This document shows, piece by piece, positions 1 through 64,000 of a DNA stretch of 64,000 nucleotides; positions within the stretch are counted from its first letter, which is position 1, and the number at the start of each line of letters is the position of its first letter. Origin of the DNA: Bacteroidota bacterium (GTDB lineage Bacteria; Bacteroidota; Ignavibacteria; Ignavibacteriales; Ignavibacteriaceae); contig JAKAKL010000109.1 of the NCBI GenBank assembly GCA_021824565.1, forward strand, positions 1-64,000, in the 5' to 3' direction. Made by a program: the position numbers and the translations under genes. The notes under the pieces were generated by a model. The model was not told the DNA's origin. It saw nothing but the letters and a program-made list of their open reading frames with translations, and searched no databases.

Positions 1-876
1 GCGGTAGCTACAATGGGGATGCTTGGGTCTGCGGCTTATATTTTAGCAATGGACACTTTTGGTCCCATTACTGATAATGCAGGCGGAATTATAGAAATGA
101 GCCAGCAGGATGAATCTGTAAGAGTAAAGACTGATCGTCTTGACGCTGTTGGAAATACAACTAAGGCTTTAACAAAAGGCTATGCAGTCGGCTCAGCGGC
201 GCTGGCGGCTTTTCTATTATTCGGAGCTTACATAGATGAAGTTAAAAATTATATGCCTTCTTTTCAGGGAATAATAAATCTGGATAAGCCAGAAGTATTT
301 GTCGGCGCTCTTTTAGGCGCGATGCTTGTTATTATTTTTTCTTCGTTTGCAATTAAAGCAGTTGGTAAAGCCGCTTATTCAATTATAAATAACGTTAGAG
401 AGCAATTCAAAAATAACCCGGGAATTATGCAGGGAACGTCAAAACCGGATTACGGTCAGTGTGTTGATATTGCTACGAAAGCTGCTTTAAGAAAAATGGT
501 TGTGCCCGGTTTATTGGTTGTAGGAATGACAATAGGTGTCGGTTTAATTTTTAAGTGGGTTTATTATTTAGGCGGCGGTGTAAATAATCCCACCGGCGCT
601 GTCGGTGCCGAAGTCATTGGCGGATATTTAATGGTCGGAACAATCACTGGGATCTTATTCGCATTGTTTATGAACAACGGCGGAGGAGCGTGGGACAATG
701 CTAAAAAGTTTATTGAGACCGGCTCATACGGCGGAAAAAAATCTGATCCCCACAAAGCTTCTGTTGTTGGCGATACGGTTGGCGATCCGTTTAAAGATAC
801 AGCCGGTCCTTCGCTGCACGTTTTAATAAAACTTCTGGCGACCCTGACATTGGTATTAGCGCCTTTATTCATTTAA
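1..876 (+). CDS. hppA: Membrane-bound proton-translocating pyrophosphatase, C-terminal part (5' end off window)
   Basis: The reading frame is open from base 1 and continues upstream, so only the last 291 codons are present. The product is the C-terminal part of a membrane pyrophosphatase, which couples hydrolysis of cytoplasmic pyrophosphate to ion pumping. Visible family features are the segment FGPITDNAGGIIEMS, the GNTTKALTKGYAVGSAAL helix, the late GGGAWDNAKK motif, and DPHKASVVGDTVGDPFKDTAGPSLH near the end. The lysine in GNTTKA is the residue that marks the potassium-independent, proton-pumping subclass; the potassium-dependent subclass has alanine there. At least four hydrophobic helices can be seen. 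A clear terminator follows, so this is the last gene of its transcript. Confidence 0.96.
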   Translation, partial: AVATMGMLGSAAYILAMDTFGPITDNAGGIIEMSQQDESVRVKTDRLDAVGNTTKALTKGYAVGSAALAAFLLFGAYIDEVKNYMPSFQGIINLDKPEVFVGALLGAMLVIIFSSFAIKAVGKAAYSIINNVREQFKNNPGIMQGTSKPDYGQCVDIATKAALRKMVVPGLLVVGMTIGVGLIFKWVYYLGGGVNNPTGAVGAEVIGGYLMVGTITGILFALFMNNGGGAWDNAKKFIETGSYGGKKSDPHKASVVGDTVGDPFKDTAGPSLHVLIKLLATLTLVLAPLFI

Positions 877-896
877 CATGAATTGAAATCAAAAAT

Positions 897-935
897 AAAA
901 TCCCGGTTATCTTAAAAGGAAAATCGGGATTTTTT
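897..935 (+). terminator. Rho-independent terminator after hppA
   Basis: A nine-base-pair stem, AAAATCCCG (897-905) with CGGGATTTT (925-933), is followed by more T residues. It lies about 20 nt after the hppA stop codon. Confidence 0.85.
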
Positions 936-1085
936 ATTATGAATTTTATTTAGGACAAAAATCGACTTGACAAATGGGCACTATTTGAATAGTTTTTGCA
1001 ATCTTTATTTAGCCAATAATAAAAAAGCGGTACAAAATAATTTTAATCTTTTTTTATTTTCTAATTCAATAAAAAGGAACTAAAC

Positions 1086-2609
1086 ATGAAGCAAATTTTT
1101 GCGAGAAAACCTCTCAGTGTTTTGTTAGACGAAGTGAAAAGCGAGAACCGTCTGCGCCGCGTTCTTGGTCCGGTTGCGCTTACAAGCCTTGGCGTGGGCG
1201 CAATAATAGGAACAGGAATCTTTGTATTAACAGGAGTTGCAGCGCATGATAAAACAGGTCCTGCAATTGTTTTATCATTTGTCGTATCTGGAATAGCATG
1301 CGTGTTTGCGGCTTTATCCTATGCTGAATTTGCTTCGATGGTTCCGGTAGCCGGCTCTGCTTATACTTATGCCTACGCAACATTAGGAGAATTGTTTGCG
1401 TGGATCATCGGATGGGATTTAATTCTTGAATACGCGGTTGCATCGGCTACTGTTGCGCATGGATGGTCTCATTATTTCCAGGACTTTATTAGTATTATTG
1501 GAATTAAATTCGGGCATGTTGTATCAAATGCGCCGTTTGACTTTAATCCGGCGACAGGATTGCTTTCATCAACCGGCTCCGTACTCGACCTCCCGGCAAT
1601 ATTAATAACAGTGATTATTACTATAATTTTAGTAAAAGGAATTAAAGAAAGCGCAGGCTTCAACGCCGGTATTGTTATAACGAAATTAGCAATTGTGTTT
1701 TTAGTAATAATTGTCGGTGCATTTTATATAAACCCCGCGAACTGGCATCCATTCGCTCCATTTGGTTATTCGGGATTAAGTTTATTCGGAAGAACAATTT
1801 TAGGACAAACCGGACCTGGAGGCGCACCCGTCGGCGTTTTAGCGGGAGCGGCAATTATCTTCTTTGCGTACATCGGGTTTGATTCCGTTTCTACGCACTC
1901 TGAAGAAGCAAAAAATCCGAAGCGAGATGTCCCGATTGGAATTATTACATCTCTAATTCTTTGCACAGTATTATATATTGCAGTTTCAGGCGTGTTAACC
2001 GGAATGGTTGGATATAATAAAATAGATATCAATGCGCCGGTATCAAATGCATTTAAGCAGGTCGGATTAGTATGGGCGCAATTTCTTGTTTCGCTTGGAG
2101 CGGTGGCAGGTATTACATCGGTTCTTCTTGTTATGATGTTAAGCCAGGCAAGAATATTTTTAGCGATGGCAAGAGATGGACTGCTCCCGACAAAGTTCTT
2201 TGGCGACGTTCATGAAAAATATAGAACGCCCTGGAAGTCAACAATACTTACGGGAATTTTCGTTTCAATATTAGCAGGCTTTCTGCCTTTAAGAGTCTTA
2301 GCGGATTTAGTGAATATCGGTACTCTGTTTGCATTTGTAGTTGTTTGCGCCGCTGTTATAATTATGAGGAAGACGCATCCTGAGGCTGAACGTCCTTTTA
2401 GAGCGCCGCTTGTTCCGCTTGTGCCGATTCTTGGAATAATAACATGTACGGTACTTATGTTTTCACTTCCGGAAGAAAATTGGCTGCGTTTATTTGGATG
2501 GCTGGCTATCGGACTTGTAATTTATTTTACTTATGGAAGACATCACAGCATTATGAACAGGCTAATGAAAGAGGAAGAGGTCACTTCCGATGTAGGAAAA
2601 GTAAGCTAA
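1086..2609 (+). CDS. APC-family amino acid permease
   Basis: This 507-residue inner-membrane protein resembles the cationic amino acid transporter/YfnA branch of the amino acid-polyamine-organocation superfamily. The N-terminal signature GVGAIIGTGIFVLTG (around residues 36-50) forms the unwound part of helix 1 that binds substrate backbone. It is followed by SYAEFASMVPVAGSAYTYAY and, later, FFAYIGFDSVSTHSEEAKNPKRDVPIGI, both characteristic of the family. About twelve hydrophobic helices are spread along the length, which is normal for the family. AAGGA lies about 8 nt before the ATG. The gene stands alone between the hppA terminator and the first Ton cluster. The exact substrate cannot be read from the sequence. 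Confidence 0.93.
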   Translation: MKQIFARKPLSVLLDEVKSENRLRRVLGPVALTSLGVGAIIGTGIFVLTGVAAHDKTGPAIVLSFVVSGIACVFAALSYAEFASMVPVAGSAYTYAYATLGELFAWIIGWDLILEYAVASATVAHGWSHYFQDFISIIGIKFGHVVSNAPFDFNPATGLLSSTGSVLDLPAILITVIITIILVKGIKESAGFNAGIVITKLAIVFLVIIVGAFYINPANWHPFAPFGYSGLSLFGRTILGQTGPGGAPVGVLAGAAIIFFAYIGFDSVSTHSEEAKNPKRDVPIGIITSLILCTVLYIAVSGVLTGMVGYNKIDINAPVSNAFKQVGLVWAQFLVSLGAVAGITSVLLVMMLSQARIFLAMARDGLLPTKFFGDVHEKYRTPWKSTILTGIFVSILAGFLPLRVLADLVNIGTLFAFVVVCAAVIIMRKTHPEAERPFRAPLVPLVPILGIITCTVLMFSLPEENWLRLFGWLAIGLVIYFTYGRHHSIMNRLMKEEEVTSDVGKVS

Positions 2610-2727
2610 TTTTTAAAGGTGATTTCATATTTATTTGTATCGGATAAAACAAAATTATTTTTTAAGCATCTAAACGGTGCGTTCGTTTTAGGAACTTTAT
2701 AGTTTATATTCTGAGAAAGGATTAGAA

Positions 2728-3378
2728 ATGTATAACCCCAGTGTCCTTGACCTTGTTGCCAAAGGAGGTTATGTAATATTCATATTAATTATCTGCTCTT
2801 TGCTTTCGGTAAAAGTTATTATTGAAAAATTAATAACGTTCAAAGGCATTACTGAAAAAATAATAAGCGATTTTATGCATAATATTTATCGCAGCTTAAA
2901 GGCAAACGATTTGAACGATGCTTTGTACGTCTGTAAATCAAGTACATGGAACTGGTGGTTCTTAAAGGTTAAGTGCCCGCTTACTAATGTTGTCTCTTAT
3001 ATTCTTGAACAATCTAAAGAAACGAAAGACGATCTTGAGCAAGCGGCATATACACAGCTGGATAAAGAAATTGCAAAGCTTGAAAAAGGTCTCGGCATTC
3101 TTGCAACGCTTGGAAGCATATCTCCGTTTATTGGACTCTTCGGCACTGTGGTTGGAATAATCAAATCATTCAATGCTCTTTCTATCCAGGACAGTTCAAA
3201 TTATACAATGGTAATGAGCGGAATTGCAGATGCGCTTATCGCAACCGCCGCCGGGCTTTTGGTCGCGGTGCCCGCAGTAATGTTCTACAATTATTTTATG
3301 AAGAGATTAAAGCTAAGCATGCCGCTTTACGACGAGGCTATTCAAAAGACGCTGCGTTACATTAAAATGCTGAAGTGA
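2728..3378 (+). CDS. exbB: MotA/TolQ/ExbB-type proton channel subunit (first Ton cluster)
   Basis: The 216-residue protein has an N-terminal membrane helix (about 12-32) and two further helices near 125-150 and 165-190. The channel signature LGSISPFIGLFGTVVGIIKSF and the following GIADALIATAAGLLVAVPAVMFYNYF are typical of ExbB/TolQ proteins, which harvest the proton gradient to energise outer-membrane processes. It starts a compact cluster with ExbD (10-nt gap) and a TonB-like protein, so a Ton rather than Tol role is likely. A GAGAAAGG ribosome-binding site precedes the ATG. Confidence 0.92.
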   Translation: MYNPSVLDLVAKGGYVIFILIICSLLSVKVIIEKLITFKGITEKIISDFMHNIYRSLKANDLNDALYVCKSSTWNWWFLKVKCPLTNVVSYILEQSKETKDDLEQAAYTQLDKEIAKLEKGLGILATLGSISPFIGLFGTVVGIIKSFNALSIQDSSNYTMVMSGIADALIATAAGLLVAVPAVMFYNYFMKRLKLSMPLYDEAIQKTLRYIKMLK

Positions 3379-3388
3379 GAAGACAGCG

Positions 3389-3790
3389 ATGAGAAGATAC
3401 AAATTAGACGAAAAAGAATTTTCCGAAATTAATATTACTCCTTTTACCGACGTTATCCTGGTAGTTCTAATAATCTTTATGATAACAAGCCCGTTCTTAA
3501 TTACAGGCGCAATGAAAGTAAAACTTCCGCAGTCATCTTCTGCGGAAACGACTGTAAGCAACAGCATCGAAGTCTACCTGAACGATCAGAACCAGATATT
3601 CTTAAATAATAAGCAGGTTGATATTACCCAGCTGCCGACTGATCTTCAAACCGAATTTATACAGAAGAACAACCGTGATGTTATTGTGAAGGCAGATAAG
3701 AATGCAATATACGGAAATGTAGTGCAGCTTCTTGACGCTTTGAAAAATGCGGGAGCCACCAAACTTCTAATGGCTACCATGAAAAAATAA
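3389..3790 (+). CDS. exbD: ExbD/TolR-family biopolymer transport protein (first Ton cluster)
   Basis: The 133-residue protein has the standard ExbD plan: a short cytoplasmic tail, one membrane helix and a small periplasmic domain. The INITPFTDVILVVLIIFMITSP segment contains the conserved Asp of the proton pathway at the start of the membrane helix. The periplasmic part ends in the usual VVQLLDALKNAGATKLLMATM helix. It follows exbB after 10 nt. Its stop codon lies inside the stem of a terminator-like hairpin, so part of the transcription probably ends before the TonB gene. Confidence 0.93.
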   Translation: MRRYKLDEKEFSEINITPFTDVILVVLIIFMITSPFLITGAMKVKLPQSSSAETTVSNSIEVYLNDQNQIFLNNKQVDITQLPTDLQTEFIQKNNRDVIVKADKNAIYGNVVQLLDALKNAGATKLLMATMKK

Positions 3791-3816
3791 TTCATCTCTT
3801 GATGAATTATTTTTTA
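3784..3816 (+). terminator. AT-rich hairpin with T-run at the end of exbD
   Basis: A perfect 13-bp stem runs AAAATAATTCATC (3784-3796) to GATGAATTATTTT (3801-3813) with a TCTT loop and a T-run. It overlaps the exbD stop codon and ends about 20 nt before the TonB start, so it may attenuate tonB expression rather than end the operon. Confidence 0.65.
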
Positions 3817-3835
3817 CTTACCATTTTTACAGTTG

Positions 3836-4705
3836 ATGAAAAAATTTTTATCCATCTTATCTGACTTTTTGCATTCTCTACGTGAAAAAGTGAAAAAGCT
3901 TTCGCTTAAGAATGCGGAGACTTTCATCTCGGATGCGAGAAAAAAACTTTTAATCATTTTGCGGAGGATAAAAAAATCACTTCGGAGATTAAAAAGCAAA
4001 GATTTTTCTCTCATCATTTCAGTTTTGATTCACGCCGTATTTATTTTAATTCTTTTATCATCGTTCAACTCGAGGCGGAAAACACCCGCGGAAAAATATG
4101 TTGAGATTGGATTCGGCGGAACGACCGAGTCAAATTCTCCCGGCTCACCAGGCGGAGGAATAGTTGAACAAAAGAAACTTAAAAATATTAAGCCTGAAAT
4201 AAAGAAGGAAGAAATTAAAAAAAAGAAAAAAGAAGTTGAAGCCGAACCGAAAACCATTACAAGCCCGGTTGCCGAAGATACGGGAAAAATCTTAGCAACA
4301 AAAGAAGGAAATAGCGGCGGCGGAAATTCAAACGGGAAACCAGGAAGCGGCGGCACCGGGAACGGCGCCAACGGAAGCGGTCCGCCTAAAAAAGGAGTCA
4401 TGGTTAATCAAGATATTTATTATGTAGCGGTTGATCTAATGCCGGTGCCCGTGGGAGGAATGAATAATCTAAAAGCAAGAGTTATTTATCCGCCGGCTGC
4501 GTCCGCGCATAATATTCACGGTACCGTTTACGTTCAAGCTTTTATTGATGAGTTAGGCATCGTAAGAAAAACTTCTCTCTTAAAAGGATTAGGCTACGGC
4601 TGCGACCAGGCGGCGATGAACGCAATTAGACAAACGAGATTTGAAGCGGGCGAGCTGCATGGTATCCCGGTAAAAGTGCAAATGACAATCCCGATTTATT
4701 TTTAG
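3836..4705 (+). CDS. tonB: TonB-family energy transducer (first Ton cluster)
   Basis: The protein of 289 residues has an unusually long basic cytoplasmic N-terminus (about 60 residues), one membrane helix (IISVLIHAVFILILLSS), a periplasmic linker rich in Lys/Glu and then Gly/Asn/Ser, and a C-terminal TonB domain ending AAMNAIRQTRFEAGELHGIPVKVQMTIPIYF. TonB proteins carry proton-motive energy from ExbB/ExbD to outer-membrane receptors. The start is placed at the ATG at 3836; a TTG directly before it could also serve. The 60-residue cytoplasmic extension before the helix is longer than usual. Confidence 0.88.
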   Translation: MKKFLSILSDFLHSLREKVKKLSLKNAETFISDARKKLLIILRRIKKSLRRLKSKDFSLIISVLIHAVFILILLSSFNSRRKTPAEKYVEIGFGGTTESNSPGSPGGGIVEQKKLKNIKPEIKKEEIKKKKKEVEAEPKTITSPVAEDTGKILATKEGNSGGGNSNGKPGSGGTGNGANGSGPPKKGVMVNQDIYYVAVDLMPVPVGGMNNLKARVIYPPAASAHNIHGTVYVQAFIDELGIVRKTSLLKGLGYGCDQAAMNAIRQTRFEAGELHGIPVKVQMTIPIYF

Positions 4706-4762
4706 AAACGCCAATCTATTTGTTGTGAAGCATTGAACCTTTGCAAATTGCGAAGATAAAAT

Positions 4763-5120
4763 TTTTACGAATGACAGGCTGACATTATTTCAAGACCAAT
4801 TAAGAATTTTAGATAATCATTCCATTTAGTACTACGAGCATTTTAAGCTTTTGAACTGCTGAAATACTTTTTAGAATGACCCGCATAGGTTTTAGAAGGA
4901 CTGAATGACTGTGAAAAATGATTGATTAGACTTTTAGAACGACCAAACTATGATTTAAAATCACTGATTGTTGTTTTAAAACGACTGATGTGACATGAAA
5001 AATCATTGATTGAACTTTTAAAATGACCAAAATGAGTTGTAAAATCACTAATTGAGGTTTTCAAACAACCGAATTGAGTTTTAAAAAGACTAAATAAGCC
5101 TGAAAAATGATCAATTTAGA
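4763..5120. repeat. 21-nt periodic degenerate array, family A
   Basis: This fills most of the 640-nt gap between the convergent tonB and mgsA genes. From 4869 to 5120 twelve units follow each other at exactly 21 nt (starts 4869, 4890, 4911, 4932, 4953, 4974, 4995, 5016, 5037, 5058, 5079, 5100). About five weaker units extend back to 4763 with one slip. Two unit types alternate: one begins TTTTARAAYGACY and the other RTKWAAAATCAYTGATTG. Units 84 nt apart are more alike than neighbours (for example 4911/4995 and 4953/5037), so there is a four-unit higher-order repeat. Each unit carries an A/T tract at the same position. No gene is evident here. Confidence 0.9.
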
Positions 5121-5346
5121 GGATAGAGAGACATTAGATTCAGCAAAAACCTCTAAAATTAAAATATCATTTACCATTTCACATGTTCTATGTTTTTAAT
5201 TTTTGTTTTACAAGCATTTCACCCGCCTTGCCGTCGGTCAGAGTTTGGTTCACGCCATTATCAATATTGCAGCTATCTAATTTTAATTATCAACATGGTG
5301 TTCTGATAAAAATCCTCTTTAGCGGCGTTATTCCCGCGGCAAAATA

Positions 5347-5823
5347 TTATTCTTCGATTAATTTTTTGCCTTCAATTTTCATTACCCTGTCTTGGTAATC
5401 GATCAATTCGATCGCGTATTCGGATTCCATTAAAGGTGAAGAGATAATAAAGTCGGCGGAAGACCTGTTGTTTGCGATAGGGATATTATAAACGACGGCG
5501 ATTCTTAATAAAGCTTTCACATCGGGATCGTGCGGCATAGGTGCGAGCGGATCCCAGAAGAAAATTAAGAAGTCGATGCCGCCTTCGGCTATTTTAGCTC
5601 CAACTTGCTGATCGCCCCCGAGCGGACCGCTTTTGAACTTATGGATATGAAGATTCAATTCACCCGCGATAATATGTCCGGTAGTTCCGGTAGCAAAGAG
5701 TTCATGCCGGGATAAAAGGTCTCTGTTGAATCTTGCCCACTCCAATAAATCCATTTTGCGGTTGTCATGAGCGATAAGAGCTATCCTTTTTTTCTTCTTC
5801 ATTTTTATTTTTGTCTTAGACAT
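5347..5823 (-). CDS. mgsA: Methylglyoxal synthase
   Basis: The 158-residue enzyme converts dihydroxyacetone phosphate to methylglyoxal and phosphate in the cytoplasm, a bypass of lower glycolysis. Visible family motifs are [10 protein letters not shown] at the start of the fold, [11 protein letters not shown] (phosphate binding), [27 protein letters not shown] with the catalytic Asp residues, and [28 protein letters not shown]. Length is normal. GAGG about 8 nt upstream supports the first ATG, though the Met eight codons later would also give a complete enzyme. It is followed on the same strand by dedA-like and MFS genes further upstream. Confidence 0.95.
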
Positions 5824-5869
5824 TTAGAACCTCGGCTTTTCAAAAATTATTTATTTTTATCAGAATGAT

Positions 5870-6514
5870 TTACGCGGCAGATTTTCTCCTGTGCCTTAAA
5901 TATTCAGTTAATCCCGGCAGCATCGAGATAATAATTATCGCAACGATTACAACGGAAAAATTATTTTTAACGAATTCAATATTTCCGAAATAAAATCCAG
6001 CATAGACTAGAAGAGCCACCCAGGCGGCGGCGCCTATAATATTGTATAAAATAAATTTTGGATAAGTCATGCTGCCTATCCCTGCGACAAAGGGCGCAAA
6101 CGTTCTTATTATAGGAATGAAGCGCGCAATAATAATAGTCTTACCGCCGTATCTTTCAAAGAATTTGTGAGTCCGGTCGAGATATTCTTTCTTAAAGAAT
6201 CTGACTTTTTCCTGATGGAAAATCTTTGGTCCGATTATATGACCGATCCAATAATTAACCGTGTCGCCGGCAATCGCGGCTAATGCGAGAATAAGGAATA
6301 GATAATTTTCATTGAGGGAGCCTTTAGCGGCAAAAGTACCCGCTGCAAAAAGCAAAGAATCGCCAGGCAGAAACGGAGTTAGAACGAACCCGGTCTCCGC
6401 AAATATTACGGCAAATAAAATAGCATAAGTAATTGCGCCGTACTGAATGATGATCTCATTTAGATGAACATCAAGATGAAGAAAGAGGTCGACAACAGAT
6501 TTAATAAATTCCAT
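5870..6514 (-). CDS. DedA/SNARE-associated family membrane protein
   Basis: The 214-residue protein belongs to the DedA family (VTT domain), now associated with flipping of lipids such as undecaprenyl phosphate or phosphatidylethanolamine. Motifs include FAETGFVLTPFLPGDSLLFAAGTFA, the reentrant loop AGDTVNYWIGHIIG, and RFIPIIRTFAPFVAGIGSMTYPKFILYNIIGAAAWV with the conserved arginines. Four to five hydrophobic segments are visible. It lies 46 nt upstream of mgsA in transcription order. Substrate is not deducible. Confidence 0.93.
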   Translation of the reverse strand: MEFIKSVVDLFLHLDVHLNEIIIQYGAITYAILFAVIFAETGFVLTPFLPGDSLLFAAGTFAAKGSLNENYLFLILALAAIAGDTVNYWIGHIIGPKIFHQEKVRFFKKEYLDRTHKFFERYGGKTIIIARFIPIIRTFAPFVAGIGSMTYPKFILYNIIGAAAWVALLVYAGFYFGNIEFVKNNFSVVIVAIIIISMLPGLTEYLRHRRKSAA

Positions 6515-6541
6515 AAAATTATTTTCTGAATTTTAATTTGA

Positions 6542-7777
6542 TTAAATATCTTCCACATAATCAAGATCAACGCCGTATGTTTCTCTAAGAAAATAAAGCG
6601 CCGTAAAAGCAATAACGAAAATTACGATGCCAACAGTTAAGGTTGAATAGATAATTCCCATTGGAGCGCGTAAAAAGTTAAATGCAAGAGTAATCGGAAT
6701 AACAGAACCGCGGATAAAATTTGGAACGGTGGTGGTAACGGTAGCTCTAAGATTAGTTCCGAATTGTTCGGAAGCGGACATAACGAAGACTGCCCAGTAG
6801 CCGTTGGTAACGCCTATTAAAGTACAGATCCAATAAAATTCTACCGGACTCAAAGAATGAGTAAATAAATAAACAAGAGTTAACAGTCCGGTAAGCGCTA
6901 CAAAAATAAAGACAGCTTTTTTCCTGCTTTTTAATATCTGGCTTAAATATCCGCTGGCAAAGTCTCCAATAGTTAATCCGAGATAAGAAAACAGGATTGC
7001 GTTGCCTGCTTTAATTGGACCGGTAACGCCGAGGGCTTTTGCAAATTCCGGCGAGAAAGTAATTAATATTCCGACTACGAACCAATTAGGCAGACCTATT
7101 AAAATTGAATTTAAATATCTAAAGAATCTATCTTTTGAAGTGAACAAACTAAGGAATTTACCTTTTTTAACGTTGGAAGTTTTCATAGCGTTATACATGC
7201 CGGATTCAAACAGGCTGATGCGCGTTATTAATAAAATTATTCCGAGCACTGCGCCGATTATGTATGCTGTCTGCCATGAAAAAACATCGCCTATGATGCC
7301 TCCTAAAATAGCGCCCATAACGCCGATGGTTGCTACCATTGTCGTTCCGTAGCCGCGCGTTTCTTTAGTCATTACTTCGCTGACGAGAGTGATAGCGGCG
7401 CCAAGCTCGCCTGCTAAGCCAACTCCGGCTAAGAATCTTAAGATCGAATACATTTCAATTGAAGAAACAAAAGCATTAAGAAAGTTTGCTACTGAATAGA
7501 GAAAGATAGAGCCGAATAGAACCGAGATGCGACCTTTTTTATCGCCCCAAATTCCCCAGATAATTCCGCCGATAAGCATTCCGCCCATTTGCATATTCAA
7601 AAGAAAAACACCGGCGTCGATCAGCTGGCTGCCGTGCATTCCCAGATACTTTAAGCTCGGGATACGGACTATTCCAAAAATTAAAAGATCATAGATGTCA
7701 ACAAAGTATCCAAGCGCAGAAACAAGAACGGTAAGGTTAAAAACTTTCTTTGTTAATTCTTTTTTCTGATCGTTCAT
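6542..7777 (-). CDS. MFS transporter, sugar/metabolite-proton symporter type
   Basis: The 411-residue protein has twelve predicted membrane helices. Major facilitator signatures include GGIIWGIWGDKKGRISVLFGSI between helices 2 and 3, RFLAGVGLAGELGAAITLVSEVMTKETRGYGT in helices 4-5, and a second RG motif in the C-half (NFIRGSVIPITLAFNFL). The pattern fits the sugar porter/metabolite:H+ symporter branch. AAGGA lies before the ATG. It is upstream of dedA with a 27-nt gap and may share its transcript. The substrate is unknown. Confidence 0.9.
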   Translation of the reverse strand: MNDQKKELTKKVFNLTVLVSALGYFVDIYDLLIFGIVRIPSLKYLGMHGSQLIDAGVFLLNMQMGGMLIGGIIWGIWGDKKGRISVLFGSIFLYSVANFLNAFVSSIEMYSILRFLAGVGLAGELGAAITLVSEVMTKETRGYGTTMVATIGVMGAILGGIIGDVFSWQTAYIIGAVLGIILLITRISLFESGMYNAMKTSNVKKGKFLSLFTSKDRFFRYLNSILIGLPNWFVVGILITFSPEFAKALGVTGPIKAGNAILFSYLGLTIGDFASGYLSQILKSRKKAVFIFVALTGLLTLVYLFTHSLSPVEFYWICTLIGVTNGYWAVFVMSASEQFGTNLRATVTTTVPNFIRGSVIPITLAFNFLRAPMGIIYSTLTVGIVIFVIAFTALYFLRETYGVDLDYVEDI

Positions 7778-7891
7778 AGTATTATTCCTTCATGTTAATA
7801 ATTATTTCCGATTAAGAATAAAGGTTCGGTCCGCACGAAATAGTTAAAGCTTAAGTTCAAAATAAATTAAGAAGATAAGTTATTGAAATCA

Positions 7892-8947
7892 TTAAATTGA
7901 TTTTCTTCTTGCCCATGCAAAGTGAATAATTTTTTCGAGAGTCTGTTCGTATGTAAAGCCTGCGGCTTCGGCAGAGCGCATAAAGCCGGCGCCTTCCGTA
8001 AGATCAGGATTTGGATTAACTTCAAGGACAAAAATTTCATTATCATTTGTTAAGCGCATGTCGACTCTTCCATAATCGCGGCATTCAAGTGTCTTGAAAG
8101 CTTCAAGCGCAATTTTTTTTACTTTCTGTTCAATATCTATCGGAAGCTTAGCAGGGCAGCTTGGAATAGTTTTATGATATGATTCATGCAGCGGGTCCCA
8201 CTTTGCCTGATAGCTCACGATATTATAAAGATGGTCCGGCATTTCGCTGAAATCAATTTCGCTAATCGGTAGAGCTTCGGGATTTTTATCGCCGAAGACT
8301 GCGGCGTTAAGCTCCCTGCCTTCGATAAATTCTTCGACAAGCGCAGGCTGCTGAAAAGAATTGAAGATATAATTAATCCTTTTACCAAGCTGTTTATTGT
8401 TTTCAACTATAGAATCATTTTCAATGCCGACGCTGGCATCCTCAAAAGCAGGCTTTACAATTAAAGGAAATTTAAGATCATGTTTGAAATTTTTAGAAGT
8501 TTCTTTGGCGATTATAAAATTAGGTGTTTTGATTCCCTGGGCGTTTAGCAGTCGTTTTGCGAGAACTTTATTCTGGCAATTTGCAAGCGATAGCGGAGGA
8601 GCGCCGGTGTATGGAATTTCAAGAAGATCAAGGACACCAACCATGTTCATTTCGAGGCGAGAATTTTCTTTGTATAGTTCTATGAAATTGAAAATAACAT
8701 CCGGCTTGTTATTTTTAGCATCGTTTAGCAGAATATTAATGTCGTCGCGAATGTTAAGGATGTAAGCGTCAAAACCGGAAGAACACAGCCTTTTAACCAT
8801 CAGCTCATATTCTTCGACGGGAGTTAAGTTTTCGACTTCAAAATAAGGAATAAAATTCAGATCCTTTGTATCGTGCCCGTTTGCCTTAATATATAAATCA
8901 GGATTGGCTTCGTTAAATGCGACTGCAACTTTTAGTTTTCTTTTCAT
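7892..8947 (-). CDS. D-alanine-D-alanine ligase-like ATP-grasp enzyme
   Basis: The 351-residue protein has the ATP-grasp fold of D-Ala-D-Ala ligases. Visible are VIFNFIELYKENSRLEMNMVGVLDLLEIPYTGAPPLSLANCQNK, the central FPLIVKPAFEDASVGIEN loop, VEEFIEGRELNAAVFG, and the metal-binding end DYGRVDMRLTNDNEIFVLEVNPNPDLTEGAGF. It probably joins an amino acid or carboxylate to an amine using ATP. It differs from housekeeping Ddl in its N-terminal domain. It is divergent from a C39-like peptidase gene 97 nt away, which suggests peptide or cell-wall side-chain metabolism rather than core peptidoglycan synthesis. Confidence 0.88.
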   Translation of the reverse strand: MKRKLKVAVAFNEANPDLYIKANGHDTKDLNFIPYFEVENLTPVEEYELMVKRLCSSGFDAYILNIRDDINILLNDAKNNKPDVIFNFIELYKENSRLEMNMVGVLDLLEIPYTGAPPLSLANCQNKVLAKRLLNAQGIKTPNFIIAKETSKNFKHDLKFPLIVKPAFEDASVGIENDSIVENNKQLGKRINYIFNSFQQPALVEEFIEGRELNAAVFGDKNPEALPISEIDFSEMPDHLYNIVSYQAKWDPLHESYHKTIPSCPAKLPIDIEQKVKKIALEAFKTLECRDYGRVDMRLTNDNEIFVLEVNPNPDLTEGAGFMRSAEAAGFTYEQTLEKIIHFAWARRKSI

Positions 8948-9043
8948 AATAAAATAAAAATAGGCAAAAAAAATTTTTGTACAAAATTTTTAGTGATTTA
9001 TTCAAAATGATTATTTATCTTTTCAAATAAAAATCCCGGACTT

Positions 9044-9880
9044 ATGAGCTTTTATCCACAACCGTATAAATATCAGTGCGGACCATTTGCGTTGAAATAT
9101 GCGCTTGTTATGCTTGGTCGTTTTGAAAATGAAAGAGAGATCGGCAAGAAAGCCGGCAGTACATGGTGGTACGGCACAGACGAAATCGGTCTTGCAAAGG
9201 CAGCAAAAATTTTTGATTGTAAGATGAAATACTTCCGGCGAGAAACTCCGGACGAAGCGATTAAATCATTGAAGGACCATTTGAAGCAAGGTCTTCCGTG
9301 CATCTTAAGCGTTGACGGGTGGGAGCACTGGTTTACGGTAATCAACGAACAGCAGGATAAATTTATTGTTGTAGACAGCGGGCTTGATAAAGTAATAGTT
9401 ATTCTAAGCGAGAACCAGCTTTTAAAGAGATGGAAATATATAGATGAAGAAACCGGCTACACCAGCTATGATGCATACGCACTAACTCCAAAGTTCAAGC
9501 CGACTACTAAAGCAAAATTCTCCCTGGAAAAAGCGCGCTACGTAATGCGCGACCGTAATAAACAATTGGCTGAAAAGTGGGATACGTATTTTAACGATCT
9601 AATTAATATTTGCAGACCGAGAACGCCGGTTTCAAAGAGAACGATTTCGTTGACTGAATTTCTCCGGCGGAATGAAAATATGATTGTAAAGCAAGTGGCT
9701 AACTGGCACGGCATTCCCACCTACCAGGAGCTGAAAAAGATTTTAACTAACATGCAATTCGTCGCCGAAGTTTATGATCTTGTAATTTACCATGAAGATC
9801 AGAAGAAAGCGCTGATTGATCTTGCGTCAATATTAATGATGTACGCTTGCGGTAAATATGGAATGGACCCAATTTATTAG
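9044..9880 (+). CDS. Papain-fold C39-like cysteine peptidase family protein
   Basis: The 278-residue protein begins with a bacteriocin-processing-peptidase-like domain. QCGPFALKYALVMLG carries the catalytic Cys12 with the oxyanion Gln11, GWEHWFTVIN carries His95, and FIVVDSG carries Asp111. The C-terminal 130 residues are helical and unrecognised. There is no signal peptide and no membrane helix, so it is probably cytoplasmic and is not the ABC-transporter form of C39. It is divergent from the ATP-grasp ligase and 18 nt upstream of an isochorismatase-like hydrolase. Peptidase or transglutaminase-like activity is inferred from the triad only. Confidence 0.8.
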   Translation: MSFYPQPYKYQCGPFALKYALVMLGRFENEREIGKKAGSTWWYGTDEIGLAKAAKIFDCKMKYFRRETPDEAIKSLKDHLKQGLPCILSVDGWEHWFTVINEQQDKFIVVDSGLDKVIVILSENQLLKRWKYIDEETGYTSYDAYALTPKFKPTTKAKFSLEKARYVMRDRNKQLAEKWDTYFNDLINICRPRTPVSKRTISLTEFLRRNENMIVKQVANWHGIPTYQELKKILTNMQFVAEVYDLVIYHEDQKKALIDLASILMMYACGKYGMDPIY

Positions 9881-9898
9881 AAATATTTAGGAGAAGTT

Positions 9899-10468
9899 AT
9901 GGAAGGAATAATAGAACGAAATAGAAAAATCCTTGTCCGCGACACAGCGGCGCTTCTTTTAATCGATATACAGGAAAAGATTCTTGCCGTTATGAAAGAA
10001 CCCGAGATGGTTGTAAGCAACTCGATTAAACTCATCAAAGGATTCAAAGTTTTGAACGTCCCGATTTTTTATACGGAGCAATATCCAAAAGGACTCGGCA
10101 CCACGGCAGCGCCGCTTCTTGCAGAGCTTGAAGGATTGAACGCAATTCAGAAGATGAGCTTTAGCTGCTTCGGCGCCGGGAATTTTTTTACAAGGCTAAA
10201 GGATAATAAAGTTACGCAGGTAGTTGTTGCCGGGATTGAATCGCACGTTTGCGTGCAGCAAACTGTTTTGGATTTAATTGCGAGCGGCTTCCAGGTAAAC
10301 GTTGCCGCCGATGCTGTCAGTTCAAGGAAAGAGCCGGATTATAAATTTGCGCTAAAGAGAATGAGTGCGCACGGCGCGGAAGTTACAACGACTGAGGCAA
10401 TATTATTTGAACTCCTTACTTCCAGCGATACCGAAGAGTTTAAAGAAATTTCTGCAATAATACGATAA
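9899..10468 (+). CDS. Isochorismatase-like cysteine hydrolase
   Basis: The 189-residue protein has the isochorismatase/nicotinamidase fold. The catalytic aspartate is in LLLIDIQEKIL (Asp23), a lysine lies in the FYTEQYPKGLG region, and the nucleophilic cysteine is in VVVAGIESHVCVQQTVLDL (about residue 117) after the usual cis-peptide. It resembles the YcaC-type subgroup, whose substrates are mostly unknown. AGGAG lies 7 nt before the ATG. The 18-nt spacing suggests co-transcription with the preceding peptidase. A hairpin with a U-rich tail follows. Confidence 0.9.
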   Translation: MEGIIERNRKILVRDTAALLLIDIQEKILAVMKEPEMVVSNSIKLIKGFKVLNVPIFYTEQYPKGLGTTAAPLLAELEGLNAIQKMSFSCFGAGNFFTRLKDNKVTQVVVAGIESHVCVQQTVLDLIASGFQVNVAADAVSSRKEPDYKFALKRMSAHGAEVTTTEAILFELLTSSDTEEFKEISAIIR

Positions 10469-10473
10469 TTAAG

Positions 10474-10507
10474 AAAGAGCAAGTAAAAGAGAAATGCTCT
10501 TTATTTT
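10474..10507 (+). terminator. Probable terminator after the isochorismatase gene
   Basis: AAAGAGCA (10474-10481) pairs with TGCTCTTT (10495-10502) over a 13-nt loop and is followed by ATTTT. It ends directly at the next start codon, so it could also act in translation of the TPR protein. Confidence 0.55.
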
Positions 10508-11779
10508 ATGGAGAAGAAAACGGAAACTACAAGACATCGAAGAGACAAGCTTCTCGATGGGGTAATAAAAAATTTTTTTTCACCCGGAGAGATAAAAAAA
10601 TTTAACAGGGATTTTCTGTCAAATAGCCGAACCACAGGAAAAACCAGTTTATCAAAATCCTCACTGCAAAAAAATAAAGAGATCGCCAAACAGGCTGAGA
10701 TTGATTTACTTATCACTTTTGCTGAAGGGAAACTTGAAAAGCCAAAGTATCTGGAATTCTTACTTCAACTCGGACAGTATACTGTTACGGCTGGTATAAA
10801 TGACCATGCATATTATATCCTTGAAAATATAATCACTGAAACAAAAGGAAAAGCTGACTTTGAAAAAATCTATGCAGACGCTGCGCTGGCAACTGGAGAA
10901 ATGTACAGTAGTCAAGCCTTATGGAAACAGTGCATTAAATATATCAGAATATCAAACAGGATATATAAAAAGATTAATGATCTAAAAGGATTAGTCCGTT
11001 CGCAAAATCTTGTTGGAGCTGTATATTTAGAAAAAGGAGAAATTATAAAGTCAAGATATTATTTCAAAAAAGGATTGGAAGCCGCTCATACTTTAAAAGA
11101 CTATGAGCTTATGGGAATAAGTGAAGTCAATATTGCGATTACTTTTGCTTATCAAAATATTTATACTTCCTCTCTAGACTATTTTAAAAAAGCTCTAATT
11201 AACTTTGAAAAGATTGAAAACCTTAAGCAAGTTGCTAATTCATATAACAACTTGGGATTACTTTATTCTAAAATAAATAAACCACAAGAGGCTATTGTTG
11301 AATATGATCGTTGCGCTGCTCTCGCCAGAAAAATAAATTTTAGTCAAATGTTAGCTGTTGCGTACAATAATAAAGCTTTTCTTCTAATAAAGCTAAAAGA
11401 TTTTAATCTAGCTGAATCACTTGCTGAAGAAGCGTTAGAAATCAGTAACAGAATCAATTCTAAGATTAATATTGCTGATATTTATTGTCTAAAAGGTATT
11501 ATTCAAAGAAATTATAAAAACTATGCTTTAGCCGAAGATTATTTTTACACAAGTGTTAGAATTTGCAGAGAAATTAGGGATGATACACATGAGATTCAGG
11601 CTGAGTATGAGCTTGCTAAATTATACATGGAAAAAGGTCAGCTATCTGAAAGCAGAAAACATTTTCTTATCGCTCTAAAATATTATAAAAAAATTAAAGC
11701 AAGAAAACAGATTAAAGAGATAGAAAAATTACTTCCTTCATTAAGGAAACGAACAAGTAAACAAAAATTTAATTGTTAA
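10508..11779 (+). CDS. Tetratricopeptide-repeat protein, tandem copy 1
   Basis: The 423-residue soluble protein has no signal peptide or membrane segment. A basic N-terminal motif, HRRDKLLDGVIKNFFSPGEIKKFNR (residues 10-34), is followed by a Ser/Lys-rich linker to about residue 60, then helical TPR-type repeats of about 40 residues to residue 410 (for example NSYNNLGLLYSKINKPQEAIVEY). The repeats resemble those that bind partner proteins in Rap/MalT-like regulators, but no DNA-binding domain is seen. The next gene is a paralogue sharing about half of its residues. Function is unknown. Confidence 0.85.
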   Translation: MEKKTETTRHRRDKLLDGVIKNFFSPGEIKKFNRDFLSNSRTTGKTSLSKSSLQKNKEIAKQAEIDLLITFAEGKLEKPKYLEFLLQLGQYTVTAGINDHAYYILENIITETKGKADFEKIYADAALATGEMYSSQALWKQCIKYIRISNRIYKKINDLKGLVRSQNLVGAVYLEKGEIIKSRYYFKKGLEAAHTLKDYELMGISEVNIAITFAYQNIYTSSLDYFKKALINFEKIENLKQVANSYNNLGLLYSKINKPQEAIVEYDRCAALARKINFSQMLAVAYNNKAFLLIKLKDFNLAESLAEEALEISNRINSKINIADIYCLKGIIQRNYKNYALAEDYFYTSVRICREIRDDTHEIQAEYELAKLYMEKGQLSESRKHFLIALKYYKKIKARKQIKEIEKLLPSLRKRTSKQKFNC

Positions 11780-11806
11780 AAGAGAAATACAGACACTCTT
11801 TGTTTT

Positions 11807-13054
11807 ATGGAGAAGAAAACGGAAATAACGAAGCATCGAAGAGATAAGCTTCTTGACGGGATATTAAAAAAATTTTTCACACCCGGTGAGATAGAAAAAT
11901 TTAACAGGAGATTACTGTCGGCGAAGCAAACTTCCAGCAGAGTAAAACTTTCCAAAGCGGCTTCGCAGAAAGAGAAAGAAACCTATAAGCATTCTGAAAT
12001 AGATTTGCTGCTTACTTACGCCCAGAAAATATTTGAGAAGCCAAAGTATCTGGAGTTCTTACTGCAGCTCGGGAAGTATTGCGTAACAACCGGCAATCAT
12101 AATCAAGCGCTGTTCATTCTTGAAAATACGCTTAATGAAACAAAGGGAAAAACCTGCTTTGAAAAAATTCATGCAGACGCTTCTCTGGCGATTGGAGAAA
12201 TGTACAGCAGACAAAGTTTATGGAAATTAAGTATCCAATACATAAGGAAGGCGAGAATTTTATACCAGAAAATAAATGATATATTGGGCTGTGCTAATAC
12301 GGAAAATTTATTTGGCGCAATTTATATAGAGAGGGGAGATTTTCTTAGGTCAATTAATTATTTCGAAAAAGCACTTTCAATTGCAGAACCGCTTAGAAAT
12401 TTGGAATTTATTGGAAAAGTAGAACATAACATTGGCATCACAAATACTAATTGTGGAAATTATGACACAGCTTTGACCTATTATAAAAGAGCACTCGTTA
12501 GTTTTAAAAATGTAGGTAATATACGAGAATTGGCAAATGTATACCTTGATATTTCTGCATTATATGTTCAAATGGGTTTGTATGAAAGAGCTTTAAAAGA
12601 ATTAGAAATGGGGAAAAATTTAGCTAAGACAATAAACTTCAAACAGGCATTAGGTAGCAGTTATGCTTGGAAAGCATTTCTTTTAGTAAAATTAAAAGAT
12701 TTTAATCTCGCAGAAACAATCGCAGATGAAGCGCTTGAGATCTACAATAAGATAAATTCTAAGATAGGAATAGCAGACATATATAAGATAAAAGGAATAA
12801 TTCAAAGAAATCTTAAAAACTATTTTCTCGCAGAGCATTATTTACTAACCAGTTTAAGAATAAATAAAGAGATTAAAAATGAGTGGAATGGAGCTGAAGC
12901 AGAATATGAACTCGGGGTTTTGTATTTAGAAAAAGAAAAACTTTCGGAAGGTAAAAAGCATTTTCTTATCGCATTAAAGTACTTCAAAAAAGTTAAAGCA
13001 AAAAAAGAGATTGAAGAAATAGAAAGACAGCTTAAAAATATTTTTGCTTTTTAG
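11807..13054 (+). CDS. Tetratricopeptide-repeat protein, tandem copy 2
   Basis: The 415-residue protein is a paralogue of the preceding gene and lies 27 nt after it. Even the first bases are conserved: both genes begin ATGGAGAAGAAAACGGAAA and share TTTTATGGAG before it. The N-terminal motif HRRDKLLDGILKKFFTPGEIEKFNR and the segment KPKYLEFLLQLGKY are the best-conserved parts, while the central TPR repeats have diverged. This pattern suggests that the ends carry a shared function and the repeats choose different partners. No signal peptide or enzymatic motif is visible. Function is unknown. Confidence 0.85.
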   Translation: MEKKTEITKHRRDKLLDGILKKFFTPGEIEKFNRRLLSAKQTSSRVKLSKAASQKEKETYKHSEIDLLLTYAQKIFEKPKYLEFLLQLGKYCVTTGNHNQALFILENTLNETKGKTCFEKIHADASLAIGEMYSRQSLWKLSIQYIRKARILYQKINDILGCANTENLFGAIYIERGDFLRSINYFEKALSIAEPLRNLEFIGKVEHNIGITNTNCGNYDTALTYYKRALVSFKNVGNIRELANVYLDISALYVQMGLYERALKELEMGKNLAKTINFKQALGSSYAWKAFLLVKLKDFNLAETIADEALEIYNKINSKIGIADIYKIKGIIQRNLKNYFLAEHYLLTSLRINKEIKNEWNGAEAEYELGVLYLEKEKLSEGKKHFLIALKYFKKVKAKKEIEEIERQLKNIFAF

Positions 13055-13183
13055 AATTTCACTTTCCGCACCGCTCCACAAAATTATTTTTTCAAAGAAC
13101 ATCTTACCTTAACTTCACCGGCAAATTAACTTTGTTTTTAGGACAATTTTAATTATTTATCGCATGGAAAATATTTAATTAAA

Positions 13184-15037
13184 ATGTTTAGAACTCTCTT
13201 TACTACATTAAGGGCGAAGATACTTACCGGTTATATCGTCGTTATCTTGATCATGATATGCGTAATGATCTGGAGCTTGTACAACTTTAACCGCCTTAAT
13301 GAATCGTTCAGATCGATCATCGTTCAAAATTATTCAAGTATTGTCGCCGCGGATAATATGGTTAGGTCGCTAGACGATCAGACCAACGCGCTCTTTTTGA
13401 TAATCGACAAAGAAGATCCGCACCGCGGCGGAAAGCTCTTTGACGATGCCAAACAGGATTTTTTCTTCTGGTTTGAGAAAGCCAGAGAAGCGGCTTACAC
13501 GCCCGATCAATTAAATTTCTTGGACAGCCTCAATGTTCAATACAGAATTTTCCTTGATGAGATAAGCTCGGTTGTAAATAACACTGTTATTTATAATAAT
13601 ATGACTGAAAAGAATCAGTACGTGCAGGCGATCAATCTTATCTCAAATATTAAAGCAAAATGCTATCACATATTTGAAACCAACCACAATTTTATAAGCC
13701 GCGCCGATGAGCGTGTCCAATCGATTACAAGAATTGCGGCATTCACAATGTTGTTTCTTGCAATACTTGGGACGGTAGTAAGCCTCGTGTTCAGTACTAG
13801 GTTTTCGCAGTTTATAGTAAAACCTGTAAAAGATTTAACAAGATCGGTCAAGTATGTTGCAGCAGGGAATTTTGATCAAGAGATTCAAACAGATGACTCG
13901 GATGAGATCGGCATTTTAGCAGATGAATTTAACAGCATGGTCGGCAAGCTTAAAAAATACGAAGAGCTTAACATCAACAAGATTCTTTATGAGAAAAGAA
14001 AATCCGATGTGATTGTTGAAAGCATAAATGATCCGGTTCTAATGGTAGACAGCAACATGGAAATTCTTCTTGCCAACAAAGCGTTCCATGAAGATTTCGG
14101 AAATCTAAAAAAAGGAAAATCTTTTTTAAATGATGTAATAAAAGATGAAAAAGTTTTTAACGAGATAAAAAAGTATCTTTCATCGCCGCCGCCTTCAAAC
14201 CCGGATGATAACGAGAATGTTTTTAGGATTATCGATACCAACGGAAGAGTAAGATTTTATAAGACGAGGTATTCGCCGATCAGCTTGCCTGAAAATGATA
14301 TTAATGCAGCGCTGATTGTGTTCAGCGATATTACAAAATACGAGGAACTCGACAGATTAAAATCGGAATTCGTCGCTAAAATTTCCCACGAGCTTAAAAC
14401 TCCATTAACTTCAATGGGAATGGCAATCGGAATTCTTGACGACGGCGTAGTCGGCGAGCTTGCGTCAAAGCAGAAGGAACTTATCTTCTCAATGAAAGAG
14501 GATTACGACAGGCTGAACCGAATGGTAAAAGAAATATTAGAATTATCGAGAATCGAGTCCGGCGGCATCCAGCTTAATTTTGAAAGGCTTGCTGTTAATC
14601 CATTAATAGAAGAATGTATAAAGTCATTTTCTCTTCAGTGCCAGGAAAAGAAAATATCCCTTAATTATTCTTTTGAGGAAATATTGCCTGAAATTTCCGC
14701 TGATCACGATTATCTTACGAGAGCAATTGGAAACTTTATCGGGAACTCAATTAAGTTTACGGATAAAGGCGGCGAAATAAACGTGAACGCAAAGTCAAAC
14801 AACGGCAGTGTAATAATAACAATATTAGACACAGGCAGCGGAATAAGCCCCGAATACATCGATAAAATTTTCGATAAATTTGTCCAGGTAAGCGGAAGCA
14901 GACCCGGAAGCGTCGGCTTGGGTTTAACAATTGCGAAAGAAATAATTGAACTTCACAAAGGCTCGATAAATGTTTCCAGCAAGCCTGGCAAGGGCAGCAA
15001 ATTTGAAATCATTTTACCGGCTGAGAAAAATGGATAG
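13184..15037 (+). CDS. Membrane sensor histidine kinase (HAMP-PAS-HisKA-HATPase)
   Basis: The 617-residue kinase has a membrane helix at about 12-32, a periplasmic helical sensor domain, a second helix at about 182-205, a HAMP segment (KPVKDLTRSVKYVAAGNFD), a PAS domain at about 270-385 and the kinase core. The phosphorylated His402 is in FVAKISHELKTPLTSMG. The ATP site shows the N box NFIGNSIKFTDKGG, the G1 box DTGSGI and the G2 box GLGLTIAKEI. The gene overlaps the next one by 8 nt, so kinase and sigma-54 activator are translationally coupled and form one two-component pair. Confidence 0.95.
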   Translation: MFRTLFTTLRAKILTGYIVVILIMICVMIWSLYNFNRLNESFRSIIVQNYSSIVAADNMVRSLDDQTNALFLIIDKEDPHRGGKLFDDAKQDFFFWFEKAREAAYTPDQLNFLDSLNVQYRIFLDEISSVVNNTVIYNNMTEKNQYVQAINLISNIKAKCYHIFETNHNFISRADERVQSITRIAAFTMLFLAILGTVVSLVFSTRFSQFIVKPVKDLTRSVKYVAAGNFDQEIQTDDSDEIGILADEFNSMVGKLKKYEELNINKILYEKRKSDVIVESINDPVLMVDSNMEILLANKAFHEDFGNLKKGKSFLNDVIKDEKVFNEIKKYLSSPPPSNPDDNENVFRIIDTNGRVRFYKTRYSPISLPENDINAALIVFSDITKYEELDRLKSEFVAKISHELKTPLTSMGMAIGILDDGVVGELASKQKELIFSMKEDYDRLNRMVKEILELSRIESGGIQLNFERLAVNPLIEECIKSFSLQCQEKKISLNYSFEEILPEISADHDYLTRAIGNFIGNSIKFTDKGGEINVNAKSNNGSVIITILDTGSGISPEYIDKIFDKFVQVSGSRPGSVGLGLTIAKEIIELHKGSINVSSKPGKGSKFEIILPAEKNG

Positions 15038-16358
15038 AAGCAAAGTTCTTGTTGTAGATGATGAAATAAATATTTTAAAAGTAATCGAACTGTCGTTAAG
15101 CTCGCAGAATTTTCTGCCGGAAATTTTCAGCAGCCCGGTAGAAGCTTTAAAGAGGGCGCAGGAAATTTATTTTGATATCGCTTTTGTCGATCTTAAGATG
15201 GAGCCGATTGACGGGCTTCAGGTTTTGTCACAGCTGAAAAATATTTCGCCGGATACAACAGTCGTGCTGATGACAGCTCACGGCTCAATAGAAACAGCCG
15301 TAGAAGCTATCAAAGGCGGCGCTTACGATTATATAACCAAGCCGTTTACCCACAAAGAATTTATTCATCTCGCTGAAAAAGTTTTTGAGCATCATACCCT
15401 GCTGAAAGAAATAAAAGGCTTGCGCGCTCAGATTGAAGAATCATTCGACAGCGGCGAAATTATATCGAACAATTTTCAAATGCGTGAAATATTAAAACTA
15501 AGCAAAGATATTGCTGACAGCGATATTTCAGTTCTGATCGAAGGTGAAAGCGGAACCGGAAAAGAAATACTTGCAAGATTCATTCATCAAAACAGCAAAA
15601 GAAATTCAAATGCATTCATTACCGTAAATTGCGCAGCGATCCCGGAAAGCCTTTTTGAAAGCGAAGTGTTCGGTCATATTAAAGGCTCATACACAGGCGC
15701 TACAAAAGATAGAATAGGCAGATTTGAAATGGCCGATCAGGGAAGCGTTTTCCTTGATGAAGTTGGTGAAGTCTCAAAGCCGATGCAGGTAAAGCTTCTT
15801 CGCTTTCTTCAAAGTATGGAATTTGAGCGCGTCGGTGAAAGCATAACAAGAAAAGTTAATGTAAGAATAATCGCCGCAACAAATAGAAATATCGATGAAG
15901 ATATTAAGAACGGAGATTTTAGAGAAGATTTTTATTATAGATTAAGCGGCATAAGAATTAAGCTTCCGCCTTTGCGCGAGCGAAAGGAAGACATCCCTCT
16001 GCTGGTTGAATACTTCATAAAAAAATATTCTTCTGAAACAGAAATTATTGTTCCCGCGGAGGTAATTAAGATTTTAAGTGAATATTCCTGGCCGGGCAAC
16101 ATTCGCGAGCTTGAAAACGTAATTAATCGTGCGATAGTTTTAGCAAAGGACCGCTTAATCAAACCGGAATATCTACCCGCTGAAATCTACCGTGGAAACA
16201 ACATTGAGTTAAGTTCAGCGCCGCCAAGCCTCAACGAAATCGAAAAGAATTATATTATAGAGATCTTAAAAAAATACGATAACCCTAAAGACGCAGCTCG
16301 CATTCTCGGAATATCGTTAACCACTCTTTGGCGAAAAAGAAAAGAATATAAAATCTGA
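15030..16358 (+). CDS. Sigma-54-dependent response regulator (NtrC family)
   Basis: The 442-residue protein has three domains: a receiver with Asp54 in FVDLKMEP, a central AAA+ ATPase, and a C-terminal Fis-type helix-turn-helix (NPKDAARILGISLTTLWRKRKEYK). The ATPase has Walker A GESGTGKE, the sigma-54-contacting loop GSYTGA (the GAFTGA motif), and Walker B VFLDEVGE, so it should be an active sigma-54 activator. The start is placed at the ATG at 15030, which gives a standard receiver N-terminus and an 8-nt overlap with the kinase gene. Three palindromes lie directly downstream, before the second Ton operon, which is the likely target. Confidence 0.95.
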   Translation: MDRSKVLVVDDEINILKVIELSLSSQNFLPEIFSSPVEALKRAQEIYFDIAFVDLKMEPIDGLQVLSQLKNISPDTTVVLMTAHGSIETAVEAIKGGAYDYITKPFTHKEFIHLAEKVFEHHTLLKEIKGLRAQIEESFDSGEIISNNFQMREILKLSKDIADSDISVLIEGESGTGKEILARFIHQNSKRNSNAFITVNCAAIPESLFESEVFGHIKGSYTGATKDRIGRFEMADQGSVFLDEVGEVSKPMQVKLLRFLQSMEFERVGESITRKVNVRIIAATNRNIDEDIKNGDFREDFYYRLSGIRIKLPPLRERKEDIPLLVEYFIKKYSSETEIIVPAEVIKILSEYSWPGNIRELENVINRAIVLAKDRLIKPEYLPAEIYRGNNIELSSAPPSLNEIEKNYIIEILKKYDNPKDAARILGISLTTLWRKRKEYKI

Positions 16359-16368
16359 AGAAATTCTC

Positions 16369-16381
16369 TTTCAAAGTGAAA
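16369..16381. promoter_or_regulatory. Palindrome TTTCA-N3-TGAAA, site 1 (candidate activator site)
   Basis: TTTCA AAG TGAAA is a perfect five-base inverted repeat, starting 10 nt after the sigma-54 activator stop codon. It is the first of three copies ahead of the exbB2 operon. Confidence 0.6.
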
Positions 16382-16399
16382 TATTCTTTAAAAAGCTCA

Positions 16400-16412
16400 T
16401 TTCAATTTGAAA
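16400..16412. promoter_or_regulatory. Palindrome TTTCA-N3-TGAAA, site 2 (candidate activator site)
   Basis: TTTCA ATT TGAAA extends to a seven-base arm on each side (16399-16413). Its centre is 31 bp, about three helical turns, from site 1. Confidence 0.6.
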
Positions 16413-16450
16413 TTAAAAAAGCATAAAAAAATATAGAGTTAAAAAAAGTA

Positions 16451-16463
16451 TTTCATTTTGAAA
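16451..16463. promoter_or_regulatory. Palindrome TTTCA-N3-TGAAA, site 3 (candidate activator site)
   Basis: TTTCA TTT TGAAA has its centre 51 bp, about five helical turns, from site 2. All three sites therefore lie on the same face of the DNA, about 105-200 bp upstream of a sigma-54-like promoter. Confidence 0.6.
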
Positions 16464-16566
16464 GAAAATTAATTTATTTTGGTCGGGCGAATTCAAAACA
16501 TGCTATTAACTGCGTTAAATTCGTAACAATTCAGAGAAAAATTCTTTGACACAAAAGCTAACTCTG

Positions 16567-16582
16567 CGGCACAACTTTTGAA
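16567..16582 (+). promoter_or_regulatory. Candidate sigma-54 promoter for the second Ton operon
   Basis: CGGCACAACTTTTGAA has the -24 GG and the correct ten-base spacing to the -12 region, but GA instead of GC at -12. The first gene starts about 62 nt further on. The mismatch keeps confidence low. Confidence 0.35.
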
Positions 16583-16643
16583 AATTAATAAACGTTATTT
16601 AATTAACAAACAATAAACAAAATATAATGGAGACAAATCACCC

Positions 16644-17420
16644 ATGAAACAATCTATTTTTATCACAGTTCTCACCGTGGTTGCATTCGGAATTGCACTG
16701 GCGATATACAATCTTGTATTTGGTAACCCTGCCAACTTCGTTGACGGCGTAGGACGTACAAACCCTCAAGGTAACTTGCTGGGAACTATTTATACCGGAG
16801 GTCCACTGGTAGTTTTATTAGTTATGTTATCCTTAATGGACGTAGCTATAATTTTTGAAAGAATTCTTACTTTGAAAAAAGCCGGCGGCAAAAGAGCCAT
16901 CCCGAATTTCTTTAAAGATATTATCAGCTCGCTGGAAAGCGGCGATTACGATGCAGCTATTGAAGCTTGTGATAAACAAAGAGGTTCTGTAGCAAATGTT
17001 ATTAAGGCTTCGCTTTTAAGATATAAAGAATTAAGCGCTCACGGAAAGTCTGTTGATGCGGAAAAACAATTAGTAGAAGTTCAAAGAGCAGTAGAAGAAG
17101 CTTCTATGCTCGAAACCCCTATCTTGGAAAAGAACTTAATTACGCTTTCCACTATTGCTTCTATTGCAACAATGGTTGGACTTTTAGGAACGGTTATCGG
17201 TATGATCAGAGCATTCTCTGCAATGGCAAGAGCGGGAGCTCCTGACGCTATTCAGCTTGCTACCGGTATTTCCGAAGCTCTTATCAATACGGCAGGCGGT
17301 CTTATTACCGCTATTATGGGCATCGTAGCTTATAACTTTTTCGTAAACAAAGTAGATAACTTTACCTACATGGTAGATGAAGCAAGCTACAATGTTATCC
17401 AAATTCTAAAATCGAAATAA
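16644..17420 (+). CDS. exbB: MotA/TolQ/ExbB-type proton channel subunit (second Ton operon)
   Basis: The 258-residue protein has an N-terminal helix (7-27), a second helix (about 52-72) and the paired channel helices in the C-half. The channel signature is LITLSTIASIATMVGLLGTVIGMIRAF, followed by ATGISEALINTAGGLITAIMGIVAYNFF. It is larger than the ExbB at 2728 because of the extra N-terminal helix, as often seen in Bacteroidota. AATGGAG precedes the ATG. It opens an operon of eight closely spaced genes. The upstream palindromes suggest sigma-54 control. Confidence 0.94.
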   Translation: MKQSIFITVLTVVAFGIALAIYNLVFGNPANFVDGVGRTNPQGNLLGTIYTGGPLVVLLVMLSLMDVAIIFERILTLKKAGGKRAIPNFFKDIISSLESGDYDAAIEACDKQRGSVANVIKASLLRYKELSAHGKSVDAEKQLVEVQRAVEEASMLETPILEKNLITLSTIASIATMVGLLGTVIGMIRAFSAMARAGAPDAIQLATGISEALINTAGGLITAIMGIVAYNFFVNKVDNFTYMVDEASYNVIQILKSK

Positions 17421-17432
17421 TGAGGCGCAATT

Positions 17433-17897
17433 ATGCCAAAGATAAAAAAAGCGCGGCTTCCAGTAAGAATTGATATGACTCCAATGGTTGACGTTGCCTT
17501 TCTATTATTAACGTTCTTCATGCTTACGACTCAATTTTCGCCTGCTGAAACCGTGAAGATAGAAGTTCCGGATTCTCATTCGGCTTTTAAAGTTCCCGAT
17601 TCAGACGTTATGACGATTTTTGTCGACAAAGATGCGAACATTTATATGGGTGTCGACGGTCAGGCATTGATGGCAAGGTTATTCGGGCAGGAAGCAAAAC
17701 TTAAAAGAATGGTCCAGATAAAAATAGAAAATCTTGCCGACCTTCTTATCCAGGCTCGTATTAGCAATCCTAAGCTTAGAACGGTTATCAAAGGAGACGT
17801 TAATGCAGATTACGGAGTTATTGAAGACATAATGAACGTTCTGCAAAAAACTCAGATAACAAGATTTGCAATGATAACTAATCTTGATACAAAATAA
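17433..17897 (+). CDS. exbD: ExbD/TolR-family protein, first of a pair
   Basis: The 154-residue protein has one N-terminal membrane helix with the proton-pathway Asp in RIDMTPMVDVAFLLLTFFMLTT. A periplasmic domain follows, ending in the helix DYGVIEDIMNVLQKTQITRFAMIT. It is 12 nt after exbB. Two successive ExbD genes are typical of Bacteroidota Ton clusters and imply a hetero-ExbD complex with the next gene product, which shares the same membrane helix almost unchanged. Confidence 0.94.
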   Translation: MPKIKKARLPVRIDMTPMVDVAFLLLTFFMLTTQFSPAETVKIEVPDSHSAFKVPDSDVMTIFVDKDANIYMGVDGQALMARLFGQEAKLKRMVQIKIENLADLLIQARISNPKLRTVIKGDVNADYGVIEDIMNVLQKTQITRFAMITNLDTK

Positions 17898-17918
17898 TTA
17901 AAGGAAAGGAAATTAAAT

Positions 17919-18413
17919 ATGAGTGGAGCAGATGTAGGCGGCGGAAGAGAAAAGAAATCAAGAGGACATAAAAAGAAGAAAAAAAGAGCTGGTGTTCGTG
18001 TAGACATGACGCCAATGGTTGACGTGGCTTTCCTTTTGTTAACGTTCTTCATGCTTACTACCGTTATGAGAAAACAACAAACGCTGGAGATAAATTTACC
18101 TCCGGACGCTAAAACAAAAGTCGAAATAGCTCAGTCTAATCTTATGACTGTCTATGTAGACGAAAATAATAAAGTATATTACGCAAGTGGAACTGATAAA
18201 CCGCAGTCCATCGAATTCAAAGGATTAGAGGATTTCTTCGTTAAGCAGTTAGCGCAAAATCCCAAATTAGTTATCCTGTTAAAGTTCGATAGAAAAAGTA
18301 AGTATCACATGATGGTCGATGTAATTGATCAACTTAATCTTGCGAAGCTTCAGCGGTTTTCAATTGCACCTATGACCGATGCAGATAAACAAGCACTGTC
18401 TAAGGCATCTTAG
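17919..18413 (+). CDS. exbD: ExbD/TolR-family protein, second of a pair
   Basis: The 164-residue protein has a very basic N-terminal tail (REKKSRGHKKKKKRAGVR) before the helix VDMTPMVDVAFLLLTFFMLTT, which repeats that of its partner. The periplasmic domain diverges more, so the two subunits are ancient paralogues rather than a recent copy. AAAGGAAAGGA lies before the ATG. It is 21 nt downstream of the first ExbD gene. Confidence 0.94.
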   Translation: MSGADVGGGREKKSRGHKKKKKRAGVRVDMTPMVDVAFLLLTFFMLTTVMRKQQTLEINLPPDAKTKVEIAQSNLMTVYVDENNKVYYASGTDKPQSIEFKGLEDFFVKQLAQNPKLVILLKFDRKSKYHMMVDVIDQLNLAKLQRFSIAPMTDADKQALSKAS

Positions 18414-18430
18414 AAAGCGAGGATAAAAAA

Positions 18431-19171
18431 ATGACTAATAACACAATTGCAATAGACAAGACGGAATACGGTGCCTTCGAGCTAAAGCGGTTATACCCGA
18501 AAAATTTTAGTATCGGGTTTACCATCGCTGTAGTTATCCATGCCCTTCTGATAGGTACATATATTTTCATCCAGTCTATTTCTAAAGATGATGAAAATAA
18601 TATTGCAACCGTTAGAATTTTGAAGTACACTGATCTTGGACCTCCCCCATCTTTGAATGATCAAACACAACAGCAGCTTGCAGTTTCTGCGCCTGCAATT
18701 AAGCCAAACATTGGTACGCCGGTTCCGGTTCCGGATGCCGAAGCACCAAAGGAACAGACAATTGCGACGCAGCAGCAAATGAGCCAGGTTTCTTCACCTG
18801 TTGGAGAAGGCACGGGCGGCGGTAATGTAAAAATTACCCAGGACTTAAAAGTCGATGCTCCGACTGATCAAACCCCCGACATTAATGCATTTGTCGCTGT
18901 AGAAAAAGAACCGCAGCCTGTAGTTACTGCACAGCCGGAATATCCCGACTTAGCTAAAAGAGCCGGTATTGAAGGTACTGTGTATGTAAAAATATTGGTA
19001 AGCAAAGAAGGCAAACCAATAAAGGCTGTCGTTATTAAGAGTGACTCTGAAGTATTCAATCAACCTGCTATAAATGCTGCAATGAAATTTGTATTCACGC
19101 CGGCAATACAGCATAAATCACCGGTTATGGTGTGGGTTGTAGTTCCATTTAGATTCAAACTTAATCAATGA
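18431..19171 (+). CDS. tonB: TonB-family energy transducer (second Ton operon)
   Basis: The 246-residue protein has a cytoplasmic tail, a membrane helix (FSIGFTIAVVIHALLIGTYIF, about residues 26-46), a Pro/Gln-rich periplasmic linker, and a C-terminal TonB domain. The latter runs from PEYPDLAKRAGIEGTVYVKILVSKEG to the terminal VWVVVPFRFKLNQ. The YPxLA...GxEGxV pattern is the usual start of TonB domains. Spacing to the preceding ExbD gene is 17 nt. It should pair with the two ExbDs and ExbB of this operon. Confidence 0.94.
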   Translation: MTNNTIAIDKTEYGAFELKRLYPKNFSIGFTIAVVIHALLIGTYIFIQSISKDDENNIATVRILKYTDLGPPPSLNDQTQQQLAVSAPAIKPNIGTPVPVPDAEAPKEQTIATQQQMSQVSSPVGEGTGGGNVKITQDLKVDAPTDQTPDINAFVAVEKEPQPVVTAQPEYPDLAKRAGIEGTVYVKILVSKEGKPIKAVVIKSDSEVFNQPAINAAMKFVFTPAIQHKSPVMVWVVVPFRFKLNQ

Positions 19172-19180
19172 CAAAATAAA

Positions 19181-19381
19181 ATGATCTGGATGAAATATCT
19201 TGCATACGTAGTAGCGTCAATATTTATAATGCTCGGCGCCGCTATCCTTGCAGGATATTTCATAACAGAAAATGTTCCTTCACAATTTAGAATTATGATG
19301 GGCATTGTTTTAATTCTTTACGGGCTTTTTAGAATTGTCATTACTTATTCTAAAAGAAACAACACGATAGATGAAAACTAA
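19181..19381 (+). CDS. Small two-helix membrane protein
   Basis: The 66-residue protein consists of two hydrophobic segments (about 5-27 and 38-57) with a short loop and a charged tail (YSKRNNTIDEN). It lies 9 nt after tonB. Its last bases overlap the start of the next gene (ATGAAAACTAA), so translation is probably coupled. No family was recognised. Its position suggests an accessory of the Ton complex or of the following lipoprotein. Confidence 0.75.
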   Translation: MIWMKYLAYVVASIFIMLGAAILAGYFITENVPSQFRIMMGIVLILYGLFRIVITYSKRNNTIDEN

Positions 19382-20237
19382 ATTCCTTCATATTGCGCCA
19401 TTACTTCTTTTTATTTTTACGATTTTTTTCGGCTGCCAGCAAAACAATATTACTCCTACAAGCGGCAATCTTACAGCAGGAGTGGATGAGGGAATTTATC
19501 ATGTTGTCTATAAAGAAAAAATTGCGTTTGATTCGTTGTATAAAAATTCTAAAATCCAGCTTAAAAAATTAAATCCATATGAAGGTATTGCCGGAGTTTT
19601 GAACGGCAATTACAAGGTGTTTATCAGTACAATGGGGTTGAACAGCAAGCAGCAAGATTTTATAGACAGCAACAAAATAGATTTTAGAATATTTAAATTT
19701 TGTTATGATGCTGTTGCTGTTATCGCACCTAAAAACAGCAGCCTGCAAAATATTAGAATAGATGAACTGCAAAATTTATTGTTGGGCAAAGCTAATAATT
19801 TCAGGGTCGTAATGCCGCAGACAAATACCGGGACATATCAATATGTTCTGGAGAATATTTTAAAAGGACAAGTTCCTAAGAATGCGGATATAGTTCCTAC
19901 CGACAGCGCTGTTTTTGAAAAAATAAAATCGGGTAGTGATCTAATCGGGCTACTAAGTTTTAACACAGTTCAAGATTCATCTAAAATAAAGTTTTTAAAA
20001 GTTGGCGAGTTCGATCAGAGTAAATTGGACGATAGTTACTATGAACCGCATCCGGGTCTTGTGTTAAAAGATTATTATCCTTTTAAACAAACAGTTTACG
20101 TTTTCCTAAGTGAAAAGGGAATAACTGTTGCGTCAGGGTTTACTACATTTTTGACAAGCTACGAAGGGCAGAAGATTGCTCTCAGTCAAAATTTAGCTCC
20201 GGCAGCTGTTCCTGTAAAAATTAATGAAAATCAATAA
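19371..20237 (+). CDS. PstS-like substrate-binding lipoprotein
   Basis: The 288-residue protein has a lipoprotein signal with lipobox cysteine in FTIFFGCQQNN (Cys22). The rest resembles the phosphate/PstS-like periplasmic binding fold, with VAVIAPKNSSLQNIRIDELQNLLLGK, a Thr-rich NTGTYQYVLENIL segment and the late GFTTFLTSYEGQKIALSQNLAP. There are no ABC permease or ATPase genes nearby, so an ordinary transport role is unlikely. In Bacteroidota, PstS-like proteins are often encoded with ExbB/ExbD/TonB and TPR genes. A sensing or envelope role at the Ton complex is inferred. Confidence 0.82.
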   Translation: MKTKFLHIAPLLLFIFTIFFGCQQNNITPTSGNLTAGVDEGIYHVVYKEKIAFDSLYKNSKIQLKKLNPYEGIAGVLNGNYKVFISTMGLNSKQQDFIDSNKIDFRIFKFCYDAVAVIAPKNSSLQNIRIDELQNLLLGKANNFRVVMPQTNTGTYQYVLENILKGQVPKNADIVPTDSAVFEKIKSGSDLIGLLSFNTVQDSSKIKFLKVGEFDQSKLDDSYYEPHPGLVLKDYYPFKQTVYVFLSEKGITVASGFTTFLTSYEGQKIALSQNLAPAAVPVKINENQ

Positions 20238-21636
20238 TATGGACTACAATATGAAATCAATTACCCTAATTTCAATTTTTATAATAGCAGCAAGTTTAAC
20301 CTTCGCGCAGCAAAAATATAATGAGGCTTCAAATTATATTCAGAACAAGCAATACGATAAAGCTCTTGCAATAGCTCAGGATTATCTTAAACATGATTCT
20401 TCCGACATCGCTATAAAAATATTAGTCGACCTAACAACTAACGACGCGAATAATCCAAGAGTTTATGAAACGCTTGGAGATGCGTATTACAAGATGGGCG
20501 TAATGGAATTATCGATCAGCGATTATGAAAAAGCAGAGAGCCTCGATTCGTTGAATGCGCCGTTGAAATTTAAAACCGCAAAAGCTCTTGAAAAGCAGCA
20601 GAGCTATACAGATGCAGCTAATAAATATTTGCAAGTGCTGGCTTTGGATTCAACTTATGCGCCTGCTTATTATTCTCTCGGAACTTTGCTTTATTATGCC
20701 AAGCAATATCCAAACGCATCTTATTATCTAACAAAGTATATAAAACTTGACCCTAAGAAATACGACGCTTATTTCTTTGCAGCAAGATCGCTTTTCTTAA
20801 TGTCGAATTTTGCCAACGCTGCCGAAGTGTCTCAAGAAGGTTTAAAAGTTTTCCCTAATGATGTTAAACTAGAAAAGCTTGAAGAAATGTCCCTTACATT
20901 TAGTAATAAATTTAGCGAGGCTGCCGCAATGATTAATATTGTGCCGGACTCAATGTTTACCGGCAATGAATATTCTCAGATGGGTCAGCAATTCAAATAC
21001 GGGCATCAAGATTCCGTTGCAATTATTCTAATGGGAAAAGCAATTGCTAAAGATCCATCGCTGGCTGAGCTGAACCAGGAAATTGCAAACATGTATTTAA
21101 GCAGCGGCAAATATGATTCTGCTATTGTGTATTACAACAAAAGAATTTTAAGCGATACATCTTCCGTCAGTTCATATGTGAATAAATCTCTTTGTTATCT
21201 TCAGCTTCAAAATTTTGACAGCGCAAAAGTGGCTTTGCAAAAAGCTCTCGTGATCAAAGACGATTATAAGCCTGCATTAATATGGCTTGCGAGAACAGAC
21301 CAATATATGAAAAATAACGATGACGCTGCGGATGTTTATAACAAAATTCTTAAACTCGACGAGGGCAAAGAAGATTCCAATAAAGTTGAAGTTTCGGAAG
21401 CATACGGATTTTTTGGCTACACAAACCTGGTTAAGAAAAAATATAAAGAAGCGATCGAGAGCCTGAAATCTGCTATTAATTATAGTCCGGATAATGCTCA
21501 ATATCATTTGTGGCTTGCGCAGGCTTATGCATTTGCAGGAAATAAAGTTGAAGCAGCTAAAGAATATAAACAGGTTCTTTCTATTGATCCGAACAACGCT
21601 GATGCAAAAAGAGGCTTGAAGCTTCTCAGTCTTTGA
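20224..21636 (+). CDS. Periplasmic tetratricopeptide-repeat protein
   Basis: The product of up to 470 residues has a signal sequence (MKSITLISIFIIAASLTFAQ) and about ten TPR motifs to the C-terminus, such as YKEAIESLKSAINYSPDNAQYHLWLAQAYA. Three in-frame ATGs compete (20224, 20239, 20251). The last places the signal peptide at the extreme N-terminus and is most likely, while the first overlaps the previous gene by 14 nt. The protein probably scaffolds envelope partners of the Ton complex. Confidence 0.9.
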   Translation: MKINNMDYNMKSITLISIFIIAASLTFAQQKYNEASNYIQNKQYDKALAIAQDYLKHDSSDIAIKILVDLTTNDANNPRVYETLGDAYYKMGVMELSISDYEKAESLDSLNAPLKFKTAKALEKQQSYTDAANKYLQVLALDSTYAPAYYSLGTLLYYAKQYPNASYYLTKYIKLDPKKYDAYFFAARSLFLMSNFANAAEVSQEGLKVFPNDVKLEKLEEMSLTFSNKFSEAAAMINIVPDSMFTGNEYSQMGQQFKYGHQDSVAIILMGKAIAKDPSLAELNQEIANMYLSSGKYDSAIVYYNKRILSDTSSVSSYVNKSLCYLQLQNFDSAKVALQKALVIKDDYKPALIWLARTDQYMKNNDDAADVYNKILKLDEGKEDSNKVEVSEAYGFFGYTNLVKKKYKEAIESLKSAINYSPDNAQYHLWLAQAYAFAGNKVEAAKEYKQVLSIDPNNADAKRGLKLLSL

Positions 21637-21657
21637 TAAATTAAAATTATCAAAAAG

Positions 21658-21792
21658 ATGAAAAATATTTTACGAAATTATTTTGCGCTGCCCTGGGTAA
21701 AGGTTTTAATTTGGCTTGCAATTATTATTGCCGGTCTATTTATTATTGCCGCAATCGCAAACTTTTTAACAGTAGTTGTTTTTCACTTTTAG
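21658..21792 (+). CDS. Small single-span membrane protein (44 residues)
   Basis: An open frame of 44 codons lies 21 nt after the TPR gene and directly before the operon terminator. The product has a short basic N-terminus (MKNILRNYF), a membrane segment of about 25 residues (VLIWLAIIIAGLFIIAAIA) and a tail ending VFHF. The strong hydrophobicity, operon position and terminator placed just after it argue that it is real. The ribosome-binding site is weak (AAAAAG). No family was recognised. Confidence 0.6.
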   Translation: MKNILRNYFALPWVKVLIWLAIIIAGLFIIAAIANFLTVVVFHF

Positions 21793-21812
21793 TTTTTACT
21801 TTTCTTAAATTG

Positions 21813-21850
21813 AACGGAGTTTATTTATTAGTAAACTCCGTTTATTATTT
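21813..21850 (+). terminator. Terminator of the second Ton operon
   Basis: AACGGAGTTTA (21813-21823) pairs perfectly with TAAACTCCGTT (21832-21842) across an eight-nt loop, followed by a T-rich tail. It lies about 20 nt after the 44-codon gene. Confidence 0.85.
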
Positions 21851-21940
21851 TAAATTTTCACAGCGCTTCTAAAACAATTAACATTCAAAGGAATTTTCTT
21901 ATCTTTGGTAAAAACAAAATCAAATTAATTCTGGTTATTA

Positions 21941-23200
21941 ATGGAACTTTTCGATTCGAAATATTTTTTTTACAGCGATAATAAGCTTTACTGCGAGGAA
22001 ATCCCTGTCGATGACATACTTGCACAGACAGGAACGCCGGCTTACATCTACAGTAAGAAATTCTTTGTTGATACTTTTAAAGAGCTTGATTCTTCGCTGC
22101 AAAATATAAAGCACACGGTTTTCTATGCTGTAAAATCAAATTTTAATTTAAGCGTCATTAAAACTTTTTCCGATCTCGGCAGCGGAGTCGACGTCAATTC
22201 CGAAGGCGAACTTTACCGGGTAATGAAATTGGGAATCAATCCTAAAAAAATAATTCTATCCGGCGTAGGCAAAACAGCAAATGAAATAAAGCTTGCGTTA
22301 GAAACTAATTTATTGATGATAAAAGCTGAATCGGAAGAAGAGCTGGTATTAATCAATGAAGTTGCAAAAGATATGAATGTAATTGCGCCCGTTGCAATTA
22401 GGGTGAACCCTGATGTTGATGCGAAGACTCATCCGTATATTTCTACCGGTCTTGCCGAGAATAAGTTCGGGATTGATGTCTCGGCGGCGTTTAAATTTTA
22501 TCTTCAAAAAGAAAAATTCGGAAACATTGAGTTTACCGGAATTGATATGCACATAGGATCTCAAATAACAACTGTAGAACCATTCGTATCGGCAGTTGAG
22601 AAAATGGCGGAAGTCTTTTTGAAATTAAAATCCGCAGGTCTAACTCTTAAGCACTTCGATCTCGGCGGCGGAATTGGAGTTGTATATCATCATGAAAAAA
22701 CTTTTTCGGTTAAAGAATATGCGGATGCGCTGATCCCTATTCTGAAAAAATTAGATTGTGAAATTTTTATAGAGCCGGGAAGATTTATGACAGCGAATGG
22801 AGGAATTCTTGCCGCCCAAGTACAATACTCGAAAAAAAATCACGATAAGAATTTTATTATTGTCGATGCCGGCATGAATGATTTAATAAGACCGAGCATA
22901 TACGCTGCTTATCATCATATTCAACCTCTGGAGATTAATCCGGGTAGGAAAGAAATTATTGCCGATGTCGTTGGTCCTGTTTGCGAAAGCGGCGACTTTC
23001 TCGGGAAGGCAAGAAACATTAGTGAACTCAAACGCGGCGATTATCTGGTTGTTATGTCTGCCGGCTCTTACGGCATGACTATGGCGTCAAACTATAATGC
23101 GAGAAGACGACCGCCGGAAATTTTAGTCGACGGCAATAATTTTCAAATTGTAAGAAGCCGCGAAACTTTTGAACATATTTTATATGACGAAAATTTTTAA
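21941..23200 (+). CDS. lysA: Diaminopimelate decarboxylase
   Basis: The 419-residue PLP enzyme decarboxylates meso-diaminopimelate to lysine, the last step of lysine synthesis. The PLP lysine is in TVFYAVKSNFNLSV. Later motifs are HIGSQITTVEPF, FDLGGGIGVVY, FIEPGRFMTANGGILAAQV and the substrate/dimer motif VGPVCESGDFLGKAR. The end includes MASNYNARRRPPEILVDG. Length is normal. It precedes a lipoprotein gene by 8 nt and may be co-transcribed with it and priA. Confidence 0.96.
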   Translation: MELFDSKYFFYSDNKLYCEEIPVDDILAQTGTPAYIYSKKFFVDTFKELDSSLQNIKHTVFYAVKSNFNLSVIKTFSDLGSGVDVNSEGELYRVMKLGINPKKIILSGVGKTANEIKLALETNLLMIKAESEEELVLINEVAKDMNVIAPVAIRVNPDVDAKTHPYISTGLAENKFGIDVSAAFKFYLQKEKFGNIEFTGIDMHIGSQITTVEPFVSAVEKMAEVFLKLKSAGLTLKHFDLGGGIGVVYHHEKTFSVKEYADALIPILKKLDCEIFIEPGRFMTANGGILAAQVQYSKKNHDKNFIIVDAGMNDLIRPSIYAAYHHIQPLEINPGRKEIIADVVGPVCESGDFLGKARNISELKRGDYLVVMSAGSYGMTMASNYNARRRPPEILVDGNNFQIVRSRETFEHILYDENF

Positions 23201-23208
23201 GGAGCAAA

Positions 23209-23763
23209 ATGAAAAAGATATTTATTTATTCCGCTGCTTTTTTGCCAATAGTTTTTCTATTTACATTAAACGGCTGTCTCATATTTAATAGAATAGATTA
23301 TGAAGTTCACCTTGAAACGCCGGAGAAAGGCTATGCTATAATTACAGCGTACGACATGCGCTCGAACGCAGAGACAAATGAGGATTTTGAAAAAGACACA
23401 ACGAATCTTTTTTCATACATGTTGAAGAGCAAAGAGTTTGCAGACCAGCAGAAAGAACAAGGCAAAGATATTTACTCAAGAAAACTTTTTGTTAAGGATA
23501 ACATGCTTATCGGACAGGCTGAATACCGCTTCGACAGCGTTGCCGCAGTTGAAAATATTAAGTACGAGGAAGGCTTTCATTATTTAAATCTTGCGCTTGA
23601 CGACAGCGTTATTTCAACCAACGGCGTGATTGTTAAATCAAAAGACTTTAAAAGAATCCTGTGGGGAAAAGACATTAAGATTTTAAAATTTGAAATGTTC
23701 AGCGAATCTTTTGAAGGCAATCCATACAGACCGCTTGCTCAGCTTTATAAAAAGCGACAGTAA
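23209..23763 (+). CDS. Hypothetical lipoprotein
   Basis: The 184-residue protein has a lipoprotein signal peptide with the lipobox ending LNGC (Cys23). The mature part is a soluble domain with alternating charged and hydrophobic stretches and no recognised family motif. AAGGAG lies before the ATG. It sits 8 nt after lysA and just upstream of priA. It is probably anchored in the envelope, and its role is unknown. Confidence 0.8.
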   Translation: MKKIFIYSAAFLPIVFLFTLNGCLIFNRIDYEVHLETPEKGYAIITAYDMRSNAETNEDFEKDTTNLFSYMLKSKEFADQQKEQGKDIYSRKLFVKDNMLIGQAEYRFDSVAAVENIKYEEGFHYLNLALDDSVISTNGVIVKSKDFKRILWGKDIKILKFEMFSESFEGNPYRPLAQLYKKRQ

Positions 23764-23776
23764 GTTGACAGCATCA

Positions 23777-26242
23777 ATGTATGTTGAAGTAGTTTTTCCA
23801 TTACCGTTTAGAAATTCTTTTACTTATTCGGTTCCGGCAGAATTAGAAGGCTTAACGAGATTTGGCGTAAGGGTACTTGCGCCATTCGGCAAAAGACTTT
23901 TAACAGGATTCGTTATAGGAACTCCGGCTAAAACCAGCGTTGAAGAAAAAATCAAACCCATTCTCGACGTGCTCGATTCCGAGCCTATCTTTTCCAAAAA
24001 TATTTTAGAATTTTATCAATGGTTGTCTGAATATTATTTATCCTCGCTCGGCGAAGCAATGAAGCTTGCAGTACCTTACGGCACCGATATAGAATCAAAA
24101 AAGAAAATTATTCCTGATAAGGAAGTATGCGCTAAACTTTTAATAGAAGAAAAAAAGAAAGATTCTGTCCGATCAAAAATATTACAGGCATTATCCGACC
24201 GTGAAGAAGTTAGCTTTAGTTATCTACAAAAAGAAAGCGGCAGGAAAAATATTTATTCGACGATAAATTCATTACAGAAAAACGGCGCCGTAAATATCAT
24301 TGATGAAATTGAAGAAGCAAAGGTAAAAGTAAAAACTGCAAAATATGTGAAGCTTGCAAAAAGTGTAAACGAAATATATTCACACCTTCCCGAGCTTGAC
24401 AGCCGCTCGCACAAACAGGTAAAAATTTTACTTGAGTTGATAGCAAATAAACAAAAAGGAATTCCCGCCGCCGATCTTCTAAAAAAAACAGAGGCATCGC
24501 AAACGTCCCTTCAGTCGCTTGCTGAAAAGGGCTTGATTTCAATATCGGAAGAAGAGGTCGAGAGAAAATATTTTGAAAATTATAATGAAGAGCACATCGA
24601 GTTAGTTCCCACCGAGGATCAAAAAAAAGTTTTAGATCAAGTATCCGGCGACCTGCTTGATGGAATTTTCAAAACTTATCTGCTTCACGGCGTTACGGGC
24701 AGCGGGAAAACTCAAGTGTACATTGAGCTTATTAAGAAAGCTCTTTCAGTAAAAAAAACTGCTTTGATACTTGTGCCGGAAATTTCCTTAACACCGCAGA
24801 TGACCTCAAGGCTTTATAATAATTTCGGCGAGACAGTTTCAGTTATCCACAGCAGAATGTCGCTCGGCGAAAGGTACGATTCGTGGAGAAAAATCTTAAA
24901 AGGAAAATCTAAAGTTGTAATCGGCGCGCGCTCGGCTTTATTTGCTCCGCTTCAAAACATCGGTTTAATTGTTGTCGATGAAGAGCATGATGCGAGCTAC
25001 AAGCAATTTGAATCGGCGCCGAAATATAACGCAAGAGACAGCGCGATTATTCTCGGAAGCATTGTAAAGTGTCCTGTGCTGCTTGGCTCTGCGACGCCGT
25101 CTATCGAAAGCATGTACAATGCGCAGCAGAAAAAGTACAAACTGCTGGAGCTTCCTAAAAGAATCGACGGAGCGACTCTGCCTGATATTTCTCTTGTCAA
25201 CATTTCAATTGAAAGAAAAAGGAAGAAAATGGAAAATGTTTTTTCCAATATTCTTCTTGATAAGATTGAAGACCGGATAAAAAAGAAAGAAGGAATAATA
25301 ATCCTTCAAAACCGGCGCGGCTTTTCAACTCAGATTTATTGTGAAGACTGCGGCGAGATAGAAACATGCGATAACTGCTCCGTGCCGATGGTATTCCATA
25401 TAAATAAAAATATTCTGGAATGCCATTACTGCGGGCTAATAAAAAAAGTTTCCAACGCATGCACCAACTGCGGCTCGCTTTCTATTAAATATTTTGGAAC
25501 CGGCACTGAGCGGGTTGAAGACGAGCTTTCGTTTTATTTCCCTGGCGCTTCAATAAAAAGAATTGATTCCGATTCCATGTCGAAAAAATCTTCTCTCAGC
25601 AAAACACTTTTAGATTTCGGCAGGGGAAACATAGATATTCTCGTCGGGACACAGATGGTGTCAAAAGGATTGGACTTTCCCCGGCTCACTTTAGTCGGCG
25701 TCATCTCCGCAGAAACAACTTTATGGCTCCCGGATTTCCGCGCCGATGAAAGAACATTTCAATTGCTCACTCAGGTTGCGGGAAGAGCCGGCAGAAGCAA
25801 AGTTAAAGGCGAAGTGATTATACAAACCCAGAATGAAAATTATTTTACGCTTCAAAAAGTTTTGATGAATGATTATGCCGGCTTTTATCAAAAAGAATTA
25901 ATTGATAGAACTAATGCAGGCTATCCTCCTTTCTCAAGGCTTTGCCTGATTGAAACCAAAGATCCAAAAGAAGAAAAAGCTAAAGGCGCGATTACTGATT
26001 TTTATAAAGAACTGATCAACTATAAAAAATGGCTGACAATATCCAACCCGACAACGGCAGTAATAGCAAGGCTGAAAGGGAATTATAGGTTCCATATACT
26101 TGTAAAAAGTTTTAAGGAAAAAGATCCCGGCGCGTCAATTATGAGGAAAGCTATTCTAAATTCTTATGCAGAGTTTAACAGGAAGTCGCGGTATAGAGAT
26201 GTAAAATTAATTTATGACGTTGATCCCCAAAGCATATTTTAA
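23777..26242 (+). CDS. priA: Replication restart helicase PriA
   Basis: The protein of about 821 residues restarts stalled replication forks. The N-terminal DNA-binding domain begins MYVEVVFPLPFRNSFTYSVP. The helicase core has Walker A GVTGSGKTQVYIEL, the DEEH box LIVVDEEHDASYKQ, and GSATPSIES. Eight zinc-binding cysteines occur as CEDCGEIETCDNC and CHYCGLIKKVSNACTNCG. The C-terminal helicase motifs VGTQMVSKGLDFP and QVAGRAGRS are intact. The ATG at 23777 fits the family N-terminus; the frame remains open upstream into the lipoprotein gene. Confidence 0.96.
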   Translation: MYVEVVFPLPFRNSFTYSVPAELEGLTRFGVRVLAPFGKRLLTGFVIGTPAKTSVEEKIKPILDVLDSEPIFSKNILEFYQWLSEYYLSSLGEAMKLAVPYGTDIESKKKIIPDKEVCAKLLIEEKKKDSVRSKILQALSDREEVSFSYLQKESGRKNIYSTINSLQKNGAVNIIDEIEEAKVKVKTAKYVKLAKSVNEIYSHLPELDSRSHKQVKILLELIANKQKGIPAADLLKKTEASQTSLQSLAEKGLISISEEEVERKYFENYNEEHIELVPTEDQKKVLDQVSGDLLDGIFKTYLLHGVTGSGKTQVYIELIKKALSVKKTALILVPEISLTPQMTSRLYNNFGETVSVIHSRMSLGERYDSWRKILKGKSKVVIGARSALFAPLQNIGLIVVDEEHDASYKQFESAPKYNARDSAIILGSIVKCPVLLGSATPSIESMYNAQQKKYKLLELPKRIDGATLPDISLVNISIERKRKKMENVFSNILLDKIEDRIKKKEGIIILQNRRGFSTQIYCEDCGEIETCDNCSVPMVFHINKNILECHYCGLIKKVSNACTNCGSLSIKYFGTGTERVEDELSFYFPGASIKRIDSDSMSKKSSLSKTLLDFGRGNIDILVGTQMVSKGLDFPRLTLVGVISAETTLWLPDFRADERTFQLLTQVAGRAGRSKVKGEVIIQTQNENYFTLQKVLMNDYAGFYQKELIDRTNAGYPPFSRLCLIETKDPKEEKAKGAITDFYKELINYKKWLTISNPTTAVIARLKGNYRFHILVKSFKEKDPGASIMRKAILNSYAEFNRKSRYRDVKLIYDVDPQSIF

Positions 26243-26271
26243 TTAAACTAAAAAAATCATTGAAAATGATA

Positions 26272-26310
26272 GTGTCTTCCTTACTTGAAATTCTTCGGTA
26301 AGGAAGACAC
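26272..26310. terminator. Perfect hairpin between convergent priA and the Yip1-like gene
   Basis: GTGTCTTCCTTAC (26272-26284) pairs with GTAAGGAAGACAC (26298-26310) over a 13-nt loop. No T-run follows on either strand. Its position between two converging genes suggests a shared transcript end or a processing structure. Confidence 0.5.
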
Positions 26311-26321
26311 AAATAGAAATA

Positions 26322-27149
26322 TTATCCGCGGAAGAAGCCGAGGAACGGAACGGCATTAGTTAATAAGAAAAGTAAAAATCCTCCGATTATCCAGATGCCG
26401 AAAACAACCGCAGCATAAGCTCCAGTGTTCTTTGACTTAAACATTTTCGCCAGCCCGATTGCTAAGACAATATAAGCCCAGATAGAAACAACGTCGAGCT
26501 TTGAAAGAATAAATCCGATAAATGTTGCACGGTCAGAATCGAGAAATGCCGCAACACTCGTATCGCCAAGCATCCTGCCGAATAAAAAAGCAAGGATTGT
26601 AGACAAAATAATTTGAATGACTACAATGTAGGACACCATCCCGCTTGCAATTAGAACAGAATTATAATCGCCTTCTCCCTTCAAAACAAATTTAGCAAAG
26701 AGATAATAAATACCGCACATTATAAAAAAGACAATGAATCCACCGATAAAAACTCCAACCACAGTAAAGATCATTTGTACAGGACCGTAATTCTGCATCC
26801 TATCCTGAATAGAGCTTAACTGCTGATCAGCCTGATCGCGCGATATTTTCCCTTCCGCAACCATTTTATCAAAGTTCTGCTGCATCTTGCTCATTTGTTT
26901 TTCAACAATTTGAAAATGAATTTCCTTGTTGCTCATCAGCAAAAACTGCGTTACTACAATTACAGCGAAAAGAATAACGACAGGCAAAATCCAGTCGATT
27001 GTTCTCAAAGGGAACCTGGAAATGCTTTCATAAGTTTTAGCAGGCTCGGAAAATATGCCGATCATTTTATCGGAATGCGAAAGCTCTGCTTCGCTGTTAC
27101 CTTCTGTATTTGGAGAGCTCTGCTCCCCCGTCGGTTCAAAAGTATCCAT
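26322..27149 (-). CDS. YIP1-family membrane protein
   Basis: The 275-residue protein has a polar Ser/Glu-rich N-terminus, then MIGIFSEPAKTYESISRFPLRTIDWILPVVILF, the typical entry to a Yip1 domain. Five hydrophobic segments are visible at about 53-71, 122-150, 165-190, 208-230 and 245-270. Between the first two lies a charged helix (KQMSKMQQNFDKMVAEGK), probably a coiled coil facing one side of the membrane. Bacterial Yip1-domain proteins have no established biochemical function. The gene converges with priA. Confidence 0.85.
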   Translation of the reverse strand: MDTFEPTGEQSSPNTEGNSEAELSHSDKMIGIFSEPAKTYESISRFPLRTIDWILPVVILFAVIVVTQFLLMSNKEIHFQIVEKQMSKMQQNFDKMVAEGKISRDQADQQLSSIQDRMQNYGPVQMIFTVVGVFIGGFIVFFIMCGIYYLFAKFVLKGEGDYNSVLIASGMVSYIVVIQIILSTILAFLFGRMLGDTSVAAFLDSDRATFIGFILSKLDVVSIWAYIVLAIGLAKMFKSKNTGAYAAVVFGIWIIGGFLLFLLTNAVPFLGFFRG

Positions 27150-27288
27150 ATCTTAGTTCCTTTATTTAGTGATAAAAAAGAATTGTCACTGAGAAATTAT
27201 TTATACTTTTCCGAAATAGCAATAAAAAAATTGTTAAAAATAATTCTTCCCCAATTAGATAATAAACAAACCAAGATACTATAAGTCA

Positions 27289-27678
27289 TTAATTTTGATA
27301 ATTAGTGCCCTGACTGTCCTGCCAATATAACGTAATATCCGAGCTCTGGTAATCTGATGCGCTGTGCACATTAAAAAATGTAATGTCGCAGTTAGTTGAT
27401 TCACCTGCTTCGAGCGTTCCTACGGCTCCGCTCTCGGTTTCAACAACGAAGCTTCCGGATTTTAATTTTGCAACACAGACAATATTAAAAGCTGTTGCGC
27501 CTCCACCCGTGTTCTGAACAGTAACTGTTAATGTTGAATACATGGAACCGTATGAAGCTTGAACTCCCATGATCTCGCACTTAGGAGGTGAAAATGCTAC
27601 GCTCAGTGGTGAGTCGGGACTGCATCCGCACAAAAGGAGCAAAGGAAAAAATAAAAATATTTTATGTACATTCTTCAT
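27289..27678 (-). CDS. Small hypothetical lipoprotein with a beta-sandwich-like domain
   Basis: The 129-residue protein has a signal peptide and lipobox FPLLLLCGCSPDSP, so it is probably lipidated at Cys17 or Cys19. The mature part alternates strands (YSTLTVTVQNTGGGATAFNIVCVAKL) in the way of FxLYD/CARDB-like immunoglobulin-type domains, and it ends near the stop with ITLYWQDSQGTNYQN. AAGAGGCG precedes the ATG. Nothing in the context indicates a partner. A structural or binding role outside the cytoplasm is inferred. Confidence 0.75.
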   Translation of the reverse strand: MKNVHKIFLFFPLLLLCGCSPDSPLSVAFSPPKCEIMGVQASYGSMYSTLTVTVQNTGGGATAFNIVCVAKLKSGSFVVETESGAVGTLEAGESTNCDITFFNVHSASDYQSSDITLYWQDSQGTNYQN

Positions 27679-27975
27679 AATTCGCCTCTTCTTTCATTTT
27701 ATGAATTCTTTTGAGATGAATGCAAATATTAATCCAGCTTAAAACGTCTTCATTGATCGGTTATATGTTCAAGATGTATAGACAAGGGAACAATGATTGA
27801 ACATTTTGCTGGACAGATATTGAAGTTATTTCCATCTAACTAATCGGCTGTGCATATCATTGCATTATAATTATACAATTCTCGATTGTAGTTTCGTTTT
27901 AATCTTTTATTTTTGAAGAAAGGTTTTATTTATTTCTTAGGATTAATATTCCGGATAAAATTTTAAGGAGCACAA

Positions 27976-29598
27976 ATGGAAAGAACTGACGAGCGCGAAG
28001 TCCAGCCTAATTTTAAATATCACTGGTTTGTTGCCGGAGATATAAACGGCTTTTTCGGATTGATGGTAGACAACTTAACCGTACTTTCTTTTCTTGCCGG
28101 TATTCTAATTTTTGCTTTTAAATATCCTGCCGATATTGTGTATGGAAAAATGTTCCCCGGCACTGCGCTCGGCGTTCTCTTTGGCGATCTTGTTTACACT
28201 TACATGGCGTTCCGGCTGGCAAAAAAAACAAAGAACCCGAATGTTACCGCGATGCCTCTTGGCTTGGACACTCCTTCAACAATTGGAATCGCGCTTACCG
28301 TTCTCGGTCCGTCTTTCATTTATCTCAAAGCTAAAGGAATGGCAGTAAACGACGCCGCTATGATGACGTGGTATATCGGCATGGCAACGATGATAATAAT
28401 CGGAGTAGTGAAATTAATTTTTTCTTTTATCGGCGGATGGATTCAAAAAATTGTTCCGCAGGCAGGCTTGCTCGGCAGCCTTGCGGGTATCGGGCTTGCA
28501 TTGATCGGCTTCATTCCTTTAGAAGATGTTTTCGGACTGCCGGTAATCGGTATGATCTCGCTCGGTCTCATCTTGTATACGTTAGTCGCAAAAATTAATC
28601 TGCCGAAAAAATTTCCCGGAGTATTTGCTGCGGTTCTGATCGGAACAATTCTATATTACATACTTGCGCCGATGGGATTGATCGGCGGAGGATTTACAGC
28701 GCCATCGATGACGCTTCATTACGGCGCGCCGGTTCCTACGCTTGGCTTTGTTAAAGGATTTGTAGAAGCTTTAAAATATATTCCCATTGCTTTGCCGTTT
28801 GCAATTCTTACAATTGTCGGCGGAATAAACGTAACAGAAAGCGCAAAGGTTGCGGGAGACGATTTTAATACAAAGCAGATATTGCTAACCGAGGCGTGCG
28901 CTACATTGATCGCCGGTCTATGCGGCGGCGTTGCTCAAACTACGCCTTATATCGGTCAACCCGCCTATAAAGCTATGGGAAGCAGAGCGGGTTATACAGT
29001 GCTTACCGGATTGTTCATCGGGCTTGGCGGAGTTTTGGGTTATGTTTCTTTCTTCGTTGAATTAATACCGCGCGCTGTTCTGGCTCCGATTTTAATTTTT
29101 GTCGCTCTTGATATTACAGTGCAGGCATTCAGAGCGTGTCCGCCTCATCATTTAACGGCAGTCGCGTTTTCTTTGTTCCCGAATATTTCAAGGATGCTTC
29201 AGATTAAGCTGAGCAACCCTGACGTAATTCCTATCGATAAATTTAATCAGCTTCTTACTCTGCCTGGAAAAGTTTTGCCTGAAACATTAGTTGTGGTTGC
29301 ACTTGGCAACGGATTTATTTTGACGGCTATGCTCTGGGGCGCGTTCGTCGCAAAATTAATTGACAGGAAATTAAAGCAGGCTTCTGTTTACTTAGGCATA
29401 ATGGCACTGCTGACTTTCTTCGGGATAATACATTCGGCAATGCCGGACGGAAATATGTATCTGCCGTGGCAGCTGCAGGATTTTATACGACAAATACCGT
29501 ATCAATTTACTTCGGCGTATTTGATACTCGCGGCTATGCTGTTCCTTCTTTCTTATACAAAGGAAAGCAAAGAACCGGCAAATTTATTAGAGCTTTGA
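27976..29598 (+). CDS. NCS2/AzgA-like permease (xanthine/uracil permease family)
   Basis: The 540-residue protein has about twelve to fourteen helices. The early region FVAGDINGFFGLMVDNLTVLSFLAGIL, then NPNVTAMPLGLDTPSTIGIALTVLG, and later GGINVTESAKVAGDDFNTKQILLTEACATLIAGLCGGVAQTTPYIGQPAYKAMGSRAGYT follow the plan of nucleobase-cation symporter 2 proteins, with the substrate helices in the middle. It resembles large uncharacterised AGZA-like members, so the substrate is uncertain. AAGGAG stands before the ATG. The last 59 nt of its sense end are duplicated at 32771-32829. Confidence 0.88.
   Translation: MERTDEREVQPNFKYHWFVAGDINGFFGLMVDNLTVLSFLAGILIFAFKYPADIVYGKMFPGTALGVLFGDLVYTYMAFRLAKKTKNPNVTAMPLGLDTPSTIGIALTVLGPSFIYLKAKGMAVNDAAMMTWYIGMATMIIIGVVKLIFSFIGGWIQKIVPQAGLLGSLAGIGLALIGFIPLEDVFGLPVIGMISLGLILYTLVAKINLPKKFPGVFAAVLIGTILYYILAPMGLIGGGFTAPSMTLHYGAPVPTLGFVKGFVEALKYIPIALPFAILTIVGGINVTESAKVAGDDFNTKQILLTEACATLIAGLCGGVAQTTPYIGQPAYKAMGSRAGYTVLTGLFIGLGGVLGYVSFFVELIPRAVLAPILIFVALDITVQAFRACPPHHLTAVAFSLFPNISRMLQIKLSNPDVIPIDKFNQLLTLPGKVLPETLVVVALGNGFILTAMLWGAFVAKLIDRKLKQASVYLGIMALLTFFGIIHSAMPDGNMYLPWQLQDFIRQIPYQFTSAYLILAAMLFLLSYTKESKEPANLLEL
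29534..29592 (+). repeat. 59-bp direct repeat, left copy (3' end of the permease gene)
   Basis: The sequence from CTATGCTGTTCC to TTATTAGAG is identical to 32771-32829. The coding frame of the permease ends at 29598, just after the repeat. The right copy reads into a different short ending with its own TAA stop. Confidence 0.95.
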
Positions 29599-29763
29599 TC
29601 TTTTTAACTAAGGAAAATAGTCCTTCCGGTTAATGAACATGAAGGAAAAACCGGATTTATTACCATTCCCGTTCGTGAATATAAATAAATACTCCTATTT
29701 GCTTTTCTTCGCTTCCGCGGGTTGAATAAATACTTATCGATATGCTTTTCAGAATATCATCAT

Positions 29764-29804
29764 AAACGTTGAGACGAACCCAGCGGGTTGTCTTTAAAAT
29801 TAAT
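29764..29804 (-). repeat. Conserved hairpin element 3' of a T9SS gene, copy 1
   Basis: AGACGAACCC, AGC, GGGTTGTCT forms a nine-bp stem with one bulged G. It lies 12 nt beyond the stop codon of the T9SS glycoside hydrolase. A matching 40-nt element lies at 63107-63146, 11 nt beyond the other T9SS gene. It is probably a transcript end or processing signal. Confidence 0.7.
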
Positions 29805-29815
29805 CATTCATGAAT

Positions 29816-31894
29816 TTATTTTAACAGAACCATTTTCTTTGCAAAGACATTACCACCTGCTTGAAATATATAGAAATAAATTCCGCTACTTAAATTTGAT
29901 GCATTGAACTTTTCAGTATAAATGCCCGCCGCTACTTCTTGATTAATTAAAGTTATAATTTTTTGTCCAAGTAAGTTATATATTTTTAGTGTTACTTTGC
30001 AGGTCCTAGGAACAGAAAATTTTATTTCAGTAGTTGGATTAAAAGGGTTTGGATAGTTTTGATAAATATAATAATCCTGAATCGGCTTCTTAATATTTTG
30101 AACATCTGTTATTGTCTTTGGTATTTCAATAAATACCACTGCATTATTTTGCAGCGATAATGAAAGAGAATCAAGATTGTTTACTATCTTCTTCTCCACG
30201 AATAGCTGTTGACCGGCTTGAATCTTAGCAAGTGTGAGGCTGTCTAAACTGCCCTGACTGCTCATATAGTCTTCAGGCCTGCCTGCTAACAACCAATTAT
30301 TGTAAGTGTTGCTGTGAGAACTATCGATCGTGTAAACATAACACATATTAAGATTTTTCGGTATTCCATTGAAGTTGATGATCAAATTAGTAGCAGGGGA
30401 ATACATCTCAGACGTGTCGCCGTCGGATAGATTCTGAAAATTTGTTAGAATTAATTGGTATGAAGTGTCTGTAGTTGACGCCATAGCCCAGAGACTTGGT
30501 TCTGTACTTTGATTCTGGTTTATAAATACCGAATCGCGGATGCTTCCAAGCTTATTCAATAGTTTGTATGCGTTCACTACCGGCTTTTCAATTATTCCGT
30601 TAAATCCGTAAGGCGAAAGAACGTTGGTACAAAATTCAAACGAATCAAGATTATGTCCATAGACTAAGGAATCACTGCTTGAAAAGAATTCAAAACACGA
30701 GTGGTGCCAGTTCCAAACATCTGGATATGCTTGTAAAGCTATCATCTCGCGGACAAGGACAGATGCCTGAAAGAGAGAGCTTTTCAGAAAATAATTACCA
30801 GGTTCCGAAGAAATGTTCCACTCATCATTTATTATTTGTATATCAAGTGAGTCCGTAGTATTAAGTGAATCAATAAAATGATATATTCTGCCAAGCCTGT
30901 AGGTAATTGATCCAACGTCAATGCCTCCTCTAGAACCAGGCTGCTGGGCTGGTTTTACAAATGATAAATAACCGTGAAAAGAAATAAATGAGCATCGAGT
31001 TCCTGTTTTAGTGGTATCATAGTAATTCATACCGTTTAATATATGCCTGAAAAAAGGTAGGGTTTGCGTGCTGTCAACACTGGGAGATTTTGAACCGCAA
31101 TGGGGAGATGAGTTTTGTCTTCCGGCATTTTCCAGGTTCATACCGAATTTTAATCCGGTAAGCCCTGTTGTTTTTTCAACGCTGTCGATTGCCGACGCAG
31201 TAAAATCATAAAGAGCAAGCCAAAGAGGATTCTTATACCAGTAATGTCGATCGATATAATTATTAAGATAAGACGGAAGTACATGTATCGTAGAATCGTC
31301 TGTCGTAGCTGTAAGTAAGCCTGCGCCTTCTTCAAAAGGTTCATTCCAGGATTCGAAATACCAGTTCTTAATGTTGCTGCCATATAATGAATACTCATGC
31401 AGAATAAAATTTATAACAAGCAATCGAAATAAATTAAAATCCTTTGGCGGATTTGAAATATTGGTTGAGCTGCAAACAGTATCATGAATTTGATATGGAG
31501 CGGGAACATAGCTCAGCGAAATCAGAGGTGTCATTCCTGCGTTGATTACATCTTGAATTAATTTGTCAAAATTAGACCAATCATAAACAAGCTCTCCGTC
31601 CGGCTGATATAAAGGATTGTTGTGTATATCTTTTTTATAAATGCAGTAATTACCTAAATCAGAGAATGGATCAATGATGCGGAAATAATGAAAACCCCAC
31701 TGAGGTAATTGTGAAATCAACTGACTTTCTTTCCGTTCGTGGTAGTAAGAAGGACTGAAAACTCCGCACCCGTTCCAGTTATGTACTAGTTCCCCCACGG
31801 GCTTATTAACATAAACTATTACGTTATTTACATTTGTTTGGCAGAAAACGTTATTAGCTGAAAGCAATATCAGTAGCAAAAAATAATGTTTCAT
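29816..31894 (-). CDS. GH39-like glycoside hydrolase with T9SS type A sorting domain
   Basis: The 692-residue secreted protein has a signal peptide (to about VFCQ, residue 19), a TIM-barrel hydrolase domain and a C-terminal T9SS signal. The acid/base glutamate is probably Glu185 in WYFESWNEPFEEG, and the nucleophile lies in IINDEWNISS near residue 360. This arrangement matches GH39 beta-xylosidase and related enzymes. The end has YPNPFNPTTEIKFSVP, VTLKIYNLLGQKI and IYFYIFQAGGNVFAKKMVLLK, which direct export and surface anchoring. It sits inside the segment flanked by the 59-bp repeats, so it may have been acquired. Confidence 0.88.
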   Translation of the reverse strand: MKHYFLLLILLSANNVFCQTNVNNVIVYVNKPVGELVHNWNGCGVFSPSYYHERKESQLISQLPQWGFHYFRIIDPFSDLGNYCIYKKDIHNNPLYQPDGELVYDWSNFDKLIQDVINAGMTPLISLSYVPAPYQIHDTVCSSTNISNPPKDFNLFRLLVINFILHEYSLYGSNIKNWYFESWNEPFEEGAGLLTATTDDSTIHVLPSYLNNYIDRHYWYKNPLWLALYDFTASAIDSVEKTTGLTGLKFGMNLENAGRQNSSPHCGSKSPSVDSTQTLPFFRHILNGMNYYDTTKTGTRCSFISFHGYLSFVKPAQQPGSRGGIDVGSITYRLGRIYHFIDSLNTTDSLDIQIINDEWNISSEPGNYFLKSSLFQASVLVREMIALQAYPDVWNWHHSCFEFFSSSDSLVYGHNLDSFEFCTNVLSPYGFNGIIEKPVVNAYKLLNKLGSIRDSVFINQNQSTEPSLWAMASTTDTSYQLILTNFQNLSDGDTSEMYSPATNLIINFNGIPKNLNMCYVYTIDSSHSNTYNNWLLAGRPEDYMSSQGSLDSLTLAKIQAGQQLFVEKKIVNNLDSLSLSLQNNAVVFIEIPKTITDVQNIKKPIQDYYIYQNYPNPFNPTTEIKFSVPRTCKVTLKIYNLLGQKIITLINQEVAAGIYTEKFNASNLSSGIYFYIFQAGGNVFAKKMVLLK

Positions 31895-32239
31895 ATATCA
31901 CTTAAGTAATTTCTATTATTTAATTAAAATCAACTTTTTTATCTTCACAAAATTTCATTCCTGTCCTGCTTTATTAGCCACCCGTATTGAGTCATAATAA
32001 AAGGTAACCGAAATAATACAAAAGAAAAGAGTTAATAAATAGATTGATAAATAAAAAAAATAGTAATAATAATAGTTTTTTTCTTTTTTTTTGTTAATAG
32101 GTTTATAACTTCAATGGTCAATAATCCTTTATGATGTTTTTAATTTTCAATTTAAGATTCTTTTCAAGAATTTAAGGGGCTAAAGAGTTGAAGATTTTTG
32201 TGAGCTAGTTTTTCATAGAAAAATTAATCTGAGGACAAT
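31895..32239. other. Intergenic region without recognised genes
   Basis: This stretch upstream of the T9SS hydrolase start is strongly AT-rich, with poly-A and poly-T runs near 32045-32095. I see no open frame, hairpin or repeat of note. It must contain the promoter of the hydrolase, but no clear promoter element stands out. Confidence 0.5.
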
Positions 32240-32760
32240 CAATTAACTACTGAAAAGGGGTTTTAGGTAGATCAAACTTCTTAATAATTTTGAACCGTCA
32301 CTTGTTTGTAAAATACTCGAGGAGCATGTAATTAAGTGATTCGCCTCCGTTGTTGCAGTCAAAGCCAAGAACTTGAAAGGAAGAGTTTTTCTCATATTCC
32401 TAATAGCTTCCAACACGCCGGCTTTACTGTTGCCCCAGGGCTCTCTGCCCAGTCCATCCGATTGCAATGTCAGCGAAGTTTAGGGTAAGAGCAAATTGAC
32501 CGGCCGTTGAACTTCCGCAGTGAGCAACGTTATCTGCCTCAATAAAGCCGGGTTTTCTCTAGTACCACTGGTCTAATTTAATAGGTATTTGTTTCTTTGA
32601 CAGAGAACCGGGCTTTGTGGTGGAAAGACCAAACTTCTTATACTTTGATTTAAGTCTTCTAAGTAATCATTTAATAGTGCTTGAGGAGATTCCCTGTAAA
32701 AGAATAATGTCCTCTTCATGTAAATTGTTCTTGCTGTGAAGGTGGTAATAAGGCAGTCAA
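32240..32760 (-). pseudogene. Decayed DDE transposase (integrase catalytic domain)
   Basis: Translation across frames of the minus strand recovers a transposase core. An HTH segment (GISSSTIKRLLRRLKSKYKKFG) is followed by KPGSLSKKQIPIK, PGFIEADNVAHCGSSTAG, QFALTLNFADIAIGWT, WGNSKAGVLEAIRNMRKTLP and FLGFDCNNGGESLNYMLLEY. Stops interrupt it after DQWY and at other points, and at least two frameshifts separate the blocks. The catalytic EAD is kept, but the second acidic site reads CNNGGE where CDNGGE would be expected. The 5' and 3' ends are missing. The parent IS family cannot be named with certainty. Confidence 0.85.
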
Positions 32761-32770
32761 AGAGGAATGT

Positions 32771-32829
32771 CTATGCTGTTCCTTCTTTCTTATACAAAGG
32801 AAAGCAAAGAACCGGCAAATTTATTAGAG
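32771..32829 (+). repeat. 59-bp direct repeat, right copy
   Basis: This is an identical copy of the permease 3' end at 29534-29592, beginning about 10 nt after the transposase remnant. It has no gene of its own around it. It marks the right boundary of a 3.2-kb segment containing the T9SS hydrolase and the remnant. Confidence 0.95.
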
Positions 32830-33042
32830 ATTTAACGAAGAGGTGCAAAATTTTTAATATAAAGTTTTATTTCAAGTTTAATTTAGGTGGATGAAACTTT
32901 TACCAGTATAATATTTTAAATATTATAATTTACTAAAGTTTATAAAGCGATAAGAATAAATTTTCAATTCAGCTGATTAAGCGTAATCATTTGTTGCTGT
33001 TGAGAATTTAGAAATGCCTAAAGATTAACTTTTAACGGTCAT

Positions 33043-33810
33043 TCAAAACGGATATTTTAATCCAGTCATAATAATATAGCCGTGCATTTGTTTAATGCTT
33101 GATAAAGTATCTTGCCATATAATCGGTTTATTCCTGTTATCTGCAGCTTTTAATTGAATAATTGTTGAGTCCTCGTAAAGTGTTTTAAAGGGTAAGTCTG
33201 GAAAGTCAAAAATCAAATAGCCAATTTTATAGTCATATTTCGTAAGCGAAGTTGCAAGTTTGTTATAAAGGGCATCTTCAGGAACAATTTTCAATATCTT
33301 GTTTTTATTTATAATAAATTTATTTATCCCATTTTTAAACATTTTGGGAAGCCCATACCATGTATTGGGGCCTATCTGAACTGTTAATTGTCAGGTATCA
33401 GAAGGGATAGATGCAGCAGTTCCAGAATTAGAAATCTTTAAGAGCAATATTATGTGTGAGCCATTAGGCAAAATATCACCACAACCGAAAAACAAAGGGT
33501 CGATTTTAAAATTAGATTGTTCCTGAGTTATTTGCTTTTCCAAATTTAAGTACTTAAAATATTCATCTGTCCACGTTTTGTAAGAGGCTACCATTATGAG
33601 TATAAAAATAACCATTACTAAATATAATTTTTTAGGAATGATTTGTTTCTCCTTTATCCTTTCTATTAAAGAAATTATAAAAATAAACAAGCCGCATAAT
33701 CCGCTGCCAAGCAACAAAAGCCAATGATTGATGAGAAGATTTAACCATTCCCAAAAAATATTCATTGTTTTTCCTTTGGAAAGACTTTTTAATTTTATAT
33801 AATTGAACAT
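33043..33810 (-). pseudogene. Membrane protein gene interrupted by an in-frame TGA
   Basis: Two frames, 33391-33810 and 33043-33342, are in the same register and are joined by an open stretch apart from one TGA at 33391-33393. Read through, the product has about 255 residues: two membrane helices (about 13-35 and 45-65 from the ATG at 33765), then a soluble domain spanning the stop (ISNSGTAASIPSDT, stop, QLTVQIGPNTWYGLP). The ATG at 33765 has AAAGGA before it and is preferred to 33810. The intact domain on both sides indicates a recent nonsense change or a sequencing error. No family was recognised. Confidence 0.7.
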
Positions 33811-33947
33811 ACTAATTTTTCCCCCTACTTTAAACTACTTTGATCTTTATTGAGGAGGGGGCACAATCATTAAGAAAGTAAGTTATTCCAAAATTGATTT
33901 TAATGGAAATACTTTGGGAATCTTACTTTTTTCCCATCACCTTTGAT

Positions 33948-34325
33948 TTTTACTTCAAATTCGCATATTTATTGTCAAAATGTCCACATAAATTCTTTTT
34001 ACGTGCACATTTTAACTATTTACCTACGGATTTATTCTATTTATACGCACGTTTCAGATATTCATAAACTCATTTATTCTATTTATAAATATATTTCAGA
34101 TATTCATGCTGAAAGTAATTCTTTCCATTTGCGCGTTTCAGATATTTATAATCACATTCATTCTTTTTATGATAGCGTTTTAAGTATGTATGACGGCATT
34201 TATTCTTTAAATAAGAGCGTTCCAGGTATTTAAGTTATCAATTATTCTATCCATGAGCGCGTCTCAAGTATTTATGTTAATAGTTATTCTTTAGAGTTAC
34301 GCATCTAAGGAATTTGCCTGAATAC
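33948..34325. repeat. 21-nt periodic degenerate array, family B, copy 1
   Basis: About 18 units follow each other at exactly 21 nt; clear starts are 34032, 34053, 34074, 34095, 34116, 34137, 34158, 34179, 34200, 34221, 34242, 34263 and 34284. Two types alternate: TTATTCTATTTATA... and TTCAGATATTCAT..., and most units end in a purine/pyrimidine-alternating GCAT, GCGT or ACAT. Because 21 is divisible by three, one plus-strand frame stays open for 96 codons with heptad-like SDIH/YSIY repeats, but it is probably not a gene. The rest of the 33811-34596 gap shows nothing else recognisable. Confidence 0.92.
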
Positions 34326-34596
34326 TTTATCTTTTCATTTTCAAAGTTCAAATTCATTTTTATCCATAAATAAGATGAATGATAAAGAAGAAAATTAATC
34401 CGCAAATTCATAAGAGAATAAATTGTAGGAATTTGATTAATCAAATTCCTACCTAAATAAATGAAAACTTAGCACCGAGACAGCAAAAGATAAATTTATC
34501 TTAACAGAATCATCATTTTAATTCGTATAGTTTTAACCCGTAATAAAAATCAAGAAGAAACCAATTCATCAGGATGCTAAAAATGTATATCAACAA

Positions 34597-36372
34597 TTAT
34601 TCGCTTAAAATCCATCCGTGCTTGTTCATTTGATAGAAGATTATTCCGCCGAAGATAAAGCCGCCAATCAAGAAAATAATTCCAAGCGTAAAGCTGCCGA
34701 GTATTATTTGTCCAAGTCCGAAGAGGAAACAATAAATCATTGCTACTCCGGAAATCCAGTTAATCAAATTTAATATTCCGTCTTTTACCGGCACAACATC
34801 AGATACTTTCTTAGCTATTGGTCCCCAGAATCTCGCATTAGGTCTCACACTGCGATAAAATGAAATTAGCTTTTCTTCAGGCTCAGAACTCGTTAAAAAT
34901 GTTACTGCAACCCAAACTGTAGTTGTAAATGCAACGGTAATTAAAAGCAGGTATGCAAATTGTCTCGGATCATTTTCATCAAAGTGAAATCCGAACTGAA
35001 GAATCAACGAAATAGTAAATGCGGCTATCATTGCCGAAATCTCGCTCCACGCATTTATTCTCCACCAGAACCAGCGGAGAATATAGACCAAGCCGGTACC
35101 GGCTCCAATTGCCATTAAAAACTGCCACGCGCTTGCGATTGAGTCCATATAAAATGTAACTACTGCCGACAGGATCATTAGTACCATTGTTACTATCTGC
35201 GAGAAATTAACATAATGCTTTTCGTTTTTATTTTTTACATATCTTTTATAAACATCGTTAACAAGATAGCTTGCTCCCCAGTTAAGCTGTGTTCCTATTG
35301 TAGACATGTAAGCCGCTGCAAAGGCTGCGATCATAAGCCCGCGGAAATATGCCGGCAGATCTGAAATTAAAATTCTTATATATCCGGTTTCAGGATCGGC
35401 TAAGAACCTTGCATCATGCTGAAGTCGGACTACTGCAACCAACGCAACTAATATCCAGGGCCAGGGACGCAGCGCATAATGAGCAACATTAAACCAAAGT
35501 GTGGCAAGAAGAGAATGTTTTTCATTTTTAGCGCTGAAAATTCTTTGAGCTACATATCCGCCGCCGCCCGGTTCAGCGCCCGGGTACCACGATGCCCACC
35601 AATTGACAGCGATGAAAACAAAAAATGTTATCATCGGCATCCATGTAGAATTTAAATTCGGCACCATAGCCAGGATTGAGCTTGTTGCGTCTCTTGATTT
35701 ATCTACTGCGTGAAGTTGAGCTATAAGCGAGCCCATGCCTCCGGTGGCGTTTACCGCAAAAACGGCAAGCAGAATTACCATTCCCATCTTCAGAATAAAC
35801 TGGAAAAGATCTGTCCACAATACGCCCCACAAACCGGACAATGTTGAAATAGAGGCAGTGATAAACATAATACCGATAGCAATTGCGAGCGCTTCAATCT
35901 TATTTATTCCAAGGACAAGCATCATAATTTTTACGATGGCGAGATTAACCCATCCCATAATAATTAGGTTTATTGGAAGTCCAAGGTAAGCAGCGCGAAA
36001 CACTCTTAAGAAAGCGGCGGGTTTTCCGCTGTAACGTATTTCAGCAAACTCAACATCGGTAAGTACGCCGGCTCTTCGCCAAAGTTTTGCATAGAAAAAT
36101 ACGGTAAGTATTCCGCTGAATGCCATGCTCCACCAAATCCAGTTGCCGGCAATTCCATTTCTTGCAACAAGACCGGAAACTACAAGCGGAGTATCGGCAG
36201 CAAATGTGGTAGCAACCATAGAAGTGCCCGCTAGCCACCAGCTAACATTTCTGCCTGAGATGAAAAAATCGCTGACGCTTTTGGTTGCGCGCTTTCTTAA
36301 ATAAAGACCAACGCCGAGGTTGAACAAGAAGTAAAGGGCAATTACAATCCAATCGATATAATTTAACTGCAT
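34597..36372 (-). CDS. Sodium:solute symporter (SSS family)
   Basis: The 591-residue protein has about thirteen helices. The N-terminal DWIVIALYFLFNLGVGLYLRKRATKSVSDFFISGRNVSWWLAGTSMVATTFAADTPL is typical of the SSS family, with the SGR loop after helix 1 and a substrate-side helix 2. Later, AAFAAAYMSTIGTQLNWGASYLVNDVYKRY holds the family signature with the sodium-site serine/threonine residues. It is longer than PutP-type members. GGAGGAAT before the ATG is strong. Substrate is not apparent; many such proteins in this group carry sugars or carboxylates. Confidence 0.92.
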   Translation of the reverse strand: MQLNYIDWIVIALYFLFNLGVGLYLRKRATKSVSDFFISGRNVSWWLAGTSMVATTFAADTPLVVSGLVARNGIAGNWIWWSMAFSGILTVFFYAKLWRRAGVLTDVEFAEIRYSGKPAAFLRVFRAAYLGLPINLIIMGWVNLAIVKIMMLVLGINKIEALAIAIGIMFITASISTLSGLWGVLWTDLFQFILKMGMVILLAVFAVNATGGMGSLIAQLHAVDKSRDATSSILAMVPNLNSTWMPMITFFVFIAVNWWASWYPGAEPGGGGYVAQRIFSAKNEKHSLLATLWFNVAHYALRPWPWILVALVAVVRLQHDARFLADPETGYIRILISDLPAYFRGLMIAAFAAAYMSTIGTQLNWGASYLVNDVYKRYVKNKNEKHYVNFSQIVTMVLMILSAVVTFYMDSIASAWQFLMAIGAGTGLVYILRWFWWRINAWSEISAMIAAFTISLILQFGFHFDENDPRQFAYLLLITVAFTTTVWVAVTFLTSSEPEEKLISFYRSVRPNARFWGPIAKKVSDVVPVKDGILNLINWISGVAMIYCFLFGLGQIILGSFTLGIIFLIGGFIFGGIIFYQMNKHGWILSE

Positions 36373-36609
36373 AATATTCCTCCGGAAAAATGAAATATTT
36401 TTTTAAGAATTACTGAACTAATTGGCTCCAAATCCGAAGTGATATTTCAAATATGTAATTACCACTGCGGCAAAGATACAAACTACTTTTCAAATTAGCA
36501 TCTTTTCTTACGGTGATTTAACACAAAAAATTTTTCCCGTCTTAATCTATTCATTGTTACTCATATATATTCAAATTATTTTTGCACAAAAAATTTTACA
36601 GGAAATAAA

Positions 36610-37122
36610 ATGAATAAAGCAGTTAGAACTTGTAGTTATAAAAATATTTTTAATATGATTCTTATGTCGGCATTAGTGTTGGTGTCGATTAATATTTCAT
36701 TTGCGTCTGTTAAATCAGGTAAAGGGAAAAAGGAAAAAATTTCGGATCAGCTTACTATGAAAGAAACAATCGCGCCGAAAGAATTGGCGAATGAAATGAA
36801 GTTGTCCGGCAAGAAGAAGCCGTTGATACTTCACGTAGGTTTTGATTTCCTTTATAACCAGGATCATATTGCCGGAGCAAAGTTTATGGGACCCGCGTCA
36901 AGAGATCAGGGGCTTGCGAATCTAAAGTCATACGTAAAAAAACTGCCGCACGATTCTCCAATTGTAATATACTGCGGCTGCTGCCCGTGGGATCACTGTC
37001 CAAATATCCGCCCGGCTTACAAAACTTTGGTTGACTTAGGATTTACTAATGTAAAGGCTCTTTATTTACCGGAAAATTTTCCGCAGGACTGGAAAGCGAA
37101 AGGTTATCCCGTTTCAAAATAA
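36610..37122 (+). CDS. Exported rhodanese-domain protein
   Basis: The 170-residue protein has an N-terminal hydrophobic segment (about 14-32, ending NISFASV), probably a signal peptide. The remainder is a rhodanese-like domain: an HVGFDFLYNQDHIAGAKFMGP strand-loop and an active-site loop VIYCGCCPWDHCPN. The loop has extra cysteines (CGCC...C) compared with the usual single catalytic Cys, which would allow disulfide or metal chemistry. It probably handles sulfur or thiols in the periplasm. GGAAAT precedes the ATG. It stands alone. Confidence 0.85.
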   Translation: MNKAVRTCSYKNIFNMILMSALVLVSINISFASVKSGKGKKEKISDQLTMKETIAPKELANEMKLSGKKKPLILHVGFDFLYNQDHIAGAKFMGPASRDQGLANLKSYVKKLPHDSPIVIYCGCCPWDHCPNIRPAYKTLVDLGFTNVKALYLPENFPQDWKAKGYPVSK

Positions 37123-37301
37123 GGGGAAAATTTTTTGTTGTGCTTTGCTTTTTTTGTTAGGTTGAATGTAGTGTTGTAAGCTGTCAAAAAAAAGTAATCC
37201 CAAATTAATAGCAGAAATTTCATTCTGCAATATTCGTTATTAAAGCTTGAATTATTAATTTACGGCAGCAAAAAAATAGGAATAAACTTGAAGGTGTAGT
37301 C

Positions 37302-38444
37302 TTGAAAAGGAAATCATTATTTGCAGCACTGCTATTAACCTTTGTCTTCTCATCCAAATTAATTCTAGCGCAGGATTTTAAATTTGCCGCGATGTCGGAC
37401 AGTCGTGGAAGTTATGAAGGTGTTAATACGCCAGTTTTGTCGGCTCTTGTAAAGCATCTTTTAAATAAAAATCCGGATGTAAAATTTTTAGTTTTTCCGG
37501 GAGATTTAGTAAGCGGGAATAAATTATCCGCAGATACCACACAAAAGCAGTTGGATAACTGGAAAAAGATCATGTCTCCGATATATAACGATACAAATAT
37601 GGTATGGCCGAAAATATGGCTGTCGGTTGGCAATCACGAAGTTCAAAATAATAAAGATGAAAATTTATTCCGGGAAGAATTTCAGAATGTTTATATGAAT
37701 GGTCCCGATGATGAAAAGGGATTGACATATTCTTTCGATTATGATAAAGTTCATTTTGTTTTTGTTACAACCGACAGGTGGCATTACAGCGAAGCGGATG
37801 AGGGCGGCGGCAGGGATTGGCATTATGTTAAGCATCTAAACTGGCTCGAAAATGATTTGAAGTCTGCAAAGGCACGGGGCAACAAATATATTTTTGTAAT
37901 GAGCCATGAAACTGCCTTCCCGATTGGAGGACATTTGCGCGACGGTTTGCCGAATCTTGGTAATGATCTTAAGCTTCCTCTTGATTCAACGCGCCAGTGG
38001 TATATCAACCAGCGAGATAAGTTCTGGAAAATACTATCTGATAATAAAGTAACAGCATACATTTGCGGACACGAGCATATTTACGGCAGGGAATCTGTTG
38101 ACGGAGTTTATCAAATTACAGCCGGAAGCTGCGGCGCGCCCCTTTACTATTTTAATCCAACGATGGAAGATGTAAATAGCAGAAAATACGGCTGGAGCGA
38201 ATTTCATTACCAGGATGCGCTGCCTTATTATAAAGCTTTAAATTATAACTACGGACCTAAAGGAAATGCCCAGGCTTCGGAAGACTTTGTCGGTAAGCGC
38301 GCGTTTGTTTACGTAACTCTAAAAGTGACTCCTAAATTTGTCGAAGTAAAAACTTACGGAGCTTATCCGAAAAAAGATTCTGATAGGATTATGGGAAGTA
38401 AAATTCAGCTTCTTGATTCGTTTAGAATAAATAATAAGCTGTAA
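37302..38444 (+). CDS. Secreted calcineurin-like metallophosphoesterase
   Basis: The 380-residue protein has a signal peptide (to about SKLILAQ, residue 24). Metal-binding motifs of the calcineurin fold are present: AAMSDSRGS (in place of DxHG), FPGDLVSG, VGNHEVQN, VMSHETAFP and CGHEHIYGRE. Many relatives act on nucleotides or phosphomonoesters outside the cytoplasm. The start is a TTG at 37302, chosen because GAAGGTG lies about 6 nt upstream and no ATG gives a full signal peptide. It is convergent with the acyl-CoA synthetase gene, 6 nt between stops. Confidence 0.9.
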   Translation: MKRKSLFAALLLTFVFSSKLILAQDFKFAAMSDSRGSYEGVNTPVLSALVKHLLNKNPDVKFLVFPGDLVSGNKLSADTTQKQLDNWKKIMSPIYNDTNMVWPKIWLSVGNHEVQNNKDENLFREEFQNVYMNGPDDEKGLTYSFDYDKVHFVFVTTDRWHYSEADEGGGRDWHYVKHLNWLENDLKSAKARGNKYIFVMSHETAFPIGGHLRDGLPNLGNDLKLPLDSTRQWYINQRDKFWKILSDNKVTAYICGHEHIYGRESVDGVYQITAGSCGAPLYYFNPTMEDVNSRKYGWSEFHYQDALPYYKALNYNYGPKGNAQASEDFVGKRAFVYVTLKVTPKFVEVKTYGAYPKKDSDRIMGSKIQLLDSFRINNKL

Positions 38445-38450
38445 AAAATG

Positions 38451-40511
38451 TTAGGATAATTTTATCCTGACGTCAACGGCGCAAATAGAATCGGTATCGG
38501 AGATTATTAAAGGATTAAAATCAAATTCTGAAATGGCAGAATTATCCAGCAGCATTTGAGCTGACGACTTAATTATTTCTATAAGTCTATTCTTATCTAT
38601 TTTGTTTTCACCTCTAACTCCTTCGAGCAGCCTGCCAATTTTTGTTTCCGAAATCATTTCGGCAATATCGGCTTCATTTAAGTAAGCTGATCTTATGGAA
38701 GTATCGTTATAAATCTCAACATATTTTCCGCCGCCGCCGAACATGACCATCGGACCGAAGCTTGGGTCTCTGAATCCGCCTATTAATATTTCAAAGCGAG
38801 GTTTTACAAACGGCTGAATTAAAAATTCGTCGAGAGCAATTTTATTGTGTCTAAAACTTTCTACTATTTCCATCTCTGCTTGAAGAAGTTCATTGACATT
38901 TTTTATGTTTACTTTAACGGCATTGAATTCGGATTTATGGATTACACTATTTGAAATTCCTTTTAACACGATAGGAAAATGATAGTCCTCGATATTTTTA
39001 TTTATCTTTTCCTTAGAGATAACTTTTGAATTGACCATCGGAATTTTATATTTCTTCAGCAGAAAACTTACATCCTGAGTTGAGGCAAAAGAGCATTCTT
39101 TAGAAAATGAGAAACCGCTGTTTTTTATTTGCTCAATTCTATTTTGATTTCCTTTTTTACTAAGATAAAATAAAATTTTTGAAATTACTTTAGCCGGCTC
39201 CTCCGGATTTTTAAACAACGGTTTTTTGAAACTTGAGTTCAACCTGTAATTTTCCCAGAACTCCGGCAGCGGCATTACAACCTGGTAGATTGGCTTTCTA
39301 TGTTTGATACTATTTACAGCTTCAATAACATCCAAAGCCGGAACCATAACCGGTTCGACGAAAATTGATATTACAGCTTCTACGTTTTCATCGTCAAGAA
39401 TAATTTCATTTATCTTTTTGTACTGCTCTGCAGTTCCGCCCGGAAGCAAGTCAACCGGATTATTTATGCTGCCTTCAGGATGAACAATTTCCCTAAGCTT
39501 TTCTTTTGTAGTTTCAGAAAGATTTGCAAGAGTAAGTTTTTCTTCAGCTAATGCATCTACACATAAAATAGCGGGTCCGCCGGCATTAGTAACAACCGCA
39601 ATTTTATTTCCGGCAGGCATTGGAAAATTTTCAAATGCCTTCGATAAATTAAAAAGCTCGTTCAGCGTATCAACGCGGATAATTCCAAACTGTTTAAGCA
39701 CGGAATCGACAACTCTATCGCTGCTGCCAATTGCGCCTGTATGCGATGATGCCGCTTTAATTCCTTCATTTGTTCTGCCTGCTTTTAAAATTATTATTGG
39801 CTTAGAAAAATTATTCTCTGTAATAATTTTTATAAATGATTCGCCGTTGACAAAACTTTCAAGATAGAAAGTAAGTGTCTTAATATTTTCATCAGACTGC
39901 CAGTATGTTAATAGATCGTTTTCATTTATATCTGCTTTGTTTCCGACGCTGATAAAATGTCCGAATCTTATATCTGTATCTCTCAGCGAGTTTAAAACAG
40001 CCGCGCCGATTGCGCCGCTTTGTGAAAGGAATGCTGTTCCACCCATTTCTGGTTTTTCCGCAACGAAGGTCGCGTTAAGCTTAATATTTTTAAAGGTATT
40101 TATTACACCCATGCAATTTGGTCCGATTAGCCTTGCGCCTGAAGTTTTTATTTTCTCTATTATTTTTTCTTCTAACTTAGCGCCTTCTTCCCCGACTTCT
40201 TTAAATCCTGCGGTAACAAGAATTATTGACCGAATATTTTTAGATAGAACCATTTCAATAGAAGTTTCGGCAAACTGCTTCGGCACAACTACCAGCGCTA
40301 AGTCAACGTTTTCGGGCAGCTCTGTAATTGAGTTGAAGCATTTGTATCCTAAAATGCTTTCTGCATTTGGATTGACAGGATAAACTTCCCCTTTAAAACC
40401 ATACTCCTTTATTGATCTAAGAAGTTCATAGCCGATGCTTTTTTCTTTTGATGAAGCGCCGACAACAGTAAGCTTTTGTGGGTAGAAAAAATTTTTTATC
40501 TCAAAGTGCAT
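38451..40511 (-). CDS. ADP-forming acetate/acyl-CoA ligase (fused subunits)
   Basis: The 686-residue protein carries both parts of the NDP-forming acyl-CoA synthetase in one chain. The CoA-binding domain starts FFYPQKLTVVGASSKEKSIGYELL and includes GPNCMGVINT. The ligase-CoA domain contains the phosphohistidine region KAASSHTGAIGSSDRVVDSVLKQFG. The C-terminal ATP-grasp part runs from about residue 470 (KKYKIPMVNSKVISKE, FPIVLKGIS, LIQPFVKPRFEILIGGFRDPSFGPMVMFGGGGKYVE). It probably makes ATP from acyl-CoA, for example in fermentation. It converges with the metallophosphoesterase gene. Confidence 0.93.
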   Translation of the reverse strand: MHFEIKNFFYPQKLTVVGASSKEKSIGYELLRSIKEYGFKGEVYPVNPNAESILGYKCFNSITELPENVDLALVVVPKQFAETSIEMVLSKNIRSIILVTAGFKEVGEEGAKLEEKIIEKIKTSGARLIGPNCMGVINTFKNIKLNATFVAEKPEMGGTAFLSQSGAIGAAVLNSLRDTDIRFGHFISVGNKADINENDLLTYWQSDENIKTLTFYLESFVNGESFIKIITENNFSKPIIILKAGRTNEGIKAASSHTGAIGSSDRVVDSVLKQFGIIRVDTLNELFNLSKAFENFPMPAGNKIAVVTNAGGPAILCVDALAEEKLTLANLSETTKEKLREIVHPEGSINNPVDLLPGGTAEQYKKINEIILDDENVEAVISIFVEPVMVPALDVIEAVNSIKHRKPIYQVVMPLPEFWENYRLNSSFKKPLFKNPEEPAKVISKILFYLSKKGNQNRIEQIKNSGFSFSKECSFASTQDVSFLLKKYKIPMVNSKVISKEKINKNIEDYHFPIVLKGISNSVIHKSEFNAVKVNIKNVNELLQAEMEIVESFRHNKIALDEFLIQPFVKPRFEILIGGFRDPSFGPMVMFGGGGKYVEIYNDTSIRSAYLNEADIAEMISETKIGRLLEGVRGENKIDKNRLIEIIKSSAQMLLDNSAISEFDFNPLIISDTDSICAVDVRIKLS

Positions 40512-40583
40512 TAAATATCCCTTTAAATTTTTGTTTAAATAACTAAAATTTAATCATTAAAATATCAACACGATTTTCCTTTA

Positions 40584-40934
40584 CTAAAATAATTCATTTA
40601 TTTTTTCAGGCGGACGCGCAAGAATTGCCTTTTCGCCCATCTCAATAATCGGACGCTGAACCAAATCCGGATTCTTTATCATCAGTTTAAGCACCTGTTC
40701 TTCAGAGAAATTTTTATTTTTAAAATCCAGTTTCTTATAAATCTCTTCATTCTTTCTGAGCAGTTCGCCCGGTTTCATTCCCATTTTCTTTAGGAGTGAT
40801 TTTAATTTTGATTCGGAAAAAGGTTCGATATAATAATTAACCTTTTCAAAATCGACTCCCTTTTCAGTTAAAAGCTTAAACACATTTCTGCAAGTTGAGC
40901 AGGTCGGCTTTTCATAAACTGTAATTTTTTTCAT
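40584..40934 (-). CDS. ArsC/Spx-family thioredoxin-fold protein
   Basis: From the ATG at 40934 the protein has 116 residues. It begins KKITVYEKPTCSTCRNVFKLLTEKG, with a CxxC-like site of the arsenate reductase family, and continues with EPFSESKLKSLLKKMGMKPGELLRKNEEIYKKLD, a DLVQRPIIEMGEKAILARPPE end and no extra domains. The RPI segment is characteristic of the ArsC family. True arsenate reductase activity is not certain, because many members of this YffB/Spx group are uncharacterised. The longer TTG-started frame was rejected. Confidence 0.87.
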   Translation of the reverse strand: MKKITVYEKPTCSTCRNVFKLLTEKGVDFEKVNYYIEPFSESKLKSLLKKMGMKPGELLRKNEEIYKKLDFKNKNFSEEQVLKLMIKNPDLVQRPIIEMGEKAILARPPEKINELF

Positions 40935-41058
40935 AAAAACCAAATCTCCATGAATCTTAAACGACAATTTAACAATTTCTTTATAAAAATATCTTTGCAG
41001 AAATTCTTTTTTATAAAATCCAAAATTTTTATATTCACTACGTATAACTCAATTTTTT

Positions 41059-41817
41059 ATGAAGACATACGAAAATCTACTAAATACTGTATCAAGAAAA
41101 GGCGCAGCCTACTTAATTCTTCTTGACCCGGACACAACTTTAAATGATAAACTCACCGGTTTTATTAAACACTGTGAGAATTCCGGCGTTGATGGATTCC
41201 TTGTCGGCGGAAGCTTGATGATTGATGGAGACTTTGGAGATTTTATAGAAAGGGTAAAAGCTTCTACTTCGCTGCCTGTAATAATTTTCCCGGGCAGTGT
41301 AAATCAAGTTTGCTCATCGGCAGATGCAATTTTATTTATTTCTGTAGTAAGCGGAAGAAATCCGGAACATTTGATCGGCAAGCACGTGCTGGCAGCTCCA
41401 ATGATTAAGAAATATAAATTAGAGCCAATCTCAACAGGATATATTATAGTTGAGTCGGGTTCTTTAACTACTGCGGAATATATCAGCGGCAGCATGCCTG
41501 TGCCGAGGAATAAGCCCGGTATTGCGGCTGCAACGGCTTTAGCGGCAGAATATCTCGGTATGAAATTAATTTATCTCGAAGCCGGTTCCGGCGCGGATAA
41601 TCCGGTGACAAATGCGATGGTTAAAGCAGTGGCGAACACTTGTTCGATTCCCGTAATTGTCGGCGGCGGAATTTGTGATCCTCAGACTGCAAAAGAAAAA
41701 GTGCAAAGCGGTGCTAAAATAATAGTTACTGGTAATTTCTTTGAAGATGAAAAAAATTGGCACTTGATAAAAGATTTTGCCGATGCCGTGCACATTAAAT
41801 CGGCTGTAACTGTCTAA
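41059..41817 (+). CDS. Geranylgeranylglyceryl/heptaprenylglyceryl phosphate synthase family protein
   Basis: The 252-residue TIM-barrel enzyme joins a prenyl diphosphate to glycerol-1-phosphate by an ether bond. Motifs are YLILLDPDTTL near the start, GVDGFLVGGSLM, LPVIIFPGSVNQV, the prenyl-site segment IYLEAGSGADNPV, and IPVIVGGGICDPQTAKEKVQSGAKIIVTGNFFE. Bacteroidota-type members of group II are known to be active GGGP synthases, although the lipids they serve are unclear. The next gene, a gmhA, is 35 nt downstream. Confidence 0.93.
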   Translation: MKTYENLLNTVSRKGAAYLILLDPDTTLNDKLTGFIKHCENSGVDGFLVGGSLMIDGDFGDFIERVKASTSLPVIIFPGSVNQVCSSADAILFISVVSGRNPEHLIGKHVLAAPMIKKYKLEPISTGYIIVESGSLTTAEYISGSMPVPRNKPGIAAATALAAEYLGMKLIYLEAGSGADNPVTNAMVKAVANTCSIPVIVGGGICDPQTAKEKVQSGAKIIVTGNFFEDEKNWHLIKDFADAVHIKSAVTV

Positions 41818-41852
41818 GTAAATTTTCTACATTAATTTTAATCCGAAGAAAT

Positions 41853-42440
41853 ATGGATAAGAAAAAATTTGCGATCGACTCGCTTATCGAAAGCTCTGAA
41901 ACAAAAATAAAAATAAAAGAAGAATGTTTAACTGATATTCTTGCCGCCGTTGATTTGCTTGTGGCTGCTTATAAAAACGGGAAAAAGCTTTTGCTCTGCG
42001 GAAACGGCGGAAGCGCTGCGGATTGCCAGCATATCGCAACAGAATTGATGATCAGACTGAACCACAATATAAACAGACCTGCTTTAGCAGCGGTTGCGTT
42101 AACTACCGATACTTCCAATCTTACAGCAGGCGGAAATGATATTGGCTATGAAAATGTTTTTGCGAGAAATGTCGAAGGCTTGGGCGGCAGCGGCGATATT
42201 CTTTTAGCAATTTCCACAAGCGGGAATTCTCCTAACGTAATCAAGGCTGTAGAAACTGCGCATTCAAAAGGAATGAAAGTTATTGGATTTCTCGGCGGCA
42301 GCGGCGGCAAGCTGAAAGCTATTGTCGATCTGCCGGTTGTAGTTCCATCTGCAAATACGCAGAGAATTCAGGAAGGTCATATAACAATTGCACATATTCT
42401 TTGTGAACTAACCGAGAATGAGCTTTACGGGAAAAATTAA
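41853..42440 (+). CDS. gmhA: Sedoheptulose-7-phosphate isomerase
   Basis: The 195-residue SIS-domain enzyme turns sedoheptulose 7-phosphate into glycero-manno-heptose 7-phosphate, the first step of heptose for lipopolysaccharide. The motifs CGNGGSAADCQHIATELM, LTTDTSNLTAGGNDIGYENVFARNV, AISTSGNSPNVIKAV and the end helix RIQEGHITIAHILCELTENELYG with the catalytic Glu-His are all present. Its end overlaps the convergent DUF192 gene by 4 nt. Confidence 0.94.
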   Translation: MDKKKFAIDSLIESSETKIKIKEECLTDILAAVDLLVAAYKNGKKLLLCGNGGSAADCQHIATELMIRLNHNINRPALAAVALTTDTSNLTAGGNDIGYENVFARNVEGLGGSGDILLAISTSGNSPNVIKAVETAHSKGMKVIGFLGGSGGKLKAIVDLPVVVPSANTQRIQEGHITIAHILCELTENELYGKN

Positions 42441-43000
42441 TTCTGCCCGGTTCTCTTCCACGAAATTTTGTCGCCGACCTTAATTTTATATTTATTTGTA
42501 AAATCCAGGTTCACTTCAATTACGTACATTGCCGGTGCTGTGGATGAATACGTTTGATCGGACAAGGTTTTATCAGCATGCCGGATTGTAACAATATCAT
42601 TTTTTGAATTTATATAAATCATGTCGAGCGGAATAAAAGTATTTCGCATCCAAAAATTTTGAATAGTATCCGCCGGGAAGATAAACAACATGCCCTGGTT
42701 TTCTTCCATGCTTTTGCGAAACATCAATCCGAGTTCCCTGTCAAAATCATTATCAGCAATTTGAATATCTATTTTAGCTTTTACCGAATTGCTTGACGAG
42801 TCAATAAAGGTAAGTTCGCCGTCTTTTCTGAACATAAATTCTTTATCCGTGCTTTCTTTTTTCGGAAGGTTTGTAATTACAAGAAATAAAATTACAGCGG
42901 CAATTAAAATAGCCCCGATAATTTTATTTACATTATTTTTATTTTTCACTTCGTTTTGTCTTGCCGGAGTCTTTGTTTTATTTTTTCCGTTATTTTGCAT
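42437..43000 (-). CDS. Membrane-anchored DUF192 protein
   Basis: From the ATG at 43000 the protein has about 187 residues: a Lys/Asn-rich cytoplasmic start, one membrane helix (KIIGAILIAAVILFLVITNLP), and an outer DUF192 domain. The latter shows the family signature LGLMFRKSMEENQGMLFIFPADTIQNFWMRNTFIPLDMIYIN and ends KYKIKVGDKISWKR. DUF192 has a small beta-barrel of unknown biochemical role. A TTG eleven codons upstream was rejected as the start, because AGGCAAGCGA lies before the ATG. Confidence 0.9.
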   Translation of the reverse strand: MQNNGKNKTKTPARQNEVKNKNNVNKIIGAILIAAVILFLVITNLPKKESTDKEFMFRKDGELTFIDSSSNSVKAKIDIQIADNDFDRELGLMFRKSMEENQGMLFIFPADTIQNFWMRNTFIPLDMIYINSKNDIVTIRHADKTLSDQTYSSTAPAMYVIEVNLDFTNKYKIKVGDKISWKRTGQN

Positions 43001-43108
43001 TCGCTTGCCTATGATTTTAAATTGCTGGAACAAACATATAAAATTTTCTTCACAACAAAATTGATTTATTTATCTTTATTTTGACAGCTAAAAAATATTT
43101 CTGTTAGA

Positions 43109-43957
43109 ATGAAGATGGAACCTAAAATAATCGAACGCCAAATAATAAACCTGAACGAAACGCAAACGAAAATGCTGATCAGCGGATGGGGAAAAGATGT
43201 CTTTGAAGCCTCGGTTGTAGAAAAAATTACTTATTTATCCGATGGACTAAAAGTAAAAGGTTATCTTGCTTACCCGGTTGATCAATCCGGAAAATATCCG
43301 TGCGTAATCTGGAACCGGGGCGGAGCTAAGAACGACGGTGCTATAGACAGTTTTACAGCGCGGGGAATGTTCGGACAAATTGCAAGCTGGGAATTTGTGG
43401 TCTTTGCTTCGCAGTACCGCGGCAATGCGGGCGGTGAAGGCAAAGAGCAGCTTGGCGGTGATGAAGTAGATGATATTTTAAATTTGGTACCGCTTGCAAA
43501 AGAACTTCATTTTGCTGACAGCGGGAAATGGGGAATGGAAGGCTGGAGCCGCGGCGGCATGATGTCTTTTTTAGCTTTGCAAAGAAATCATAATTTCAAA
43601 TGCGCTGTTACGGTAGGAGCAATTTCAAATTTCAAGCAGCATTTTGAAAATAACCCGCAATCGATAAATCATTATAAGGAATTAATTGGCGGTAAAAATC
43701 TTGATGATGAAATTGAAAAACGAACGGCAATAAATTTTGTAGAAAGCCTTCCTAATATTCCGTATTTAATTGTTCACGGCGCCGCTGATAAAACAGTTCC
43801 GCCGCTTCAGTCAATAGAAATGTCCCGCAGAATGATTGAGCTTGAAATACCACACCGTCTTGTTCTCTTTGAAAACGGCGATCATTATTTACGAGCCCAC
43901 CGAAAGGAATTAGACAGTTTAAGAAAATTCTGGTATGAGAAATATTTAAATGGATGA
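43109..43957 (+). CDS. Alpha/beta-hydrolase, prolyl-oligopeptidase (S9) type
   Basis: The 282-residue protein has no signal peptide and consists of a single hydrolase domain. The strand-loop VIWNRGGAKNDG provides the oxyanion site. The nucleophile elbow is GMEGWSRGGMMSFLAL with the serine in GWSRGG, the acid follows in LIVHGAADKTVPP, and the histidine is in FENGDHYLRAHRKE. This is the arrangement of the catalytic domain of S9 peptidases, but without the beta-propeller. The substrate, peptide or ester, is unknown. Confidence 0.9.
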   Translation: MKMEPKIIERQIINLNETQTKMLISGWGKDVFEASVVEKITYLSDGLKVKGYLAYPVDQSGKYPCVIWNRGGAKNDGAIDSFTARGMFGQIASWEFVVFASQYRGNAGGEGKEQLGGDEVDDILNLVPLAKELHFADSGKWGMEGWSRGGMMSFLALQRNHNFKCAVTVGAISNFKQHFENNPQSINHYKELIGGKNLDDEIEKRTAINFVESLPNIPYLIVHGAADKTVPPLQSIEMSRRMIELEIPHRLVLFENGDHYLRAHRKELDSLRKFWYEKYLNG

Positions 43958-44009
43958 AAGCTGATAATAATTTTCAAAATAAATATTAGCACTGAAATTA
44001 ATTATCATT

Positions 44010-44639
44010 TTATTTTAATCTATATGTTTTAGAAATTTCATCAAGACTGCTTATGCAAATGTCTAAATCTTTTAAAATTCCATCTTCAATATTATATATC
44101 CAGCCATGGACAGTTAATTGCTGTCCGCTCTTCCATGCGTTCTGTACTATAGTTGTATGACAGACATTCGCTGCCTGCTCAGCAACATTCAGCTCACAAA
44201 GCAAACTAATTTTTTCGTTTTCACTTTTGAGAGCATCTATTTTTTCTTGATGATATCTATAAACATCTTTAATATTTCTCAGCCAATTGTCGATAAGTCC
44301 GTGCTCTTTACTTTCTAATGCCGCTTTAACACCACCACATCCGTAATGTCCGCAGACGATAATATGTTTTACCTTTAAGACCTCTACTGCGAATTGAATA
44401 ACCGAAAGACAGTTCAGGTCGGTATGTACGACTACGTTGGCTATATTGCGATGAACGAAAATTTCACCCGGCAGAAGATCCACAATCTGGTTTGCCGGTA
44501 CTCGGCTGTCGGAACAACCAATCCATAAATATTCCGGGCTTTGTTGCTTAGAAAGATTGAGAAAAAAATCTTTGTCTTTTTCTTTCATCCTCAATGCCCA
44601 ATTTTTATTGTTGTCAAACAGGTGTTTTAATACTCTCAT
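44010..44639 (-). CDS. Beta-class carbonic anhydrase
   Basis: The 209-residue enzyme interconverts carbon dioxide and bicarbonate. The zinc ligands are Cys42 and Asp44 in WIGCSDSRVPANQIVDLLPG, and His98 and Cys101 in IIVCGHYGCGGVKAAL. FVHRNIANVVVHTDLN and CHTTIVQNAWKSGQQLTVHGWIY are further family segments. Length is normal and no signal peptide is present, so the enzyme is cytoplasmic. Confidence 0.95.
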   Translation of the reverse strand: MRVLKHLFDNNKNWALRMKEKDKDFFLNLSKQQSPEYLWIGCSDSRVPANQIVDLLPGEIFVHRNIANVVVHTDLNCLSVIQFAVEVLKVKHIIVCGHYGCGGVKAALESKEHGLIDNWLRNIKDVYRYHQEKIDALKSENEKISLLCELNVAEQAANVCHTTIVQNAWKSGQQLTVHGWIYNIEDGILKDLDICISSLDEISKTYRLK

Positions 44640-45171
44640 GTTTCATTCAATTTATTATTGTTATTAATACAAAATACCGGAAGTTAGTTTTGAGTGCAAA
44701 TATTTTCAAAACGCTTTTTCTATAACCACTCCTTGGTTTAGCCCGATAGTTCTTCATACTTGTCCGCAGATAGGAACTATAATTAGTCCATAACTTAGTA
44801 AAATCAAAACATTGTATATTGTAAAATAATCATATGCCTTAAAAACTAATTACTAAAAGATCACATAGACCAGTATTCTATATTTTTTATAAAATAAACT
44901 AAAAGTTCAAGTATAAAAAATATATTTAATAATAGAGGTATTTCTCAATTGCAAAAAGTTGTCATTTAAATAATTTTCAGTAACGAGAAGTAATTTTGTA
45001 TTTTTCAACAACTTTTTCATGCACTAATCGCAAACATTCTATTTCATTTCATTTAGCATGTTATATAATTCAATATCAAAAAGTCCAGGTCTGGCATAAT
45101 TTTATATAATTACAATGTGTAATTATTAAGTAAAATTTAACTTTAAACTCATTTTTATATAAGGGGCTTTT
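44640..45171. other. Divergent regulatory region before the respiratory operon
   Basis: This 532-nt AT-rich region separates the divergent carbonic anhydrase and iron-sulfur genes. AAAAAGTTGT (44953-44962) is the inverted complement of ACAACTTTTT (45008-45017), 45 nt apart. ATAGTTC and GAACTAT near 44748-44782 form another inverted pair. No open frame was found. AAGGGGC stands just before the first operon gene. Confidence 0.5.
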
Positions 45172-46068
45172 ATGGCAAAACAAAATAGACGGGACTTTTT
45201 AAAGACCGCTGCGGTTGCGGGAACAGCAATCAGCGGCTTATCAATTAAACCGGCAAAGGCAGCACCTAAGAATATTCTATCCGAAGACAGGATGGGAGTT
45301 CTTGTTGATACTACTGTTTGTATTGGCTGCAGAAACTGCGAATGGGCATGTAAGAACGCTCATAACATGCCTACTCAACCTCAGGATAAATACAGCGACA
45401 GATCAGTCTTTAAAGAAATGAGACGACCGGATGAAAATGCTTTTACAGTTGTAAATGAATATCCCAATCCTCAAAATTCTGAAATTCCGACAGATGTAAA
45501 GGTTCAATGTATGCACTGCGATCATCCTGCGTGCGTTTCTGCTTGTATAGTCGGTGCATTTTCAAAACACGAAAGCGGCGCAGTTACTTGGGATACAACA
45601 AGGTGTATCGGATGTCGTTATTGCATGGTTGCCTGTCCTTTCCAGGTTCCTGCTTTTCAGTTTGATAAAGCGTTGAACCCACAAATTAAAAAATGCGACT
45701 TTTGTTACGAGAGAACTAAAGTAGGAAAACTTCCTGCATGCGTTGAGATTTGTCCGGTTGAGGCTTTAACATACGGAAGCAGAATAGACCTTATCAGAAT
45801 CGCTCGTGATAGAATAAGAAGAAATCCTGAAAAATATGTTAACCATATTTTTGGCGAATTTGAAGTAGGAGGAACATCCTGGCTTTATCTTGCAAATCAA
45901 GATTTCTCAAAGCTGCAATTTCCTAAGCTTGGTGAAAAGCCTGCACCGGGAGTTTCGGAATCTATCCAGCATGGAATATTCGCGTACTTTGTCCCGCCGG
46001 TTTCCTTATATGCTTTGCTCGGCGGTTTGATGTGGATTACTAAACGAAAAAATGAATCAGAAGAATAA
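45172..46068 (+). CDS. HybA-like four-cluster iron-sulfur protein with Tat signal
   Basis: The 298-residue protein starts with a twin-arginine signal (QNRRDFLKTAAVAG...). It has four cysteine groups for [4Fe-4S] clusters: CIGCRNCEWACKNAHN, CMHCDHPACVSACIVG, CIGCRYCMVACPFQVP and CDFCYERTKVGKLPACVEICP. A C-terminal membrane helix (IFAYFVPPVSLYALLGGLMWI) anchors it from the periplasmic side. HybA proteins carry electrons between periplasmic enzymes and a quinone-reactive NrfD-type subunit, which is encoded next, after 11 nt. No catalytic subunit is encoded in the cluster. Confidence 0.93.
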   Translation: MAKQNRRDFLKTAAVAGTAISGLSIKPAKAAPKNILSEDRMGVLVDTTVCIGCRNCEWACKNAHNMPTQPQDKYSDRSVFKEMRRPDENAFTVVNEYPNPQNSEIPTDVKVQCMHCDHPACVSACIVGAFSKHESGAVTWDTTRCIGCRYCMVACPFQVPAFQFDKALNPQIKKCDFCYERTKVGKLPACVEICPVEALTYGSRIDLIRIARDRIRRNPEKYVNHIFGEFEVGGTSWLYLANQDFSKLQFPKLGEKPAPGVSESIQHGIFAYFVPPVSLYALLGGLMWITKRKNESEE

Positions 46069-46079
46069 AGGGAAAAACT

Positions 46080-47324
46080 ATGGAATTATTTACAAGACCA
46101 ACAGCAATCAATAAAAAATATTTTACTCCAGGAGTAATTATCTTAATCCTTCTTGCATTGAACGGATTAGGATGGCTCGCTGCAAGATTTATATTCGGCA
46201 TAGGAGCCGTAACAAACCTCAGCAACCAATATCCCTGGGGAATTTGGATTGGAATTGATGTCGCCGCAGGTGTTGCTCTTGCCGCCGGAGGATTTACTAC
46301 CGCTGCATTGGGGCACGTTATGCACAGAGAATATTATCATGACGTTGTCCGCCCGGCACTTCTTACAGCAATGCTCGGATATACTTTCGTTGCGATCGGC
46401 GTTTTTATAGATATTGGAAGATGGTATTACATCTGGCATCCGCTGATTATGTGGAACGGAAGTTCCGCTCTTTTTGAAGTCGGCATTTGTGTAATGATTT
46501 ATCTAACCGTCTTATATATTGAGTTTCTTCCAACCGTCTGCGAAAGATTTATCGGTCATATGAACTTAAAAGGAGGACTAAAATTTCTAAATAGACCGGT
46601 AGAAAAACTATTGATTCTTCTAAACCGCGGATTATCTAAAACAATGTTCATATTTATTATAGCTGGAGTTGTGCTATCAACTCTGCATCAATCTTCGCTT
46701 GGAACATTAATGATAATCGCCGGTCCAAAGATGCATCCGTTATGGCAGACGCCGATTCTTCCGCTGTTGTTTTTATTATCTGCAATATCGGTCGGCTTTC
46801 CGATGGTGATATTCGAATCATTGATCGCTGCAAGATCGTTTGGCTTAAAACCGGAGATGCGCGTCCTTTCAAGGTTAGGTACAATGGTGGCGCCTATACT
46901 CGGAGTTTACCTGGCTTTCAAGCTTGGCGATATGTTTATCAGAGAAACTTTTGTCTATCTAACTTCTTTCAATCTTCAGAGTGTTATGTTCGTAATTGAA
47001 TTATTGTTCGGCGTAATAATCCCGCTGCGGATGTTTCTATCAAAAGCAGTTCTTAATTCTCCACTCTGGCTTTTTATAGCTTCTTCACTTGTTGTGTTCG
47101 GCGTCTTTTTAAACAGGCTGAATAATTTTGTTATAGCTTACAATCCGCCGTATAAATTTGCGACCTATATACCTTCAATTGGAGAGATATCAATTACCGT
47201 CGGATTTATTTCACTATTGGTTTTAGCTTACAGATTTATTGTGATGAATTTCCCGGTGATAAGCCAGCCCGACAAAAAATATTCTCCGGCTACAAAATTT
47301 GCAATAAGAGGAAGTGAAGAATGA
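46080..47324 (+). CDS. NrfD/HybB-type membrane subunit
   Basis: The 414-residue protein has nine to ten helices and no haem or cluster ligands. YPWGIWIGIDVAAGVALAAGGFTTAALGHVM and YTFVAIGVFIDIGRWYYIWHPLIMWNGSSALFEVGICVMIY are typical of the HybB/NrfD family, which exchanges electrons with quinones and may move protons. It follows the iron-sulfur gene and its end overlaps the next one by 4 nt (ATGA). It should form a membrane complex with both. Confidence 0.93.
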   Translation: MELFTRPTAINKKYFTPGVIILILLALNGLGWLAARFIFGIGAVTNLSNQYPWGIWIGIDVAAGVALAAGGFTTAALGHVMHREYYHDVVRPALLTAMLGYTFVAIGVFIDIGRWYYIWHPLIMWNGSSALFEVGICVMIYLTVLYIEFLPTVCERFIGHMNLKGGLKFLNRPVEKLLILLNRGLSKTMFIFIIAGVVLSTLHQSSLGTLMIIAGPKMHPLWQTPILPLLFLLSAISVGFPMVIFESLIAARSFGLKPEMRVLSRLGTMVAPILGVYLAFKLGDMFIRETFVYLTSFNLQSVMFVIELLFGVIIPLRMFLSKAVLNSPLWLFIASSLVVFGVFLNRLNNFVIAYNPPYKFATYIPSIGEISITVGFISLLVLAYRFIVMNFPVISQPDKKYSPATKFAIRGSEE

Positions 47325-48493
47325 AAAAGCTTATTATAATTTTAATTGGATTATCTACACTATGTTTCAGCCAGAAAAAAATTTCTAAAAGTCATCCGGA
47401 AACAAATCTTACATGCAAAACGTGTCATTCTTGTGAAGTTCCTACAAGACAGGATCCTTGTTTGAACGCTTGCCCGCGCGCTTCTATGGTTACGGTTTAC
47501 CAATCCGCAGAACAAACAAAAAATGTTGTTACGCTTGGAGATATTTCTAAAAAATATGAGCCTGTAATTTTTCAGCATAGAATTCACGCTGAGATGGCGG
47601 AGATGTCCGGCGGGTGTGCAACATGCCATCATTATAATACAAGCGGTCCGATTCAGCCTTGCAAGAATTGTCATTTGCTGAACAGAAAAAGAGATGATAT
47701 AAGCAAGCCTGATCTTGAAGCTGCTTACCATAGACAGTGTATTACATGCCACCGTGAATGGAGCCATCAGAATAGCTGCGTTTCATGTCATGCATTAAAA
47801 AATACGACGCAAACTGCTTCACAGTTAAAAGCCGCTCAAACGCTTGAAACGAAAACTCATCCCAAATTAGTCGAGCCTAAAAAACTGGTGTTTGAAACAA
47901 ACGACAAAGACGGCAGGCTGGTAACTTTCTATCACGATGAGCACATAAATATTTTCGGCGCTAAATGTATTAATTGCCACCAGCAGCAAAATTGTTCGAT
48001 GTGCCACGATAAAGATAAAGTGAGCAGCATAAATTCTCCGGAAGGCATGCCGGTAAAGATTCAGAAAAGCAAATCGGAACATCATAAGCCCTGCTTTGCA
48101 TGCCATCAGAACGATGATTGCAGTTTATGTCATCAGCAAAAAATTGCCGGACCATTTAATCATGAGATTAGAACGGGCTGGGCTTTGAACAGATTCCACG
48201 AGAAGCTTTCCTGTACTAAATGCCACGGAACAACGTACAAATTTGTTAAGCTCGATAACAACTGTGTAAGCTGTCATAAGGATTGGAAAGTTGGATCTTT
48301 TAATCATCAGATAACAGGTTTGAAACTTGACGAAAACCATGTCGAAGTAGACTGCGCTGATTGCCATGCGAATAAAGATTTTTCCAAGACACCTGTTTGT
48401 ACAAATTGCCATGATGATAAGAGTTTCCCGAAAGATAGACCCGGGAAGTTAGTTTCTTCAGTTCAGACTAAAACGATGAAAAGTGTAAAATAA
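47321..48493 (+). CDS. Thirteen-haem cytochrome c
   Basis: The 390-residue protein has a signal peptide (to about TLCFSQ, residue 18) and thirteen CXXCH haem-binding motifs, starting with CKTCH near residue 32 and ending with CTNCH near 364. The N-terminal CHSCEVPTRQDPCLNACPR has extra cysteines after the first haem site. Many isolated histidines between motifs could be distal ligands. It is probably periplasmic and passes electrons between the iron-sulfur protein/NrfD subunit and an outer partner. It overlaps the NrfD gene. Confidence 0.94.
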   Translation: MKKLIIILIGLSTLCFSQKKISKSHPETNLTCKTCHSCEVPTRQDPCLNACPRASMVTVYQSAEQTKNVVTLGDISKKYEPVIFQHRIHAEMAEMSGGCATCHHYNTSGPIQPCKNCHLLNRKRDDISKPDLEAAYHRQCITCHREWSHQNSCVSCHALKNTTQTASQLKAAQTLETKTHPKLVEPKKLVFETNDKDGRLVTFYHDEHINIFGAKCINCHQQQNCSMCHDKDKVSSINSPEGMPVKIQKSKSEHHKPCFACHQNDDCSLCHQQKIAGPFNHEIRTGWALNRFHEKLSCTKCHGTTYKFVKLDNNCVSCHKDWKVGSFNHQITGLKLDENHVEVDCADCHANKDFSKTPVCTNCHDDKSFPKDRPGKLVSSVQTKTMKSVK

Positions 48494-48539
48494 AAAATTA
48501 TTTCTTGTTCGCAGATTTGATGTTAGGCTCTTGATTAGT

Positions 48540-50414
48540 ATGAAGATGATGGTTACGAAAATAGGATCAAAATTAATTCTTGTCGTGGGAATTACCGCAT
48601 TGTTGACAATAGGAATTTTTTCCTACTTCAACATACGCTCTCACAGCGCAAGCCTGCTTGCTGAAGTTGAGCAGAGCGCCAACCAGCTAAGTGAAACAGT
48701 AATTCACAGCACCCGCTACGATATGCTTCTTAATCAGCGCGACAGGATCAACAAAATAATTAATACGATCGGCGAGCAGCCTAGTATAAGAACGGTGAGA
48801 GTAATAAATAAATCAGGCGCGATTATTTATTCTTCTCATCAGGGTGACATCGGCATGCTCGTCGATAAAAACGAGGAAAGCTGTTATGCTTGCCACGCCG
48901 CTAATAAGCCGCTGGAACGACTTCCGATAAAAGGAAGGACAAGAATCTTTAGACCGGTTCCCGCTTCGCCAAGAGTTCTCGGAATTATAAGTCCAATTTA
49001 TAATGAAGAATCCTGCTGGCAAGCAGACTGCCATGCGCATCAAAAATCGCAGACAGTTTTAGGTGTTCTTGATATTACTATTTCGCTTGAAGAAGTAGAT
49101 AAACAAATTCAAAAGAGCGAGATGGAAATAATTATTTTTGCTATTACCGCCGTTATTGCGTTGAGTTTTATCATCAGCTTTTTTGTGCGGCGATGGGTTG
49201 TAAAGCCTGTTAATGAACTGCTGAAGGCGACGAACCAGGTTGGTGTTGGAAACCTGAATTATATTATTAAAGACAAACGCAAAGATGAGCTTGGTATGCT
49301 TGCAAGATCATTTAATAACATGACCCAAAAATTATCCGAAGCAAGGATGCAGCTTTTCCAATCCGATAAGATGGCGTCGCTTGGAAGATTAGCCGCAGGC
49401 GTTGCCCATGAAATTAATAATCCGCTTACAGGAGTTTTAACATACAGCAGCTTCCTTCTCAAAAGAACTGAAAATAATCCCGAGCTTCAAGAAGATTTAA
49501 AAGTTATTGTAAGGGAAACAAAGCGAAGCAGGGAAATAGTTAAAAGCCTTCTTGATTTTGCCCGCCAATCAGTCCCGAAAAAGAATGAAGCGGACATCAA
49601 CGAGATTATTAACCGCTCTATTTCTGTAATTGAAAATCAGCTTACTATAAATCACGTAAAGCTTAATAAAAATCTTAACGCTAATCTTCCTACTATAACC
49701 GTAGATGCGAACCAGATGCAGCAGGTGTTTATTAATTTGATTGTAAATGCGGCGGACGCAATCGGGCAAAGCGGCGGCACTATCTCAATCTCGACTGCCT
49801 TAATAACTCTTTCTCCTTACGGTATTACTCATATTAAAAAAGCGATCTGCCCTAAGCGCCATGACTTGATCGATAATGAATACAAAATTGACGGAATGCC
49901 TTCGATCAAATTAAAAATTATTTCTTCGCTCGGCGAGAATATCGTTCACTTCGATCCTGTTTATGGGAGGAACCATCATTCAACTGTTATAAATGAATTA
50001 AAGGACGACGCAAAGGTTGTTTGTCCGCAGTGCAGCAGTTCGTTGATGGAAGAGAATGAAAAATGTCCGCAGTGCGGCTCTCCGATTTTTAATTTTGAAA
50101 TTCCCTCTCAAGGAAAGTTTGAGGCATGTACGAAGCGAAGCTGCGGATGGCAAAGATGGGACGCGGTCGATAACGAAGGCAAACGCGAATATATCGAAAT
50201 AAAACTTTCGGATACCGGATGCGGAATTGCTAAAGAAGATTTAACCAGAATATTTGAGCCTTTCTACAGTACAAAAGGACAGAAAGGAACAGGACTTGGA
50301 CTTTCCGTTATTTGGGGAATTATCGATAACCATAACGGAACTATTAAAGTTGAAAGTGAAATTAATAAAGGCACAACCTTTACGATTCATCTTCCTCTAA
50401 AGCATGTAAGATAA
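48540..50414 (+). CDS. Haem-binding sensor histidine kinase with a zinc-ribbon insert
   Basis: The protein of about 624 residues has two membrane helices (about 10-30 and 195-218) around a periplasmic domain with two haem c motifs: EESCYACHAAN (CXXCH) and EESCWQADCHAH (CX4CH). A HAMP segment follows. The kinase histidine is in GVAHEINNPLTGVLTYSSFLL. Between the N box (NLIVNAADAIG) and the G1 box (DTGCGI) sits an insert of about 135 residues with CPQC, CPQC and CTKRSC pairs. G2 is GTGLGLSVIWGIID. A TTG three codons upstream is possible. It lies between the cytochrome and the response regulators. Confidence 0.93.
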   Translation: MKMMVTKIGSKLILVVGITALLTIGIFSYFNIRSHSASLLAEVEQSANQLSETVIHSTRYDMLLNQRDRINKIINTIGEQPSIRTVRVINKSGAIIYSSHQGDIGMLVDKNEESCYACHAANKPLERLPIKGRTRIFRPVPASPRVLGIISPIYNEESCWQADCHAHQKSQTVLGVLDITISLEEVDKQIQKSEMEIIIFAITAVIALSFIISFFVRRWVVKPVNELLKATNQVGVGNLNYIIKDKRKDELGMLARSFNNMTQKLSEARMQLFQSDKMASLGRLAAGVAHEINNPLTGVLTYSSFLLKRTENNPELQEDLKVIVRETKRSREIVKSLLDFARQSVPKKNEADINEIINRSISVIENQLTINHVKLNKNLNANLPTITVDANQMQQVFINLIVNAADAIGQSGGTISISTALITLSPYGITHIKKAICPKRHDLIDNEYKIDGMPSIKLKIISSLGENIVHFDPVYGRNHHSTVINELKDDAKVVCPQCSSSLMEENEKCPQCGSPIFNFEIPSQGKFEACTKRSCGWQRWDAVDNEGKREYIEIKLSDTGCGIAKEDLTRIFEPFYSTKGQKGTGLGLSVIWGIIDNHNGTIKVESEINKGTTFTIHLPLKHVR

Positions 50415-50417
50415 TTT

Positions 50418-51224
50418 ATGAACAAGCAATTTGACATACTGGTTATTGACGACGAGCAGGTAATTATTGATGCGTTAAATAAGATATGTTCGACCGAAGG
50501 GTTCAGAGTTGATTCGTCCATTGAAGCAAAGGAAGCGCTCGAAAAATTATCCAGGAATTCTTACAAAATTATTGTCTGCGATATTATGATGCCCGACGTA
50601 GACGGGTTTGAATTTCTTGATGAGACTATTAAAAGAAAAATCTCTTCGCCGGTTATTATGACTACCGGTTATTCTACGGTTGAGAACTCAGTAAGATCAT
50701 TATATAACGGCGCAATCGACTTCATTCCCAAACCTTTTACCGCCGACGAGATTCTGAATTCAATTATACGCGGACTTAGGTTTTCGGAGATTCAGAAAAA
50801 AATTAGTTCGACTTCAAGCGAGAAGAATGACTCGACTATAATTTACGTTCCGTGTCCTGCAAAATATTTCAGGCTTGGTTATTCAAGCTGGGCGTCTGAA
50901 GAAAATACGGGATCGATATTAATTGGTATTACGGATTTATTTTTAAAAGTTGTTGAAAGCCTTGAAGAATTGGATCTTTATAAAATAGATGAAGAGATAA
51001 TCCAGGGAAATCAATGCGCCGCGCTGAAATCAAAAGACGGACTTGTTCATAACATTTTGTCGCCGGTTACCGGTAGAATTATTGAAAGGAACGAAGAGGT
51101 ACTAAAAGAAATAAATATTATTGAGAAAGATCCTTACTTCAACGGATGGCTTTATCGTGTTATTCCTTCGGAAAGCGAATACGAATTGAAGCAGCTTATT
51201 CCGTGCAGTTCGGACAGATTTTGA
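50418..51224 (+). CDS. Response regulator with GcvH-like domain
   Basis: The 268-residue protein starts 3 nt after the kinase stop codon. A receiver domain (residues 1-118, Asp55 in VCDIMMPDVDG) is joined to a domain resembling glycine-cleavage H protein (about 135-258): GSILIGITDLFLKVVESLEELDL, ILSPVTGRIIERNEEV and EKDPYFNGWLYRVIPSE. In alignment the lipoyl lysine position is replaced by glycine, so lipoylation is unlikely. No DNA-binding domain is visible; output probably goes through protein contacts. Confidence 0.88.
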   Translation: MNKQFDILVIDDEQVIIDALNKICSTEGFRVDSSIEAKEALEKLSRNSYKIIVCDIMMPDVDGFEFLDETIKRKISSPVIMTTGYSTVENSVRSLYNGAIDFIPKPFTADEILNSIIRGLRFSEIQKKISSTSSEKNDSTIIYVPCPAKYFRLGYSSWASEENTGSILIGITDLFLKVVESLEELDLYKIDEEIIQGNQCAALKSKDGLVHNILSPVTGRIIERNEEVLKEINIIEKDPYFNGWLYRVIPSESEYELKQLIPCSSDRF

Positions 51225-51277
51225 AATTATTAATTAACGGCTGAAGCCGTAGTAAAATTTAATCAAAGGAGTAAATT

Positions 51278-52426
51278 ATGCCACTATTAATTATTGCAGT
51301 AATATTGTTCGTTATTGCTGACGTCTTGATCAGGCAGATCAGCAAAAGAGTACGCGAACAAAAAGAAAGAAAAGACCGCGAAGCCGCTTTGGCGGTAAGC
51401 CTAAACCTGGATTTTACCAGAGAATCAAAAACATTGAAGCGGGTTGAAGTTGTTAATCCCAAAGCAAAAATTCTTTGTGTTGACGACGAGCCTGTAATAC
51501 TCGACAGCTTTAGAAAAATTCTTGTGCTCGACGGTTATTGTGTCGATACGGTAGAGACCGGTCAGGAAGCGCTTGGATTAATTCAATCGCGTCATTATGA
51601 TTTTGTCTTTACTGATCTTAAAATGCCGCAGATGGATGGAGTAGAAGTTACTAAATCAGTAAAACATCTTCGCCCTGATATTGACGTTGTTATCATAACC
51701 GGATTTGCGACGGTTGAAACGGCAGTTGAGTGCATGAAATTCGGCGCGATGGATTACGTTCAAAAACCATTTACCGAAGATGAGCTTCTTGAGTTTGTCA
51801 AAAAAATATTAATTAAAAGACAGGATAGAATTCAGAAGCAATTAAAGCCTAAAGTTCACATCACTCATTTGACCGGCTCGAAGCATTTTAAAACTTATGA
51901 GTTCGCGATACCTGGCGGAGTATTTATTTCTGCCGGTCATTGCTGGACAAGTATGGAACAGGACGGAACCGTAAAGATTGGCGTCGACGACTTTGCTAAA
52001 AAGCTTATTGGAAAAATCGATTCAATAGATTTTCCAAATCTTGGTATGATTGTAAAAGCCGGTCAGCCTTTGTTTACGGTAAAGCAAGGGAACCGTTCGG
52101 TTACTTTCAATTCGCCTTTATCCGGAAAAGTTACAAAGCTTAATATGCCGCTGAAGAATGAAATGGAATCTCTCGACATTACACCTTACGAATCAAACTG
52201 GGTTTGCATACTCGACGCTGAAAATCTTGATACTGAAATTAAAAATCTAAAGATCGGCAAGACAGCTGTTGCTTATTACCAGGAAGATATTGACAGGCTG
52301 ATTGCTTTAAGAAAAAAATCCGGCGGCAGTTCTTCAAACAATTATGACGAACTCCAGGAAGGGGAATTTGAAAAGCTTAGCGACACTGAATTTTATTCAA
52401 TGGTCAGCGAGTTTTTTAAGAAGTAA
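51278..52426 (+). CDS. Membrane-anchored response regulator with GcvH-like domain
   Basis: The 382-residue protein has an N-terminal membrane helix (about 2-19), a charged linker, a receiver (about 63-185, Asp113 in VFTDLKMPQMDG) and a GcvH-like domain: AGHCWTSMEQDGTVKIGVDDFAKKLIGKIDSIDFP, then SPLSGKVTKLN and a YESNWVCIL segment. The lipoyl lysine position appears as Asn. A tail of about 80 residues follows. A receiver domain anchored to the membrane is unusual. It probably acts on the haem-kinase signal near the respiratory complex. A hairpin follows the gene. Confidence 0.88.
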   Translation: MPLLIIAVILFVIADVLIRQISKRVREQKERKDREAALAVSLNLDFTRESKTLKRVEVVNPKAKILCVDDEPVILDSFRKILVLDGYCVDTVETGQEALGLIQSRHYDFVFTDLKMPQMDGVEVTKSVKHLRPDIDVVIITGFATVETAVECMKFGAMDYVQKPFTEDELLEFVKKILIKRQDRIQKQLKPKVHITHLTGSKHFKTYEFAIPGGVFISAGHCWTSMEQDGTVKIGVDDFAKKLIGKIDSIDFPNLGMIVKAGQPLFTVKQGNRSVTFNSPLSGKVTKLNMPLKNEMESLDITPYESNWVCILDAENLDTEIKNLKIGKTAVAYYQEDIDRLIALRKKSGGSSSNNYDELQEGEFEKLSDTEFYSMVSEFFKK

Positions 52427-52434
52427 ATTAATTT

Positions 52435-52459
52435 TTCCGGCTGCCTTAAGCAGCCGGAA
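52435..52459. terminator. GC-rich hairpin after the respiratory/sensory operon
   Basis: TTCCGGCTGC (52435-52444) pairs with GCAGCCGGAA (52450-52459) over CTTAA. There is no T-run, so it may be a weak or factor-assisted terminator. It lies 9 nt after the last response regulator gene. Confidence 0.55.
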
Positions 52460-52492
52460 TTAAAAATAGAGCTTCTATTTGACTTATCTTCG

Positions 52493-52905
52493 ATTTTTGC
52501 TTCAAATTCGCATATTTATTGTCAAAATGTCCACATAAATTCTTTTTACGTGCACATTTTAACTATTTACCTGCGGATTTATTCTATTTATACGCACGTT
52601 TCAGATATTCATAAACGCATTAATTCTATTTATAAGTGCATTTCAGATATTCACACATACATTTATTCTATTTATAAATTCATTTCAGATATTCATGCTG
52701 AAAGTAATTCTTTCCATTTGCACGTTTCAGATATTTATAATCACATTTATTCTTTTTATGATAGCGTTTTAAGTATGTATGACGGCATTTATTCTTTAAA
52801 TAAGAGCGTTCCAGTTATTTAAGTTATCATTTATTCTATCCATGTGTGCATCTCAAGTTTTTTTATTAATAGTTATTCTTTAGAGTTATGCGTCTAAGGA
52901 ATTTT
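52493..52905. repeat. 21-nt periodic degenerate array, family B, copy 2
   Basis: This is a near copy of 33948-34325 (about 94% identical over the last 210 nt by eye). It keeps the same 21-nt period and alternating unit types. From the shared TTCAAATTCG to the shared CTAAGG it spans 393 nt against 351 nt in copy 1, a difference of exactly 42 nt, or one dimer. It fills the gap between the response regulator and macro-domain genes. The corresponding plus-strand frame stays open for 90 codons, but changes between the copies mostly alter amino acids. Confidence 0.92.
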
Positions 52906-53053
52906 CGTAAACACTTCATCTTTTGAAATAAATATGAAGATTTTAAATTCAGCATAATAATCAGCATGTTGAGAAAAAAATTTTTGAATTCATTCTTGTC
53001 TTTTTTCTCATGTTTATATTGAACAAAGTTTTTGATAACTTGCTGAGGATTAT

Positions 53054-53590
53054 ATGAGGTCGGAAATGGAATCAATCATATATAATAAAATTGAAATTGT
53101 TAGAGGAGATATTACAAAGCTGAATGTTGATGCGATTGTTAATGCCGCCAACACAAGTCTGCTTGGCGGAGGCGGAGTAGACGGCGCAATTCACCGCGCT
53201 GCCGGGCATGAACTTCTTGATTACTGCCGAAAACTTAATGGCTGTCGAACCGGAGAATCAAAAATAACTCCCGGGTATAAATTGCCTGCAAACTTTGTAA
53301 TTCATACCGTTGGACCAGTCTGGCGCGGCGGCGCGCAAAATGAACCAATGCTTCTGCAAAGCTGCTATAAGACTTCACTAACATTGGCAGTCGAAAATAA
53401 AATAAAGACAATCGCTTTCCCCGCCATCAGCACGGGTATTTACAGCTACCCGGTTTACGATGCCGCTAAAATTGCCGTAAGAACCACTTTGGATTTTCTT
53501 CAGAATAATTCTTCTATTGAAAAAGTTATTTTTGTCTGCTTTGATGAAAGAACTTTCCACGTTTACAAAGAGGTAATTGAGGAACTATAA
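53054..53590 (+). CDS. Macro-domain protein (ADP-ribose hydrolase type)
   Basis: The 178-residue protein is a single macro domain, of the kind that binds ADP-ribose and removes O-acetyl or ADP-ribosyl groups. Signature segments are IEIVRGDITKLNVDAIVNAANTSLLGGGGVDGAIHRAAG, with the catalytic Asn/Asp loop, and IAFPAISTGIYSYPVYDAAKIAV. Length is normal. The first ATG (53054) has TGAGG before it, and the Met at codon five is also possible. It is close to E. coli YmdB-type proteins. Confidence 0.94.
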   Translation: MRSEMESIIYNKIEIVRGDITKLNVDAIVNAANTSLLGGGGVDGAIHRAAGHELLDYCRKLNGCRTGESKITPGYKLPANFVIHTVGPVWRGGAQNEPMLLQSCYKTSLTLAVENKIKTIAFPAISTGIYSYPVYDAAKIAVRTTLDFLQNNSSIEKVIFVCFDERTFHVYKEVIEEL

Positions 53591-53653
53591 AATTTAATAT
53601 TTCATTTCTTTCATGGACAAATATAATTTCTATCCGGAGTTGCTGCCGGGAAA

Positions 53654-54271
53654 TTAATTCTTCCCGTCGGTCTCGATTGTAAAAGGCAGTTTTATTTTTT
53701 CCCATTTCATATAAGCAATTGCCGAATTGGGTTTGCCGTTCGAAGTTACCGTCATATTTTCAAAAGTGTATGTAAGCCATTCATGATATGCCGTCTGCTG
53801 CGGCGCAACGGAGAGCCTTAAAGCATCCTGAGCTTCGTTATAAGTAAATGCGCCCCATTGATCGGCAACTTTATTGAAAATTATCGTCCAGTTCTTTTTT
53901 GACGGGATAATAAAAAAGCCGTAAGAACCGGCAGGCAAGCTCTTGCCGTTTATTTTTACTGCTGTCGAGAAAGTAATTTTCGTAGCTTCATTTGCACCGG
54001 CGCGCCAAACTTTATCATAAGGCACCAATCCTCCCCAAATCTTTCTGTTCTTTACTCCGGGTCTGCTGTAGGAGATCGTTACATCCGTCAATCCGATTGT
54101 TTCTTCAATGGACGCTTTCGGGCTTACTCTAACTTCCTTGTTCCAGCCGGGCTCTTTTATTTCTTTCTGGTTATTCTTTTTCATCTGCTGACCGCTTGCC
54201 GTAACGACCATAGACATAAATAATATTCCGATTAAATAAATAACTCTGCTCCGCGCCGCAATGTAATTCAT
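53654..54271 (-). CDS. DUF2911 family protein, exported
   Basis: From the ATG at 54271 the protein has 205 residues. A signal peptide (VIYLIGILFMSMVVTASGQ) is followed by a DUF2911 domain: VSPKASIEETIGLTDVTISYSRPGVKNRKIWGGLVPYDKVWRAGANEATKITFSTAVKINGKSLPAGSYGFFIIP. It ends in beta strands common to this family of unknown function, widespread in Bacteroidota. GGAG lies 7 nt before the ATG; the TTG-started longer frame is rejected. Confidence 0.92.
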   Translation of the reverse strand: MNYIAARSRVIYLIGILFMSMVVTASGQQMKKNNQKEIKEPGWNKEVRVSPKASIEETIGLTDVTISYSRPGVKNRKIWGGLVPYDKVWRAGANEATKITFSTAVKINGKSLPAGSYGFFIIPSKKNWTIIFNKVADQWGAFTYNEAQDALRLSVAPQQTAYHEWLTYTFENMTVTSNGKPNSAIAYMKWEKIKLPFTIETDGKN

Positions 54272-54337
54272 ATAGTGCTCCGTCAATCTGTGCAAAAATA
54301 TTTTTGTTGAAACTTTAATACTGATTATGAAAATAAT

Positions 54338-55468
54338 TTAAATAATATTTTTTAAGACACCGGTTACTTTATCAATTTCCTCTTTGTTGTTATAAAAGTG
54401 CGGAGAAAATCTAACATAGCCTTCGCGAACCGCACAGTGAATGTTCTTTGCAGTTAATTCCTTAAATATATTTTGAGAATTATCGTGTCTGAAAGAAACA
54501 ATTCCGGAAAGATTTTTAACATCGCAGTTTTTTAGAACTGGACTAACGCCAATCTCCTGCAGTTTGTTGATTAAGTACCGGGAGTTACCTAAAACAGATT
54601 CTTCAACTTTATCAAAGCCAACTTCGTTGAAAAACTTTATAGAAGCATTCAACGCATATATTCCAAGAGTGTTCAAAGTTCCGCCTTGAAAGCAGTCGGC
54701 GGTTGTCTTTAGCTTTAAATCATAATTTAAAAGATTCCACGCGTCATCAACAGAAAGCCAGCCGATATATTTAGGAGAGATGTTCTGCTGAAGCTTTTCG
54801 GTAATATAGACAATTCCAAGTCCCTGTAAGCCGAGCATCCATTTCTGGCTTCCCGCCGATAGGAAATCGATATTGCATTTTTGCACGTCCAATCTTAAAG
54901 CGCCTAAACCCTGTATCGCGTCGACTGAGAAAATAATTCCGCGCTGTTTACAAACTTTTCCAATCTCTTCAATATCAACTCTGTAACCGGTTAGAAACTG
55001 CACCTGGCTTATCGAAATTAATTTTGTGGACGGTTTAATGCTGCTGATTACATCGCCGGCAGTTACAATTCCGTCATGCGATTTTACGAAGTCGATCTCG
55101 ACGCCTTCTTTCTGCAGGTTAAGAAAAGGATAAACGTTGGCGGGAAATTCAAGATCGTTGAGTAAAACTCTATCGCCTTTTTTCCAGTTAACGCCCTGCG
55201 CAATAATATTTATTCCGTTTGTAGTATTATCCACAAAGGCGATTCTGTCAGGCGAAGTATTTATCATCAAAGCCAGATTGTTTTTGGTTTCTTTAATGAT
55301 TGCTTGAAGAGCTAAATAATCGTCGATGTTGGCTTCGCTTTTTTCATAAAGAATTTTTGCGATGCCTTCAAGGACTCTTTCAGATAAAGGTCCGGTGGCG
55401 GCGTGATTAAAATAAATTTTTCCGCTGCGCAAGTATGGAAATTCTTCGCGAGCTTCAATAACGTTCAT
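54338..55468 (-). CDS. Class V PLP-dependent aminotransferase
   Basis: The 376-residue protein has the class V fold of cysteine desulfurases and isopenicillin N epimerases. N-terminal YFNHAATGPLSERV, central FSVDAIQGLGALRLDV with the PLP aspartate, and FLSAGSQKWMLGLQGLGIVYI with the Schiff-base lysine are present. TADCFQGGTLNTLGIYALNASIKFF follows. There is no clear cysteine desulfurase Cys loop, so a desulfurase role is uncertain. The substrate is unknown. It is transcribed towards the DUF2911 gene. Confidence 0.9.
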   Translation of the reverse strand: MNVIEAREEFPYLRSGKIYFNHAATGPLSERVLEGIAKILYEKSEANIDDYLALQAIIKETKNNLALMINTSPDRIAFVDNTTNGINIIAQGVNWKKGDRVLLNDLEFPANVYPFLNLQKEGVEIDFVKSHDGIVTAGDVISSIKPSTKLISISQVQFLTGYRVDIEEIGKVCKQRGIIFSVDAIQGLGALRLDVQKCNIDFLSAGSQKWMLGLQGLGIVYITEKLQQNISPKYIGWLSVDDAWNLLNYDLKLKTTADCFQGGTLNTLGIYALNASIKFFNEVGFDKVEESVLGNSRYLINKLQEIGVSPVLKNCDVKNLSGIVSFRHDNSQNIFKELTAKNIHCAVREGYVRFSPHFYNNKEEIDKVTGVLKNII

Positions 55469-55709
55469 ATAAGTCCCTGTGAAAAAACTTTTAAAAATTT
55501 AACTATCAATATAATGCAGAATCAAGTTTAATTATAAGAACATTAATGTTATAAAGCGGGTTTTGTCTCTATTTTTAAAAAGAGTTAATTTTATTATCAA
55601 GATGAGTTGATACTTATATAAATTGAACAGACGATAATACATGTGCTAAGATTTCATGAAATAAATAATAACCAATTCTGCAAAACTTCAACAAGAAAGA
55701 AGGCAAATC

Positions 55710-58169
55710 ATGAAATACCCTAAGCCGCAAAAGCCGCACGAGCTTCAACCGGATGATTTAAGATGGCGATGCAATCCGGAAATATTTTCTTTCGATTCTA
55801 CAAGCGACATAGAACCAATTGAAGGAATACTCGGACAGGAGCGCGCACTTAAAGCAATTAAACTCGGCGTGGACTTAAGAGGTCCGGGTTATAATATTTT
55901 TATTGCCGGGCTGTCGGGCACCGGTAAAGCAACCACAGTAAAAAAAATGCTGGAAGCAATCAGCGATAATTGCCCGCCGCTTTATGATTTCGCCTACGTG
56001 AATAATTTTAAAGATGAAGACCGCCCGATTCTTTTAACTTTTCCAATAGGTAAAGCAAAAGCATTTAAACAAAACTTTACTTCGGCAATTGATCTGCTAA
56101 AGAAAAAAATTCCGCAGGCGCTTGAAAATGATTCTTACGTAAACCGCCGTCAAAAAATCATTAATAAATTTAACGACGAAGAACAGGCGCTGATGACTTC
56201 CTTCGATGAAAAGTTAAAAGGAGAAAACTTTTCTCTAGGTCAGGTAAAAGTGGGCGAGACTGCCAGACCCGATATTTTCCCGATCATTGAGCAGAAGGCG
56301 GTTCCAATTTACCAGCTTGATGAACTTGTTAAAGAAGGAAAAGTCAACGACCGCGACGCTAAAGAAATTATTAAAAAGTATAACATACATCAGCAGGAGT
56401 TACACACGCTTTTCAAGAAAAGTTTAACTCTTAACCAGGAATTTCAAGGCAAGCTTGCCGAGCTGGAACAGGAAACCGCCGAAGTCGTAATTAAGGGAGT
56501 GATGGAAAATTTAAGAGAAAAATATAAAGATGAAAAAATTATAGATTATTTTGAGCAGGCAGAGGAAAATATTCTCGGCAGTATACAAATTTTTAAAGGC
56601 GTTAAACCGCAAGGCGAAGAAACACCGGAAGGTTTTCAAATAGACTACTTCAAAGAATATGAAGTAAATATTATTTTAGATAACAGCGACACAAAAAGCT
56701 GTCCTGTTATAATAGAAACATCTCCGACTTATGTTAATCTTTTTGGAACGATTGAGAAAATATCCGACGGGCGCGGAGGCTGGTACAGCGATTTCACAAA
56801 AATAAAAGCCGGATCGCTGCTGCGCGCTAACAGCGGCTATCTTGTTCTAAATGTCAAGCATCTTTTTGAAGAACCTGGCGTATGGCGCACTTTGAAAAGA
56901 ATTTTAACTTATAGAAAGTTGGAGATTCAAGATATTCACAATTATTTTCAAATCGCTCCGTCGGTTCTTAAACCTGAACCGATAGATATTGATACTAAAG
57001 TCATCCTGATAGGAAATGATAATATATACTCCATTCTTGCAAACTATGAAGATGATTTTAAAAAGATATTTAAAGTAAAAGCCGACTTTGATTATGAGAT
57101 TAAACGGACAGACGAAGTTCTAATACAGTATGCGCGGGTAGTTAAAAAATTAATCGCCGAAGAAAACCTCCACGAGTTTGATAAAACCGCCATCGCTTAT
57201 TTGATTGAACTCGGCGCAAAATATGCAGGACAGAAGAATAAACTTACTACAAGATTCTCAATGATTGCCGATCTTGCGCGCGAAGCAAATTTCTGGGCGA
57301 CTGATGACGGATTTGATGTTGTAAATGCAGATCATGTCCGCAAGGCTTATAATCTCGGCAAGGAAAGACATGGACTTCTCGAAAGCAAAGTTAATGATAT
57401 GATCGAAGAAGGAACTGTTCTGATCGATACTGAAGGTAAGCGCATCGGACAAATAAATGGGCTCGCTGTTTACGACGCTGATTTTTATTCTTTCGGAAGA
57501 CCAACACGGATAACTGCAACTGTTTCTCTCGGCAGCGGAAGTATTATCAATGTGGAGCGCGAAGCCGGGATGAGCGGTCGTCATTATAACAAAGGCGTTC
57601 TAATTATTTCAGGATATTTCAGAGAAACTTTCGGACAAAATTTGCCGCTGTCATTCAACGCAAATCTGGTGTTTGAACAATCTTATGGAACAGTTGACGG
57701 CGACAGCGCATCCTGCGCCGAAATCTTTGCTCTGCTTTCGACCTTATCAGGACTGCCGATAAATCAGTCTATCGCTGTAACAGGTTCTTTAAATCAGAAA
57801 GGCGATGTTCAGCCAATCGGCGGCGTTAATGAAAAGATCGAAGGCTTCTACGATGTTTGCAAAGCGCGAGGTTTAACTAAAGATCAAGGCGTGATAATTC
57901 CCGTTCAGAACGTAAAAGAATTAATGCTGCGCGACGATGTGATAGATGCAGTAAAGAAAAAAACTTTTCATATCTACACCATCGAAAGAGTTGAAGAAGG
58001 AATTGAAATACTTACAGAAGTTAAAGCCGGTCTGAGAAATGTTAGCGGCGCCTATGAGCCAAATACCGTTTTTGATTTAGTTGAAAAGAAAATTATTGAC
58101 CTTTATGCTAAATCGAAAGCTAATAGACAAAATAACAATAATGTTCAACCAAAGAAGAAAAAGAAATAA
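55710..58169 (+). CDS. Lon-like ATP-dependent protease
   Basis: The 819-residue protein has an AAA-type N-terminal ATPase (Walker A GLSGTGKATTVKKML, about residues 68-82), a long coiled helical insert (about 140-290), then a second ATPase part (GSLLRANSGYLVLNVKHLFEEPGVW), and a C-terminal Lon protease domain. The catalytic pair is Ser666 in GTVDGDSASCAE and Lys709 in IGGVNEKIEGF. It matches the Lon-related AAA_32 class, which lacks the classical Lon N-terminal domain. A helical insert at this position is common for the class. The stop codon overlaps the pyruvate kinase ATG by one base. Confidence 0.93.
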   Translation: MKYPKPQKPHELQPDDLRWRCNPEIFSFDSTSDIEPIEGILGQERALKAIKLGVDLRGPGYNIFIAGLSGTGKATTVKKMLEAISDNCPPLYDFAYVNNFKDEDRPILLTFPIGKAKAFKQNFTSAIDLLKKKIPQALENDSYVNRRQKIINKFNDEEQALMTSFDEKLKGENFSLGQVKVGETARPDIFPIIEQKAVPIYQLDELVKEGKVNDRDAKEIIKKYNIHQQELHTLFKKSLTLNQEFQGKLAELEQETAEVVIKGVMENLREKYKDEKIIDYFEQAEENILGSIQIFKGVKPQGEETPEGFQIDYFKEYEVNIILDNSDTKSCPVIIETSPTYVNLFGTIEKISDGRGGWYSDFTKIKAGSLLRANSGYLVLNVKHLFEEPGVWRTLKRILTYRKLEIQDIHNYFQIAPSVLKPEPIDIDTKVILIGNDNIYSILANYEDDFKKIFKVKADFDYEIKRTDEVLIQYARVVKKLIAEENLHEFDKTAIAYLIELGAKYAGQKNKLTTRFSMIADLAREANFWATDDGFDVVNADHVRKAYNLGKERHGLLESKVNDMIEEGTVLIDTEGKRIGQINGLAVYDADFYSFGRPTRITATVSLGSGSIINVEREAGMSGRHYNKGVLIISGYFRETFGQNLPLSFNANLVFEQSYGTVDGDSASCAEIFALLSTLSGLPINQSIAVTGSLNQKGDVQPIGGVNEKIEGFYDVCKARGLTKDQGVIIPVQNVKELMLRDDVIDAVKKKTFHIYTIERVEEGIEILTEVKAGLRNVSGAYEPNTVFDLVEKKIIDLYAKSKANRQNNNNVQPKKKKK

Positions 58170-59605
58170 TGTCCAGAATTACTGAAAATATATCGAAGAC
58201 TAAGATACTATGCACGCTTGGTCCTGCTACAAGTTCCGCAGAAATAATTGAAGAATTAATTTTAGCAGGCATGGATGGCGTTCGGCTAAATTTTTCTCAT
58301 GCTAATTACGATGAATTCGAAAAATTATTTAATGAGATTGATAAAGCCTGCGTGGATGAAAAAACGCCGCTCGCAATATTAATGGATTTGCAGGGTCCGA
58401 AGATCAGAGTTGGAGAATTATCTGCGCCGGAAATAAATCTTGAAAGCGGAGATGAGATAGAAATTACCACTGAAAATATTTTAGGAACTTCAAACATAAT
58501 TTCTACATCTTACAAAGCGCTTGCAGACGATGCTAAAGCCGGGGATCAAATTTTGATAGACGACGGGCTGATTAGATTAAAAATAAAATCTAAGAAGAAA
58601 AATTCGGTTGTATGCGCGATTGAAAACGGCGGAATTTTGAGACCGAAGAAAGGAATGAACCTTCCCGGGATGAAACTTTCAACTCCTTCGGTTACTGAAA
58701 AAGATTTTGCCGATCTTGAATTTGCCTTGAATCATCGCATAGATTATATCGCTTTATCATTTGTAAGGAGCGCGAAGGACATTCTTCATCTTAAAGAATG
58801 GTTGAAAGATAAAAATATTTTTATTCCTGTTATAGCAAAAATCGAAAAGCGTGAAGGCGTTGATAACTTTGACGAAATACTGGATGCAGCGGATGGGATT
58901 ATGGTTGCGCGCGGCGATTTAGGCGTAGAAATTCCTGCGCAGGAAGTTCCTATCATTCAGAAGCGAATAATAAAAAAATGCAACGCTGTCGGAAAGCTTG
59001 TAATTACAGCAACGCAGATGCTTGATTCAATGATACACAACCCTATTCCAACACGCGCTGAAGCCTCGGATGTTGCAAATGCCGTTCTTGATGGTACCGA
59101 TACCGTTATGCTCAGCGGGGAAACTTCCGTCGGAAAATATCCTTTACAGGCTGTTAAAATAATGAATGACATTGCAAGGAATGCCGAGCAGTATCTTCCG
59201 GTATCTAAGGACGGTGATTTTGAAATTCCGTCAAATCTAACCGAGAATCTTTTTGATTCCGTTGGAAGAGCTATAACTGAAATTAGCCGGCAAGTAAACG
59301 CGACTGCTATTGTCGTCTTTACTTATGAAGGGCGTACTGCTAAAAACTTTGCGAAGTTCCGACCGAAAGCAAAAATTATTGCAATCTCAAACAGCTTTGC
59401 TACTATGAATAATTTATGCCTGCGCTGGGGTGTAACTTCGATATTTATGGATCAGATACACAAGGAAAACCTTGCGATTGATTCGGCGAAAAAATTAATC
59501 TCTGATGCCGGACTTGTCAAGGAAGGCGACGTAGTTATCTTTACCGCAGGCGCTCCTTATTCTGAAAAAAGCAGAGTGAACTGGTTACGATTTGAAGTTA
59601 TGTAA
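58169..59605 (+). CDS. pyk: Pyruvate kinase
   Basis: The 478-residue enzyme transfers phosphate from phosphoenolpyruvate to ADP, the last glycolytic step. TKILCTLGPATSSAE, GVRLNFSHANYDEF, AILMDLQGPKIRVGEL, the metal and substrate site FIPVIAKIEKREGVDNFDEIL with GIMVARGDLGVEIP, and KLVITATQMLDSMIHNPIPTRAEASDVANAVLDGTD are all present. The C-terminal domain is of normal length. TAATG overlaps with the Lon-like gene, so translation is coupled. Confidence 0.97.
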   Translation: MSRITENISKTKILCTLGPATSSAEIIEELILAGMDGVRLNFSHANYDEFEKLFNEIDKACVDEKTPLAILMDLQGPKIRVGELSAPEINLESGDEIEITTENILGTSNIISTSYKALADDAKAGDQILIDDGLIRLKIKSKKKNSVVCAIENGGILRPKKGMNLPGMKLSTPSVTEKDFADLEFALNHRIDYIALSFVRSAKDILHLKEWLKDKNIFIPVIAKIEKREGVDNFDEILDAADGIMVARGDLGVEIPAQEVPIIQKRIIKKCNAVGKLVITATQMLDSMIHNPIPTRAEASDVANAVLDGTDTVMLSGETSVGKYPLQAVKIMNDIARNAEQYLPVSKDGDFEIPSNLTENLFDSVGRAITEISRQVNATAIVVFTYEGRTAKNFAKFRPKAKIIAISNSFATMNNLCLRWGVTSIFMDQIHKENLAIDSAKKLISDAGLVKEGDVVIFTAGAPYSEKSRVNWLRFEVM

Positions 59606-59616
59606 TAAATCAAAAA

Positions 59617-60648
59617 ATGAAAACCGATGATTTAAAAATTGCAAAGTGGTGGGAACCTGCGGAAAATGGAAGAATACTTTGTACGCTTTGTCCGCGCTAT
59701 TGCAGAATCGGCGAAGGTCAGCCGGGCTTTTGCTACATAAGACAAAATCTCTGCGGGAAACTTTATACGACCGGCTACGGAAAGCCGACCGGCTACGCAA
59801 TTGATCCAATTGAAAAAAAACCGCTGAATCATTTTCTGCCTGGAACATCTATTTTAAGCTTTGGTACAGCGGGCTGCAACCTTGGCTGTAAATTTTGTCA
59901 GAACTGGTCAATTAGCAAAGCAAAGCTGGATGAAATAAATTCTCTTATCGCTTCGCCTAAAAGCGTGGTTGATCTTGCAAAAAAATATAATGTACCTTCG
60001 ATTGCGTTTACTTATAATGATCCGACAATCTTCGGCGAATATGTTATTGACATTGCTGATATAGCACGCACTGAAGGAATTAAAACTGTTATGGTTACTG
60101 CAGGATATATTGATAAGGAAGCGCGCAAAGAAATTTATAAAAACATTGACGCAGCAAATGTCGATCTGAAGGGATTTACAGAAAGATTTTATCACAAGCA
60201 GACGTTCTCTCATTTAAACGATGTTCTCGATACTCTTGTCTGGCTGAAAAATGAAACTGAAGTTTGGTTTGAAATAACAACCTTGCTGATACCTGACGAA
60301 AATGATTCTTCCGAAGAAATTAAAAATGAATGCGAATGGATTTTAAAAAATCTTGGAGATTCTGTGCCGCTTCATTTTACGGCGTTCCATCCGGATTTTA
60401 GAATGACTGATAAAGAACCGACGCCGGAGAAGACCTTGATAAACGCAAGACAAATTGCTTTGAAGGAAGGGATAAAATATTGTTATGTCGGGAACATTCA
60501 CAACGCGGAAGGTCAAACAACTTTTTGTGATAAGTGCAAAACTCCATTAATAAAAAGGGATTGGCATTCTGTTATCTCAGATAAAATTATTGACGGCAGG
60601 TGCTTCAATTGCGGAAACAAGCTGCCAGGTATCTTTTCTGTAAATTAA
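59617..60648 (+). CDS. amrS: AmmeMemoRadiSam-system radical SAM enzyme
   Basis: The 343-residue protein has an N-terminal cysteine motif (CTLCPRYCRIGEGQPGFC), a radical SAM cluster site CNLGCKFCQNW (CxxxCxxC), and a C-terminal zinc-like C...C pair (FCDKCKTPL and CFNCGNKLPG). This architecture defines AmrS. Its usual partners AmmeMemoRadiSam A and B are not seen nearby. Its reaction is unknown. It starts 11 nt after pyruvate kinase and may be in the same transcript. Confidence 0.93.
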   Translation: MKTDDLKIAKWWEPAENGRILCTLCPRYCRIGEGQPGFCYIRQNLCGKLYTTGYGKPTGYAIDPIEKKPLNHFLPGTSILSFGTAGCNLGCKFCQNWSISKAKLDEINSLIASPKSVVDLAKKYNVPSIAFTYNDPTIFGEYVIDIADIARTEGIKTVMVTAGYIDKEARKEIYKNIDAANVDLKGFTERFYHKQTFSHLNDVLDTLVWLKNETEVWFEITTLLIPDENDSSEEIKNECEWILKNLGDSVPLHFTAFHPDFRMTDKEPTPEKTLINARQIALKEGIKYCYVGNIHNAEGQTTFCDKCKTPLIKRDWHSVISDKIIDGRCFNCGNKLPGIFSVN

Positions 60649-60708
60649 TACTGCCGGCTGAATCAAGAATTTCAAACATATTTAAAAAAATAAAAAAGGA
60701 AAAATCTC

Positions 60709-61479
60709 GTGAGTTCATTATCGAAAAAGATTACTTTTATTACCGGAGCATCTTCCGGAATTGGAAAAGCGTGTGCGGAAGCCTTTGCAAAAAAAGGATC
60801 GAACTTAATATTATTAGCCAGGAGAAAAGAAAAGGTCGCCGAAGTCGCTAAAGAATTGGGGAAAAAATACGGAGTAAAAATAATATACTTTCAAGCAGAT
60901 GTTAGAGATTATAAACAGGTAAAGAAAATAATTTCGTCATTGCCGCAGGAATGGAAAAAGATTAATATTTTAATTAACAATGCGGGTCTGGCGCGCGGCT
61001 TCAGTAAAGTTTATGAAGGAGAAATTTCACACTGGGAAGAAATGATCGATACAAACGTTAAAGGTCTTTTATATATTACAAGAGAGGTACTTCCGCATAT
61101 GATAAATAACGGGAGCGGTCATGTAATAAATATCGGCTCAACTGCCGGGCATGAAGTTTACGTGAACGGAAATATTTACTGCGCGACAAAGTTTGCCGTG
61201 AACGCATTAACGCAATCTATCCGTCTTGATGTGCTTGATAAAAATATTAAAGTAAGTACGGTTGATCCGGGAATGGTCGAAACAGAATTCAGCCTTGTAA
61301 GATTTTCCGGCGATAGGGAGAAGGCGAAGAATGTATATAAAGGATTAAAGCCGTTAAGCGCGGCGGATGTAGCCAATGCGATTTTGTTTTGCGCTGCCCA
61401 GCCGCCGCACGTAAATATTGGCGAAATAATTATTACTCCTTCTGCGCAGGCATCTTCAACAAATGTTTATAGAAGGTAG
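60709..61479 (+). CDS. Short-chain dehydrogenase/reductase (YdfG-like)
   Basis: The 256-residue NAD(P) enzyme starts at GTG 60709, with AAAAAGGA upstream. The TGASSGIGKA cofactor loop, INNAGLARG, the catalytic Ser in INIGSTAGHEV and YCATKFAV with Tyr/Lys are intact. After the catalytic site, DVLDKNIKVSTVDPGMVETEFSLVRF is close to the serine/3-hydroxy acid dehydrogenases such as YdfG. Substrate is uncertain. Confidence 0.93.
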   Translation: MSSLSKKITFITGASSGIGKACAEAFAKKGSNLILLARRKEKVAEVAKELGKKYGVKIIYFQADVRDYKQVKKIISSLPQEWKKINILINNAGLARGFSKVYEGEISHWEEMIDTNVKGLLYITREVLPHMINNGSGHVINIGSTAGHEVYVNGNIYCATKFAVNALTQSIRLDVLDKNIKVSTVDPGMVETEFSLVRFSGDREKAKNVYKGLKPLSAADVANAILFCAAQPPHVNIGEIIITPSAQASSTNVYRR

Positions 61480-61526
61480 AAATTATTTTAGATATAATGA
61501 ATTTAAGTCTCTAACCGTTGCGTATT

Positions 61527-61546
61527 GCCGCGAAATAGTTCGCGGC
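61527..61546. terminator. Hairpin in the convergent SDR-tsaC gap
   Basis: GCCGCGAA (61527-61534) pairs with TTCGCGGC (61539-61546) over ATAG. A second, shorter stem follows (GTAAAG with CTTTAC near 61560-61580). Without a T-run, function as a terminator is plausible but unproven. Confidence 0.5.
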
Positions 61547-61599
61547 AGCCAAGTCAAATGTAAAGAGGCATTAGCTTTACTTCACCAGGTTGAATTCAA

Positions 61600-62211
61600 T
61601 TAAACGAAAATGCTTACGTCGCCGGCGCCTTCGCGGATTACTTCCGGCTCGTCTTCGCTTAAATCGATTACGCTGGAAGGAGTGCCTAACAGATTTCCTG
61701 ACGACAACATCAAATCTACATGGGCGTTAAAAATATTTCTAATCTCAAACGGGTCGTGTAAAACTTCACCTTTCCTATTTGTCGTGCTTGTGCTGATAAT
61801 AGGATTGCCAAGCATCCCGACAAGCTTTAGCGTAAGGTTATTATCAGGAACCCTGATGCCGACGGTCTTTCTTTTGCTCCATAATTTTTTAGGTACTTCT
61901 CTTGCAGCCGGCAGAATGAAAGTGTAAGGACCCGGCAGCAGGTGGCGCATTGTTCGATAAGCATAGTCGGAAACTTTTGCATACCGCGCAATATCTTTAA
62001 GATCGGCGCAGATAAAACTAAATAACTTATTGCTGCCGTCGTTTTTGATGGAGAAAATTCTTTCGAGAGCTTCCCTATTATAGATGTCGCACCCGATGCC
62101 GTAGACGGTATCGGTCGGATAAATAATTATACCGCCCTGTTTAAGTACTTCAACTGCTTTGTTTATGTAGCGGGTTTGAGGCGTCTCGGGGTGAAGTTCA
62201 AAATATTCCAT
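61600..62211 (-). CDS. tsaC: L-threonylcarbamoyladenylate synthase
   Basis: The 203-residue protein contains only the YrdC-type domain, without the extra Sua5 C-terminal domain. It activates threonine with bicarbonate and ATP for the t6A modification of tRNA. Motifs are KQGGIIIYPTDTVYGIGCD, RIFSIKNDGSNKLFSFICADL, LLPGPYTFILPAAREVPKKLW, KTVGIRVPDN and GNPIISTSTTNRKGE. GGAG lies before the ATG. A related YciO-type role cannot be excluded. Confidence 0.9.
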   Translation of the reverse strand: MEYFELHPETPQTRYINKAVEVLKQGGIIIYPTDTVYGIGCDIYNREALERIFSIKNDGSNKLFSFICADLKDIARYAKVSDYAYRTMRHLLPGPYTFILPAAREVPKKLWSKRKTVGIRVPDNNLTLKLVGMLGNPIISTSTTNRKGEVLHDPFEIRNIFNAHVDLMLSSGNLLGTPSSVIDLSEDEPEVIREGAGDVSIFV

Positions 62212-62419
62212 TAGCTGCTCCTTTCGATTAGATAGATCAAAGATTTTTAGAGAAAATTTATTTTTAATATTTAGGAAATAAATAATGGATTTATGGCTGC
62301 AAGATATAAATCATTTTATAATTGTCAATACAAAACGCAGAGGAAGTGATCCTAATTTAAGTTATCATAGACAAAATTTTTGAACTCATACTCCTCACAC
62401 CTTGCTAACCAAAATGTAG

Positions 62420-62437
62420 AACAGACTTTAGTCTGTT
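62420..62437. other. Small perfect hairpin before array C
   Basis: AACAGACT (62420-62427) pairs with AGTCTGTT (62430-62437), leaving a very short loop that would open to TTTA. It lies about 45 nt before the first recognised array unit. Function is unknown. Confidence 0.4.
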
Positions 62438-62482
62438 AATTTTAATGCAGCCCCAAATTATGACACCAAAATAACCATTAAA

Positions 62483-62965
62483 AATAGCGGTATTTTAAAT
62501 TGCAATAGCGCTATTTTAATTTGGAAAAGCAGTATTTCAAATTCCAAAAGCACTATTTTAAATAACAAAAGCGCTTTCGTTATTAATGAGAGCGCTTCTG
62601 TTATTAATAGGTCTGGGTTTGTTATTAATGAAAGCCCAACCGTTATTAACAAGTCTGGAGTTGTTATTAATGAAAGCCCAACCGTTATTAACAAGTGCGG
62701 AGTTGTTATTAATGAAAGCCCAACCGTTATTAACAAGTGCGGAGTTGTTATTAATGAAAGCCCAACTGTTATTAACAAGTCTGGAGTTGTTATTAATGAA
62801 AGCGCAATTGTTATTAACAAGTCTGGAGTTGTTATTAATGAAAGCCCAATTGTTATTAATAAAAGCACTCTTGTTATTTAAAATAGTGCTATTGTAAATG
62901 GGAAAAGCGGTATTTCAAATAAGAAAAGCGGAATTTTGAACAAAAACACAATATATAACTAAATC
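62483..62965. repeat. 21-nt periodic degenerate array, family C (23 units)
   Basis: Units start every 21 nt without an indel from 62483 to 62945. The outer units read like AATAGCGGTATTTTAAATT and AAAAGCRSTATTTCAAAT. The central units (62567-62861) end in GTTATTAA and alternate between GAAAGCCCAACCGTTATTA and AAGTCTGGAGTTGTTATTA types, giving a 42-nt period. Both strands remain open for more than 100 codons because of the period. It occupies much of the 945-nt gap between tsaC and the T9SS peptidase. Outside it and the hairpins I see nothing in this gap. Confidence 0.93.
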
Positions 62966-63106
62966 CCAGCATAATTTATTCACGAAACACAAAGGCATGA
63001 AAATGTAGTCGAGGCTTATAAATCTTCAAAATTATATTCGGCTAAAAAATTCCGAAGGTTTTTTATTGGAAGCTACTCGCAATGCGGCTATATTATTGAT
63101 TACGAT

Positions 63107-63146
63107 AAACCTGGAGACGACCCGGCGGGTCGTCTTTACAATTAAT
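63107..63146 (-). repeat. Conserved hairpin element 3' of a T9SS gene, copy 2
   Basis: AGACGACCC, GGC, GGGTCGTCT is a perfect nine-bp stem, 11 nt after the stop codon of the T9SS peptidase. It is flanked by AAAC on one side and TTTA-AATTAAT on the other, as in copy 1 at 29764-29804. Confidence 0.72.
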
Positions 63147-63156
63147 CTACTAAACA

Positions 63157-64000
63157 TTACTTGAGCAAAATCATCTTCTTGATTGAGATGTAGCTGCCGG
63201 CTTGCAGCTGGTAAAAATAAACTCCGCTTGGAAAATAGTTTGAGCCGGGCGGGAATTTCACTTTATATGTTCCGGCAGACTCTTCTTTGTCAACTAATAC
63301 TGCAAGCTGTTTCCCGAGCAAATCATATATAATCAATTTTACAGGTATATATCCTTTAGTATTAACCGGAATAGAATAAGTAATTGTTGTGTATGGATTG
63401 AAAGGATTAGGATAGTTCTGGAATAAATCAAAACTCTGCGGCTTTGTTATATCTACTGAATCCAGAATCGAAATTTCTTTTAAAATTAAATTTTTAGGAT
63501 CAAAGTTCAGGACTTTTGGTACACCGGCAACATTAAAAATAATTTGCTGAGCTTGCTCATCATTAAAAACAGTTACAGTTGTATCGCCGGTTGAAGTTAT
63601 CACCTCAATCTGGACCGGCATTGTAAAAAAAAGAGGATTGGAATTTGCAGACTGTGAGATATTTAATTTAACTGCGTAAATATTATTCCCAACAGAAGAA
63701 TAACTCCAGCTTACCGAATAGTGAGGATAACTTTCGCCGTAAATCCATTCGTCAAAAAAATATTTTAAAGAGGAGCCGTAAACTTTTTCCGCGTCGGATT
63801 CAAAATCTGCCGTAGTAGCAGAAGCATAAGCAACTTTAGGATCGTCTGCATAAGTTTTCATAAGCCGGAAGAAAAGGGAATCGCCCATTATTCCTCTGAG
63901 CATATATAAAACCACAGCGCCTTTTGCATAGGAGCGGTTATAATTAAAAATAGAATCCACGCTTGTAATATCGCTGACGTATACCGGTCCGTAAGCAAGT
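63157..64000 (-). CDS. M1-family metallopeptidase with T9SS sorting domain, C-terminal part
   Basis: The frame is open to the window edge, so the N-terminal and zinc-binding parts are missing. What is present (about 280 codons) begins with LAYGPVYVSDITSVDSIFNYNRSYAKGAVVLYMLRGIMGDSLFFRLMKTYADD, the region that follows the zinc site in M1 aminopeptidases, and includes YFDEWIYGESYPHYSVSWSYS. The C-terminus has YPNPFNPYTTITYSIP, VKLIIYDLLGKQLAVLV and VYFYQLQAGSYISIKKMILLK, the T9SS type A signal. A secreted or surface peptidase is inferred. Confidence 0.9.
   Translation of the reverse strand, partial: LAYGPVYVSDITSVDSIFNYNRSYAKGAVVLYMLRGIMGDSLFFRLMKTYADDPKVAYASATTADFESDAEKVYGSSLKYFFDEWIYGESYPHYSVSWSYSSVGNNIYAVKLNISQSANSNPLFFTMPVQIEVITSTGDTTVTVFNDEQAQQIIFNVAGVPKVLNFDPKNLILKEISILDSVDITKPQSFDLFQNYPNPFNPYTTITYSIPVNTKGYIPVKLIIYDLLGKQLAVLVDKEESAGTYKVKFPPGSNYFPSGVYFYQLQAGSYISIKKMILLK

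Follow-up and report, generated by a model that had tools for sequence, protein, structure and literature searches.

Most response regulators act on DNA, and the locus described here raises the question of what two adjacent regulators might do whose receiver domains are fused instead to a domain resembling the H-protein of the glycine cleavage system (GcvH). The two genes, designated RR1 and RR2, were found in a 4.6 Mb draft genome, within a stretch of 64,000 nt that was analysed as a whole and is referred to below as the window. Automatic annotation is expected to show the receiver and H-protein domains of both proteins; the questions addressed here are whether the H-like domains could still be carriers, where such proteins occur, and which cellular process they may serve.

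Operon organization and domain content

RR1 and RR2 are the last two of six genes on the same strand, which follow the order hmcB-like, hmcC-like, multihaem cytochrome, histidine kinase, RR1 and RR2 (Table 1). The kinase gene ends at 50414 and RR1 begins at 50418, and a gap of 53 bases separates RR1 from RR2. Scans for promoters and terminators gave site numbers close to those of shuffled sequence (24 versus 27.1 and 9 versus 7.2). An AT-rich tandem repeat with periods of 42 and 84 and diverged copies lies 3′ of RR2 (window 52577-52819), where one frame is open across 90 codons.

Table 1. Features of the six-gene operon, in window coordinates
Feature	Position	Strand	Evidence
HmcB/HybA-like 4Fe-4S protein; Tat-type signal, hydrophobic helix at the C-terminus	45172..46068	+	NCBIfam HmcB 2.7e-98 (328.8 bits, cut-off of 420 not reached); Pfam TAT_signal 1.4e-4
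HmcC/HybB-like NrfD-family integral membrane quinone subunit	46080..47324	+	Pfam NrfD 1.9e-20; NCBIfam HybB-type 1.5e-103 and HmcC 1.5e-80, both under cut-off
Multihaem cytochrome c, 13 CxxCH	47321..48493	+	Cytochrom_CIII 7.2e-15; CxxCH count
Membrane histidine kinase (periplasmic sensor, HAMP, HisKA, HATPase); start codon uncertain	48531..50414	+	Pfam; 76 homologues aligned
CxxCH haem-binding motif of the sensor, C118-H122	48882..48896	+	C118, C121, H122 each ≥95% conserved among 76 kinases
Second haem-type motif of the sensor, CX4CH, C162-H168	49014..49034	+	C162, C167, H168 each ≥95% conserved among 76 kinases
Cys-rich zinc-ribbon-like insert within the HATPase domain	49803..50165	+	C440, H444, C498, C501, C515, C533 each ≥95% conserved among 76 kinases
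RR1: receiver and lipoyl-less H-protein domain, without membrane helix	50418..51224	+	Pfam, structure model, hydropathy
RR1 receiver domain	50436..50765	+	D12, D55, K105 unchanged in all 53 rows
RR1 H-protein-like domain, residues 144-268	50847..51221	+	VIA Z 20.6 to 1htp
RR1 hairpin tip K206-D207-G208, at the place of the GcvH lipoyl Lys	51033..51041	+	Alignment, model
RR2: membrane helix, receiver and lipoyl-less H-protein domain	51278..52426	+	Pfam, structure model
RR2 N-terminal membrane helix	51278..51337	+	Helix 2-41 in model; hydropathy in 81/81 homologues
RR2 receiver domain	51470..51799	+	D69, D70, D113, T141, K163 invariant in 56 rows
RR2 H-protein-like domain	51899..52282	+	Pfam, AlphaFold model, Foldseek
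RR2 hairpin tip Asn272 at the lipoyl-Lys position	52091..52093	+	Alignment, model

According to Pfam, RR1 (268 aa) contains a Response_reg domain at residues 7-116 (3.7e-25) and a GCV_H domain at residues 157-260 (1.1e-15), and RR2 (382 aa) contains the same two domains at residues 65-174 (3.6e-31) and 220-335 (3.2e-17). The original prediction, made from the sequence, of two adjacent receivers fused to H-protein-like domains is therefore confirmed with exact coordinates, both by Pfam and by models that match solved H-proteins. Its statement that neither protein has a DNA-binding domain holds as well, none being detected in RR1 or RR2 by Pfam at E ≤ 10. To these features an N-terminal hydrophobic helix of RR2 can be added, since a membrane anchor had not been mentioned before, nor had the operon or its haem-type kinase: over the first 57 residues, the best hydropathy of any 17-residue segment is 2.53 or more in 81 of 81 RR2 homologues versus 1.65 or less in 65 RR1 sequences.

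Distribution and linkage to HmcBC genes

Two sets of loci were compared, set 1 comprising the window and regions L036-L075 and set 2 regions L076-L155. The latter was collected from 84,980 species with no other query than the H-like domain of RR2, which made the scan blind to gene neighbours. Forty regions, and 20 regions from a phylum search, were hand-picked from longer match lists; the threshold of the phylum search was permissive, with 284 of 296 genomes matching because true GcvH proteins match too, and 19 rows reached E-values under 1e-60, where RR2 lies. By record title, the closest named relatives of RR2 are from Bacteroidetes and Ignavibacteria metagenome-assembled genomes (MAGs), and the same six-gene order recurs in at least five groups (Ignavibacteria, Calditrichia, Elusimicrobia, Gemmatimonadetes and gammaproteobacterial MAGs). 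Set 2 holds 80 of 445 relatives, a choice that favours the best-scoring kin and makes the range of phyla a minimum; its record titles name Ignavibacteria, Melioribacter, Elusimicrobia, Gemmatimonadetes, Calditrichia, Xanthomonadales, Woeseiaceae and Chromatiales, nearly all of them MAGs.

A search for other receiver-GcvH fusions and their neighbours, suggested together with the original prediction, revealed that the fusions are recurrent and lie beside hmcB and hmcC. RR2 comes next after RR1 at all 23 loci of set 1 and at 70 of the 73 in set 2 (merged or contig-cut frames of set 2 being kept in the neighbourhood counts), and such a conserved order argues that the pairing is more than chance. 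The kinase gene adjoins RR1 on its 5′ side in 23/23 and 66/73 loci of the two sets, with some of the misses being contig ends or merged frames. When only genes with 6.5 kb of upstream flank were counted, hmcB/hmcC were present on the same strand within 6.5 kb of 46/46 receiver-GcvH genes in set 1 and 104/106 in set 2 (150/152 in total); both misses are in L109, in which hmcB, hmcC and the cytochrome lie slightly farther upstream. As a control, hmcB/hmcC were found at none of 30 true gcvH loci, of which approximately 1.5 kb per side was viewed.

Some loci deviate from the common layout. In one variant (L082, L118, L141, L147, L152, L153), an extra RR2-like gene and a small cytochrome precede hmcB, and gammaproteobacterial MAGs (L130, L146, L147, L152, L153) have three receiver-GcvH proteins per operon. 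In four other loci (L036, L037, L042, L075), large cytochromes with 19 and 16 CxxCH motifs and other haem proteins are encoded directly 3′ of RR2 and look like an extracellular electron conduit.

Conserved residues and predicted structure

Alignments for structure prediction included 53 of 64 eligible RR1 and 56 of 81 eligible RR2 sequences, the window's own among them, with merged or contig-end-cut frames left out. The residues involved in receiver phosphorylation are almost completely conserved: in RR1, D12, D55 and K105 occur in 53/53, D11 in 52/53 (E in one) and T83 in 51/53 (S in two), and in RR2, D69, D70, D113, T141 and K163 each occur in 56/56. As judged by these residues, both domains are intact phospho-acceptor receivers.

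The AlphaFold models, built on these 53 and 56 sequences (window and set 2 loci only), have a mean pLDDT of 92 for RR1 and 82 for RR2, and the pTM of 0.51 obtained for RR2 means that its domain arrangement is not settled by the model. RR1 residues 144-268 superpose on the pea H-protein 1htp with a Z of 20.6 and an rmsd of 1.5 Å over 122 residues (VIA-align), and residues 4-145 match NtrX-type receivers with a Z of about 21. The top Foldseek matches of both models were E. coli H-protein entries at an identity of 24-27%, including 3a8i_E for RR2 (target TM 0.87, rmsd 2.0 Å), while the receivers match NtrX/PmrA receivers structurally. Comparison with GcvH by structure prediction, as had been proposed, thus indicates an H-protein fold in both proteins, at an rmsd of 1.5-2.0 Å.

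Loss of the lipoylation site

In RR2, Asn272 occupies the turn between hairpin strands 264-270 and 273-278, in which GcvH carries its lipoyl-lysine. The original prediction had assigned Gly to this position in one protein and Asn in the other, and a count of eight residues towards the N-terminus from the SP-turn Pro does give Gly208 in RR1 and Asn272 in RR2. Asn272 stands; however, in the family alignment of RR1 a one-residue gap places Asp207 at the lipoyl column, directly preceded by Lys206, so that the assignment of Gly depends on the alignment. Lys206 itself is not conserved (K in 8/53), and the only conserved position of the tip is 207, with Asp or Glu in 46/53. The tip is acidic in RR1 and basic in RR2 (R/K at position 273 in 47/56, K/R at 269 in 47/56), a difference that, as a lead only, could allow contact between the two hairpins.

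In an alignment of fixed length, by which inserted residues of set 2 rows are dropped, and with both sets pooled (some species, such as those of L074 and L076, being shared), K is present at the lipoyl column in 2/96 RR1, 19/110 RR2 and 7/43 receiver-less domains, or, if distinct hairpin regions are counted, in 1/84 RR1 and 15/97 RR2. The Glu-x-x-Lys motif was sought in these 249 domains and found in none (0/96, 0/110 and 0/43, respectively), whereas the lipoyl Lys and the Glu at −3 are present in 30/30 true GcvH proteins of relatives, chosen without use of the lysine. The loss of the lipoyl lysine is thus upheld, and neither alignment nor model revealed a conserved lysine at the lipoylation site. 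A role of RR1 and RR2 as lipoate carriers was rejected, considering that the few column lysines are never accompanied by the −3 Glu. The true GcvH of the same genome is encoded on another contig, and the six-gene operon has neither gcvT nor gcvP.

Receiver-less H-like proteins and evolutionary history

A second operon of the same genome (L005) encodes a membrane-anchored receiver-less GcvH-like protein, HmcB-like and HmcC-like proteins, a degenerate Cys-bearing GcvH-like protein, a haem-type kinase and a sigma-54 regulator. Relatives, as well as other members of the phylum, also have operons of this type, and their regulator is an NtrC-type DNA-binding protein, which takes the place of RR1 and RR2. 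The two operon settings may differ, since the Fe-S protein of L005 shows no visible signal peptide. The degenerate GcvH-like protein (L005:3941-4666; 35 homologues aligned) has the N-terminal motif CIWM...YKLCD..FDCENC.FDK and no Pfam match. After the sigma-54 regulator, L005:7748-8287 encodes a small protein with the metalloprotease motif HELGHNFGLRH, which is presumably archaemetzincin-like, and many relatives have genes of similar size at this place. A 121-codon frame of repeated MVxKK...LRMR units (L005:15649-16014) is probably an intergenic repeat array.

The genome has five NrfD genes, and the two HmcC-like ones have a GcvH-like neighbour (among four GCV_H matches). When genes with 6.5 kb of flank on both sides were counted, hmcB/hmcC were found on the same strand within 6.5 kb of all receiver-less GcvH-like genes (21/21 and 1/1; 22/22). 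The lipoyl-less H-fold thus follows the HmcBC module with or without a receiver. Because the receiver-less proteins next to HmcB/HmcC are lipoyl-less as well, loss of the carrier site accompanies the respiratory module and is no peculiarity of the proteins fused to a receiver.

In a tree of 106 domains, RR2 and its kin (30 rows) form one clade (100/98), located among the membrane-anchored receiver-less proteins, and RR1 and its kin (25 rows) form a separate clade (100/93). Canonical GcvH is placed next to RR1 on long branches; root and sisterhood are unsure, and we attach no historical reading to this placement. The existence of two clades makes two receiver fusions to different lipoyl-less H-domain branches more likely than a single conversion followed by tandem duplication. 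The idea that a carrier had been converted into a signalling output in this lineage is therefore not borne out, given the two clades and the lipoyl-less, receiver-less kin beside HmcB/HmcC. RR2 and the receiver-less type share a similar N-terminal membrane helix, from which we infer that in RR2 the receiver is placed as if inserted between the anchor and the H-domain.

The haem-type sensor kinase

The periplasmic sensor of the kinase, with its two haem-type motifs, weakly matches Pfam Mcp40H-20_sensor (6.4e-5, under cut-off). Before the G1 box, the ATPase domain contains a Cys-rich insert of approximately 120 residues, which is present in 76 homologues across several phyla; a Pfam search yielded no family over cut-off for it and weak zinc-ribbon matches only. 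This insert is possibly a second, cytoplasmic sensor.

Proposed function and alternative explanations

We assign a probability of roughly one half to the reading that RR1 and RR2 are the output half of a redox-sensing two-component system, in which the lipoyl-less H-domains would dock on an HmcBC-type complex at the membrane and not on DNA. The HmcBC module is the most likely target because there is no DNA-binding domain, one of the two regulators is membrane-anchored, and the H-fold follows HmcBC even without a receiver. As its motifs suggest, the haem sensor of the kinase would respond to how oxidized or reduced the periplasmic cytochromes are that the HmcBC module serves, and phosphate would then pass from the kinase to RR1, which is soluble, and to RR2 at the membrane, consistent with the intact receiver residues and the gene order. 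The H-protein domain would act as a docking module and not as a carrier, and phosphorylation may alter its contact with the NrfD-type subunit on the cytoplasmic side, or with a partner common to both HmcBC modules. The outcome would be post-translational tuning of quinone-to-cytochrome electron flow, proton coupling or the state of the complex, without DNA binding. Since the Fe-S subunit is periplasmic (Tat signal) and the regulators are cytoplasmic, contact would be possible only with the membrane subunit. NrfD subunits couple quinone chemistry to ion movement, according to the available part of the source (PMC8076601), and by analogy the NrfD-type subunit would be a reasonable control point. 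For an NrfC/NrfD pair without a catalytic subunit in M. roseus, the accessible text proposes an electron path from quinol to periplasmic multihaem cytochromes (PMC3534657). Only tentatively do we propose the more specific version, in which the pathway output is direct, membrane-local control of the NrfD-type quinone/cytochrome complex by paired, phosphorylation-switched lipoyl-less H-domains, a fold that was once a metabolic carrier serving as an allosteric subunit of respiration whose state is sensed by the co-encoded haem kinase.

The gene linkage fits a regulator of complex activity, assembly or expression alike, and several other explanations have to be considered. A pure docking role does not explain the conserved Cys and His residues of the H-like domains, which leave room for a thiol-based function. 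In RR1, C146 (48/53) and C263 (46/53) lie one near each end of the domain and occur together in 44/53, accompanied by H211 (51/53), and RR2 has a single invariant Cys, C310 (56/56), and an invariant H221 (56/56). The H-like domains might thus still be carriers, serving thiol redox or sulfur transfer under the control of phosphorylation, by analogy with LbpA, in which conserved Cys residues are likewise located near each end of the GcvH fold according to the part of that report available (PMC6067878). We regard this as unlikely: in the same text LbpA retains the lipoyl Lys in all 95 proteins, which RR1 and RR2 do not, the operon is without Hdr-like genes, and the position of C263 is a gap in four gammaproteobacterial RR1 sequences.

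An indirect transcriptional output, with the H-like domain as an adaptor that binds a DNA-binding regulator such as the sigma-54 regulator of the second operon, is similarly improbable. Haem-type kinases are present in both operons, the second has an NtrC-type regulator, and the receivers of RR1 and RR2 resemble those of NtrX/NtrC1; however, RR2 is membrane-anchored, and many loci with the pair have no sigma-54 regulator within the stretch viewed around them. Slightly more doubtful than either of these is a role of RR1 and RR2 in guiding the assembly or maturation of the HmcBC-cytochrome complex and not its running activity. The linkage to hmcB/hmcC would be the same in that case, but a haem sensor kinase and two phospho-receivers seem more than an assembly factor needs, and we know of no maturation factor with such a make-up. 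Finally, the domains might mimic the H-protein, whose fold they share and for which complexes with T-protein, LplA and LIAS have been solved (as titled in structure entries), and might compete with it to control glycine cleavage or lipoylation, but this is very improbable considering that the operon has no gcv or lip genes and that the linkage is to HmcBC (150/152).

If the H-domain docks on the NrfD-type subunit as proposed, phosphorylation would set electron flow directly and provide a fast link from periplasmic redox state to quinone oxidation. This would also give a function to genes that are automatically annotated as glycine cleavage protein H and yet have no lipoylation motif. In at least five bacterial groups, a kinase, two receivers and a respiratory complex are combined in one operon, with an output domain that comes from central metabolism and has lost its cofactor site.

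Relationship to known systems

A description of a receiver-GcvH protein or of the present operon was not found in the literature searched, which covered few subscription papers. GcvH (PF01597) has the fold in common with the RR1 and RR2 domains, which differ from it by the absence of the lipoyl Lys motif, by fusion to a receiver and by their location in a respiratory operon. LbpA, a GcvH-like lipoate-binding protein of Hdr-like sulfur oxidation, is a GcvH paralogue that serves an electron-transfer system, and its Cys residues near both ends have counterparts in 44/53 RR1 sequences but not in RR2; it accompanies hdr genes and keeps the lipoyl Lys, as far as the available text goes (PMC6067878), and the six-gene operon has neither. 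With regard to the kinase, the accessible part of a study on Geobacter and Anaeromyxobacter describes periplasmic c-haem PAS-like sensors with one or two c-haem motifs (GSU0935 and GSU0582; Gsu0591 and Gsu0599 with a further haem motif), which resemble the present sensor (PMC3831638). The zinc-ribbon-like insert in the ATPase domain distinguishes the kinase described here from those proteins.

Response regulators with non-DNA-binding outputs are known, such as those of the PleD, CheB and RssB types, and RR1 and RR2 share with them the combination of a receiver and a non-DNA-binding effector; an H-like effector type was not found described. The Hmc operon of Desulfovibrio has an rrf1/rrf2 layout, with a receiver protein by the operon. 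It is similar to the present operon in having HmcB- and HmcC-like proteins with a receiver protein nearby, although none of the NCBIfam cut-offs is reached here (bits versus cut-off: HmcA 46.9/400, HmcB 328.8/420, HmcC 271.3/550). A Ddes_0843/0844 pair is mentioned for Desulfovibrio in the accessible portion of a further report (PMC5701242). Unlike in the Desulfovibrio system, the receivers of the present operon bear H-like domains and the kinase is encoded inside the operon, and the RR1-RR2 pair together with this kinase suggests a two-component system whose output is unusual, conserved and not directed at DNA.

Follow-up and report, generated by a model that had tools for sequence, protein, structure and literature searches.

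The genome examined here carries a class of short, dispersed, and mostly non-coding tandem arrays that keep a strict spacing of two helical turns and gain or lose whole units (21 bp corresponds to two turns of the DNA helix, and 42 bp to four). The exact 21-bp register, often expressed as 42-bp pairs, holds even in strongly diverged edge units. Sequences are mostly unrelated across array families; the arrays themselves are ~200-700 bp long and intergenic, with neighboring genes in all orientations. No description of 21-bp or 42-bp arrays in bacteria was found in the open-access literature searched. The detailed evidence begins with the window, the whole 64,000-nt stretch of DNA analyzed, which lies on contig C47 of a draft genome of 4.59 Mb in 148 contigs and contains arrays A and C and two copies of array B (B1 and B2; Table 1).

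Length change in arrays B and C

Read directly, the distance from TTCAAATTCG to CTAAGG is 393 nt in B2 (52501-52894) and 351 nt in B1 (33954-34305), exactly the lengths given by an earlier sequence-only reading of this DNA. Alignment of the two copies yields a single gap, and the one 42-nt dimer that fills it in B2 accounts for the entire difference, again as that reading had stated. The unit types alternate in the described manner (CATTTATTCTATTTAT-n5-CATTTCAGATATTCAT-n5), and TRF, run as an independent check, returned a period of 42/21 for array B. Outside the gap, B1 and B2 differ by 16 substitutions over ~360 positions (~4%), with no further length change in the array interior; their homology (E ~1e-141, far beyond chance) extends slightly past the originally quoted flanks, to the limits given in Table 1.

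The extra dimer of B2 shares at best 81-88% identity with the nearest 42-mer in either array. A dimer gained after the copies split would be near-identical to its source; because this one is only 81-88% like its nearest relative while the arrays are ~4% apart, the dimer would predate the duplication of B, and the direction of change was probably a contraction of B1 (the 33.9-kb copy).

The sequence-only reading had also proposed that the arrays expand and contract in steps of 42 nt. Length change by whole units is indeed observed, by 42 nt in B, but the 42-nt quantum is not general. Among the eight copies of the array C family, every one of the 28 pairwise net gap sums is divisible by 21, several being odd multiples, and the anchored distances (438, 459, 459, 543, and 501 nt) all equal 18 modulo 21; the step is thus 21, with pairs frequent. 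Length differences indivisible by 21, which that reading had named as evidence against itself, were found in none of the comparable copies; the comparison leaves out the third B copy and those of congener G012 (see below), which have only the left end in common with B1 and B2. A pure 42-bp family (CTTGCATGCCAGCAAATATTAGTCTTTGTTGTACTACAAAAC; two copies, at C5:33.7-34.1 kb and C20:69.4-69.9 kb) has no 21-bp half-repeat, so in some families the primary unit can be 42 bp.

TABLE 1 Arrays in the window, their internal segments, and genes neighboring array B
Feature	Position	Strand	Remarks
Array A	4887..5093		21/42-bp register; unit ~TTTAAAA-YGACTGA-n6; relative in G012 (L112:11-466)
Array B copy 1 (B1)	33941..34335	+	Block shorter by one dimer
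B1 left-end segment	33954..33994	+	Matches that of B2
Sodium/solute symporter	34597..36372	-	Neighbor of B1
Response-regulator receiver domain protein	51278..52426	+	Upstream neighbor of B2; adjoins macro-domain gene in congeners too
Array B copy 2 (B2)	52488..52924	+	~18 units of 21 bp, alternating pairs
B2 left-end segment (TTCAAATTCGCATATTTATTGTCAAAATGTCCACAT...)	52501..52541	+	Present in every B copy, in G012, and (first ~35 nt) in G007
B2 extra 42-nt dimer	52617..52658	+	Missing in B1; from alignment
Macro-domain protein (O-acetyl-ADP-ribose deacetylase-like)	53054..53590	+	Downstream neighbor of B2
Array C	62479..62942		21/42-bp register; about 8 further dispersed copies in genome; dyad-symmetric units

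Dispersal of array B and its genomic neighborhood

A search of the whole genome found a single further copy of array B (B3, at C46:29668-30108). Among 58 relatives searched, congener G012 has two copies in the 42-bp register with the same left end, TTCAAATTCGCATATTTAT, and congener G007 a degenerate copy with ATTTATTCT motifs 63 and 42 nt apart. The copies agree best at the left end, and right ends diverge outside B1/B2. These additional occurrences support the earlier claim that the array is dispersed as a block; in line with the accompanying statement, neither a transposase nor inverted ends were found next to B1 or B2.

At the B2 site, between the response-regulator and macro-domain genes, the array is absent in 11 congeners, where synteny is conserved, and B2 is therefore specific to the source lineage. 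The orthologous space measures 20-248 nt in these congeners, or 739 nt in G007 through an unrelated insertion. Its flanks align poorly across congeners and provide no clean empty site for judging target duplication; no target duplication was seen at B1 or B2, though with no alignable empty site for comparison. In G007 (L086, on G007:C111), the beginning of the macro-domain gene recurs in this space as a truncated second copy, with an unrelated small ORF behind it, which suggests a duplication or insertion hot spot. The neighbors of arrays A, B1, and C differ as well in the congeners examined. Elsewhere in the window, a T9SS sorting domain is present, and one window protein has its best named relative in an Ignavibacterium metagenome-assembled genome (70% identity); an affiliation close to the Ignavibacteria is therefore likely.

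Several other repeated sequences were observed. A perfect 28-nt palindrome, GTAGGAATTTGATTAATCAAATTCCTAC, lies beside B1 (window 34425-34452), with further copies at C20:323560 and C20:75456, one of them identical and ~0.9 kb from another array, the other near-identical and 5.6 kb from a third array; it is a small dispersed palindromic element. Short elements with inverted ends, ACTGAAGTTA(C/T)GCA ... (TGCGT/TGTGT)AACTTCAG, occur at C20:160694-160937 and, judged at the ends read, in congeners G001 and G012 (L248, L249, downstream of the symporter); on the sequence of these ends, such elements appear as would be expected of a MITE. A 63-nt stretch is repeated within the window at 98% identity, 3.2 kb apart (29534-29596 and 32771-32833); one copy ends a 540-aa ORF with no Pfam match, the other is non-coding, and the pair resembles a partly duplicated gene end. 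A phage or plasmid origin of the arrays was rejected, as no similar DNA was found in phage or plasmid collections. Two exact motif patterns had no match in viral contigs, and a pattern scan of genome contigs likewise returned none.

A 21-bp register across the genome and its occurrence in the genus

A tandem-similarity scan of 1.11 Mb, about a quarter of the draft genome, under detection thresholds of our own choosing, identified 44 arrays, 31 of which have a period of 21, 42, or 84. In contigs fetched regardless of hits (466 kb), 12 of 17 arrays are in the 21/42-bp register, a density of ~26 per Mb; by extrapolation, the genome would contain roughly 120 register arrays. The same scan applied to 1.23 Mb of 80 other bacteria returned no array in this register. 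Within the genus, G012 has six arrays in 140 kb (two stretches picked for their B hits) and G001 two in 180 kb; G004, G005, G007, and G009 have none in the 40-120 kb scanned of each. Outside the genus, none were found in 460 kb from six genomes (60 kb of G013, from another genus, and 400 kb of five genomes of the family or order). The arrays are not essential, because most sampled congeners lack them.

Column pattern, symmetry, and structure

When 28 arrays are combined, clustering of the conserved columns is significant (p 1.5e-6) and the columns show an antiphase tendency at lag 10 (p 0.004), with no codon periodicity in the variation (p 0.38); these values are approximate, since arrays were treated as independent and some share a family. 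The block form is extreme at C5:77 kb, where roughly ten positions (AGAAATCGAT) are conserved and eleven vary. In array B alone, block clustering is not significant. Of the arrays tested, about half have a 21-bp unit whose dyad symmetry exceeds that of column-permuted controls; A and B do not.

Two structural properties were rejected as a common theme. Folding z-scores indicative of RNA structure are strong mainly in dyad-symmetric arrays, and on both strands; no Rfam families were found in the window. Intrinsic curvature, calculated with wedge angles, has a mean percentile of 0.56 against column-permuted controls.

Coding potential

As 21 nt equals seven codons, the arrays could instead be heptapeptide-repeat coding elements, live or decayed, that is, coiled-coil or solenoid genes or pseudogenes. 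Open heptad frames are present (in B: HVSDIHK RINSIYK CISDIHT), and dyad-symmetric, dispersed, tandem coding repeats are described in the palindromic amphipathic repeat coding elements, or PARCEL (PMC2996958). In a hexamer coding model trained on the genome itself, held-out genes score 0.24-0.90 (5th-95th percentile) and intergenic sequence, at the best of six frames, -0.64 to 0.10. The three copies of array B score at the intergenic level even in their best frame (-0.23 to 0.04), and most arrays fall below 0.24. Gene-like scores are confined to C10:1.0 kb (988-1383, plus strand; NIFEVLSDFNELVE), C10:37 kb (37.3-38.0 kb, minus strand; GAEQLEV), and C8:1.2 kb, with C3:13 kb marginal. The two on C10 are coding-looking 21/42-nt arrays of heptad repeats with a G+C content above the genome mean. 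These two and C8:1.2 kb may be coding.

Further observations count against coding. Substitutions between B1, B2, and B3, and between copies of C, show no coding-like third-position bias, in keeping with the lack of codon periodicity across the combined arrays. Column shuffles of B yield about as many stop codons as B contains, and a few other arrays are depleted of stops in one frame. Frames of B and C match no Pfam family above the curated cut-off and give no convincing PHROG match. A coding role for array B was rejected on its hexamer score, its codon-position counts, and its stop counts; for array C, whose flanks read well in one frame, it is opposed by codon-position counts of 332/241/368 and by in-frame stops, which occur in most copies. 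As an explanation of the arrays, heptapeptide coding is improbable, and ORFs that look like heptapeptide repeats need not be genes in genomes of this kind.

A possible scaffold role

A tentative reading, which we regard as plausible, is that B1 and B2 are two copies of one member of a genome-wide, mostly non-coding, satellite-like class whose helical register is read face by face and whose arrays are binding scaffolds. Copy number would shift by unequal exchange or slippage between units, a process suggested by the combination of homogeneous centers and diverged, in-register edges, which is its usual outcome. Such exchange explains unit-wise change and homogeneous centers; it does not explain the common 21 bp or the register at diverged edges. 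Retention of the register would then reflect this face-by-face reading: a protein may contact alternate turns along one side, binding cooperatively along the array, and the arrays would form scaffolds for chromosome organization, silencing, or segregation.

If a protein reading a single face of the DNA exerted selection on helical phase, both the spacing and the tendency of conserved and variable turns to alternate would be explained, a suggestion we likewise advance with reserve. One conserved turn followed by a variable one is as expected for a protein contacting alternate turns on one side, and units with dyad symmetry, present in roughly half of the arrays tested, fit a dimeric binder and were counted in favor of a scaffold. 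Counted against it are array B, which lacks both dyad symmetry and significant block clustering of its own, curvature, which is no higher than in controls, and the absence of the arrays from most sampled congeners. Because the conserved blocks are not the same from family to family, no single sequence-specific protein can read all of them; no candidate for the scaffold-binding protein was identified. The broader claim, that some members of the genus carry a genome-wide set of many unrelated intergenic satellites whose sole common trait is a two-turn register selected through a chromosomal protein on one face, is possible but doubtful.

The same observations could also reflect neutral satellites. 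All arrays would then derive from a small number of ancestral 21-bp arrays that dispersed through short segmental copying or gene conversion, diverged past recognition, and have no function; their register would persist solely because whole units are gained or lost when units recombine. Homogeneous centers with diverged edges, patchy presence within the genus, the lack of a preferred gene orientation beside arrays, and weak cross-family likenesses (e.g., C46:46 kb and C20:49 kb) are all consistent with such a history. However, neutral non-coding DNA should gather indels, whereas diverged edge units, inspected by eye, are almost free of them, and conserved positions are grouped in blocks; we consider functionless satellites somewhat unlikely.

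Bacterial tandem repeats are usually seen as locus-specific accidents of slippage. Dozens of arrays under one spacing rule would point either to an unrecognized DNA-reading protein or to an unrecognized copying mechanism that works in 21-bp steps; as the arrays are patchily spread among congeners, both readings are testable by comparison.

Comparison with known systems

Like bacterial minisatellites (VNTR), these are intergenic tandem arrays whose copy number varies by whole units: units run head to tail, and copies differ by 42 nt in B and by multiples of 21 in C. VNTR loci differ in having locus-specific, arbitrary periods, whereas here largely unrelated sequences keep one 21/42-bp register and some are dispersed as blocks.

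PARCEL resemble the present arrays as dispersed tandem repeats with a patchy distribution. Dyad symmetry of the repeat DNA, another PARCEL trait, is seen here in roughly half of the arrays, A and B excepted. PARCEL repeats, however, are coding, 25 residues (75 nt) long, and located in ORFs, whereas the units described here measure 21 bp and, in the tests applied, mostly score as non-coding. The profile PF03382 (DUF285), which we take to represent the PARCEL domain family, had no match in the genome, and no control matched it either.

Guide-RNA arrays of the TIGR-Tas kind, with alternating repeats and short spacers, have a unit layout resembling the 42-bp dimers: two alternating repeats of 8-12 nt with spacers of ~9 nt (PMC12045711). 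Alternating pairs of short repeats and short variable stretches are thus found in both, but the variable stretches here are shorter (only ~5 nt in B), and one genome holds many unrelated families. The Nop-domain profile PF01798 matched four archaeal controls and nothing in this genome, although a divergent Tas could be missed, and no cognate gene was seen adjoining B1 or B2. A guide-RNA function is very improbable.

Iteron arrays, found at plasmid origins and centromeres, are tandem sites of ~20-22 bp in helical phase that bind protein cooperatively, and they share this site length and phasing with the arrays described here. They differ in that a single sequence and a single cognate protein serve one or a few loci; no such protein was identified for the present arrays.

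Eukaryotic satellite DNA turns over rapidly between species, has homogeneous centers and diverged edges, and has a unit length tied to the nucleosome. The arrays described here show similar turnover and the same pattern of centers and edges, and, if the helical reading is right, their unit would also be tied to a structural repeat, in this case the helix turn. They differ as arrays of 200-700 bp scattered between bacterial genes, with a chromosomal role that is a proposal; if it is true, they would be a bacterial counterpart of phased satellite DNA.
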